Source: Olavius algarvensis Gamma 3 endosymbiont (GTDB lineage: Bacteria > Pseudomonadota > Gammaproteobacteria > GCA-001735895). Taken from it: a stretch of 37,194 bases of DNA. The notes under the pieces are model-generated. The model had not been told where the DNA came from. It did not search any database and worked only from the letters and a program-made list of their open reading frames with translations. The stretch is taken from positions 875,363-912,556 of the forward strand of contig DS021198.1 in NCBI GenBank assembly GCA_001735895.1, given 5' to 3'. Position 1 is the stretch's first letter. Each line of letters begins with the position of its first letter. Position numbers and translations under genes: made by a program. Shown here piece by piece: positions 1 to 37,194 of this stretch.

Positions 1-1780
1 GTGCGCCCGCGTGACCACCGCTGCCGCCTAGCATTACGGTTTCTTCCATCTTCTGCGCCCGGTTCATGCGCGATTCGATATCACGGAAACCCTTGTTGTG
101 TTTGGCCATGTACTGGTAAACCGACGTGACCTTGTTGAACTGGCGTTTACGTTCGAAGTCGAGCGCCAGGTTGTACATCGCTTCGAGCACCTGCTCATCC
201 ACCGGACTGCATTTTCGAAACTTCTCAAATGCCATATCTAGTTGTCCCTGAGATTGAAACGCAATTCCCAGCATGCGATTACTTTCGGCTGACTCTTCAT
301 CCGATCTGGCTTTGCCGCGTTCGGTGACGAGGAAACGTTTGGTGGTAATCAACAGGTAACCAATGGCCAGTAAGGCTCCGGGTGTCATCAACTGAACCCA
401 CATCGTATAGTTCGTCATCATCACATAGTGCGTGGCTACGAGCGCGAGCACTAACACCAGAGTGACCACGAAGGCGACACCCGCCTTGAGGCGGGGCATG
501 AGCAGCATCAAATAAAGCATGGCCATCAGGAATGCGCCCATCTGCGCCCACAGGCCCCATTCGGGCGCCGTGAAAAAATCTTCGTTCAGAATACTCGACA
601 CCGAATGTGCCAGGGTTAACACCGGTTCCATCGCGGTATTAATTGGCGTGACCTGCGGGGTGCCGACGCCGGTCGCGGTTGATCCGATGAGCACGATTTT
701 GTCTTTGTATTTTTCGAGCGGAATTTTGCCGGTAATAACATCGAAGTAGGAATCGACCTGAAAGGCGGGAGCGCCGGCGTTATCCGAATAGTAAAAGGTG
801 TTCATCTGCAGAAAACTGTCGGTCTTGATTGTCAACGAACCCAGTTCGACGCTCTCCGCCAGATTAACTTTGATTTCGTTAACATCGAGGTTCAGACTCT
901 TGGCGGCAATTTGCAGTGAGATAGACGGGTAAAATCGGTCGTAGTATTGAAGTACCAGCGGTTCCCAGCGGACGCTGCCGTCAAAATCGGGTTTCGAATT
1001 CAAATGTCCAACCGCCGCGGCATGGATGCCCAGTTCGGGAATAGGCGGCAACGCGCCCACGGTTGAAAACGGGAACAAACCCTTGTTTTGCGCGGCCACC
1101 CGGTCGCGAATCTCGCTCAGTGAATTTTGCAACATATAATCCGGCAGTTCGGCGTCGGGATTGCCTCGGGGAATGCCTTCGATGAAGACTGCCGCCAGCA
1201 CAACGTTTTTCGAACGTTTGATACTCTCCGCAAGTATCGCATCCGAGTTCAGGGCCTGCTCGGCTTCGAACAGGCGCGACTTCAAGGTTTCGATATCCCG
1301 ACTCATGCGCGTATTAATACTGGACTGCAGGTAGAATTCGAGAATCTCTTTAACGGCTGGGCTATTACCCTCGAACTCCAGCATCGCCCCGAGGGCGTCG
1401 ATATCCGCGGGCACATCGTCAAAACTGGCGGTGGAAAAAAAGTCGATCAGATCGCGAATGTGATCCATCCCGGCTTGCCGTTGCGGATCCACGAAAAGCA
1501 CCGTTTGGCCAATGACCTTGACACCACCTTCGGTGAGTTTATCGATCAGGGCGGCGTGTAAATCACGCGGCCACGGCCAGCTTTCAAAATTGGCGATACT
1601 CTCATCGTCGATGGCGATGATCGCAATTTTGTCGGAAGGTTTGCGGTCGGTCGAGCGAACGCCCCAATCGTAGAAAGCGCGTTCGAGTCCATCAAATGAA
1701 CCTCCGAGTGTCAATACGACAACTACGATGGTAATTGTCAGCCCAGCGATCCAGTCGCTACTCCAAAAACGGGTTTTCAT
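1..1780 (-). CDS. CHASE2-domain transmembrane receptor with TPR-like region, C-terminus cut by the window edge
   Basis: Open without a stop from the ATG at 1778-1780 to the left edge, about 593 residues. A GGAG ribosome site lies 5 bases before the start. Residues about 8-24 form a membrane anchor. Residues about 40-380 look like a periplasmic CHASE2 sensor, with conserved-looking motifs such as IAIIAIDDESI near the start and KIVLIGSTATGVGTPQVTP near the end. Three hydrophobic segments follow (about 408-480), then a helical TPR-like part (about 490-575, including GIAFQSQGQLDMAFEKF). CHASE2 receptors with this tail usually continue into a serine/threonine kinase or an adenylate/guanylate cyclase. 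The Gly-rich linker at the edge reminds me of the kinase type, but the output domain is outside the window. Divergent from the GAF/HD-GYP gene. Family certain; effector unknown. Confidence 0.85.
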   Translation of the reverse strand, partial: MKTRFWSSDWIAGLTITIVVVVLTLGGSFDGLERAFYDWGVRSTDRKPSDKIAIIAIDDESIANFESWPWPRDLHAALIDKLTEGGVKVIGQTVLFVDPQRQAGMDHIRDLIDFFSTASFDDVPADIDALGAMLEFEGNSPAVKEILEFYLQSSINTRMSRDIETLKSRLFEAEQALNSDAILAESIKRSKNVVLAAVFIEGIPRGNPDAELPDYMLQNSLSEIRDRVAAQNKGLFPFSTVGALPPIPELGIHAAAVGHLNSKPDFDGSVRWEPLVLQYYDRFYPSISLQIAAKSLNLDVNEIKVNLAESVELGSLTIKTDSFLQMNTFYYSDNAGAPAFQVDSYFDVITGKIPLEKYKDKIVLIGSTATGVGTPQVTPINTAMEPVLTLAHSVSSILNEDFFTAPEWGLWAQMGAFLMAMLYLMLLMPRLKAGVAFVVTLVLVLALVATHYVMMTNYTMWVQLMTPGALLAIGYLLITTKRFLVTERGKARSDEESAESNRMLGIAFQSQGQLDMAFEKFRKCSPVDEQVLEAMYNLALDFERKRQFNKVTSVYQYMAKHNKGFRDIESRMNRAQKMEETVMLGGSGGHAGA

Positions 1781-2110
1781 ACCGTCTCCATAGTTAAAAT
1801 TATTATGAGCTGCCCCACGGATTGTTTGGGTTTCCTGCAAGGCATGCGACTGGATTAAACGGAAATCCGAATCGTATAATATTCAATAGTTTGCGCGAAT
1901 AGCATGAACTGGTTAACAGCTTAAAATCTCCCCGGCCCCTAAATTTATTGCGATGGTTTCAAACTATAGGATTGTATGCCTTGTTTTACCAGGGCTAAGC
2001 TCTAAAAAGTTGAGATAGAATAGCAATTTGAATTGCCGGATTTTTCACCTAGAATAGGCTCGATCCGCGCTTAATTATCCAGTCTCCCACTACGGGACAG
2101 GTACCATTAA
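1781..2110. other. Divergent intergenic region, 330 bp
   Basis: AT-rich spacer between the divergent CHASE2 and GAF/HD-GYP genes. No convincing reading frame or structured RNA was seen. It must hold promoters for both genes; the best candidate for the rightward gene is listed separately. A TATAAT at 1875-1880 lacks a good -35 partner. Confidence 0.6.
2028..2055 (+). promoter_or_regulatory. Candidate sigma70 promoter of the GAF/HD-GYP gene
   Basis: TTGAAT at 2028-2033 and TAGAAT at 2050-2055 are separated by 16 bases. Transcription would start near 2062, about 50 bases before the ATG at 2111. Pattern match by eye only. Confidence 0.45.
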
Positions 2111-3718
2111 ATGTCTGAATTGCTCGATAGAATCGATCGGCTTAACGAGATTGGGATAGCATTGTCCGCAGAAAGCGACACTCCGAAATTGCTCGAGCTG
2201 ATTATGATGGGCGCGAAATCCCTGACCCATGCCGACGGCGGATCGCTTTATTTCCTGCAGGAAGCTGTCCTCAGTTTCGAAATCATTTCCAACGATTCGC
2301 TCGATATTCAGATGGGCGGAACCTCGGGCAATGAGATTGTATTCCCTGATATTCCGTTGGTTGTTGACGGCAATGAAAACCATGGAAACGTCGTTACCCA
2401 TTGCGTGCTGTCCGGCCAGACGATAAACATAGCCGACGCCTATAACGAAGATGGGTTCGATTTTAGCGGTACGCGTAAATTTGACAGCAACACGGGATAC
2501 CGCACGCAGTCGATGCTGACTTTTCCGCTGAAGGATCATGAACAGGAAATCATCGGCGTACTGCAGCTGATAAACGCCCGCGATATCGAATCCGGTGAGG
2601 TCATCGCATTCAGTGCAATCGACCAGCAGCTGGCCGAATCGCTTGCTTCCCAGGCGGCGGTTGCCCTAACCCAGCGGCGTCTGATATCCGAACTTCAGGT
2701 TTTGTTCGAATCGTTTATTCGTATGATCGCATCGGCCATCGATGATAAATCGCCTTACACCGGCGGGCATTGCCGCCGTATTCCAGTGCTGACCATGTTG
2801 TTGGCCGAGGCTACGCATCAGACCGAAGTGGGCCCGCTTAAGTCGTTCAAAATTACCGACAAGGATCGCTACGAACTCGAAACCGCGGCCTGGTTGCATG
2901 ATTGCGGCAAGGTAGTAACGCCCGAATACGTCATGGATAAATCGACCAAGCTGGAAACTATTTACGACCGTATTCATGCTCTGGAAGCTCGTTTCGAGAT
3001 ATTACGCCGTGATGCCGAGATCGAATATCTGCGGGCGTGCATGAACGACGCCGAAGGGCGCTCCGAAGACGAGCTGAGCCGCGACTTTGAACAGCAGTGC
3101 CAGCGCTTGCAGCAAGATTTTGAATTTCTTGGTAAGGCCAACATCGGTGGCGAATTCATGCGCGACGAAGATATCGCACGAGTGCAGCGCTTAGCGCAAT
3201 TGCAATGGAGTGATGCCGCGGGTCAACACAGGCCGCTGTTGACCGATGACGAAGTGGTGAATCTCAGTATTCAACGCGGTACGCTGAATGACGCAGAGCG
3301 CAAGGTCATCAACAATCACATTGTTGCCACTATCAAGATGCTCGAATCGTTGCCGTTTCCGAAAAACCTGCAAAACGTACCCGAGTATGCCGGCGGTCAT
3401 CATGAAAAAATGGATGGCAGCGGGTATCCCCGCGGATTGCGTCGTGACGAAATGTCGGTGCAGGCGCGAATTATGGCAATCGCAGATATTTTTGAGGCCT
3501 TGACCGCTAGCGACCGTCCCTACAAGAAGGGCAAGAAGTTATCCGAGTGCTTGAAGATCATGGGATTTATGAAACAGGATGACCACATCGATCCGGATAT
3601 TTTCGACATATTTATCCGCGAGAGGGTCTATCTGGACTACGCCGAGGAATTTCTGGATCCCGAGCAGATCGACGAAATTGACGAGGCTCTGATACCCGGA
3701 TTTTCGGGCCGAGCCTAA
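2111..3718 (+). CDS. GAF-HD-GYP phosphodiesterase (putative c-di-GMP hydrolase)
   Basis: 535 residues, cytoplasmic, with no membrane segment. Residues about 10-190 form a GAF sensor domain (LTHADGGSLYF, LTFPLKDHEQEIIGVLQLIN). The metal-binding HD pair is H263-D264 in LHDCGK, and the GYP signature HHEKMDGSGYP is at 430-440. HD-GYP proteins linearise cyclic di-GMP, and both signature parts look intact. Unusual is the distance of about 165 residues between HD and GYP. It contains an extra charged, coiled-coil-like stretch (about 275-385) rich in Glu, Arg and Gln. The helix normally after HD seems to resume at LNDAERKVINNHI. The gene ends 19 bases from the convergent cNMP-binding/rhodanese gene. 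Domain calls are secure; catalytic activity and GAF ligand are inferred. Confidence 0.9.
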   Translation: MSELLDRIDRLNEIGIALSAESDTPKLLELIMMGAKSLTHADGGSLYFLQEAVLSFEIISNDSLDIQMGGTSGNEIVFPDIPLVVDGNENHGNVVTHCVLSGQTINIADAYNEDGFDFSGTRKFDSNTGYRTQSMLTFPLKDHEQEIIGVLQLINARDIESGEVIAFSAIDQQLAESLASQAAVALTQRRLISELQVLFESFIRMIASAIDDKSPYTGGHCRRIPVLTMLLAEATHQTEVGPLKSFKITDKDRYELETAAWLHDCGKVVTPEYVMDKSTKLETIYDRIHALEARFEILRRDAEIEYLRACMNDAEGRSEDELSRDFEQQCQRLQQDFEFLGKANIGGEFMRDEDIARVQRLAQLQWSDAAGQHRPLLTDDEVVNLSIQRGTLNDAERKVINNHIVATIKMLESLPFPKNLQNVPEYAGGHHEKMDGSGYPRGLRRDEMSVQARIMAIADIFEALTASDRPYKKGKKLSECLKIMGFMKQDDHIDPDIFDIFIRERVYLDYAEEFLDPEQIDEIDEALIPGFSGRA

Positions 3719-3737
3719 GCCGCCGGAGCGTTTCGAC

Positions 3738-4793
3738 TCAGCTGGTTTGAAGGTCGCCTGGTTCGGCGGTGTCGACGCCATCCTTTAATACATAGGTAGC
3801 GATATCTTTTTCGTTCAGCAGAAATGAAGCGGCTGAGCTGCGGCGACCGGTGTCGCAGTAAATGACATACTTCTTGTCTGTATCCAGCGAATTGGCCTTC
3901 ATGCGCAGAAATATCAACGGAATGTTGATGCTGCCCTTAATATGCTTGGCTTTGTATTCCGTCGGCAAACGCACATCGAACCAGACCGCGCCCCCATCAA
4001 CCAGCTTCTTGCCTTCGTCGTAGTCGACCCAATCAAGCAGGGGTTCGTTAAGTAGTGAGTTGAAGTCTTCCTTGTTCAGGCGCATCAGGTGACCATCGGT
4101 TAGCATCGTGATAGTCGCATTGCGCTTGCTGTCGGAAATCAACGCCTCTTCGCCAAAACTGTCGCCTACCGATAGCGTTGCCAGCTTGACGCCGTTTGGA
4201 TTGGCGGGCGTGGATCGGGTTACCAGGCAGCGGCCTTCTTTAATGATGTAAAAAAAGTCGCCTTCGTCGTCCTGCTCGATGACTTTTTCGCCGGGTCTGA
4301 AGCTCACCAATTCCATCCGCATGAACATGGCCTGGATGTTGGCCGGAGGGATGCGGTGGAAAGCCCGGGTTTGCAGGATTCGAGTCATCCAGTCGGTTTC
4401 TTCGTCTTCTTCGTCAACTGGTTCGACCGAGTAGCTGCCGGTCTGGTCCCAGGTGAGCATGATGTCGAGCATGTCGCTATTGATCTTGGTGACCACGGCC
4501 GCTGACTTTGCGCGGGCCGATACCGGCCGTGGAAATCCGTGGCCGATAGGTTGCAAACCATCCGGTGATCCGGCCTTTATCACCTTAACCACCTTTTTGT
4601 CCTGCACCAGTTCCAATTCCCCCTGGAGCAGGTAAACGTGTGTTTTCTCCGCATCCCCTTTCTTGAAAATATAGTGACCTTGCTGGACTGGCGTAGCGGT
4701 AATTTTTTTGATTAATTCTTGAGCGTTTTCAGGATTCAAAGAATTGATCGGTGAAAAAGACTTTATCTGTTTGGGGTCGATTTCAAGGCTCAT
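3738..4793 (-). CDS. Tandem cyclic-nucleotide-binding domains fused to a rhodanese domain
   Basis: 351 residues, predicted cytoplasmic. The first cNMP-like domain (about 15-115) is degenerate. The second (about 145-250) is more typical, with FRPGEKVIEQDDEGDFFYIIKEGRC and the phosphate-cassette-like VGDSFGEEALISDSKRNATI. Residues about 255-350 form a rhodanese domain with putative active cysteine C313 in the loop CDTGRRS. There is no helix-turn-helix, so this is not a Crp-type transcription factor. A plausible role is a sulfurtransferase or a persulfide or phosphate-binding module gated by cAMP, cGMP or another ligand, but no substrate can be assigned. Convergent with the HD-GYP gene and 119 bases downstream of mltD on the same strand, so possibly co-transcribed with mltD. 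Confidence 0.88.
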   Translation of the reverse strand: MSLEIDPKQIKSFSPINSLNPENAQELIKKITATPVQQGHYIFKKGDAEKTHVYLLQGELELVQDKKVVKVIKAGSPDGLQPIGHGFPRPVSARAKSAAVVTKINSDMLDIMLTWDQTGSYSVEPVDEEDEETDWMTRILQTRAFHRIPPANIQAMFMRMELVSFRPGEKVIEQDDEGDFFYIIKEGRCLVTRSTPANPNGVKLATLSVGDSFGEEALISDSKRNATITMLTDGHLMRLNKEDFNSLLNEPLLDWVDYDEGKKLVDGGAVWFDVRLPTEYKAKHIKGSINIPLIFLRMKANSLDTDKKYVIYCDTGRRSSAASFLLNEKDIATYVLKDGVDTAEPGDLQTS

Positions 4794-4912
4794 ATCTTAT
4801 TCAGGAATCCTTTTCAGGTCGCATAATTAAACGGCTATTTTGGCGCTTGGTACCCGATAAAGCAACTCCTGCGACCAAATAACCTGAAGCCCTGATAACG
4901 GTCTTTTTTGCA

Positions 4913-6727
4913 TTATCCCGACTGGCTGGTTATATCCACGTAGAGCTTGAGTTTTTGGCCGGGTTGCAGATATTTGCCGACGCGATTCCAGCGCTTTATA
5001 TCGGCAACTCTGATATTGAAACGGTCTGCGATGCGGTGCAGCGAATCGCCTTTGCGGACCGTGTAGCGCAACGCATGCAGTGCATTACTGGGGCGTGTCT
5101 GATTAATGCTGACTGTCTGTGAGCGTTTGCCCTTGGTCCACACCACCAGCTTCTGGCCAACGCGCAGCGTGTCGATAGGCGCCATTGCGTTCCATTTGGC
5201 CAAAGCCCGGGTCGTGACGCCGTATCTTTTGGAGATACTCCACAGGCTTTGCCCGCTACGTACGATGTGAAATTGCTTGCTGCCCGAGCGATTGGTATTT
5301 TGTATGCTCGCGATGCGCGAATTCGCACTCAGCGTGTATGTTTTCAAAGACTTGGTTGCTGTCGGGATCATCAGGTACTTGCCGGCGCGAATATTGGTCC
5401 CGCGAATTTTATTGACTTGTTTGATCAGCGTAACCGAGCTGCGATACTTGCGTGAGATTTCACTCAGCGTCTCACCGGTTTTTATTTTATGCCGCACCCA
5501 GTTGACGCGTTTGCCGGGAGGAACCTTCGCGACTTCGAGTCTGAAGCGATCCGCTTTGCCGCGCGGCAGTAATAGCCGATGCGGGCCCTTGGGTGCTGTC
5601 GCCCAGCGATTGAAGGCGGGATTCAGTTGATAAAGCTGATTAATCGATATGTCGGCCAGATCGGCGGCCAAAGCAAGATCAATCTGTCCATCCAGTTCGA
5701 CAATTTCGTAACTGACTTCATTATTAACCGGTACCAGATCCAGCTGGTATTTGTGCGGATTGGCGAATAATTCTCTGAGGGCGAACATCTTTGGTACGTA
5801 ATCCCGGGTTTCCTTGCGTATCCGGGTCAGGTGCCAGAAATCCGTGGCGCGTTTACGTTTTTTGTTGTACCGCACGGCACTGCGGATTTTGCCCGGCCCG
5901 GCATTGTACGCCGCCAGCGCGAGTTCCCAGTCACCGTTAAACTGGCGCGCGAGACTGTCCAGGTAATTGATCGCGGCGCGGGTTGATTCGATGATGTCGC
6001 GACGCCCATCGTACCACCAGTTTTGCTTGAGTCCGAGGAAGCGGCCCGTGGATGGAATAATTTGCCACATTCCGGAGGCGCGGCCGTGAGAATAGGCGAA
6101 GGCCTGATAGGCAGATTCAACAATCGGCAGCAGCGCCAGTTCGGTCGGCAGGTTGCGCTGTTCCAGTTCGTCGAGCACGAACGGAAGTATTGGCCGCGCA
6201 CGTTCCATGACGCGTTGCAGGTAGCCGGGATGATCGAGGAACCATTTGAGCTGGGCCCTCACCCGGCGGTTGTCGACTGCAACCAGTTGTATACCGCTTT
6301 GCAGCCGAAACCAGGCGTTATGTTTTCTGCGGGTTGCCTGCAATGAAGCCTCGATAGCGGCGACCACTTCTGATTCGTCCAGCTGTTGTTGCCGCAAGAT
6401 CATTTCAGCCTGCTCAGCTTCAAACTCGATATTCAGCGCCAGCCTAGCCATCGATTCGATTGCAGCAGATCCGGCGGCATCATGGTTCGCAGTCGCGAGT
6501 TGCCCCTGCGCTGCGGCGGCCTCCGAAAAATCATCGAACGATTGAGCTTGAGCGGCGCCGACATCGGATTCCAGATCCAGGGTCACCGGTAGGTCGAGCG
6601 CGACAGTCGCCGGGTCTGCGCTACCGGATACATTACCCAGGTTGGCACAGCCCGGCAGCGTGAGCGCCAGCAATGACGCGGCAAGTACTTTCCAGGCCCC
6701 GTGGCGGGGCATTTGTTTGAGAAACAT
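4913..6727 (-). CDS. mltD: Membrane-bound lytic murein transglycosylase D
   Basis: 604 residues. It begins with a lipoprotein signal peptide whose lipobox is LPGC, with the lipidated cysteine at residue 27. The family 1 SLT domain (about 185-310) carries the catalytic glutamate near 204 in PIVESAY, followed by SGMWQIIPSTGR and ALAAYNAGPGKI. Three LysM repeats follow at about 411-455, 486-530 and 553-598 (start motifs TGETLSEIS, SGQSLWSIS and KGDSLHRIA). MltD cleaves the glycan strands of peptidoglycan with formation of 1,6-anhydro-muropeptides, and LysM binds the glycan. Divergent from the YafS-like gene with 63 bases between, as in the mltD neighbourhood of Enterobacteria but without gloB. 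No clear ribosome site precedes either the chosen ATG or the in-frame ATG at codon 6. Confidence 0.95.
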   Translation of the reverse strand: MFLKQMPRHGAWKVLAASLLALTLPGCANLGNVSGSADPATVALDLPVTLDLESDVGAAQAQSFDDFSEAAAAQGQLATANHDAAGSAAIESMARLALNIEFEAEQAEMILRQQQLDESEVVAAIEASLQATRRKHNAWFRLQSGIQLVAVDNRRVRAQLKWFLDHPGYLQRVMERARPILPFVLDELEQRNLPTELALLPIVESAYQAFAYSHGRASGMWQIIPSTGRFLGLKQNWWYDGRRDIIESTRAAINYLDSLARQFNGDWELALAAYNAGPGKIRSAVRYNKKRKRATDFWHLTRIRKETRDYVPKMFALRELFANPHKYQLDLVPVNNEVSYEIVELDGQIDLALAADLADISINQLYQLNPAFNRWATAPKGPHRLLLPRGKADRFRLEVAKVPPGKRVNWVRHKIKTGETLSEISRKYRSSVTLIKQVNKIRGTNIRAGKYLMIPTATKSLKTYTLSANSRIASIQNTNRSGSKQFHIVRSGQSLWSISKRYGVTTRALAKWNAMAPIDTLRVGQKLVVWTKGKRSQTVSINQTRPSNALHALRYTVRKGDSLHRIADRFNIRVADIKRWNRVGKYLQPGQKLKLYVDITSQSG

Positions 6728-6762
6728 TAGTATCGATCGGCCTTAATGGCTAGAATAGTTTA

Positions 6763-6790
6763 ATTGTAACCCCGTATTTGAAACTTTCAA
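6763..6790 (-). promoter_or_regulatory. Candidate sigma70 promoter of mltD
   Basis: On the minus strand TTGAAA (6785-6790) and TACAAT (6763-6768) are 16 bases apart. The inferred start is near 6756, about 30 bases before the mltD ATG. The -35 hexamer ends right at the start codon of the divergent methyltransferase gene. Confidence 0.45.
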
Positions 6791-7555
6791 ATGAGACTTT
6801 GGAAACAAACTACTGAAAGCAAAGGATTTGCCAGTATCGATGACTGGTATCTCGGTGAATCAGGCCAATTTCTGCTCGATGAACTGGAACAGAGAATCAG
6901 TCCCATACTAGCGACTACATTTGGTTATTATTCGTTGCAGATCGGCTGTCCGGGCATTGCACAGCGCCTGCAGGAAAGCTGCCGCGTCAAACACCAATTC
7001 ACGCTCGATGACCTGCGGCTCCCGGCCAAGATACATGCCAACCCATCAATGCTACCAATTGCCTCCGACAGCGTTGATCTGGTAATTTTGATGCATCATC
7101 TTTCCAATACCGGCGAACCGCACGCGGTGTTGCGGGAGGCATTCCGTATACTCATCCCCGAAGGCAAGCTGGTGATTATCGACTTCAATCCGACCTCGCT
7201 TTGGGGCTTGCGTAATTTCTTTCAATCCTGGTTGGAAAAGGTTCCCTTCAACGGACATTTTTATACCGCTCGGCGCATCGATGACTGGATGCGCTTGCTT
7301 GGATTCGATCAGCACCGTTTCTACCGCGTCGGCTATATGCCGCCGATCCAAAAACCATCGATTACGCGCCACTTGAACTGGCTGGAAAAGGGCACCCGCA
7401 ACTGGTTGCCGGTACTGGGGGCGCTCAATTTACTGGTATACAGTAAGAATATATCGCCCCTGACCCCGGTGCGGCATCGCTGGGTGACGCGCAAAATACT
7501 ACCCGGCAAAATCGCCCGGCCCAGTGTTGGCCGCGGCATGAAGTATGATCCCTAG
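6791..7555 (+). CDS. YafS-like class I SAM-dependent methyltransferase
   Basis: 254 residues. The fold is suggested by LQIGCPGIAQRL near residue 55 (a degenerate glycine-rich SAM motif I), SVDLVILMHHLSNTGEPHAVLREAFRILIPEGKLVIIDFNPTSLWGLRN (about 93-145, given here as widely separated family motifs: the acidic DLV strand, the post-motif helix and the EGKLVIID strand). The gene sits between mltD and rnhA, the position of yafS in Escherichia coli, which supports that family. The substrate of YafS-type methyltransferases is not established to my knowledge. Eight bases separate it from rnhA, so the two are likely co-transcribed. The C-terminal 60 residues are basic. Confidence 0.82.
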   Translation: MRLWKQTTESKGFASIDDWYLGESGQFLLDELEQRISPILATTFGYYSLQIGCPGIAQRLQESCRVKHQFTLDDLRLPAKIHANPSMLPIASDSVDLVILMHHLSNTGEPHAVLREAFRILIPEGKLVIIDFNPTSLWGLRNFFQSWLEKVPFNGHFYTARRIDDWMRLLGFDQHRFYRVGYMPPIQKPSITRHLNWLEKGTRNWLPVLGALNLLVYSKNISPLTPVRHRWVTRKILPGKIARPSVGRGMKYDP

Positions 7556-7562
7556 ATACTGA

Positions 7563-8006
7563 ATGAATACTAAAGTCGTCATGTATACCGACGGGGCCTG
7601 TCGCGGTAATCCGGGACCGGGTGGCTGGGGCGTCGTATTAAATTATCAGGGCAAGCGCAAAACGCTGCGCGGTTATGCCGCCGATACCACCAATAATCGC
7701 ATGGAGTTAACCGCGGTGATCGAAGGTTTGCGCGCGCTAAACCGCGCCTGCATGATCGAAATAAACACCGATTCCAAATATGTCATGCAGGGTATAAACG
7801 AGTGGATCGCTAACTGGAAACGCAATGGCTGGAAAACGGCGGCACGCAAACCGGTAAAAAATTTCGACCTTTGGCGCCAGCTGGACGAGGAAGTGACGAG
7901 CCATGATATCCACTGGAAATGGGTTAAGGGTCATTCCGGTGTCGAAGGCAATGAGCTTGCCGATCAGTTGGCGAACGAAGCGATCGACGCGGAGACCTCG
8001 GCATGA
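7563..8006 (+). CDS. rnhA: Ribonuclease HI
   Basis: 147 residues, close to the Escherichia coli protein in length. Catalytic residues fall at the same numbers as in E. coli: D10 ([16 protein letters not shown]), E48 ([10 protein letters not shown]), D70 (INTDSKYV), H124 (KGHSG) and D134 (NELADQLAN). It degrades the RNA strand of RNA-DNA hybrids, removing R-loops and primer remnants. Its stop overlaps the dnaQ start by four bases (ATGA), so translation is probably coupled. In E. coli the two genes are divergent; here they run together. Confidence 0.98.
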
Positions 8007-8701
8007 GGCAAATCGTATTGGACACGGAGACTACCGGGCTTGAGGTTAGCCTGGGGCATCGCATCATCGAAATCGGCTGCATCGAGCTGATTAACCGCCG
8101 AGTCACCGGGAATCATTGGCATTACTATGTGAATCCCGAGCGGGAAATCGACAGCGGGGCCTTCGAAGTGCATGGAATCAGCAATGAATTTCTGCAGGAC
8201 AAACCAGGCTTCGCGGAACTGGCCGACGATTTTCTGAGCTATGTCGGCGGCGCGGAACTGGTGATTCACAATGCGGCCTTCGATGTCGGTTTTCTCGACA
8301 ACGAACTGGCCTTGCTGCAGCCGGCGGCGGCGGCGCTGCGGGAATGCTGTACAGTTCTCGATACGCTGCATTTGGCGCGCCAAAAGCATCCCGGACAAAG
8401 GAATAACCTCGATGCGCTATGCAAGCGCTACGATATTGATAATAGTCACCGCAGTTTGCACGGCGCGCTGCTCGACGCGCGCATACTCGCCGACGTTTAC
8501 CTGGCGATGACCGGGGGCCAGACCAGTCTCGGGCTGGATGCCGAGCAGGGCGGTTCGGCTAATCACGAGCAGGTCGAGCCGCGGCGCATCGAATCCGGCC
8601 AGCCGCTGCCGCTATGGCAGGCCGACAACAGCGCACAGCAGGCAAACCGCGAATACATCGAATTCTTAGCCACCCAGCACGACGATCCCGCCTGGAAGTA
8701 G
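8003..8701 (+). CDS. dnaQ: DNA polymerase III epsilon subunit (3'-5' proofreading exonuclease)
   Basis: 232 residues, a DEDDh exonuclease. Metal ligands and catalytic residues are visible: D7 and E9 ([10 protein letters not shown]), D94 (HNAAFDVGF), H153 and D158 ([15 protein letters not shown]). The C-terminal part after about 185 is the flexible segment that in the family contacts the alpha subunit. Epsilon removes mispaired bases during replication as part of the polymerase III core. It overlaps rnhA by four bases and is followed at once by a perfect hairpin that separates it from the convergent GntR gene. Confidence 0.97.
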
Positions 8702-8706
8702 GATCA

Positions 8707-8739
8707 TTAACCCGGCGACATATATCGTCGCCGGGTTAA
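8707..8739. terminator. Bidirectional terminator hairpin between dnaQ and the GntR gene
   Basis: A perfect 13-bp stem, TTAACCCGGCGAC (8707-8719) paired with its complement at 8727-8739, encloses a 7-base loop. T-rich sequence follows on the plus strand near 8755-8761 but is not directly adjacent. The position between two convergent genes supports a terminator. Confidence 0.75.
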
Positions 8740-8769
8740 TAGCATTTAATACCGTCTTTTTCGCCCGGG

Positions 8770-9486
8770 TTACTTAATTTCGGTCTTGTAGCTGAACATG
8801 TCGCTACGACCCTTGGCGATCCGAATTTCGATTATTTCATTGTCACGTGTATAGGTTTTGCGATGCAGTACCAGCACGGGTGTATTCATTTCGGCTTCCA
8901 GGATGCGGGCGGTTTTTTCGGTAATCATTTCCGCGGTCAGCGTTTCCTCAGCACGCACCACCGGGACGTCGTATTTGTCGACCACCAGCGCGTAAAACAA
9001 ATCCGGAATGTGGATATCTTCGTTTTCGAGTCCGGGCAGGACATCCGCGCGCCAGCGTGAGAATTCAACCATTACGGGCCTGTTCTCGATATAACCCACC
9101 CGTTCGATATAAAGCAGATCAGTCGTGTCTGGGACACCCATCTTATTGCAGATTTCGGCGTTACCGGTTTCGATATAACGTTGCGTCGTCTGCTTGTCGA
9201 TACGTACGCTATCACCCTCGATATCGCCGTAAGACACGTAGTTGAACAAGCTATTGTTGAAATCGATCCGCGAGACGTATGTTCCCTTGCCTTGATGCCG
9301 GTATAGCTTGTTTTCCCAAACCAGGTTATCGATCGCTTTCTTCACGGTACCCTGGCTGACACCTAACAAGCTGGCCAGCTGCGGTTCAGACGGGATTAAG
9401 TCGCCTGATATCAATTGTCCCGAGTCGATAAGTACGTTGATATGGTCTTCAACGATCCGGTAAAGCGGTTTGGCAGCCTGAATCAT
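8770..9486 (-). CDS. GntR-family (HutC/UTRA type) transcriptional regulator
   Basis: 238 residues. The N-terminal winged helix-turn-helix covers about 5-75 (LIPSEPQLASLLGVSQGTVKKAI, then wing HQGKGTYVS). A UTRA effector-binding domain covers about 95-233 (YIERVGYIENRPVMVEFSRW, TAEMITEKTARILEA). HutC-type regulators usually repress neighbouring uptake and catabolic genes until the substrate or its CoA or phospho form binds the UTRA domain. The gene is divergent from the transporter/enzyme genes and faces a 20-bp palindrome. The start is supported by GAGGAAG just before the ATG. Likely local, autoregulated regulator of the island; the effector is unknown. Confidence 0.93.
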   Translation of the reverse strand: MIQAAKPLYRIVEDHINVLIDSGQLISGDLIPSEPQLASLLGVSQGTVKKAIDNLVWENKLYRHQGKGTYVSRIDFNNSLFNYVSYGDIEGDSVRIDKQTTQRYIETGNAEICNKMGVPDTTDLLYIERVGYIENRPVMVEFSRWRADVLPGLENEDIHIPDLFYALVVDKYDVPVVRAEETLTAEMITEKTARILEAEMNTPVLVLHRKTYTRDNEIIEIRIAKGRSDMFSYKTEIK

Positions 9487-9543
9487 ATCTTCCTCAATAA
9501 TTCGTTGACAAATGCCCTGAAATGCGCCAACATCTATCTCAAG

Positions 9544-9563
9544 TAACTCATATATATGAGTTA
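9544..9563. promoter_or_regulatory. Probable GntR operator: 20-bp perfect palindrome
   Basis: TAACTCATATATATGAGTTA is fully self-complementary. It ends where a plus-strand TATAAT (9564-9569) begins and covers the expected start point of a minus-strand promoter. A bound regulator would therefore block both divergent transcripts. Operator role is inferred from position and symmetry. Confidence 0.7.
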
Positions 9564-9569
9564 TATAAT
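9564..9569 (+). promoter_or_regulatory. Candidate -10 element of the transporter operon
   Basis: TATAAT lies directly downstream of the palindrome. The base positions expected for -35 (near 9541) hold only AAGTAA, so the promoter may need activation or be weak. An upstream TTGACA at 9505-9510 has no good -10 partner. Confidence 0.4.
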
Positions 9570-9595
9570 ATAGCTAAATAATAAATATAACACAA
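9567..9595 (-). promoter_or_regulatory. Candidate sigma70 promoter of the GntR gene
   Basis: On the minus strand TTGTGT (9590-9595) and TATATT (9567-9572) are separated by exactly 17 bases. Transcription would begin near 9560, inside the palindrome, which fits autorepression. Confidence 0.5.
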
Positions 9596-9618
9596 AAGCA
9601 GCTTGAGGAGGCCAGACG

Positions 9619-11115
9619 ATGGACTTTATCAACTATTTTGGCAATGTATTTACGCCGTATCACCTGATGCTGCTGCTCGGTGGTACCACGGCAGGATTGA
9701 TGCTAGGGGCTTTGCCCGGACTCAGTCCCACCATGGCGGTAGCGTTGATCATTCCATTCACCTTTCATATGCAACCCGATAGCGGGTTGATTTTACTCGG
9801 CGCCATGTATACCGCGACCGTAGCCGGGGGCGCAATTAGCGCTATCCTGGTAAACGTACCCGGAGCCCCGGCCAATATCGCCACCGCGCTGGACGGGCAC
9901 GAAATGGCGCGCCAGGGTAGGGCCTCCGAAGCACTTCATTTTTGTTTTTTCAGCTCGTTTGTCGGCGGCATCTTCGGTATCCTGATTCTGATATTTTTTA
10001 CGCCTCCGTTAGCTGAACTGGCACTCAAATTTGGACCCACCGAACTCTTCTGGATCGCTATTCTCGGCATCACGGTAATCGGTACCATCGGCAGTAAGTC
10101 GGTTTTGAAGGGTTTGATGGCAGGCTTGTTTGGATTGGCGATTTCAACCATTGGCGACAATCCCATGCTCGGTGAGCAACGCTTTGTTTATAGCGATCAT
10201 CTGGAAAGCGGAATTCATATCGTCGCCGCATTAATCGGTCTGTTTGCGTTACCTCAGATACTCACCCTGCTGGAAGAATGTCGTAAAGGCAACCGAGGTT
10301 CCATGTATGCACTGAGCCAATCGAGATGGTATCAGTCGATGAATTATAATTTACGCCGGGCCAAGGCGTTGACGATCGGATCCTTCGTTGGCGCCATCGT
10401 CGGCGTTATCCCGGGCGCCGGGGGGCAGATTGCGGGACTTGTCGCCTACGATCAGGTTAAAAAAACTAGCGACAACCCGCTGAATTTCGGTCAGGGCGAA
10501 CCGGATGGAATCATCGCCGCCGAATCGGCGAACAACGCCATGGTCGGACCCTCGCTAGTACCCTTGCTAACCTTGAGTATCCCCGGCAGTCCGACCGCGG
10601 CGGTGCTATTGGGCGGACTGCTCATTCATGGCCTGTTTCCCGGTCCCGACCTGTTCACTATGCATGGCGAAGTGATATGGACCTTCATCGATTCACTAAT
10701 CGTCGCGCAGGTATTCATGCTGGTGATCGGCTTGTTTTTGAGCCGTCACAGCGGCTGGATTATGAAGGTACCGCCCAACTATATGGCGGCATCGATTCTG
10801 GTTTTGGCCGTATTCGGCACCTATAGCATCCAGTCGAGTTATTCAGATGTGTTAATCATGATGGTGCTTGGCGTCATAATGTACTTCGCCAGCAAATTAG
10901 GTTTCAGCCCCGCCCCGGTAGTGCTCGGAATCATCCTCGGTCCGATTGCCGAGGACAATTTTCTGCAGGGCAAGTTAATCGGCGAAGCCGGCGACGGCAT
11001 GTTTAACTATTTCTTCAGTGGCACGATCAACCTGGTGCTAATCTTGGCCACCGTCGGTTCGATCGCGTATAGCGTGTACGCCGGCCACAAGATGAAAAAG
11101 AGGGCCACAGCATGA
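9619..11115 (+). CDS. Tripartite tricarboxylate transporter large membrane subunit (TctA type)
   Basis: 498 residues with about twelve hydrophobic segments. Family features include the repeated glycine/proline motifs GALPGLSPTMAVALIIPFTF (near residue 30) and VGVIPGAGGQIAGLVAYD (near 260), plus SIPGSPTAAVLLGGLLIHG. TctA carries the solute across the inner membrane using a cation gradient, with solute delivered by the periplasmic TctC-type protein. Ribosome site GAGGAGG lies 7 bases before the ATG. It overlaps the TctB-type gene by four bases. The transported compound is not readable from the sequence; the downstream enzymes suggest a small sulfonated or carboxylated acid. Confidence 0.95.
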   Translation: MDFINYFGNVFTPYHLMLLLGGTTAGLMLGALPGLSPTMAVALIIPFTFHMQPDSGLILLGAMYTATVAGGAISAILVNVPGAPANIATALDGHEMARQGRASEALHFCFFSSFVGGIFGILILIFFTPPLAELALKFGPTELFWIAILGITVIGTIGSKSVLKGLMAGLFGLAISTIGDNPMLGEQRFVYSDHLESGIHIVAALIGLFALPQILTLLEECRKGNRGSMYALSQSRWYQSMNYNLRRAKALTIGSFVGAIVGVIPGAGGQIAGLVAYDQVKKTSDNPLNFGQGEPDGIIAAESANNAMVGPSLVPLLTLSIPGSPTAAVLLGGLLIHGLFPGPDLFTMHGEVIWTFIDSLIVAQVFMLVIGLFLSRHSGWIMKVPPNYMAASILVLAVFGTYSIQSSYSDVLIMMVLGVIMYFASKLGFSPAPVVLGIILGPIAEDNFLQGKLIGEAGDGMFNYFFSGTINLVLILATVGSIAYSVYAGHKMKKRATA

Positions 11116-11564
11116 TAAATCTGAAAAATATCGAACAGGCCGCGGCCGTTTATGCCCTGATCGCGGCAAGCGTTTTCGCTTTCCTTTCGTTTTACGGCAC
11201 CGATGGCGAAACCTACTTGTTTCCGCGCATCATCGCGGTGGTGCTTGCCTTGATGTCGGTGTCGCTGTTAATCGCCAACTGGTCATCGAAGAACGACAAT
11301 CGTTCCGATAGCGGTTATTTCGCCGAAATCTGGCCCGGGATGGTGGTCGGCCTGGTTTTCCTGTTGGTGATGGAAGACCTCGGTTTTTACGTCAGTTCTT
11401 TTTTTGCATTCCTGGCCATTTTGCTGCTTTACGGCGTGCGCCCAATCACGGACATCAAGGCTTTGATCATGAAGTCGAGCGCGGCCCTGGCATTCATGGC
11501 CATCTTGTATTTTCTGTTCTGGAACGGGTTAAACGTCAGAACCCCGACCGGAATTCTTTTTTAA
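11112..11564 (+). CDS. Tripartite tricarboxylate transporter small membrane subunit (TctB type)
   Basis: 150 residues with four hydrophobic segments (about 13-30, 38-57, 80-105 and 115-137). Its small size, hydrophobic profile and four-base overlap with the large subunit gene fit TctB. TctB proteins are poorly conserved, so assignment leans on context. It forms the membrane complex with the large subunit. A 60-base gap with an AGAGAGGAGG ribosome site leads to the binding-protein gene. Confidence 0.9.
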   Translation: MINLKNIEQAAAVYALIAASVFAFLSFYGTDGETYLFPRIIAVVLALMSVSLLIANWSSKNDNRSDSGYFAEIWPGMVVGLVFLLVMEDLGFYVSSFFAFLAILLLYGVRPITDIKALIMKSSAALAFMAILYFLFWNGLNVRTPTGILF

Positions 11565-11624
11565 TTCATGGATTTGCAGTAAGTAAGGGATGACTCAATA
11601 TTTATTCTAAGAGAGGAGGAAGTA

Positions 11625-12545
11625 ATGAAACCAACCAAACTCAAACCATCCAGTGCAATCTTGCTGGCGATGCTAAGCGGAGCTGTCTTGCTCGGCCTGT
11701 CAACCGTTACCAGAGCGGAATATCCGGATCGGCCGATAGGCGTCATGGTCGCCTACAATCCGGGGGGCGCAACCGATTTTCAGGCGCGCATCGCCACCCT
11801 GGCATCCGCCAAGGAAAAAGACGGGGGATTTGTATCGGTAGGCCAGCCTATTTACGTTATCAACAAGCCGGGTGCCGGTGGGCGTAAAGGTTGGAACTGG
11901 TTTGCCGACAAGGCCGCGAAAGACGGCTACATGTTGGCCGCTTACAACGTGCCGCATTTTATTGCGCAATCCATTGTTTTCGATACTAAATACAACGTCG
12001 ACAACCTGGAGCCGGTGGGTAACTGGGGTGCGGATCCGGCGGTGCTAATCGTCGGCAAGGACAGTCAATTCAATTCGGCCACGGAACTTGTCGATTACGC
12101 CAAAAGTAATCCCGGTAAGGTAACCGTCAGCGGCGCCGGTAAATTTGTCGGCCATCATATCGCCCACCTGCAGTTTGAAAAAGCCGCCGGGATCAAGCTT
12201 AAATATGTTCCTGGAAAAGGTGGTGTCGGCGCGATGAAACTGGTCAAGGGAGGCCAGGTCAAGGCGGGTTTTAACAACCTGTCGGATGCCGCGCGTGCGG
12301 CCACCGACATCAAAATCCTGGCGGTGGCCGACCTCGAACGTCATGATTTCCTGCCCGATGTCCCGACCTTTAAGGAACTGGGAATTTCGGTAGACAATTC
12401 CAGCGTCAACTTCCGCGGACTGATGGTACCCAAGGGCACTCCGCAGGCGGTAATCGATCATCTCGCCAAATCGGTTCTGTTCAGGACAGAAAACATCGGC
12501 AAGATGAAACAGACCAATTCACCGCGTTCGCATCATGTCTCGTGA
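11625..12545 (+). CDS. Tripartite tricarboxylate transporter periplasmic binding protein (TctC type), 3' end frameshifted
   Basis: 306 residues as read. A signal peptide with a probable cut after A31 (TVTRA-EYPDRP) is followed by the TctC/Bug fold, with typical motifs YNPGGATDFQARI, VINKPGAGGRKGWNWFA and LPDVPTFKELG. The protein captures the solute in the periplasm and presents it to the TctA/TctB subunits. The last residues after TNSP (PRSHHVS) do not look like the family. The expected C-terminal helix is present in another frame at 12526-12612. One extra base near 12525, or two missing, would explain this. The true protein, if intact, would end at 12612 and be about 328 residues. Either a sequencing or assembly error or a recent mutation removing the last helix. 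Confidence 0.88.
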   Translation: MKPTKLKPSSAILLAMLSGAVLLGLSTVTRAEYPDRPIGVMVAYNPGGATDFQARIATLASAKEKDGGFVSVGQPIYVINKPGAGGRKGWNWFADKAAKDGYMLAAYNVPHFIAQSIVFDTKYNVDNLEPVGNWGADPAVLIVGKDSQFNSATELVDYAKSNPGKVTVSGAGKFVGHHIAHLQFEKAAGIKLKYVPGKGGVGAMKLVKGGQVKAGFNNLSDAARAATDIKILAVADLERHDFLPDVPTFKELGISVDNSSVNFRGLMVPKGTPQAVIDHLAKSVLFRTENIGKMKQTNSPRSHHVS

Positions 12546-12612
12546 TGAAGTTATTTCGATGTGGAAGGAGCGACAGACGGCGTTAAGCGAATTGTTGAGA
12601 GATCTGAAGTGA
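12526..12612 (+). pseudogene. Displaced C-terminal codons of the TctC-type gene
   Basis: This frame reads VRIMSRDEVISMWKERQTAL and then SELLRDLK before the stop at 12610-12612. The pattern, a conserved MSxxEV..MW..R stretch and a helix, is the usual end of TctC/Bug proteins. It continues the frame of 11625 only after a one-base shift at about 12525. Confidence 0.75.
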
Positions 12613-12628
12613 TTTATTTCAACCGCGA

Positions 12629-12649
12629 CGGGTCAGCGCTTCTGACCCG
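12629..12649 (+). promoter_or_regulatory. Intercistronic hairpin between transporter and enzyme genes
   Basis: CGGGTCAG (12629-12636) and CTGACCCG (12642-12649) form a perfect 8-bp stem with a 5-base loop, followed by only three T residues. It lies just after the restored tctC stop and 25 bases before the dehydrogenase GTG. It could attenuate transcription or protect and process the mRNA to set different levels of transporter and enzymes. Confidence 0.55.
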
Positions 12650-12674
12650 CCGTTTATAAATCGAGGGGAGTACC

Positions 12675-14108
12675 GTGGCATTCCAGACGACAGCTGAAGC
12701 ACAGGACAAGGTCGGCAAGCTCATTGCTCGCGCCCGCAACGCGCAAAAGCTGTATGAACATTTCGACCAGCAGCAAGTGGACGAAGTTGTGACCGCGGTT
12801 GGCTGGGCGATCGTCAATGAGACCAACAATTGTCTGTTGACCGAAATGGCGATCGGCGACACAGGAATCGGTAAATACGAAGATAAAATTCGTAAAAACC
12901 ACCGCAAGACGATGGGCCTGTTACGTGATCTCCAGGGCGCAAAGACGGTCGGCGTCATTGCGGAGTATCCCGCCAAAGGGCTGATCGAAATTGCCCGCCC
13001 GGTTGGCGTCGTCGGCGCCGTCGTGCCTTCCACCAATCCCGTGGCGACTCCCTTTAACAAGGTCATTAATGCCCTCAAGGGGCGAAACGCCATCATTCTG
13101 GCGCCATCGCCGAAAGGACAGAATGTCTGCGCCAAGCTGGTTGAACTGATTCACGCCGAATTAAGCCGGGTCGGCGCACCGACTGAGCTGGTGCAGCACC
13201 TGGATTTACCGGTCAACAAGATCGAAACCTACGAGTTGATGCGCCAGGTCGATCTGATTGTCGCGACGGGTTCAGGAAACAACGTACGCGCCTGCTACGA
13301 AAGCGGTACCCCGGCGGTCGGGGTCGGCGCCGGCAATGTCCCGGTAATCGTCGACAGCGGAGCCGATCTTGCCGATGCCGCTGCCAAAATCTGCGCCTCC
13401 AAGACCTTCGACAATGCAACCAGTTGCTCTTCAGAAAACAGTCTCGTCATTCACGATGCCGTCTATGAGGATATGGTCGCGGCCTTACAGCGGCAGGGTG
13501 GTTGGCTGCTGAATAGCGAAGAAAAACAACGCTTACAGGATGTGTTATGGGTCGACGGCCATCTCAGTCGCGATGTGATTGCGCAAACCGCGGACAAGAT
13601 TGCGCACTTGGCCGGGTTGTCGCGCGACGACGAAGAACCAAGCATCTTGATGGTGGAAGAAAGCGGTATTGGCGCCGACCATCCGTTTTCCGATGAAAAA
13701 CTCAGTCCGGTGCTTACCCTGTACCGCGCGCGCGATTTCGACTACGCCTTTACCATCGTGGAACAAATTCTCGATTTCAAAGGTAAGGGACATTCGGTGG
13801 GGATACATACCGACAATGATGCACATGTCATGCGTTTGGGTCTCGAGATGCCAACCTGTCGGGTTATCGTCAACCAGGCGCATTGTTTCGCGACCGGCGG
13901 CAGTTTTGACAACGGCTTGCCGTTCTCCCTGTCGATGGGCTGCGGCTCCTGGGGCGGTAACAGCATTCCCGATAACATGAATTATCGTCATTTTCTTAAT
14001 ATTACCCGGATCGCGCGTACGATTCCCGCCGTCGAACCCAGTGTTTCCGATATCTTCGGTGAATTCTGGCAGCGGCATGATATCCGTGGCGACGATGGTG
14101 ATATTTGA
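12675..14108 (+). CDS. CoA-acylating aldehyde dehydrogenase, probable sulfoacetaldehyde dehydrogenase (SauS-like)
   Basis: 477 residues of the acylating aldehyde dehydrogenase family (EutE/AdhE-N/SauS branch). The probable catalytic cysteine is C251 in DNATSCSSENS. Also visible are VATGSGNNVRACYESG and GVGAGNVPVIVD (nucleotide binding), and the C-terminal FATGGSFDNGLP with CGSWGGNSIPDN. SauS of Cupriavidus reduces sulfoacetyl-CoA to sulfoacetaldehyde with NADPH and release of CoA. The adjacent ligase would provide the CoA ester. The GTG start is chosen because GAGGGGAG ends four bases before it. The stop abuts the ligase ATG. An acylating enzyme of this class is near certain; the sulfoacetate assignment rests on family resemblance recalled from memory and on gene order. 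No xsc is present in the window. Confidence 0.85.
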   Translation: MAFQTTAEAQDKVGKLIARARNAQKLYEHFDQQQVDEVVTAVGWAIVNETNNCLLTEMAIGDTGIGKYEDKIRKNHRKTMGLLRDLQGAKTVGVIAEYPAKGLIEIARPVGVVGAVVPSTNPVATPFNKVINALKGRNAIILAPSPKGQNVCAKLVELIHAELSRVGAPTELVQHLDLPVNKIETYELMRQVDLIVATGSGNNVRACYESGTPAVGVGAGNVPVIVDSGADLADAAAKICASKTFDNATSCSSENSLVIHDAVYEDMVAALQRQGGWLLNSEEKQRLQDVLWVDGHLSRDVIAQTADKIAHLAGLSRDDEEPSILMVEESGIGADHPFSDEKLSPVLTLYRARDFDYAFTIVEQILDFKGKGHSVGIHTDNDAHVMRLGLEMPTCRVIVNQAHCFATGGSFDNGLPFSLSMGCGSWGGNSIPDNMNYRHFLNITRIARTIPAVEPSVSDIFGEFWQRHDIRGDDGDI

Positions 14109-15665
14109 ATGGATACCGTAGCTTCGATCATCGATCGCAATGCTGCAAGTCAACCCGACGCCGTGTTCCTGGTGGCGCCCGAAATCAACTATCAACTCAG
14201 TTATAACAGCCTGGCCGATTACGCCAAACGCGTTACGGAAAAACTGGATGGCCTCGAACTGGGCAAGGGAGAAAAGGTCGCATTCCTGATGAACAACGGC
14301 CTTTGGACCGCAATCCTGTTTCTCGGCACGATGTATGCCGGGCGAACCATATTACCGCTGAATGCGGTCAGCGGCGAAGCCAATCTGGAGTACGTGATCA
14401 ACCACTCCGACGCCAAAGTGTTGTTCATCGAAGAGGAATTCATACAGAAGTTTTCGCGCTTGCTGGAAAAGATTCCCGCCTCGGTACTTGTGATCAAAAC
14501 TTTACGCGACACCGGCCCCCTGTGGCCGCAACGCGATGCCTCGAAAGCCACGCCGCAGGTAATTCCGGACGCCGACGACGAAGCCTTGCTAATTTATACA
14601 TCGGGTACCACAGGCCGCCCCAAGGGAGTAGTGCTAACCCATCGATCGGTTATAGCAGGGGGTGAAAACACCGCGGTCGCGCACGACTTGGTCGCTGCTG
14701 ATCGCGCGCTATGCGTATTGCAGCTATATCATATCAACGGTGAAATGGTGACTTTGATGGGACCGCTGGTCAGCGGCGGTAGCGTGGTAATGCCTACGCG
14801 GTTTAGCGTTAACGAGTTCTGGGGATTGATCGACAACTGGAATTGCAGCTGGTTCAGCGTGGTACCGACAATCATCGCGTATTTGCTGGAGCAGGCCGAA
14901 CGCCTGAAGCAAGCCCCATTCGATGCGGGGCAAAGACCGCGCCTGCGTTTCGGGCGTTCGGCATCGGCCCCGCTTTCACCCGACATGCATCGCCAGTTCG
15001 AACAGCGGTTTTCGGTTCCAATCGTGGAAACCATGGGGCTTACCGAAACGGCCGCGCAGATTCTTTCCAATCCGATGCCGCCGGCTCGGCCTAGGTATGG
15101 CTCACCGGGCATCGCCATTGGAAACGAAGCGAAAATCGTCGACAAAAAAGGGCGTGAGCAGCCGCGCGGTAAACCCGGTGAGTTGATGATTCGCGGCGAT
15201 AACGTGATGAAGGAGTACTACAAAAATCCAGAGGCGACGCGCGCGGCCCTGACCAGTGAGGGATGGTTGTACACGGGTGATCTCGCCTACCAAGACGCTG
15301 ACGGCTATTTTTATATCACCGGCAGGTTAAAGGAAATTATTATCAAGGGCGGTGAAAATATTGCCCCGCGGGAAATAGACGAAACCTTGTATCTGCATCC
15401 GGCTGTGCTCGAAGCGGCGGCTTATGCGGTCGCGGATAAGGCCTACGGGCAGGAAGTTTTCGCCTGCGTTGCACTGAAACCCGGCTGCTCCTGTACTGCC
15501 GAAGAGTTACGCGAGTTTTGTATCGACAAGCTGGGTAAGTTCAAGGCGCCACGCGAAATTTCCTTTATGCAGGAGTTGCCAAAAGGCCCGTCGGGAAAAA
15601 TTCAGCGGCGCATTTTGTCGGAAGCGGCACCACAGGTGGCCGAACAGATTCCGGTATCGGACTGA
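14109..15665 (+). CDS. AMP-forming acyl-CoA synthetase, probable sulfoacetate-CoA ligase (SauT-like)
   Basis: 518 residues of the class I adenylate-forming (ANL) family. Motifs in order: the P-loop-like YTSGTTGRPKG near residue 160, MGLTETAAQ near 307, YTGDLAYQDADGYFYITGR near 390, GGENIAPREID near 417, and the C-terminal catalytic-lysine motif GPSGKIQRR near 500. Such enzymes activate a carboxylate as acyl-AMP and transfer it to coenzyme A in the cytoplasm. The ATG directly follows the dehydrogenase stop with no gap, so translation is coupled and the two enzymes probably act in sequence: acid to CoA ester to aldehyde. This pair matches sauT and sauS. Other short acids remain possible as substrates. 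Confidence 0.85.
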   Translation: MDTVASIIDRNAASQPDAVFLVAPEINYQLSYNSLADYAKRVTEKLDGLELGKGEKVAFLMNNGLWTAILFLGTMYAGRTILPLNAVSGEANLEYVINHSDAKVLFIEEEFIQKFSRLLEKIPASVLVIKTLRDTGPLWPQRDASKATPQVIPDADDEALLIYTSGTTGRPKGVVLTHRSVIAGGENTAVAHDLVAADRALCVLQLYHINGEMVTLMGPLVSGGSVVMPTRFSVNEFWGLIDNWNCSWFSVVPTIIAYLLEQAERLKQAPFDAGQRPRLRFGRSASAPLSPDMHRQFEQRFSVPIVETMGLTETAAQILSNPMPPARPRYGSPGIAIGNEAKIVDKKGREQPRGKPGELMIRGDNVMKEYYKNPEATRAALTSEGWLYTGDLAYQDADGYFYITGRLKEIIIKGGENIAPREIDETLYLHPAVLEAAAYAVADKAYGQEVFACVALKPGCSCTAEELREFCIDKLGKFKAPREISFMQELPKGPSGKIQRRILSEAAPQVAEQIPVSD

Positions 15666-15681
15666 GGAACGATCGCCGAGG

Positions 15682-15718
15682 CATCATCGTCCCGCACCAG
15701 GTCCGGTGGCCGATGATG
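15682..15718. terminator. Possible terminator hairpin after the catabolic operon
   Basis: CATCATCG (15682-15689) pairs with CGATGATG (15711-15718), and CACC/GGTG pair inside. No T tract follows. It lies 16 bases after the ligase stop, between convergent genes, so a terminator or transcript-end stabiliser is plausible but unproven. Confidence 0.35.
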
Positions 15719-15830
15719 TTGTGATGCGGCTGCGGCGCGGGGCCGGCATTGACATTGTTACAGCGCTAGCGACAAAGCGATTTAACCCCTGGTCGATACT
15801 GAGATTATTGGCGCAAAACAAATTCGTCAA

Positions 15831-16304
15831 CTAGGAGGATTTGAGCATGCGGGCCTGGTCGCGTTTCCAGTCACGGTCCTTGATACTGGCGCGCTTGTCG
15901 TGGGCTTTCTTGCCCCTGGCAATGCCGAGTTTCAGTTTGGCGCGGCCGCGGCTCCAGTAAGCCGCGAGCGCTACCAGCGTATAGCCTTTGCGTTCGACCA
16001 TGCCGACCAGGCGATCGATCTCGCGTCGATGCGCGAGCAGTTTTCGGCTGCGGGTTGGATTCGGTTTGATATGCGTCGAGGCGCTGTTAAGCGGGCTGAT
16101 GTGGGCGCCGATCAACCAGATCTCGCCATTTTTAACCATGACGTAACTTTCCTTGAGCTGCAGATTGCCGTCGCGCAGGCTTTTGACCTCCCAGCCCTCC
16201 AGCACTAACCCGACCTCGATTTCGTCTTCGATGAAATAATCGTGCCGCGCCACGCGGTTGGTGGCGATGTTGTTACTCGGAGCTTTGGTCTTTTTCTTGC
16301 CCAT
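15831..16304 (-). CDS. smpB: SsrA-binding protein (tmRNA cofactor)
   Basis: 157 residues, normal for SmpB. Recognisable blocks are HDYFIEDEIEVGLVLEGWEVKSLRDG near the N-terminus (split here into HDYFIEDEIE and LEGWEVKSLR), LIGAHISPL, and the basic tail with GKKAHDKRASIKDRDWKRD. SmpB binds tmRNA and brings it to stalled ribosomes for rescue and tagging of the nascent chain. The tmRNA gene itself was not found in the window. Convergent with the ligase gene and divergent from the 4.5S RNA gene. Confidence 0.97.
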   Translation of the reverse strand: MGKKKTKAPSNNIATNRVARHDYFIEDEIEVGLVLEGWEVKSLRDGNLQLKESYVMVKNGEIWLIGAHISPLNSASTHIKPNPTRSRKLLAHRREIDRLVGMVERKGYTLVALAAYWSRGRAKLKLGIARGKKAHDKRASIKDRDWKRDQARMLKSS

Positions 16305-16392
16305 TCTGGGGGACTCTCTGTTAACTGCGGTTGGCGCGCCATATTCTCAGGCTAATTACCAAGCATGACAAGCGAATCGCGGCAATCGCGTC

Positions 16393-16420
16393 TTGAAACT
16401 GCACCGGTCTTCGCTATACA
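16393..16420 (+). promoter_or_regulatory. Candidate promoter of the 4.5S RNA gene
   Basis: TTGAAA (16393-16398) and TATACA (16415-16420) are 16 bases apart, giving a start near 16427, about ten bases before the first paired base of the RNA. May also supply dnaX by read-through. Confidence 0.5.
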
Positions 16421-16436
16421 CTCTCGCTCTTGCAAT

Positions 16437-16550
<114 letters not shown>

Positions 16551-16588
16551 AGTTTTTCGGTTGATTACGCTATCCCTACTAAATCCGA

Positions 16589-18418
16589 ATGAGTTATCAG
16601 GTACTAGCGCGCAAATGGCGGCCGGCCAATTTCCAGCAAATGGTCGGTCAGGAGCACGTATTACAGGCATTGGTCAATGCGCTCGACAGTAATCGACTGC
16701 ATCATGCTTATCTGTTTACCGGCACCCGCGGGGTCGGTAAAACGACGATTGCGCGTATTTTTGCCAAGTCGCTCAACTGTGATGAGGGTATAGTTTCGCA
16801 ACCCTGCGGCAGCTGCTCTTCCTGTCTCGAGATCGATGAAGGCCGCAGTGTCGATTTAATCGAAATCGACGCCGCCTCGCGCACCGGGGTTGACGATATG
16901 CGCGAGCTGCTGGACAACGTGCAATATGCGCCCACCCGCAGCCGCTTCAAGATCTACCTGATCGACGAAGTACACATGTTGTCCAGGCATAGCTTTAACG
17001 CCTTGCTGAAAACTCTCGAAGAACCGCCGCCACACGTAAAATTTTTGTTGGCCACCACCGATCCGCAAAAGGTTCCGGTGACCGTTTTGTCGCGCTGCCT
17101 GCAATTCAATCTGAAGCGCATGTCCCGCTCGCAGATATTGTCACAATTGACGTTCCTAACCGAGCAGGAAGCGGTGGCAGCGGATGCGGCGGCCCTCGCG
17201 CAACTGGCGGGCGCAGCGGACGGCAGCATGCGAGACGCCTTAAGCCTGCTGGACCAGGCGATTGGCTACGGTGGCGGCGCGGTCAAACAGGCCGCGGTCG
17301 AATCGATGCTGGGCTCGATATCGCGGGATTACCTGCGGCGTTTATTCGACGCCCTGGAACAGCAACATGCGGCAAACCTGTTGCGCGCGGCGCGCGCGAT
17401 TGTCGAACACAATCCCGACTATCAGCGGGTCTGCGCTGAAATCCTGAGCCTGTTGCAGCAGGTCGCGCTGTATCAGCGCGACGCAGCGCTGATTGACGAA
17501 ACCCATTTGCCGCTCGAATTATTACAGCAGTACAGCGCGGCCTGGTCGCCCGAAGAAGTCCAGCTGTATTACCAGATCATATTGCAGGGTCGGCATGATT
17601 TGCAGATCAGTCCGGATGAAGCGGCCGGATTCGAGATGCTGATGTTACGCCTGATCGCTTTTTCGCCGGTAGCGGAATCGACGCTCGTGGCGGACCCGGT
17701 AAAAAAAAAGCCTGAACTAGATTCGACGCGGCATCCTGCTCCAGAACCAGCGTCGATATCAAAACCGGCGGCAGTCAGCGCCGACCCGACGCCGGTCGGG
17801 AATGCGCGCACGATCGCTGGAGGAGTGGAATCGCTGACCGAGCCGGCGGCAGTCGAGCAATCCGCCTCCCCGATCGGTCCCGAAGCAGCGGTACGACCCG
17901 CATCCAGGTTTAATCCCGAAGTTCCCGGCCACGACGCCTCTGCGGCGACTCCGACGCTCGCGGAGTTACCCGAGGACCCGGATGTAAACGTAGTCCCGCA
18001 AGCGGTTCAAGCCAGTGGCGCGGCGCCGGCGGCTTTGGACTGGTCCGGTCTCGCCTACCGTCTGGGGCTGGTCGGTTTGGCACAGGAAATCGTTGCCAAT
18101 AGCCTGCTCGAATCCTGTCGGGAGGGTAAGCTGAAACTGGGGCTGCTGCCGGAGATCCATGAACTTGCCAACTCCCAAATCGAATCCGAAATAAGGCAGG
18201 CCCTGGAACAAAAACTTGAGGTATCATTGCAACTGGAACTGATCGCCAGGGATACGCTCCGCGGAGAAACTCCTCTGCAAGCAAAGCTACGGCGGCTGGA
18301 GCAGGAACGGCTCGCAGCTATCGAGGCGATCAGGGAAGATGCGGCGGTGTGCAAATTACAGCAGGTTTTTGCCGCCGAACTCGACGAACAAAGCGTGGTC
18401 AAGATCGACAATACTTAG
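16589..18418 (+). CDS. dnaX: DNA polymerase III tau subunit (and gamma by frameshift)
   Basis: 609 residues. AAA+ clamp-loader ATPase: Walker A GTRGVGKT (45-52), zinc cysteines C64, C73, C76 and C79, Walker B LIDEVHMLS, and the SRC motif in VLSRCLQF. The domain III collar runs to about 365, then a Pro/Ala/Ser-rich linker (about 375-480), then the tau-specific C-terminus that in the family contacts the polymerase and helicase. A nine-A run at codons 371-374 would allow a -1 slip giving a short gamma form of about 375 residues. The ATG at 16589 follows the 4.5S terminator closely and lacks a strong ribosome site. First gene of the classical dnaX-ybaB-recR cluster. Confidence 0.97.
   Translation: MSYQVLARKWRPANFQQMVGQEHVLQALVNALDSNRLHHAYLFTGTRGVGKTTIARIFAKSLNCDEGIVSQPCGSCSSCLEIDEGRSVDLIEIDAASRTGVDDMRELLDNVQYAPTRSRFKIYLIDEVHMLSRHSFNALLKTLEEPPPHVKFLLATTDPQKVPVTVLSRCLQFNLKRMSRSQILSQLTFLTEQEAVAADAAALAQLAGAADGSMRDALSLLDQAIGYGGGAVKQAAVESMLGSISRDYLRRLFDALEQQHAANLLRAARAIVEHNPDYQRVCAEILSLLQQVALYQRDAALIDETHLPLELLQQYSAAWSPEEVQLYYQIILQGRHDLQISPDEAAGFEMLMLRLIAFSPVAESTLVADPVKKKPELDSTRHPAPEPASISKPAAVSADPTPVGNARTIAGGVESLTEPAAVEQSASPIGPEAAVRPASRFNPEVPGHDASAATPTLAELPEDPDVNVVPQAVQASGAAPAALDWSGLAYRLGLVGLAQEIVANSLLESCREGKLKLGLLPEIHELANSQIESEIRQALEQKLEVSLQLELIARDTLRGETPLQAKLRRLEQERLAAIEAIREDAAVCKLQQVFAAELDEQSVVKIDNT
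17701..17715 (+). promoter_or_regulatory. Programmed -1 frameshift site in dnaX
   Basis: The frame reads GTA AAA AAA AAG CCT GAA. Slipping back one base on A-AAA-AAG gives AAA AAA GCC TGA, so the stop at 17713-17715 comes two codons after the slip. Stem TCGACGC (17723-17729) with GCGTCGA (17750-17756) may stimulate. Same logic as gamma production in Escherichia coli. Confidence 0.8.
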
Positions 18419-18437
18419 GAAATGATGAGGTAAAGTG

Positions 18438-18761
18438 ATGAAAGGCGCCCTCGGTGACATGATGAAAAAAGCGCAGGAAATGCAGGAAAACATGCAAAAA
18501 GCGCAAGCTGAACTCGCCCACCGGGAAGTGACCGGCGAAGCCGGCGGCGGCATGGTCAAGGTTGTCATGCGCGGCACCCACGAAGTCAATCGCGTTACTA
18601 TCGACCCGAGCCTGATCGAAGAAGACCTCGAGATGCTGGAAGACCTGGTGGCAGCCGCCATCAATGATGCCGTGCACAAGGTGGGAAAAGCGAATCAGGC
18701 GGCGATGCAGGAAATGACGGCAGGACTGAATTTACCGCCCGGTTTCAAACTGCCTTTCTAA
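18438..18761 (+). CDS. ybaB: YbaB/EbfC family nucleoid-associated protein
   Basis: 107 residues from the ATG at 18438. An in-frame GTG one codon earlier is possible, but GAGG at 18427-18430 is better spaced for the ATG. Family hallmarks are the N-terminal helix [49 protein letters not shown] and the C-terminal LPPGFKLPF. YbaB forms tweezer-like dimers that bind DNA. It is the usual partner between dnaX and recR. Confidence 0.96.
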
Positions 18762-18764
18762 GCG

Positions 18765-19361
18765 ATGTCATCCTCCAGTCTGGACGCTATGATCGCGGCC
18801 TTGAAATGCCTGCCCGGGATAGGGCAAAAGTCGGCGCAGCGCATGGCGCTGCATTTACTCGAGCGTGATCAGCCCGCCGCCAAGCGTATCGCGGAGACCA
18901 TAACCCATGCGCTGGAGACCGTTAGGCACTGTCGCCAATGCCGTAATTTTTCCGATACCGACTTATGCGAAATATGCCACGATGACAGGCGTGAGCAGCA
19001 GACTATCTGTGTCGTCGAAACACCGGCCGATGTGCTCGCGGTCGAATCTTCGGCGGCCTATCGAGGCAGATATTTCGTGTTACAGGGACGCCTGTCGCCA
19101 TTGGATGGTTTCGGCCCCGGGCAACTGGGTCTGGAGGAACTCGAGCAGCAACTGAGTCAGGGTGGCGTCAAGGAAGTTATTCTTGCTACCAGCGCCACCG
19201 TGGAAGGCGATATCACCGCTCAATATATCGCCGACATGGCTGCCCGCCACCAAACCATCAGCAGTCGGCTGGCGCGCGGTATCCCGCTCGGAGGTGAGCT
19301 CGAGTTTGTCGATGGCGGCACCTTGTCTAGGGCATTGTCCGGTCGCGAGCAGATTGATTAG
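18765..19361 (+). CDS. recR: Recombination mediator protein RecR
   Basis: 198 residues. Order of parts: helix-hairpin-helix LPGIGQKSAQRMALHLL (about 16-33), the C4 zinc finger C56, C59, C68 and C71, the Toprim domain (about 79-175, with VVETPADVLAVE), and a C-terminal Walker-B-like part. RecR with RecO or RecF loads RecA on gapped DNA. It starts three bases after the ybaB stop and shares its transcript. Confidence 0.97.
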   Translation: MSSSSLDAMIAALKCLPGIGQKSAQRMALHLLERDQPAAKRIAETITHALETVRHCRQCRNFSDTDLCEICHDDRREQQTICVVETPADVLAVESSAAYRGRYFVLQGRLSPLDGFGPGQLGLEELEQQLSQGGVKEVILATSATVEGDITAQYIADMAARHQTISSRLARGIPLGGELEFVDGGTLSRALSGREQID

Positions 19362-19385
19362 CATCAAAGTCTATAGAGGAAACCT

Positions 19386-19733
19386 ATGTCGGAAACTTTG
19401 TTTACCAAGATTATAAAGCGCGAACTACCCGCTGATATCGTTTATGAAGACGATGCAGTGATCGCGATTCGCGATATCAATCCACAGGCGCCGACCCATG
19501 TGTTGATTATCCCCAAGGAGGAGATCGCGACGGTTAATGATATCCGCCCCGAGCAAGCCGAATTGATCGGTAAATTGGTATTGACCGCACAAAAGATCGC
19601 TGCCGAAGAGGGTATCGCCGAGGACGGTTATCGGCTAGTTATCAACTGCAATCGCCACGGCTGCCAGGAAGTGTTCCATCTGCATATGCACCTGGTCGGC
19701 GGCCGGCAGCTGCGCGGAATCTCGGCCGGCTAA
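19386..19733 (+). CDS. hinT: HIT-family purine nucleoside phosphoramidase
   Basis: 115 residues. The histidine triad is H98-L-H100-M-H102 in [11 protein letters not shown], and the N-terminal part [18 protein letters not shown] is typical of HinT. These enzymes hydrolyse adenosine 5'-phosphoramidates, including aminoacyl-AMP from lysyl-tRNA synthetase. Ribosome site GAGGAA lies before the ATG. The 3' end overlaps the convergent rsgA by four bases. Confidence 0.94.
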
Positions 19734-20683
19734 CTAGCAGCCTGTTCCAGCATCTTAAGATAATTTTGATAGCGGGATTCGGCGATTGCGCCGGTGCCGG
19801 CGGCGGTGATGACCGCACAATGCGGTTCGTTGCGGTGCCGGCAATTGTGGAAGCGGCATTGACCGGCCAATTCCCGGATTTCTCTGAAGCCATTTGCCAG
19901 CGGGCTGGTGTTATCGATGAACGGGCTGAATCCGCGGACGCCGGGTGTGTCGATTAAATCCCCTCCGCCCGGCAAGTGATATAAGCGACTGGCGCGGGTA
20001 GTGTGACGACCTTCTTCGTTGGCCTCGGATATGCTTGCGATTTTGATTTTCTCGCGCGGCAGCAACCAGCTGGTCAACGACGATTTCCCGACTCCGGAAA
20101 CACCGCTCAGTACCGACACCTGGTCCGCTAAAAGCGCCTTGAACTGCTCCATCCCGACGCCGGTTTTGACGCTGGTTTCGATCAGTTGGTATCCCAGTGC
20201 CGGATAGATGTGCCGCAGTCCGAATGGATCTTGCCGTGCACCGGCAAGGTCGATTTTATTGAGCAGGATACAGGCTTCAATCTGCTGCTGCGCGGCCGAC
20301 AACAGGTATTGATCGAGCAGATACAAATTGGGTTCGGGGGAGGTTGCCAAACAGATGAACAACTGAGAGACATTTGCCGCGACCACTCGATTCTGTCCGA
20401 AACCGTCGACGCGCTGCAGCAGGTTATCTCTGTCGAGTATGCCGATCACCCGATATTCCGGCAGCGTGGTGGTTTCGATGACTACCCGATCCCCGCAAAC
20501 GATGGTCCCGAGATTGGATTTGATCTTGCACTCGACCGTGGTCGCGTCTTCGAGTTCGACCAGAATTTGACCTCCTCGGTGGGACACCACCAGCCCCTGT
20601 CGATGTGCATCGCTCTCCGAGCTGGCGTTTTGAACCGCCTGGATTCGTTTCCTTTGCTGTTGGCTAAGCCGACGCTTGGCCAT
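19730..20683 (-). CDS. rsgA: Ribosome small subunit-dependent GTPase A
   Basis: 317 residues. The G motifs are circularly permuted, as in RsgA: G4 NKID (142-145) precedes the P-loop GVSGVGKS (194-201) and G3 DTPGVR (245-250). N-terminal OB-like part about 30-100. Zinc site C276, C281, H283 and C289. RsgA helps late maturation of the 30S subunit and releases RbfA. In many Gammaproteobacteria it neighbours orn, which here lies beyond the M48 gene. Confidence 0.97.
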
Positions 20684-20726
20684 GGGGATGGTTAATCATA
20701 AAGGCGGCGTCGGGCGAAAAACCGGC

Positions 20727-21986
20727 TTAAGCGGACGATCCGTCCGCGGCAATGGTTTCGAGGTGATTGATGCGGATCGTGGCCGGTGGATGCGAATCGT
20801 AGAACATCGAGTGGATTGGATCGGGCGTCAAGGTACTAGCGTTATCGCGATATAGGCTGACCAGTGCCGATATCAGAGCCTTGTAGTTACTATTGAAATG
20901 CGCAAATTCATCGGCCTCGAATTCGTGTTTGCGCGATAACGCCGAAAACAGAGGGCTTACGAAGTAGACGAACACCGGCATGATCATCATGAATAGCAAC
21001 AGCGCGGCGTGCGTCGAGGCCGCGTCCACCCCCAGTGAATGGTAAAACCACGCGGAAGACATCAACCAGGCGAGTATTGCGAACGCGGCCAGGGACATGA
21101 CGCTGGATAGTAATAGCGATTTCTTGATGTGGTTGCGTTTGAAGTGTCCGAGCTCGTGTGCCAGCACCGCTTCGACTTCATCTTCGGAAAGCGACTCCAG
21201 TAGCGTGTCAAAGAAAACGATACGCTTGTTACGGCCGAAGCCGGTGAAATAGGCATTGCCGTGCGACGATCGCCGGGAGCCGTCGACCACGAATACACCC
21301 TGGCTTTGAAAACCGCAACGTTGCAACAGATTTTCGATACGGGTTCGCAGCGCCGCATCCTGCAACGGGCTGAACTTGTTGAACAAGGGTGCGATAAAAG
21401 CCGGGCAGGCCCAGATCATGACGAGGCTGAAACTCATCCACACCAGCCAGGCATAGAGCCACCAGTTTGCGCCGGACTGATTCATTAACCCGAGTATTGC
21501 CGCTAGCAGCGGGATCCCGAGGGCGGTCACCAGCAGTGCCGATTTAATCAAATCTTGCAACCAGGTTTGCCAGCTTGTCTGGTTGAAACCGAATCGTTCC
21601 TCGATGACGAAGGTGTGATATAGCGAAAACGGTAAATTCAGGATCGAAGACATCAAGAGCACTGAAAATATCACCGCAATTCCGCTGATCAGCGCACCGA
21701 ATTCGTAACCCGACCACCATTGGTCGATCAGATTAATGCCGCCGCCGACCGTCCACAGCAGCAGCAACAGCGTTTCCCAGGCTAGAGAAATCCGGCCCAC
21801 TCGTAATTTGGCGCAGCTGTAATTGGCGGCACGCTGGTGATCCTCGAGCGCGATCTTGCCGGCAAAGGCCGCCGGCACCCGGGTATAGTGTGACCGGATA
21901 TGGCTGATCTGGCGTTGACTAAGCCACAAACCTACGAGTACCGAGGCGGCAACGAAACTCAGAAAAATTGTGGTGAATAAATGCAT
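20727..21986 (-). CDS. Ste24-type M48 membrane metalloprotease
   Basis: 419 residues with several membrane helices. The zinc motif HELGH is at 277-281 and the third ligand is the glutamate in KHEFEADEFA near 355. The N-terminal half matches the CAAX-protease-1 N-terminal region (FGFNQTSWQTWLQDLIKS, a known block). Bacterial members act in membrane protein quality control; they have no prenylated substrates. Same strand as rsgA and 43 bases upstream of it, so probably one transcript. Divergent from orn with about 60 bases between the ATGs. Confidence 0.93.
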   Translation of the reverse strand: MHLFTTIFLSFVAASVLVGLWLSQRQISHIRSHYTRVPAAFAGKIALEDHQRAANYSCAKLRVGRISLAWETLLLLLWTVGGGINLIDQWWSGYEFGALISGIAVIFSVLLMSSILNLPFSLYHTFVIEERFGFNQTSWQTWLQDLIKSALLVTALGIPLLAAILGLMNQSGANWWLYAWLVWMSFSLVMIWACPAFIAPLFNKFSPLQDAALRTRIENLLQRCGFQSQGVFVVDGSRRSSHGNAYFTGFGRNKRIVFFDTLLESLSEDEVEAVLAHELGHFKRNHIKKSLLLSSVMSLAAFAILAWLMSSAWFYHSLGVDAASTHAALLLFMMIMPVFVYFVSPLFSALSRKHEFEADEFAHFNSNYKALISALVSLYRDNASTLTPDPIHSMFYDSHPPATIRINHLETIAADGSSA

Positions 21987-22063
21987 TCAACTACCAGACA
22001 TCAAAAACTTGCTATAGTTTAGCGCATATCGCGGTCATATAAACCATGGAGGCCATGACGATA

Positions 22064-22603
22064 ATGCACGACGATAATCTGATCTGGATTGATCTCGAAA
22101 TGACCGGCCTGAATCCCCAACAGGACCAAATCATCGAGATAGCGACCGTGGTCACCGACGCCAGGCTTGGCCTGTTGGCGCAGGGTCCGGTCATCGCAAT
22201 TCATCATCCGTCATCCGTCATGAATGCAATGGATGAATGGAATACCAGTCATCATGGCAGCTCGGGGCTTACCGAAAGAGTCAGGCAGAGTACCACTAGC
22301 ACGGCCGATGCCGAGCGCGAAACCCTCGCTTTTCTGCGCCAGTACGTGCTTCCCGGAAAATCACCGATGTGCGGCAACAGTATTTGCCAAGATCGCCGCT
22401 TCATGGCGCGCCTGATGCCGGAATTGGAAGAGTTTTTTCACTACCGCAACCTCGACGTCAGTACCCTCAAGGAGTTGGCGCGCTTGTGGAAACCCGAGTT
22501 GGCGGCGGGCTTTGTTAAAAAAGGCGCGCATCTGGCGCTGGACGATATTCTCGAATCGATCGATGAGTTGAAGTATTACCGTGAGCACTTTATTCGGTCT
22601 TGA
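22064..22603 (+). CDS. orn: Oligoribonuclease
   Basis: 179 residues from the ATG at 22064. Earlier in-frame ATGs at 22046 and 22055 exist, but GGAGG at 22048-22052 lies between or too near them and best serves 22064. DEDDh exonuclease signature: D10 and E12 in [21 protein letters not shown], and [10 protein letters not shown]-like [16 protein letters not shown], ending with YYREHF. Orn degrades 2- to 5-mer RNAs and the pGpG left from cyclic di-GMP breakdown, so it may finish what the HD-GYP protein starts. Overlaps the convergent small gene by 14 bases. Confidence 0.95.
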
Positions 22604-22931
22604 GTTGGGCGTCCGCGGCCTGGTAACCCTGTTCGTGGGTTTCTATAATCAGCTTTAACAGCGGCCAGAAAGGTACCGCGCGGTGATCTATAGCGCGCAG
22701 GTTTTGCAGGAAATTCATCCAGTCGCCCTGTCCGGGTTGATAGCGATCGTCGTTGAGGGCCGCGAGCAGCTCGGTCAGCCCGACGGAAACCGGTTCGACG
22801 ATAATGCTCGATTCACCCTTAAATTCTTCGTCATACTCGATCGCGGCACGTAAATCCTCGACTTCATCGAGCGCCTGGTTAATGATTTCAAGCAATTCGT
22901 CGGCACTGCATGCCCGGGTCCTGGATGCCAT
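22590..22931 (-). CDS. Conserved small protein of unknown function
   Basis: 113 residues, acidic, no signal peptide or membrane segment, mostly predicted helical ([22 protein letters not shown]). The start has a good ribosome site (GGAGAAG, five bases before the ATG). It reminds me of short Gammaproteobacterial proteins labelled, probably wrongly, as general secretion pathway protein GspF; I cannot confirm this. Its 3' end overlaps orn by 14 bases and its 5' side faces the sigma28 promoter of the stator operon. Confidence 0.7.
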
Positions 22932-23030
22932 TATCTTCTCCGTCGCTAAACGCTAAAAGTATCGCATCGTCGTCAGTTTAAATCAAAGCGCTAAGCAGCG
23001 CGCTGTCGCATCGTAACGCGGCATTGCTTT

Positions 23031-23057
23031 TAAAGATTCGGGACCTGTTGCCGATCA
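23031..23057 (+). promoter_or_regulatory. Sigma28 (FliA) promoter of the stator operon
   Basis: TAAAGATT (23031-23038), 11 bases, then GCCGATCA (23050-23057). The consensus is TAAAGTTT-N11-GCCGATAA, so 14 of 16 positions match with exact spacing. It lies about 38 bases before the ATG at 23096. Confidence 0.8.
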
Positions 23058-23095
23058 ATAGGGCGACACTGTTTACGCTGTACTGCTGGAGCATT

Positions 23096-23869
23096 ATGGA
23101 TCTTGCCTCGTTAATCGGCATTATTTCCGGTATTGGCCTTATCGTTTCCGCGATTATTCTCGGCGGCGATGTGCACAATTTCTTAAACCTGCCGGGACTG
23201 ATGATCGTCATGGGTGGCACTATGGCGGCGACTTTGCTGACGTTCCAGTTCAGGGATGTTCTGACCGCTTTCAAAAGCGCTTACTTCGTGTTTTCGTCGC
23301 CGAAACAGGATTCGCAGGATTTGATCAATACTATGATCAAACTCGGTACCATCAGTCGCCGCAAGGGTTTGCTCAGTTTGATGGATGTTAAGACCAATTC
23401 GCCGTTCCTGAAGCGGGTATGCACCCTGATCGCCGACGCAGCCGACGAAGAGACGCTGCGCAGCGCGATGCGTACCGAAATCGAATCGATGCAAATGCGC
23501 CACTATATCGTACAGGACGTGTTTCGTAAGATGGCGATGTATGCACCGTCGTTTGGCATGCTTGGCACGCTAATTGGCTTGATCCAGATGTTATCGTTGC
23601 TGGCCAGCCCGGACAATCTTGGGCCGGCGATGGCGATTGCACTGCTGACCACGTTTTATGGAACCCTGTTATCGACGGCGATATTTTTGCCTATCGCCGG
23701 CAAACTGCGATCCAGGACGCTGGCGGAGGTCATGAACTTCGAGATTATTTTTCAGGGCGCGGTCAGCATATTGCAGGACAATAATCCGCTTTCGGTGTAT
23801 GAAAAGCTATCTTCGTTCGTGCCGGCTAAGCAACGCAAACCGATGCAGAAACTGCGGGAACGGAGCTGA
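23096..23869 (+). CDS. motA: Flagellar motor stator protein MotA/PomA
   Basis: 257 residues from the ATG at 23096. A start at 23024 would lie upstream of the sigma28 promoter and is rejected; TGGAG precedes the chosen ATG, and MDLASLIGIISGIGLIV matches the family N-terminus. Four membrane helices (about 4-22, 31-50, 150-170 and 180-203), a charged cytoplasmic loop (about 55-145), and the proline-containing motif APSFGMLGTLIGLIQML with P151. MotA/PomA forms the pentameric ring around MotB that turns ion flow into torque. It resembles the PomA (sodium-type) branch by eye, but ion choice is not certain. Overlaps the next gene by one base. Confidence 0.93.
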   Translation: MDLASLIGIISGIGLIVSAIILGGDVHNFLNLPGLMIVMGGTMAATLLTFQFRDVLTAFKSAYFVFSSPKQDSQDLINTMIKLGTISRRKGLLSLMDVKTNSPFLKRVCTLIADAADEETLRSAMRTEIESMQMRHYIVQDVFRKMAMYAPSFGMLGTLIGLIQMLSLLASPDNLGPAMAIALLTTFYGTLLSTAIFLPIAGKLRSRTLAEVMNFEIIFQGAVSILQDNNPLSVYEKLSSFVPAKQRKPMQKLRERS

Positions 23870-24621
23870 TGTCGGCCAGATCACTGAGCGATATGTTCGA
23901 CGGTGAAGAAGGCGGCAGTGCCTGGGTTGTCACCTTTGCCGATATGATGACGCTGATTCTGGTGTTTTTCATACTGCTCTACACGCTCGCCGATTTCGAA
24001 GACAAGGCCTACAAGGCATTGGTTGAATCGGTGCAGGTTGTCGATGGCGAGGGCAGTCAGGTTAGCGTCATAGATTTCGCGACGCGCCAAGGCAGAAACC
24101 CGGAACCGCTAAAGGCGGTCGAGGATCTGCTGGGCATGAATCCGACTAGCGTCCCGACGACCAGCGCAAAACCGGCCCTGGTATCCGAAATGGACAGCAT
24201 GATCGAGCATTCGGACATCGCCGATAGCGTCGATCTGAGTTTTGACGGGGACCGGATCATTCTGCAAATTGACGGCCGCTATCTGTTCGCCTCGGGTCAA
24301 GTCGAGCTCAAAGATCGGGCCAGGTATATATTTGCCAATCTCGGGCAAATGTTTCGAGACCATGCCGATTATCGCATCGCGATTCGCGGCCATACCGACG
24401 ACCGTAATATCCAGACTTCCCGTTTTCCGTCAAACTGGGAATTGTCGGCGGTGCGCGCGACTACCGTGTTACGGTTTTTTATTGAACAGGGGATCGACCC
24501 GCTGCGCATGACGGCCACAGGTTATGCTGACTACCTGCCGCTGGTCGGCAACGACAATGTGGAAAACAGAGCCAGGAATCGGGGAGTCGAGTTTGTTCTG
24601 GAAAAAGAAAAAGACAATTGA
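23869..24621 (+). CDS. motB: Flagellar motor stator protein MotB/PomB
   Basis: 250 residues. A single membrane helix (about 19-41) holds the ion-binding aspartate D25 in FADMMTLILVFFILLYTLAD. After a plug/linker region (about 45-110), the OmpA-like peptidoglycan-binding domain (about 125-245) has IRGHTDDRN and NRGVEFVL. It anchors the stator to the cell wall and conducts H+ or Na+. The ATG overlaps the motA stop by one base (TGATG). The PilZ gene begins inside its last codons. Confidence 0.95.
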   Translation: MSARSLSDMFDGEEGGSAWVVTFADMMTLILVFFILLYTLADFEDKAYKALVESVQVVDGEGSQVSVIDFATRQGRNPEPLKAVEDLLGMNPTSVPTTSAKPALVSEMDSMIEHSDIADSVDLSFDGDRIILQIDGRYLFASGQVELKDRARYIFANLGQMFRDHADYRIAIRGHTDDRNIQTSRFPSNWELSAVRATTVLRFFIEQGIDPLRMTATGYADYLPLVGNDNVENRARNRGVEFVLEKEKDN

Positions 24622-24976
24622 TGTCGCGCTCGATGCGCGTTACAACGATAACCGCGAAGCCTACCGGATCGCCCCAGAAAGTGACCGTCCGGTAATCGTT
24701 TCGATTGCCGGCGAGAACTTCACAGCGCTTAATATCAGCGGCACCGGCATAGCGTTTCGCGCGACCAGCCTCGAGGTCGGCAAACGTACTTCGGCAATGA
24801 TACGACTGCCTAGCAACGCGCGCGTGTTTCCGGTGGTGCTCGAGGTGGTGGCAACACAGGACGATCTGTGTCGTTGCCGCTTCCGAGAAATCCACCAAAG
24901 TGCGGAAAATTTACTACACTCTTACATCCTGGAGCTGCAAAAATCAAAAATAAGACATATTCACGGTCTCGGTTGA
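24593..24976 (+). CDS. PilZ-domain protein, putative c-di-GMP effector of the motor
   Basis: 127 residues if it starts at TTG 24593, which is preceded by GGGGAG (24581-24586) at six bases spacing. No ATG or GTG exists in frame later before the domain, and the upstream ATG at 24524 would put a low-complexity shadow of motB on the N-terminus. The PilZ signature is complete: R-E-A-Y-R (RxxxR) and N-I-S-G-T-G ((D/N)xSxxG), followed by a beta barrel with SAMIRLP and a C-terminal helix. PilZ proteins bind cyclic di-GMP. Placed as third gene of the sigma28 stator operon, it may slow or reprogram the motor, as YcgR does. It overlaps motB by 29 bases. Confidence 0.85.
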   Translation: MFWKKKKTIDVALDARYNDNREAYRIAPESDRPVIVSIAGENFTALNISGTGIAFRATSLEVGKRTSAMIRLPSNARVFPVVLEVVATQDDLCRCRFREIHQSAENLLHSYILELQKSKIRHIHGLG

Positions 24977-25063
24977 TGCAATTCGGCAAATTTGTGCTAG
25001 TTTCTAGGGTATAGAAAGTTTCTGAGTTTTCAGGCGTTTATTGGGGCTTTCTATTGAATCGGA

Positions 25064-25092
25064 TTGATTTTCAGGCGGAAATCAGCCATTAT
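25064..25092 (+). promoter_or_regulatory. Possible lpxC promoter
   Basis: TTGATT (25064-25069), 17 bases, CATTAT (25087-25092) in the 190-base AT-rich gap before lpxC. A direct repeat TTTTCAGGCG occurs at 25027-25036 and 25068-25077, the second copy overlapping the -35 region. Weak by itself. Confidence 0.3.
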
Positions 25093-25166
25093 TTGCGGCT
25101 CGTTGGCGGTATAAAAACTACCAAAGCTAACTATCTGTTTTTATTCATATTATTTGGGGAGCGGTC

Positions 25167-26081
25167 TTGATTAAACAGCGCACGTTGAAAAATGTAATTC
25201 GCGCCATGGGCGTGGGTTTGCATACAGGGAAGAAGGTATATTTGACATTACGCCCCGCGCCCATCGATTCCGGCATTCGGTTCCGCCGGATCGATCTCGA
25301 AAACCCGGTTGAAATTCTGGCCCGCCCGGAAAAGGTCGGCGACACCAATTTATCGACTACGCTGGTTGCAGAAGGTGTCCGTATTTCAACGGTCGAGCAT
25401 TTGCTTTCAGCTATCGCCGGCCTCGGGATCGACAATGCCTATATCGATCTTAGCGCCGATGAAGTGCCGATAATGGACGGCAGCTCCGGACCCTTCGTAT
25501 TCCTGATCCAGTCGGCCGGCATCGTCGAACAGAATCAAGCCAAAAAATTCATCAAGATCAAAAAAACGGTGCGGGTTGAAGAGGGCGACAAATGGGTCGA
25601 ATTCAAACCTTTTAACGGTTTCAAGGTCAGTTTCGAAATCGATTTCGACCACCCCTTGTTCACCAAACAAAAGCAAACCTGCCATATCAATTTTTCAACC
25701 ACTTCTTTCGTCAAAGAAGTGAGTCGCGCCCGCACCTTCGGTTTTCAGAAAGATATCGAATATTTACGCGCCAATAATCTGGCCCTGGGCGGCAATCAGG
25801 ATAACGCCATCGTGCTCGACGATTATCGGGTGCTGAACGAAGATGGACTGCGTTACGACAATGAGTTCGTCAAGCACAAGATTCTCGATTCGATCGGCGA
25901 TCTTTACCTGCTCGGCCACAGCCTCATCGGCGCCTTCTCCGGTTACAAATCGGGGCATGCGCTGAATAATCGACTGTTGCTGGCCCTGCTGGAAGATAAA
26001 CAGGCCTGGGAAGAGGTTACTTTCGAGGATGCGTCAACCGCGCCCATATCTTATGCACAGCCGGTGGAAGCCACGGTATAG
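25167..26081 (+). CDS. lpxC: UDP-3-O-acyl-N-acetylglucosamine deacetylase
   Basis: 304 residues. Starts with TTG: GGGGAG five bases before it and the conserved N-terminus [10 protein letters not shown] support this. Zinc ligands H78 (STVEHLLSA), H237 and D241 (HKILDSIGD), plus [12 protein letters not shown]. LpxC carries out the committed step of lipid A synthesis on the cytoplasmic side. It often follows ftsZ at the end of the cell-wall cluster; here it follows motility genes, so this end of the cluster has been separated from ftsZ. Eight bases precede the M23 gene. Confidence 0.97.
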
Positions 26082-26088
26082 GTGAAAT

Positions 26089-27003
26089 GTGAATATACTG
26101 TTCCTGTCATCGAATCGAGGCCAAATCTGCGGACTTAATCTGAAAAAGCCGTTACAACTGCTGACCTTGGCCGGAATGATGGGCTTGTTGATGGCGGGCT
26201 CGGTCTATTTGGGTTATACCCTGAATCCGAACCAGGATAACCAGGCGCTAATCGACGAATGGCAGGCGGATGTGCATCGCCAGCAGGTACAACTCAGGCA
26301 TATTCGCGAAGAAGCCGATGCCGATATCGACGCACTGTCTTCACGCATCGGATTACTGCAAGCGCATGTAATGCGTCTCGATGCACTGGGGCGCAAGCTG
26401 GTGCATATGGCCAGCATCGACAAAGCTGAATTCGATTTCGATCATACGCCGGCAATGGGTGGTCCCGAAACTATTTCCAACCAAGGTCTGGCGCCCGATG
26501 AACTGTCACAGGCGATCGACCAGTTGAGTTCCGAACTCGAAAGCCGAGAGAATCAGCTCGTGGTGCTCGAGAATCTAGTGCTGGACGAAAATTTGCAGAA
26601 GGAAGTGCAGCCCAGCGGCCGACCGATTACCAAGGGCTGGATTTCGTCCTACTACGGCATGCGCACCCATCCTCTCTCGGGACGGCGTGAAATGCACAAA
26701 GGTATCGACTTTGCCGGCAAACTCGGCGGAGAGGTGATCGCTGTCGCCAAGGGTGTGGTTACTTATGCCGGCAAACGCTATGGCTACGGTAATGTCATCG
26801 ATATAGCTCACGGCAATGGCTACACCACGCGTTATGCGCACAATTCACGCTTGCTGGTGTCAGTAGGCGATACCGTCGAGAAAGGTTTTCAAATTGCTGA
26901 AATCGGATCCTCCGGCCGTTCTACCGGTCCCCACGTACATTTTGAAGTACTGAAAAAGGGACGCGAAATCAATCCGGTACGATTTATTCGTGCTACGAAT
27001 TGA
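26089..27003 (+). CDS. M23-family peptidoglycan endopeptidase (membrane-anchored)
   Basis: 304 residues from GTG. N-terminal membrane helix (about 22-44), a coiled-coil (about 50-170), then the LytM/M23 domain (about 195-302). Zinc ligands are the His and Asp of MHKGIDFAG and the HVH of GPHVHFEVLKKG, all present, so it is probably active rather than an EnvC-type activator. It would cut peptide cross-links in the periplasm. The same gene lies between lpxC and secA in many Gammaproteobacteria. Confidence 0.92.
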   Translation: MNILFLSSNRGQICGLNLKKPLQLLTLAGMMGLLMAGSVYLGYTLNPNQDNQALIDEWQADVHRQQVQLRHIREEADADIDALSSRIGLLQAHVMRLDALGRKLVHMASIDKAEFDFDHTPAMGGPETISNQGLAPDELSQAIDQLSSELESRENQLVVLENLVLDENLQKEVQPSGRPITKGWISSYYGMRTHPLSGRREMHKGIDFAGKLGGEVIAVAKGVVTYAGKRYGYGNVIDIAHGNGYTTRYAHNSRLLVSVGDTVEKGFQIAEIGSSGRSTGPHVHFEVLKKGREINPVRFIRATN

Positions 27004-27090
27004 TCGGAGCGATATTTATTTCAGCGTCCCGCTTGAATCCTTTCAAGTAATCTCCACCTCAGATAGCAGTTCTGTTAAAGCAGCCATGCG

Positions 27091-29784
<2,694 letters not shown>

Positions 29785-29794
29785 TAGCCCGGCT

Positions 29795-31006
29795 ATGGCG
29801 GTAGGACTGAAGGCACCGACGCAACTCCATCCCGTCAAGGGAGTGCGCTTGGCGGCTGCCCATTGCGGTATTAAAAACGACCGGTCGGCCAGGGATCTGA
29901 CGCTGATAGAGATAGCGGCGGAATCGAATCTGGCAGCGGTGTTTACCCAAAGTCATTTCAGGGCGGCCCCGGTGCAGCTGTGCCGGCAACATCTGTCCGA
30001 TGAACCGGCAACCCGTTATTTACTGATCAACTCCGGTAACGCCAACGCCGGCACCGGCGCTGCGGGGCTGAAAGATGCGGCCGCTTGCTGCGCGGCCGTT
30101 GCCGCCGCAACCGGGGTGTCCAGCACGCAGGTGTTACCTTTTTCGACCGGGGTTATTGCTGAAGCCTTACCGGTAAAATCGATAACTCAGGCGATTCCCC
30201 AATTGCTCGCCGGACTCGACGCCGGCAACTGGTTTGCCGGCGTCGAGGGCATAATGACGACTGACAGCTTACCCAAGGCGGTTAGCGTTCAACTGGATAT
30301 TGACGGTAAGACCGTGTCGATTACCGGTATGGCCAAGGGTTCAGGCATGATTAAACCGAATATGGCGACCATGCTCGGCTTTATCGCAACCGATGCCAAA
30401 ATCCAGTCCGACGGTCTCACCCAAATGCTCGAGTCTATGGTGGCGAGAAGTTTCAACTCGATAACGGTCGACGGCGATACTTCGACTAACGATGCCTGTG
30501 TATTAATTGCCACGGGCGGCTCCACAGTGGAGGTGGACCGGTATCACGAGCCGTTTTGCGAGGCGCTGCAGGCAGTGTTTGAAAAACTCGCACAGGCGAT
30601 TATCCGCGACGCCGAGGGCGCCACCAAGTTTGTTGAAATCGTTGTCGACGGCGCCATCGACGAGGCCGATGCGCGCAGCATCGCCTTTACCATCGCTGAG
30701 TCTCCGCTGGTCAAAACCGCCTTATTCGCTTCTGATCCGAACTGGGGTCGATTCATCATGGCGATCGGACGTTCTCCGTTGACCCAAATTGATACCGAGC
30801 GGGTCGACCTCTACCTGGGCTCGGTGCGCCTGTTACATCAGGGAATGCCGGATCCGGATTACCGCGAAGCCCTGGGTCAGGCTGAAATGTCGCGTGCGGA
30901 AATTCGCATCCGGGTGAACTTGAACCTGGGGGACGCGGCAGCGCGTATCTGGACTTCCGATCTATCCTATGACTACGTAAAAATCAATGCGGAATACCGA
31001 AGCTGA
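29795..31006 (+). CDS. argJ: Bifunctional glutamate N-acetyltransferase / ornithine acetyltransferase
   Basis: 403 residues from ATG 29795, the usual ArgJ length. An in-frame ATG at 29726 would overlap secA by 59 bases and add an unfamiliar N-terminus, so it was not chosen. The self-cleavage site is A-T192 in KPNMATMLGFIATDA; the threonine becomes the nucleophile of the beta chain. Other motifs: TKFVEI and SDPNWGRF. ArgJ transfers acetyl from N-acetylornithine to glutamate (cyclic arginine pathway). Overlaps mutT by 20 bases. Confidence 0.95.
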   Translation: MAVGLKAPTQLHPVKGVRLAAAHCGIKNDRSARDLTLIEIAAESNLAAVFTQSHFRAAPVQLCRQHLSDEPATRYLLINSGNANAGTGAAGLKDAAACCAAVAAATGVSSTQVLPFSTGVIAEALPVKSITQAIPQLLAGLDAGNWFAGVEGIMTTDSLPKAVSVQLDIDGKTVSITGMAKGSGMIKPNMATMLGFIATDAKIQSDGLTQMLESMVARSFNSITVDGDTSTNDACVLIATGGSTVEVDRYHEPFCEALQAVFEKLAQAIIRDAEGATKFVEIVVDGAIDEADARSIAFTIAESPLVKTALFASDPNWGRFIMAIGRSPLTQIDTERVDLYLGSVRLLHQGMPDPDYREALGQAEMSRAEIRIRVNLNLGDAAARIWTSDLSYDYVKINAEYRS

Positions 31007-31427
31007 TATTCCGCCGTCGATCGACGAAGCCTACCTTCACGTCGTAGCGGCCATCGTCTGGAACTCGGATCACAGCCAGTTCCTGGTCGCCCAGCGCCAA
31101 GCAGGCAAGCACCTCGAACATTACTGGGAGTTGCCGGGAGGCAAGCTCGAATTAGACGAGTCGCCCAGGCAAGCCTTGCAGCGCGAGCTCGCCGAGGAGA
31201 TAGGTATTGACGTGATTCTGGCCGAACCCTATATGCAAATCTACCATCGCTACCCCGAGCGAAATATTTTTCTCGATACCTGGAGTGTCGATGAATACCG
31301 CGGCGAGGTCAGGGCCAGAGAACGCCAGGCCATTTCCTGGATTGGCCCGCAAGACATCGAACGCTACCCGTTCCCCGCGGCCGATAGACCGATTCTTGAT
31401 GCTATAAGGCGCAGCGCGAAAGAATAA
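30987..31427 (+). CDS. mutT: MutT-type Nudix hydrolase (8-oxo-dGTP diphosphatase)
   Basis: 146 residues. A perfect Nudix box at 52-74 (G-x5-E-x7-RELAEEIGI) and the start HVVAAIVW of MutT proteins. MutT clears 8-oxo-dGTP from the nucleotide pool. The start lies inside argJ, so translation is probably coupled. The 3' end overlaps convergent zapD by 26 bases. The C-terminal thiamine-synthase-like extension seen in some family members is absent. Confidence 0.93.
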   Translation: MRNTEADIPPSIDEAYLHVVAAIVWNSDHSQFLVAQRQAGKHLEHYWELPGGKLELDESPRQALQRELAEEIGIDVILAEPYMQIYHRYPERNIFLDTWSVDEYRGEVRARERQAISWIGPQDIERYPFPAADRPILDAIRRSAKE

Positions 31428-32175
31428 ACTCGACGTCGTCCTTAACCTGGGTTGGCATCATTTCAATGGAATCGATGCGCATAAATCTCACCGAATAGCG
31501 GTGTTTGCCGGCGCTGATTTCCGGATAGATCGCGGCACTTGCATCGACGCCGATGCGAATTAGCTGGGTCGACTGCTTGGTGTCCAGCGATTGCTGATAA
31601 AAACCGTTGTCCGCAACCACCGGGCGACCCGAGGCGCTGTCTCGAATCGCCCTGAGGATCAACTCGATCACGTTTTCCAGCTTGCAATAGGGGGCTACCC
31701 ACTCCTGTAGATCCTCGACGCGCTGCTCGTGCTCCTGATTCAACCAGAATCGCAGCTGCGGCAAATCGAAGTCGCAGGAACCGCCCGGGATCGAGGTTCG
31801 CTGTTTGATACCCAGCAGGAAGTCGGCACGTTTCAAATGCTCTCCGAGTTTGCCATCCAGACTATGCAATTGCTCCAGCCCGTGTTTCTGTTTGCTCAAA
31901 ATAATGTGGAGTTTGGAGCGATCGATATCCTGATGTTCGACCAAAGCCTTGAGCGCCGTATGCTGACGCTCCAGCTCCTTCATCAATTCCTGCTTTAAGT
32001 CACCCCGTTCGAGCAGCGAGGTCAACTCGAGTACCGTCAGCAGGGCGCTGTAAGCGCTCCAGTCGCCCTTAAGGGTCTCGAAGTAATGAAACCGCTTCAT
32101 CAATGTCTCGACGCGCAGGCACATGCGGATGCGCTCGTTCAGCGGTTGTTCGAAAGTCTGGTACTTAGCTGACAT
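31402..32175 (-). CDS. zapD: Cell division protein ZapD
   Basis: 257 residues, the size of ZapD (YacF). The family is recognised by YQTFEQPLNERIRMCLRVE at the N-terminus and the long helical first half, and by GSCDFDLPQLRFWLN in the middle. ZapD bundles FtsZ filaments at the division site. It follows coaE on the same strand after an 87-base gap in which no gene was seen. The zinc-binding yacG that accompanies zapD in Enterobacteria is absent here. Confidence 0.95.
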   Translation of the reverse strand: MSAKYQTFEQPLNERIRMCLRVETLMKRFHYFETLKGDWSAYSALLTVLELTSLLERGDLKQELMKELERQHTALKALVEHQDIDRSKLHIILSKQKHGLEQLHSLDGKLGEHLKRADFLLGIKQRTSIPGGSCDFDLPQLRFWLNQEHEQRVEDLQEWVAPYCKLENVIELILRAIRDSASGRPVVADNGFYQQSLDTKQSTQLIRIGVDASAAIYPEISAGKHRYSVRFMRIDSIEMMPTQVKDDVEFILSRCAL

Positions 32176-32262
32176 CGTTCGTGAAATAATGCAAAACCAT
32201 TAAAGTATAGCTGAAAACAGTGGTTTCATGTCGACCCCGATAGTATGGAAATCGCTCCGTAT

Positions 32263-32862
32263 TCAAACTCTTGACAGTTCCAAATAGCGATTGTGTAAAA
32301 TCTCGACCTGGGATTCGAGGTCGGCCTCGGCGGATCGATTGTCGATGATATCGTGCGCCCGGGCTATCCGCTCGGAATTTTGCAATTGCTGGGACAGCAT
32401 TTTTAGCGCCAGCGATTCGTCAATATGGTCGCGCCTGACCAGACGCTCGATTTGCTGTGCCGGTAGGCAGTCAACTACCAGAATGCGATCCACCAGCGCC
32501 TGGAAGTTGGTTTCGAATAGCAGTGGTATAACCACCAGCACATAGTCTGCATCGGCGTTTGCAACTATCGCATCGTGACTGCGCTGATAAATGAGCGGGT
32601 GCAGCATGGTTTCAAGCCATGACTTTTCACTCTGATTAGTGAAAACGATTTCGCGCAGGCGGGCGCGATCGATTTTACCTTCGGCGTTTAGGATACTCGC
32701 GCCAAAGTGACCGCGAACCTGGTCATAGGCAAGTTCGCCCGGCTCCAGTAGCTTGCGGCTGATGATATCGGTATCGACGACCGGCACCTGCAGTTTTGCA
32801 AACAGATCGCTAATCGTGGTCTTACCCGATGCGATACCCCCGGTTAGCCCGACCGAAAACAT
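32263..32862 (-). CDS. coaE: Dephospho-CoA kinase
   Basis: 199 residues. Walker A GGIASGKT at 8-15, D-motif VVDTDIISRKLLEPG, and a lid region with LVRRDHIDESLALKML. CoaE phosphorylates dephospho-CoA at the ribose 3' position, the last step of coenzyme A synthesis. It starts 15 bases after the pilD stop, and pilD-coaE linkage is common in Gammaproteobacteria. Confidence 0.97.
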   Translation of the reverse strand: MFSVGLTGGIASGKTTISDLFAKLQVPVVDTDIISRKLLEPGELAYDQVRGHFGASILNAEGKIDRARLREIVFTNQSEKSWLETMLHPLIYQRSHDAIVANADADYVLVVIPLLFETNFQALVDRILVVDCLPAQQIERLVRRDHIDESLALKMLSQQLQNSERIARAHDIIDNRSAEADLESQVEILHNRYLELSRV

Positions 32863-32877
32863 GGTTACATGCCGCGC

Positions 32878-33753
32878 CTAGATTCCGAATAATGAAAAAT
32901 AAAATTGCAATAGTTGGTCACCCCAAAGCAGCGTCATCCAGCCGGCGGCGGCCAGGTAAGGTCCGAAGGGAATCTGGGTGCTGCGTTCGGTCCGTCGCAT
33001 CAGTATCATGCTGATTCCAACCACGGCTCCGACCACGGAAGATGTCAGGATGACAACCAACAAGGGTTTCCAACCCAGCCAGGCGCCGAGCATGGCGAGC
33101 AGTTTAAAGTCGCCATGGCCCATGCCTTCCTTGCCGGTTACCAGCTTGAATAGTATAAATATGCTCCACAGACTCATATAGCCGGCCATGGCGCCGATTA
33201 CGCTGGTCTCGAGGTCGATATAAACATCGAACAACGACAGAAAAATTCCCAGCCAGAGCAGGGGTAGCGTAATACTGTCGGGCAATAACTTATGACCGAT
33301 ATCGATACCGCTCGCCGCGATCAAACTCCAGGTCATTAACAGCGCCGCGGCGGTCTGCAGACTAACTCCTAGTTGCCAGCCGACGATGACCGAAACGAGC
33401 GCGCTAAACAGTTCCACCAGCGGATATTGCGCGGATATAGAAGTCCGGCAAGACGAACACTTGCCCCCCAGCGCCAGATAGCTGACGATCGGGATGTTTT
33501 CCAACGCGGTGATTTGGTGACCGCATTTAGCGCAGCGTGAGCGCGGCCTACTCAGGTTGAATCTGTCCGTTTCGCCCTCGGCGGGCCGTTCGAGAAATTC
33601 AAGGCAATCCTGTCGCCACTCGCGCTGCATCATCACCGGCAGACGGTAGATGACGACGTTCAAAAAGCTGCCGACTACCGCTCCGAGCACAAACAGGCTG
33701 ACGAGATAGAATACCGGTTGCTGTTCGAGCAAAGAAATAAAAGATTCGAACAA
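32878..33753 (-). CDS. pilD: Type IV prepilin peptidase / N-methyltransferase
   Basis: 291 residues from a TTG start; AGGAAAG at four bases spacing supports it. The cysteine tetrad C74, C77, C99 and C102 lies in the cytoplasmic methyltransferase-type insert. The peptidase aspartates are D151 (SGIDIGHKLLPD) and D215 (GMGHGDFKLLA). Several membrane helices. It cleaves the leader of prepilins and methylates the new N-terminus, and may also serve type II secretion pseudopilins. Sixteen bases after pilC. Confidence 0.96.
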   Translation of the reverse strand: MFESFISLLEQQPVFYLVSLFVLGAVVGSFLNVVIYRLPVMMQREWRQDCLEFLERPAEGETDRFNLSRPRSRCAKCGHQITALENIPIVSYLALGGKCSSCRTSISAQYPLVELFSALVSVIVGWQLGVSLQTAAALLMTWSLIAASGIDIGHKLLPDSITLPLLWLGIFLSLFDVYIDLETSVIGAMAGYMSLWSIFILFKLVTGKEGMGHGDFKLLAMLGAWLGWKPLLVVILTSSVVGAVVGISMILMRRTERSTQIPFGPYLAAAGWMTLLWGDQLLQFYFSLFGI

Positions 33754-33769
33754 GCAGCTTTCCTAGGCC

Positions 33770-34993
33770 CTAAACCACGGATCCCAGTTTGAATATGGGT
33801 AGGTACATGGCGACGATCAGACCGCCGACCAGCACGCCGAGCACCGACATGATGATCGGTTCCAGCAGCGAGGTCAGCGCGTCGACCGCGTTGTCGACCT
33901 CGGTTTCGTAAAAATCGGCAACCTTGGCCAGCATATCATCGAGCGAGCCCGCCTCTTCGCCGATGGAAACCATCTGGATCGCCATATTGGGAAACAGACC
34001 GGTATTGCGCATCGAAGTCTGCAACTGGGTACCTTGCGACACTTCATCTTTGATTTTCAGGCTGGCGTTGTGGTAAATGATGTTGCCGGTTGCGCCGGCC
34101 ACCGATTCCATCGCTTCGACCAGCGGCACGCCGGCCGCCGACATGGTTTCGAGTGTACGGGAAAATCGTGCGATCGCCGACTTAGTAGTGATCTCCCCCA
34201 CTACCGGCGCTTTCAGCGCCATGCGGTCGAACGCTTCCTGCATTTTGGGAGAAGTCTTTTTAATTCTGATTATCGTATATACGGTGCCCGCAATTCCGAG
34301 GGCTATCACCCACCACCAGTCTTGCATGAATTCGGACAGGCCGATGACGAACAAGGTGAGCGCGGGCAAGTCCGCGCCGAATGAATCGAACAGATCCTGG
34401 AATTGCGGCACCACGAATACCAGCAGGATAACCGTAACGATAAAGGCGACGACCAGCACCGCGATCGGGTAAAACAAGGCCTTTTTAACCTTCGCCTTAA
34501 GCGCCTCGACCTTCTCTTTATAAGTAGCCAGTTTGTCGAGCATGGTTTCCAGTGCGCCCGATTGTTCGCCGGCATTGACCAGATTGATAAACAGCGGGTC
34601 GAAATACAGCGGTTGTTTCGACAGAGCTTCCGCCAGCGACACACCGCCTTCGACTTCGCTCTTGATGCCGAGGATTAATTTCTGCATGTTTTGCTTATCA
34701 TTGCCCTGACCGATGATTTCGAAAGATTGCACCAGCGGTACCCCCGCCTGCATCATGGTCGCCATTTGGCGCGCGAAAATTGCAATATCGGAAGGCGTGA
34801 TCTTGGCCGCGCCGCCAAACAGCGATTTGGGTTTTTTCTTGACCTTGAGCGGATTTATGCCCTGCTTGCGCAACTCGTTTTTGGCGAGCGCGTCGTTGAG
34901 CGCAAATATCTCGCCCTTGACCTTGGTGCCACCGCGGTTGGTGCCTTCGTAGAGGAATTCGACTTTTTCAGCCGCTGCTGCCTTCGCTGCCAT
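33770..34993 (-). CDS. pilC: Type IV pilus inner-membrane platform protein PilC
   Basis: 407 residues. Two T2SSF domains (about 70-195 and 275-400) with the motifs FARQMATMMQAGVPLVQSFE and FSRTLETMSAAGVPLVEAME at the same place in each repeat. Three membrane helices (about 170-195, 220-240 and 375-398). PilC couples the assembly and retraction ATPases to pilin insertion. The ATG has AAAGGA upstream; three bases separate it from the pilB stop. Confidence 0.97.
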   Translation of the reverse strand: MAAKAAAAEKVEFLYEGTNRGGTKVKGEIFALNDALAKNELRKQGINPLKVKKKPKSLFGGAAKITPSDIAIFARQMATMMQAGVPLVQSFEIIGQGNDKQNMQKLILGIKSEVEGGVSLAEALSKQPLYFDPLFINLVNAGEQSGALETMLDKLATYKEKVEALKAKVKKALFYPIAVLVVAFIVTVILLVFVVPQFQDLFDSFGADLPALTLFVIGLSEFMQDWWWVIALGIAGTVYTIIRIKKTSPKMQEAFDRMALKAPVVGEITTKSAIARFSRTLETMSAAGVPLVEAMESVAGATGNIIYHNASLKIKDEVSQGTQLQTSMRNTGLFPNMAIQMVSIGEEAGSLDDMLAKVADFYETEVDNAVDALTSLLEPIIMSVLGVLVGGLIVAMYLPIFKLGSVV

Positions 34994-34996
34994 GTT

Positions 34997-36703
34997 TTAA
35001 TCCTTTGTTACGCGATTTGCTTCTTCGAGACCGAGCAGGCCCTGCTTGACTTTCTTCAATGCGGAGCGACGCAAATCGTCGACCCCCTCTTTCCGGGCCT
35101 GATCGGGTATATCGATGGAATTGGCGCCGCCCATGATCAAGCGCCCGGTTTCCTCGGAAATTGTCATGACCTGATAGATGCCGACGCGCCCCTTATAGCC
35201 GCCGGTGCACTTGTCGCAACCCACCGCCTTGTAAAGCTTAAAATTCTCCGCCAGATCTTCCTTGGTGAAACCTTCCTTGAGCAACACTTCCTTGGGTAGG
35301 TCGTCCGGCTTTTTGCAATCGCCACACAGGCGTCGCCCGAGACGCTGGGCGATAATCAGGCTTACCGAAGTGGCTATATTAAAAGCCGGCACACCCATAT
35401 TCATCAGACGCGTCAGGGTTTGAGGCGCATCGTTGGTATGCAGAGTCGATAATACGAGGTGCCCGGTTTGGGCCGCCTTGATCGCAATACTCGCCGTTTC
35501 GAGGTCACGAATCTCACCCACCATGATGATGTCCGGGTCCTGGCGCAGAAAGGCCTTCAGGGCTTCGGCAAAGGTCAAACCGACCTTGTCGTTGACGTTG
35601 ACCTGGTTGATTCCCTCGAGATTTATTTCCGCGGGGTCCTCGGCGGTCGATATATTGGTTTCCGGAACGTTCAGGATATTCAATCCGGTATAGAGCGAAA
35701 CAGTCTTACCGCTGCCGGTCGGCCCGGTAACCAGAATCATGCCGTAAGGATTGGCCAGAGCCTTGAGGTAAAGATCTTTTTGCTCCGGCTCGTAACCCAG
35801 GGCGTCGATACCGAGTTTGGCGCTGGACGGATCGAGAATACGCAGTACCACCTTCTCGCCAAACAGAGTGGGGCAGGTGTTGACACGAAAGTCGATAGCG
35901 CGTTTCTTCGACAGCTTCAACTTGATGCGGCCATCCTGCGGGACCCGGCGCTCGGATATATCCATGCGCGACATGACCTTGACGCGCGCCGTCAGTTTGG
36001 CGGCAATATTAATCGGCGGAGAGGCGACCTCGGCCAGGATTCCATCGACGCGGTAGCGCACCCGATAGCGTTTTTCATAGGGTTCGAAGTGGATATCGGA
36101 AGCGCCCTTGTTGATCGCATCGAGCAGTATCTTGTTGACGTATTTAACCACCGGCGCATCGTCGACATCGGCGGCGCTCGGCCCTGAGTCTTCCTCTTCG
36201 TCGCCGCCGATATCGAGATTCTCGAGATCGTCGTCGAGCATGTCGTCCATGGAGCTATCCATGGCGTTGGACGCTTTTTCGAGGAATTCGGCCAGCTGGT
36301 TTTCCTGCACCAAGACAGCCTCGGTGGACAGGCCGGTGGCAAATTTAAATTCATCCAACGCCTGGGTATTGGTCGGGCTAGAAATCGCGACAAAGAGGCG
36401 GTTACCGCGCTTGAACAGCGGTACGGCATTGAGCTTGGTAAGCAGCTTTTCTTCAACCAGGCCGAAGGCGGCCAATTCGATATCCATGACATTCAGATCG
36501 AACACCGGCAAACCGAATTCCTGCGATGAAATCATCGCAATGACCTGGGGCGCTACGATCTTGTTTTGCACCAGATAACTGGTGAGTTGAATGTCTTCCT
36601 TGTTGGCAGCCTCGACCGCCTGGACTGCGGCGGCTTCGGCGAGGTGTTTTTCGAGAACCAGTTTGCGCGCGATCCCGGTGAGATTCATATTGGTTGCAGC
36701 CAT
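34997..36703 (-). CDS. pilB: Type IV pilus assembly ATPase PilB
   Basis: 568 residues. An N-terminal GSPII_E_N (MshEN-type) domain covers about 40-150 and is followed by an acidic linker (DDDLENLDIGGDEEEDSG). The ATPase core has Walker A GPTGSGKT (about 326-333), an Asp box, Walker B DIIMVGEIRD and the His box HLVLSTLHTNDA. The tetracysteine zinc site is CGDC...CDKC. It powers pilus extension. The MshEN domain of related ATPases binds cyclic di-GMP, a possible link with the HD-GYP and PilZ genes here. First gene of the pilBCD-coaE-zapD run. Confidence 0.97.
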   Translation of the reverse strand: MAATNMNLTGIARKLVLEKHLAEAAAVQAVEAANKEDIQLTSYLVQNKIVAPQVIAMISSQEFGLPVFDLNVMDIELAAFGLVEEKLLTKLNAVPLFKRGNRLFVAISSPTNTQALDEFKFATGLSTEAVLVQENQLAEFLEKASNAMDSSMDDMLDDDLENLDIGGDEEEDSGPSAADVDDAPVVKYVNKILLDAINKGASDIHFEPYEKRYRVRYRVDGILAEVASPPINIAAKLTARVKVMSRMDISERRVPQDGRIKLKLSKKRAIDFRVNTCPTLFGEKVVLRILDPSSAKLGIDALGYEPEQKDLYLKALANPYGMILVTGPTGSGKTVSLYTGLNILNVPETNISTAEDPAEINLEGINQVNVNDKVGLTFAEALKAFLRQDPDIIMVGEIRDLETASIAIKAAQTGHLVLSTLHTNDAPQTLTRLMNMGVPAFNIATSVSLIIAQRLGRRLCGDCKKPDDLPKEVLLKEGFTKEDLAENFKLYKAVGCDKCTGGYKGRVGIYQVMTISEETGRLIMGGANSIDIPDQARKEGVDDLRRSALKKVKQGLLGLEEANRVTKD

Positions 36704-37027
36704 AGGTGCCTTTACTCGGTGGTCGGACTCAAACCCTCGCGGGGAGTATATTTCGTCTGTCGGGTGTTTAAGTTTCTAGATCCAATTTTAGCCGGTATTC
36801 ACAGTATCACAAGCCTAATTCCGCGCTCGGTATAAATTAAATTGAATCAAGCGCTTATGTGAATCGCTTCAATTAACTTGTGAGTATCGGCTGGCGCCGG
36901 GAATAAAGCATCGAAAGTGCCTGCAAATCCACCTCGAATCCGTGTTACCCGGTTTGGGACCAGCAGCAACCAGATATGCGTAAAGCCGGCTGGCGTGAGT
37001 TTTTCAGAGATTGATCGCAGGGCTACG
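36704..37027. other. Intergenic region between the pilin gene and pilB
   Basis: AT-rich spacer with the probable pilB promoter at its left side and the pilin terminator at its right. The one longer frame (36847-37068, minus) runs through the terminator hairpin and looks unreal. Confidence 0.6.
36785..36812 (-). promoter_or_regulatory. Candidate sigma70 promoter of pilB
   Basis: On the minus strand TTGTGA (36807-36812) and TAAAAT (36785-36790) are 16 bases apart, giving a leader of about 75 bases before the pilB ATG. No sigma54 -24/-12 pair was seen. Confidence 0.45.
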
Positions 37028-37050
37028 AAAAACAGGCTCCGTAGAGCCTG
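37028..37050 (-). terminator. Rho-independent terminator of the pilin gene
   Basis: On the minus strand CAGGCTC pairs with GAGCCTG across a four-base loop (37033-37050), followed by TTTTT (complement of 37028-37032). About 30 bases downstream of the pilin stop. Confidence 0.85.
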
Positions 37051-37078
37051 CTTTCGAGTAACCAGCATTTGTCGCGCA

Positions 37079-37194
37079 CTAGGGACTGCAGTTGACGCCG
37101 CGACCCAGGGTGTTGGCGGCGCTGCTGCAGCCGGAGCCGGACATTGTCCAGTTTACGGCGGCTTGTCCCGGTGTCGTACTCGGCGTCAAGGTGA
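37079..37194 (-). CDS. pilA: Type IV major pilin, C-terminal fragment
   Basis: The last 37 residues of a protein whose start lies beyond the right edge. It ends WTMSGSGC...GRGVNCSP. Two cysteines 13 residues apart near the C-terminus are the disulfide-bonded loop of type IV pilins, and the TPG.AAVNWTMSGSGC pattern is pilin-like. Position upstream of pilB-pilC-pilD and the strong private terminator fit pilA, which is usually made in much greater amounts than the assembly machinery. The hydrophobic N-terminus and prepilin leader cannot be seen. Confidence 0.8.
   Translation of the reverse strand, partial: TLTPSTTPGQAAVNWTMSGSGCSSAANTLGRGVNCSP

Follow-up and report, generated by a model that had tools for sequence, protein, structure and literature searches.

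A conserved palindrome as candidate repressor operator of a HutC-subfamily GntR regulator at a tctABC-sauS operon in the Olavius algarvensis Gamma 3 endosymbiont

A divergent gntR-tctABC-sauS locus and its palindrome

The stretch of DNA analyzed here (the window) comprises 37,194 nt from the Olavius algarvensis Gamma 3 endosymbiont (GCA_001735895.1, DS021198.1, positions 875,363 to 912,556, forward strand). It contains a gene for a GntR-type regulator and, diverging from it, an operon for a tripartite TTT permease, an acylating sulfoacetaldehyde dehydrogenase and an acyl-CoA ligase. The features discussed below are as follows, in window coordinates.

8770-9486, minus strand: GntR/HutC-subfamily regulator of 238 aa, winged helix plus UTRA (domain matches and AlphaFold model)
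9505-9533, plus strand: likely operon promoter P1, TTGACA (9505-9510), 17 nt, CAACAT (9528-9533); start expected near 9540; the -10 is weak
9544-9563, no strand assigned: candidate operator, the perfect 20-bp palindrome TAACTCATATATATGAGTTA, conserved beside 24 orthologous regulators
9564-9569, plus strand: TATAAT adjoining the operator, originally predicted as a rightward -10, without a matching -35; role uncertain
9567-9595, minus strand: originally predicted leftward promoter, TTGTGT (9595-9590), 17 nt, TATATT (9572-9567); predicted start inside the palindrome
9619-11115, plus strand: tctA-like TTT permease, large subunit
11112-11564, plus strand: tctB-like TTT permease, small subunit
11625-12612, plus strand: tctC-like solute-binding protein; the open frame ends at 12545, with a homologous C-terminus in the +1 frame to 12612
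12675-14108, plus strand: sauS, acylating sulfoacetaldehyde dehydrogenase (NF047625, 742 bits; cut-off, 600)
14109-15665, plus strand: AMP-forming acyl-CoA ligase, probably a SauT-like sulfoacetate-CoA ligase, judging its substrate from the neighborhood

The regulator has an N-terminal GntR winged helix (PF00392, 52.7 bits; cut-off, 27) and a C-terminal UTRA effector domain (PF07702, 89.4 bits; cut-off, 23.8). Given that the operon pairs SauS with a CoA ligase, its substrate is probably sulfoacetate or a close small sulfonate; when the ligase was compared with NCBIfam, none of the best 25 ligase models listed reached its cut-off. Among open-licence papers, we found no published GntR regulator of a sulfoacetate operon. 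In the tctC-like gene, C-terminal homology to L030 and L031 picks up again in the +1 frame (window 12440-12612). The sequence also departs over a short stretch ahead of the frameshift, which points to more than one indel; these may reflect either assembly error or decay. The genome encodes a second SauS homolog (53% identical) at another position (L032 5000-6505; G000:C2:391011-392402), with transposase-like frames nearby, and the operator motif was not found there.

The original prediction, made from the window alone, placed a perfect 20-bp palindrome between the divergent genes, and TAACTCATATATATGAGTTA lies exactly there, at 9544-9563. It is the longest perfect palindrome of the window, the sole one of at least 18 bp, and its exact sequence occurs once in the 4.87-Mb genome. 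Such symmetry had been judged unlikely by chance, as our shuffles bear out: dinucleotide shuffling produced 0.05 palindromes of at least 20 bp per 37-kb window, and one of that size turned up in only 0.035% of shuffled versions of the intergenic region, which is AT-rich and 132 bp long. Together with the conservation described below, these results rule out a chance origin.

Conservation of the site beside orthologous regulators

To find orthologs, we used a profile from an alignment of three regulators, a first scan with the single regulator protein having found nothing. The profile retrieved 26 loci, of which 24 were taken as orthologs; a locus with a partial gene and no operon found (L058) and a Cohnella locus with a 33% identical regulator (L059) were set aside. 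Sampling across the class and phylum gained one extra genome. The orthologs, all HutC/UTRA GntR regulators, are 48 to 74% identical to the window regulator and come from several gammaproteobacterial lineages, with records that include Chromatiales, Oceanospirillaceae, Neptunomonas japonica, Zobellella maritima, and Aliamphritea spongicola. In nearly all of these loci tctA, tctC, sauS, and the ligase gene lie near the regulator; contigs are short at L037, L044, and L050, and at L056 sauS alone was found of the operon.

The same palindrome accompanies these regulators. Counting the window, a site within two mismatches of TNNSTCATNTANATGASNNA is present at 25 of 25 loci and within one mismatch at 24, counts that are slightly flattering because the motif was refined on the same loci. 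Nor are the loci all independent: many are MAG-derived, and some are closely related to one another. The first scan, run with a C-only motif, found no site at one mismatch and two at two mismatches among 1,040 shuffled upstream regions. Two genomes of the same genus, G028 and G015, recur among the orthologs (as L035 and L060, respectively). All 20 bp are identical in G028, whose regulator is 74% identical, while G015 (regulator 73% identical) carries TAGGTCATATATATGACCTA within a 28-bp perfect palindrome, CAACTAGGTCATATATATGACCTAGTTG, both halves having been altered together. Against the nearest relative, intergenic identity outside the palindrome falls to ∼50% (all columns, gaps counted), yet all 20 bp are preserved.

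The two halves of the site also change together across the family. A comparison of 28 distinct sites with shuffled halves showed excess pairing at positions 7 and 8 from the center (36 versus 26.4, P = 0.002) and none at positions 9 and 10. The conserved core reads S-T-C-A-T-n-T / A-n-A-T-G-A-S, with base 2 from the center free in both halves. Covarying half-sites are as expected for a dimer site, and the proposal that a GntR dimer would bind here is strongly supported by the presence of the site at all 25 loci, the paired changes, and the location at the operon start.

Loci in which the divergent arrangement has been lost indicate which gene the site follows. Regulator and operon are codirectional at L046, L047, L048, and L057, and the regulator lies downstream of the operon at L055. 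Because all five keep their best site in front of the operon, the motif belongs to the operon promoter and not simply to gntR. The predicted control of the transporter operon by this site is well supported. At L056 the site lies between gntR and sauS. A universal-stress-protein-like gene, its family recognized by eye, precedes tctA at L047 (9191-9634) and L048 (9025-9534).

Further copies of the operator occur at some loci. Two operators stand 73 to 88 bp apart (73 to 75 or 85 to 88) at L036 to L041 and L043, a spacing of ∼7 or 8 helical turns that flanks the operon promoter, so that looping is possible. An additional copy lies within the operon, ∼70 to 100 bp before sauS, at L042 (4557), L046 (7716), and L055 (4544), with weaker traces at L048 and L057; a second operator in this position was looked for in the window and not found. 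We also scanned the window's genome for a wider regulon. At two mismatches the motif had 19 hits and its reversed control 18, which leaves the local site as the only one to stand out.

Binding by the neighboring regulator is a prediction from sequence, and the site could instead serve another transcription factor encoded elsewhere. The distribution of the site makes this very unlikely: among 31 genomes of the genus it occurs at three or fewer mismatches in only two, both of which carry this regulator, and G015, the remaining one of the three carriers, shows the variant described above. Paralogous regulators of the genus, moreover, own a different palindrome (see below).

Promoters around the operator

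A promoter element is conserved with the site. TTGAC occurs 25 to 50 bp upstream of the operon site at 16 of 25 loci, where 0.7 would be expected, and at ortholog loci a -10-like hexamer usually follows 16 to 18 bp further on. The corresponding element of the window is P1; relative to its expected start, the operator would span about +5 to +24, where a bound protein would be in a blocking position. The geometry varies in the family. At seven other loci (L044, L045, and L050 to L054) TTGACT is fused to the left edge of the operator, and at L050 to L053 the best promoter call passes through the site. On the gntR side, at L036, L040, L041, and L043 the gntR-proximal operator occupies the spacer of the likely gntR promoter, with the -35 and -10 on either side of it, and a copy at L056 likewise lies between these two elements.

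The original prediction had arranged these elements differently, with one operator overlapping both a rightward TATAAT promoter and a leftward TTGTGT-N17-TATATT promoter, so that regulator and transporter operon would be switched as one. Both hexamer sets are indeed present, and many relatives have a TATAAT-like hexamer after the operator. They are not the conserved elements, however: the TATAAT has no -35 at normal spacing in the window, and no promoter comparable to the leftward one was seen at the operator of the two nearest relatives, L035 and L060. A sigma-70 consensus scan of 9400-9700 called neither promoter, its total being no higher than for shuffles. Transcription of the operon from the TATAAT promoter is the less secure assignment; the prediction missed the conserved operon promoter, with its TTGACA at 9505, to the left of the palindrome. 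A single site for both units is plausible in the window, which has one site, and several two-site relatives put their second operator in the likely gntR promoter; it is not the rule of the family, seven relatives having two operators. We therefore consider a single switch acting at these two promoters possible but doubtful. Autoregulation of gntR is a separate matter. It is likely in the family, because the second operator falls within the likely gntR promoter in several two-site relatives, and the position of the site beside gntR suggests that it probably operates in the window as well.

A further reading, to which we give hardly any weight, is that the palindrome acts as an RNA hairpin in the tctA leader, affecting transcript stability or translation, with the paired changes kept for base pairing. 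The 103-nt leader does fold better than shuffles (z = -3.15), the palindrome forming a 9-bp stem, and the half-site changes are paired; yet the best promoter call passes through the site at L050 to L053, the copies between the gntR -35 and -10 at L036, L040, L041, L043, and L056 would be untranscribed from that likely promoter, an Rfam search gave no family match, and the site has the design of a duplex, without an unpaired loop and with base 2 from the center free in both halves.

The regulator, its relatives, and a proposed mechanism

The AlphaFold model of the regulator (mean pLDDT, 87.9) has YvoA/NagR, YydK, DasR, and PhnF as its best matches. Whole-chain rmsd values exceed 10 Å, which we read as a different placement of the DNA-binding domains, because the isolated UTRA/effector domains fit at ∼2 Å. 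The Bacillus subtilis GntR/HutC repressor NagR/YvoA shares the domain layout and fold of the window regulator. NagR confers effector-relieved repression on uptake and catabolic genes (PMC4333415), and its dre-sites resemble the window operator in layout, with half-sites, at -7 to -4, six base pairs apart (PMC4333415). The sequences differ: the palindromic dre construct GTGGTCTAGACCAC has G-5 and G-4, whereas the window operator has C-5 and A-4, and natural dre-sites are imperfect palindromes, whereas the window operator is perfect.

In NagR, Arg38 contacts G-5, Arg48 contacts G-4, and the wing residue Gly69 contacts G-7 in the minor groove (PMC4333415). Arg38 corresponds to Pro35 in the window regulator, invariant among the orthologs, and Arg48 corresponds to Gln45, a position at which the orthologs vary (Q, T, G, P, V, I); the wing glycine is retained. 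On the DNA side, C-5 and A-4 are near-constant and -7 is mostly C or G, which would suit a wing contact in the minor groove to a G-C pair in either orientation. We considered a contact from Gln45 to A-4 as the specificity rule and rejected it, since the operator core is the same in orthologs whose residue 45 is T, G, P, V, or I. Such variation at position 45 beside a nearly fixed C-5 and A-4 leaves the protein-DNA code without an explanation and weighs against our reading of the site.

Paralogous HutC regulators of the same genus, ∼33% identical to the window regulator (L004, L006, L007, L009 to L011, and L014), have a palindrome of their own, GTCTTATATAAGAC, ∼135 to 150 bp upstream of their genes and in some also at ∼256 bp. 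It was located at L006 2301, L007 2317, L010 1242, L011 2293, and L014 1361, in one or two copies ∼120 bp apart. At L006 and L010 the neighbors are UxaA-family dehydratase-like and FMN-dependent 2-hydroxyacid dehydrogenase-like genes, and L011 looks alike. The two palindromes have a common frame and differ at -4, which is T in the paralogs and A here. Tentatively, these regulators might form a HutC clade for small sulfonates with a shared half-site grammar, S-T-C-x-T-x-T, in which CTCAT would denote the sauS operon and GTCTT the paralog whose neighbor is a UxaA-family dehydratase-like gene, which may encode a sulfolactate lyase; part of the clade might add a repression loop between the two operators 73 to 88 bp apart around the operon promoter.

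We conclude that the palindrome is, with a probability of roughly 0.88, the repressor operator of the adjacent HutC-subfamily GntR regulator for the tctABC-sauS-ligase operon, and that it is probably autoregulatory. Comparison of sequences establishes the site and its dyad symmetry, shows that the site is conserved and tied to regulator and operon, and reveals the conserved promoter element; from these findings we infer binding, repression rather than activation, an effector, and autoregulation. In the proposed mechanism, a regulator dimer would sit on the palindrome with one winged-helix domain per half-site, just downstream of the operon -10 (TTGACA-N17-CAACAT), where it would block RNA polymerase and so repress tctABC-sauS-ligase. 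Binding of a small molecule of the pathway, sulfoacetate or a derivative, by the UTRA domain would then release the regulator. Expression of gntR would probably be damped by the same site, given its position beside that gene.

Related pathways offer partial parallels. In Cupriavidus necator, as here, the genes for SauS and a CoA ligase (sauST) are accompanied by a regulator of their own, SauR, and SauR-driven expression responds to sulfoacetate (PMC7057948); we claim no homology between the two regulators. The C. necator transporter is the single-gene SauU (PMC12625764), whereas the window operon encodes a TctABC-type TTT system, the transporter type found in the hybrid sauST-TTT clusters of sponge symbionts (PMC12625764). 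A GntR repressor with a palindromic operator beside its operon is a textbook mechanism, and the kind of switch is ordinary; for the site sequence itself we found no description in open-licence papers. Our results provide a candidate operator for a regulator that would govern how Gammaproteobacteria, several of which are marine, take up and break down an organosulfonate, probably sulfoacetate, and the operator motif could be used for finding the regulon.

Follow-up and report, generated by a model that had tools for sequence, protein, structure and literature searches.

An out-of-frame C-terminal tail in a TctC-type binding protein gene of the Olavius algarvensis Gamma 3 endosymbiont is most likely an assembly artefact

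The gene for a TctC-type solute-binding protein in the draft genome of the Olavius algarvensis Gamma 3 endosymbiont changes reading frame shortly before its end, and we conclude that the resulting out-of-frame C-terminal tail is most likely an artefact of assembly. The source genome comprises 4.87 Mb in 22 contigs and is 87% complete. The gene lies on contig C1 within the 37,194-nucleotide stretch that we analysed, which we call the window and whose positions we use throughout. Comparison with relatives suggests, with a probability of roughly 0.84, that the frameshift and a nearby short stretch are consensus errors in the draft assembly. The real gene would most likely encode a TctC-type binding protein at full length, about 330 residues.

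As assembled, the gene is a forward-strand open reading frame of 306 codons (11625–12545) that matches PF03401 (E = 1e-32; 114.2 bits against a Pfam gathering threshold of 27). Its product is 82% identical to that of relative G028 over residues 1–300 and 84% identical to that of relative G015 over residues 14–300. The family frame is kept up to about position 12519, and the open reading frame terminates in ...KMKQTNSPRSHHVS, the final six residues of which have no counterpart. From 12508 the adjacent frame stays open as far as a stop codon at 12610–12612, and from 12529 it translates to RIMSRDEVISMWKERQTALSELLRDLK. By conservation with the homologous loci L033 and L034, the forward-strand segment 12529–12612 is the C-terminal tail of the binding protein together with its stop codon. 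The in-frame tail of the close homologues is absent from the 11625 frame and present in the adjacent one. Alignment to 20 close homologues placed the passage from one frame to the other at 12519–12528 on the same strand. In a frame-aware alignment to the 20-row profile, a single frame change gained 92.1 bits, whereas the best gain among 300 shuffles of 12521–12612 was 49.5 bits, and none of the 300 reached 92.1.

To see how relatives end, we translated the TctC homologue from 26 of 27 homologous loci, leaving out L053, whose contig stops within the gene. The 20 close homologues (L033–L052) all run through the motif [NG]SP[VL]xxxxR[DE][EQ]VxxMW in one frame, and an ending of the 306-residue type was found in none of the 26. 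The first-pass annotation had proposed a frameshift near the end of the gene with the terminal helix continuing to 12612, and had named homologues with a natural 306-residue type of ending as the observation that would speak against it; the proposal is borne out, and a search of the 26 translations for such homologues returned none. Loci L055–L059 are distant relatives with tails of their own. A much earlier break, at 130 residues, occurs in the TctC homologue of L054 (Aliamphritea spongicola AP025283.1, record bases 706138–716923, from a record titled a complete genome). At that locus TctA, SauS and the ligase are each covered in part only by their best single match, so that the operon may be broken as a whole.

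Just upstream of the frame change, at 12475–12500 on the forward strand, the gene is about 9 nucleotides shorter than all 20 close homologues, in agreement with an earlier remark that the region around 12475–12515 looked short for the family. The deficit corresponds to three residues relative to the close homologues and to four relative to L046 and L050, and we compared the DNA of this stretch for seven of the 20. A match to the residues DRK in the third frame prompted us to consider several compensating frame changes at 12476–12498. Two extra frame changes at the short stretch gained only 5.8 bits, a gain equalled by 61 of 300 shuffles, and we dropped this explanation. The short stretch may represent one deletion or several events. 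Pfam coverage also failed to discriminate the short form, as the profile match ends at position 225–228 in three of four intact homologues as well.

We then compared the tail itself with its intact counterparts. It is identical to L033 at 22 of 27 residues and to L034 at 21 of 27. Base differences fall at third codon positions in 13 of 24 cases against L033 and in 14 of 21 against L034, and of the 18 tail codons that differ from L033, 13 are synonymous. Because the identity between the window tail and L033 equals that between the intact L033 and L034 (five tail residues differ, counted by eye, leaving 22 of 27 identical), we saw no sign of an old, decaying pseudogene. The tail is less conserved than the body of the gene: 5 of 27 codons change the residue relative to L033, compared with 2 among the 40 codons of a body segment, which counts against the error reading.

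A recent real mutation would leave the same picture as a consensus error. We asked how often genes elsewhere in the assembly appear broken. The nearest named relatives by the TctC gene are Gammaproteobacteria, several of them Cocleimonas. A first rate estimate was dominated by wrong-strand shadow open reading frames and was superseded by a test with non-overlapping open reading frames, in which a stop was ignored if it fell within 25 residues of the start or 10 of the end. When open reading frames of G015 and G028 were searched against 1.6 Mb of contig C1, a frameshift or stop was found in 10 of 135 query rows. The 10 rows represent nine genes, TctC being matched by two queries, which gives 9 of 134 after merging, or about 7%. 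By NCBIfam, the broken genes include those for lipoamide dehydrogenase, RimP, Mpl and ArgD. Two further candidates were dropped as start-site differences: G015C1|122936, whose stop falls at residue 8, and G015C3|33087, whose stop falls at residue 21 and whose match is inside the window.

In the reverse direction, with open reading frames of the source genome searched against the relatives, 4 of 125 rows were flagged, and inspection left no clear break in the relatives. One row, with 17 stops, was a shadow open reading frame and probably not a gene; another, on the strand opposite to the small SRP RNA that precedes dnaX, was probably not a gene either; the row of a 236-residue protein was a break in the source genome viewed from the other side; and in G|399134 the stops precede the conserved part, so that it is a start-site difference. 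The two directions differ (9 of 134 versus 0 of 125, Fisher p = 0.0035; p = 0.020 with one reverse row counted). Queries from Cocleimonas flava lent no support: in a small sample they gave no clear break in the source genome, where about 1.7 breaks would be expected at the rate found with G015 and G028. Of 23 rows 2 were flagged, one being a start-site difference and the other two adjacent genes that C. flava has as a fusion. The same queries against the relatives gave 0 of 13 flagged rows, and in control searches against C. flava itself 0 of 22 and 0 of 15 rows were flagged.

For the deciding test, we searched the 1.6 Mb with 72 E. coli K-12 proteins that we take to be essential or housekeeping, of which 57 had a match. 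Forty-eight aligned within a single frame, free of stops, across 80% or more of their length. Four were flagged, and for the other five (cdsA, pnp, rimP, folP and obgE) the match covered less than 80%, the pnp and folP matches containing N. The flags on murD and murC both fall on the already counted Mpl locus with its stop and were not counted again, which leaves two clear new breaks, in rpsC and lpxA. The rpsC gene (L206 and L207; G000:C1:679653-680260), which codes for ribosomal protein S3, is divided between two frames, and an N stands some 100 bases ahead of the point of breakage. A family search over the whole genome returned its two halves only, making this the sole copy found. Likewise, lpxA is split over two frames (L208 and L209; G000:C1:1036828-1037588) and is the sole copy found; the lpxA family search, also over the whole genome, gave no match reaching the cut-off. 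The genes rpoB, rpoC, dnaE, ileS and gyrA were intact, where about one break was expected, which counts, like the 48 unbroken matches, against the error reading. The match to valS (L200; G000:C5:130944-135227) breaks off at a run of N. Ribosomal protein S3 is indispensable to a living cell. No living cell could carry a frameshifted sole copy of rpsC, and we conclude that indel errors exist in this assembly, that breaks of this kind are mostly consensus errors, and that the TctC break is best interpreted likewise.

Runs of N are frequent in the part of contig C1 that we examined: there are 108, totalling 232 kb, of which 33 are exactly 50 long and 16 are single, and some may not be gaps. Two such runs flank the window, and the TctC gene is 12.5 kb from the nearest; local sequence quality at the gene is not visibly poor. 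We considered an unpolished long-read assembly and set it aside, since the many runs of N suggest a gapped scaffold, and we leave the sequencing technology open. Nor do homopolymers serve as a single cause, because by eye only some of the nine breaks lie at runs, such as six G in a trimethylamine-methyltransferase-like gene. A literature search on sequencing errors found nothing usable.

The rival that survives best is a real and recent pseudogene, in which the terminal helix would be lost and uptake through the transporter impaired. In its favour, the change of frame is clear, the missing codons add a second lesion no more than about 50 bases away, and TctC is the only gene flagged among the G015 and G028 orthologues within the window, the others found there being unflagged. 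Against this, similar breaks occur in the sole copies found of rpsC and lpxA, which are hardly real losses, TctA, TctB, SauS and the ligase have complete genes, and the tail retains its conservation. We therefore regard a recent pseudogene as unlikely. Were the population truly without the terminal helix, the transporter would be in the course of being lost while the adjoining sulfoacetate enzymes are kept, and we give this outcome a slim chance. Between the two outcomes offered by the first-pass annotation, helix loss and sequence error, the latter is the better supported because the sole copies found of rpsC and lpxA and about 7% of the tested orthologues are broken.

A natural variant of 306 residues with a C-terminus of its own is very improbable: the 11625 frame is indeed open to 12545, but no homologue among the 26 ends in this way, and the adjacent frame still holds the usual tail in conserved form. 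Recoding, by programmed frameshifting or otherwise, that yields the full protein would fit the coding-like tail in the adjacent frame, but we give it almost no credence, as each of the 20 close homologues has the whole protein in a single frame, inspection by eye showed no evident slippery heptamer at 12515–12528, a second length lesion lies nearby, and there is no hint of a use for the short form.

Taken together, the results point most probably to an ordinary artefact of assembly, in a gene cluster of a type already known. Nine of 134 orthologues look broken, as does the gene of an indispensable ribosomal protein, and it is therefore unsafe to call gene losses or pseudogenes from this assembly alone without reads.

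The neighbourhood of the gene suggests what the full-length protein would do. In the window, TctC is encoded together with the large membrane subunit TctA (9619–11115, forward strand, PF01970, E = 1.2e-135) and the small membrane subunit TctB (11112–11564, forward strand, PF07331, E = 1.4e-13), both intact. A GntR-type regulator gene (8770–9486, reverse strand; NCBIfam GntR-family matches below their cut-offs) is divergent from the transporter genes. Downstream of TctC on the forward strand lie an intact gene for SauS, the acylating sulfoacetaldehyde dehydrogenase (12675–14108; NF047625, 742.3 bits against an NCBIfam equivalog cut-off of 600), and an intact gene for an AMP-forming acyl-CoA ligase (14109–15665) that is SauT-like by position, with acyl-CoA ligase family matches below their cut-offs. 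The arrangement is conserved: near TctC in the 27 homologous loci, several of which are cut by contig ends, we found TctA in 27, SauS in 19, the ligase in 18 and the GntR gene in 15. A relative of the ligase follows SauS in 18 of the 27 loci, L039 and L045 being cut by contig ends and L054 partial. Further downstream in the window are a bacterial small SRP RNA (RF00169, 59.3 bits against 40; 16446–16541) and, just after it, dnaX (16589–18418), which is one 609-codon open reading frame in the window and two open reading frames of 379 and 248 codons in G015. The split in G015 may bear on dnaX frameshifting or may be a break in that genome.

In the proposed pathway, the exported binding protein would capture a substrate, by context probably sulfoacetate, for TctA–TctB, and the SauT-like ligase and SauS would convert sulfoacetate to sulfoacetyl-CoA and on to sulfoacetaldehyde. 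By analogy with known clusters, putative sulfoacetate uptake is our best inference for the role of the transporter. The best match to sulfoacetaldehyde acetyltransferase (Xsc, TIGR03457) scored 334.6 bits against a cut-off of 676.4 in this genome, which is 87% complete and carries long runs of N. The cluster is of mild ecological interest. A literature search combining sulfoacetate with either Cocleimonas or TctABC found no paper.

Among known systems, TctC/Bug receptors of family PF03401 include BugD (2f5x) and Bug27 (2qpq). The window copy scores over the family cut-off, and the intact homologue L034 aligns to BugD over residues 30–310. Unlike these receptors, the window copy leaves its frame ahead of the terminal helix and lacks about three codons just before that point. 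For the cluster as a whole, the available portion of a study of sponge symbionts describes sauST clusters in which a tripartite tricarboxylate transporter, called a putative sulfoacetate transporter, replaces SauU (PMC12625764); in that portion, sulfoacetate-type clusters of a like kind are already published as putative uptake and degradation clusters. As presented there, the sauST cluster of Cupriavidus necator H16 resembles ours in SauS and in a ligase in the place of SauT, and differs in having the single major-facilitator transporter SauU where the window has TctABC (PMC12625764). The hybrid sauST cluster of Arctic sponge symbionts, with the tripartite tricarboxylate transporter SauXYZ, as far as the accessible text goes, shares SauS and a SauT-like ligase beside TctABC (PMC12625764). 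Relative to that description, no sulfoacetaldehyde acetyltransferase over the family cut-off was found in the source genome, the window adds a divergent GntR-type regulator, and relatives of the window cluster occur in Cocleimonas and other Gammaproteobacteria.
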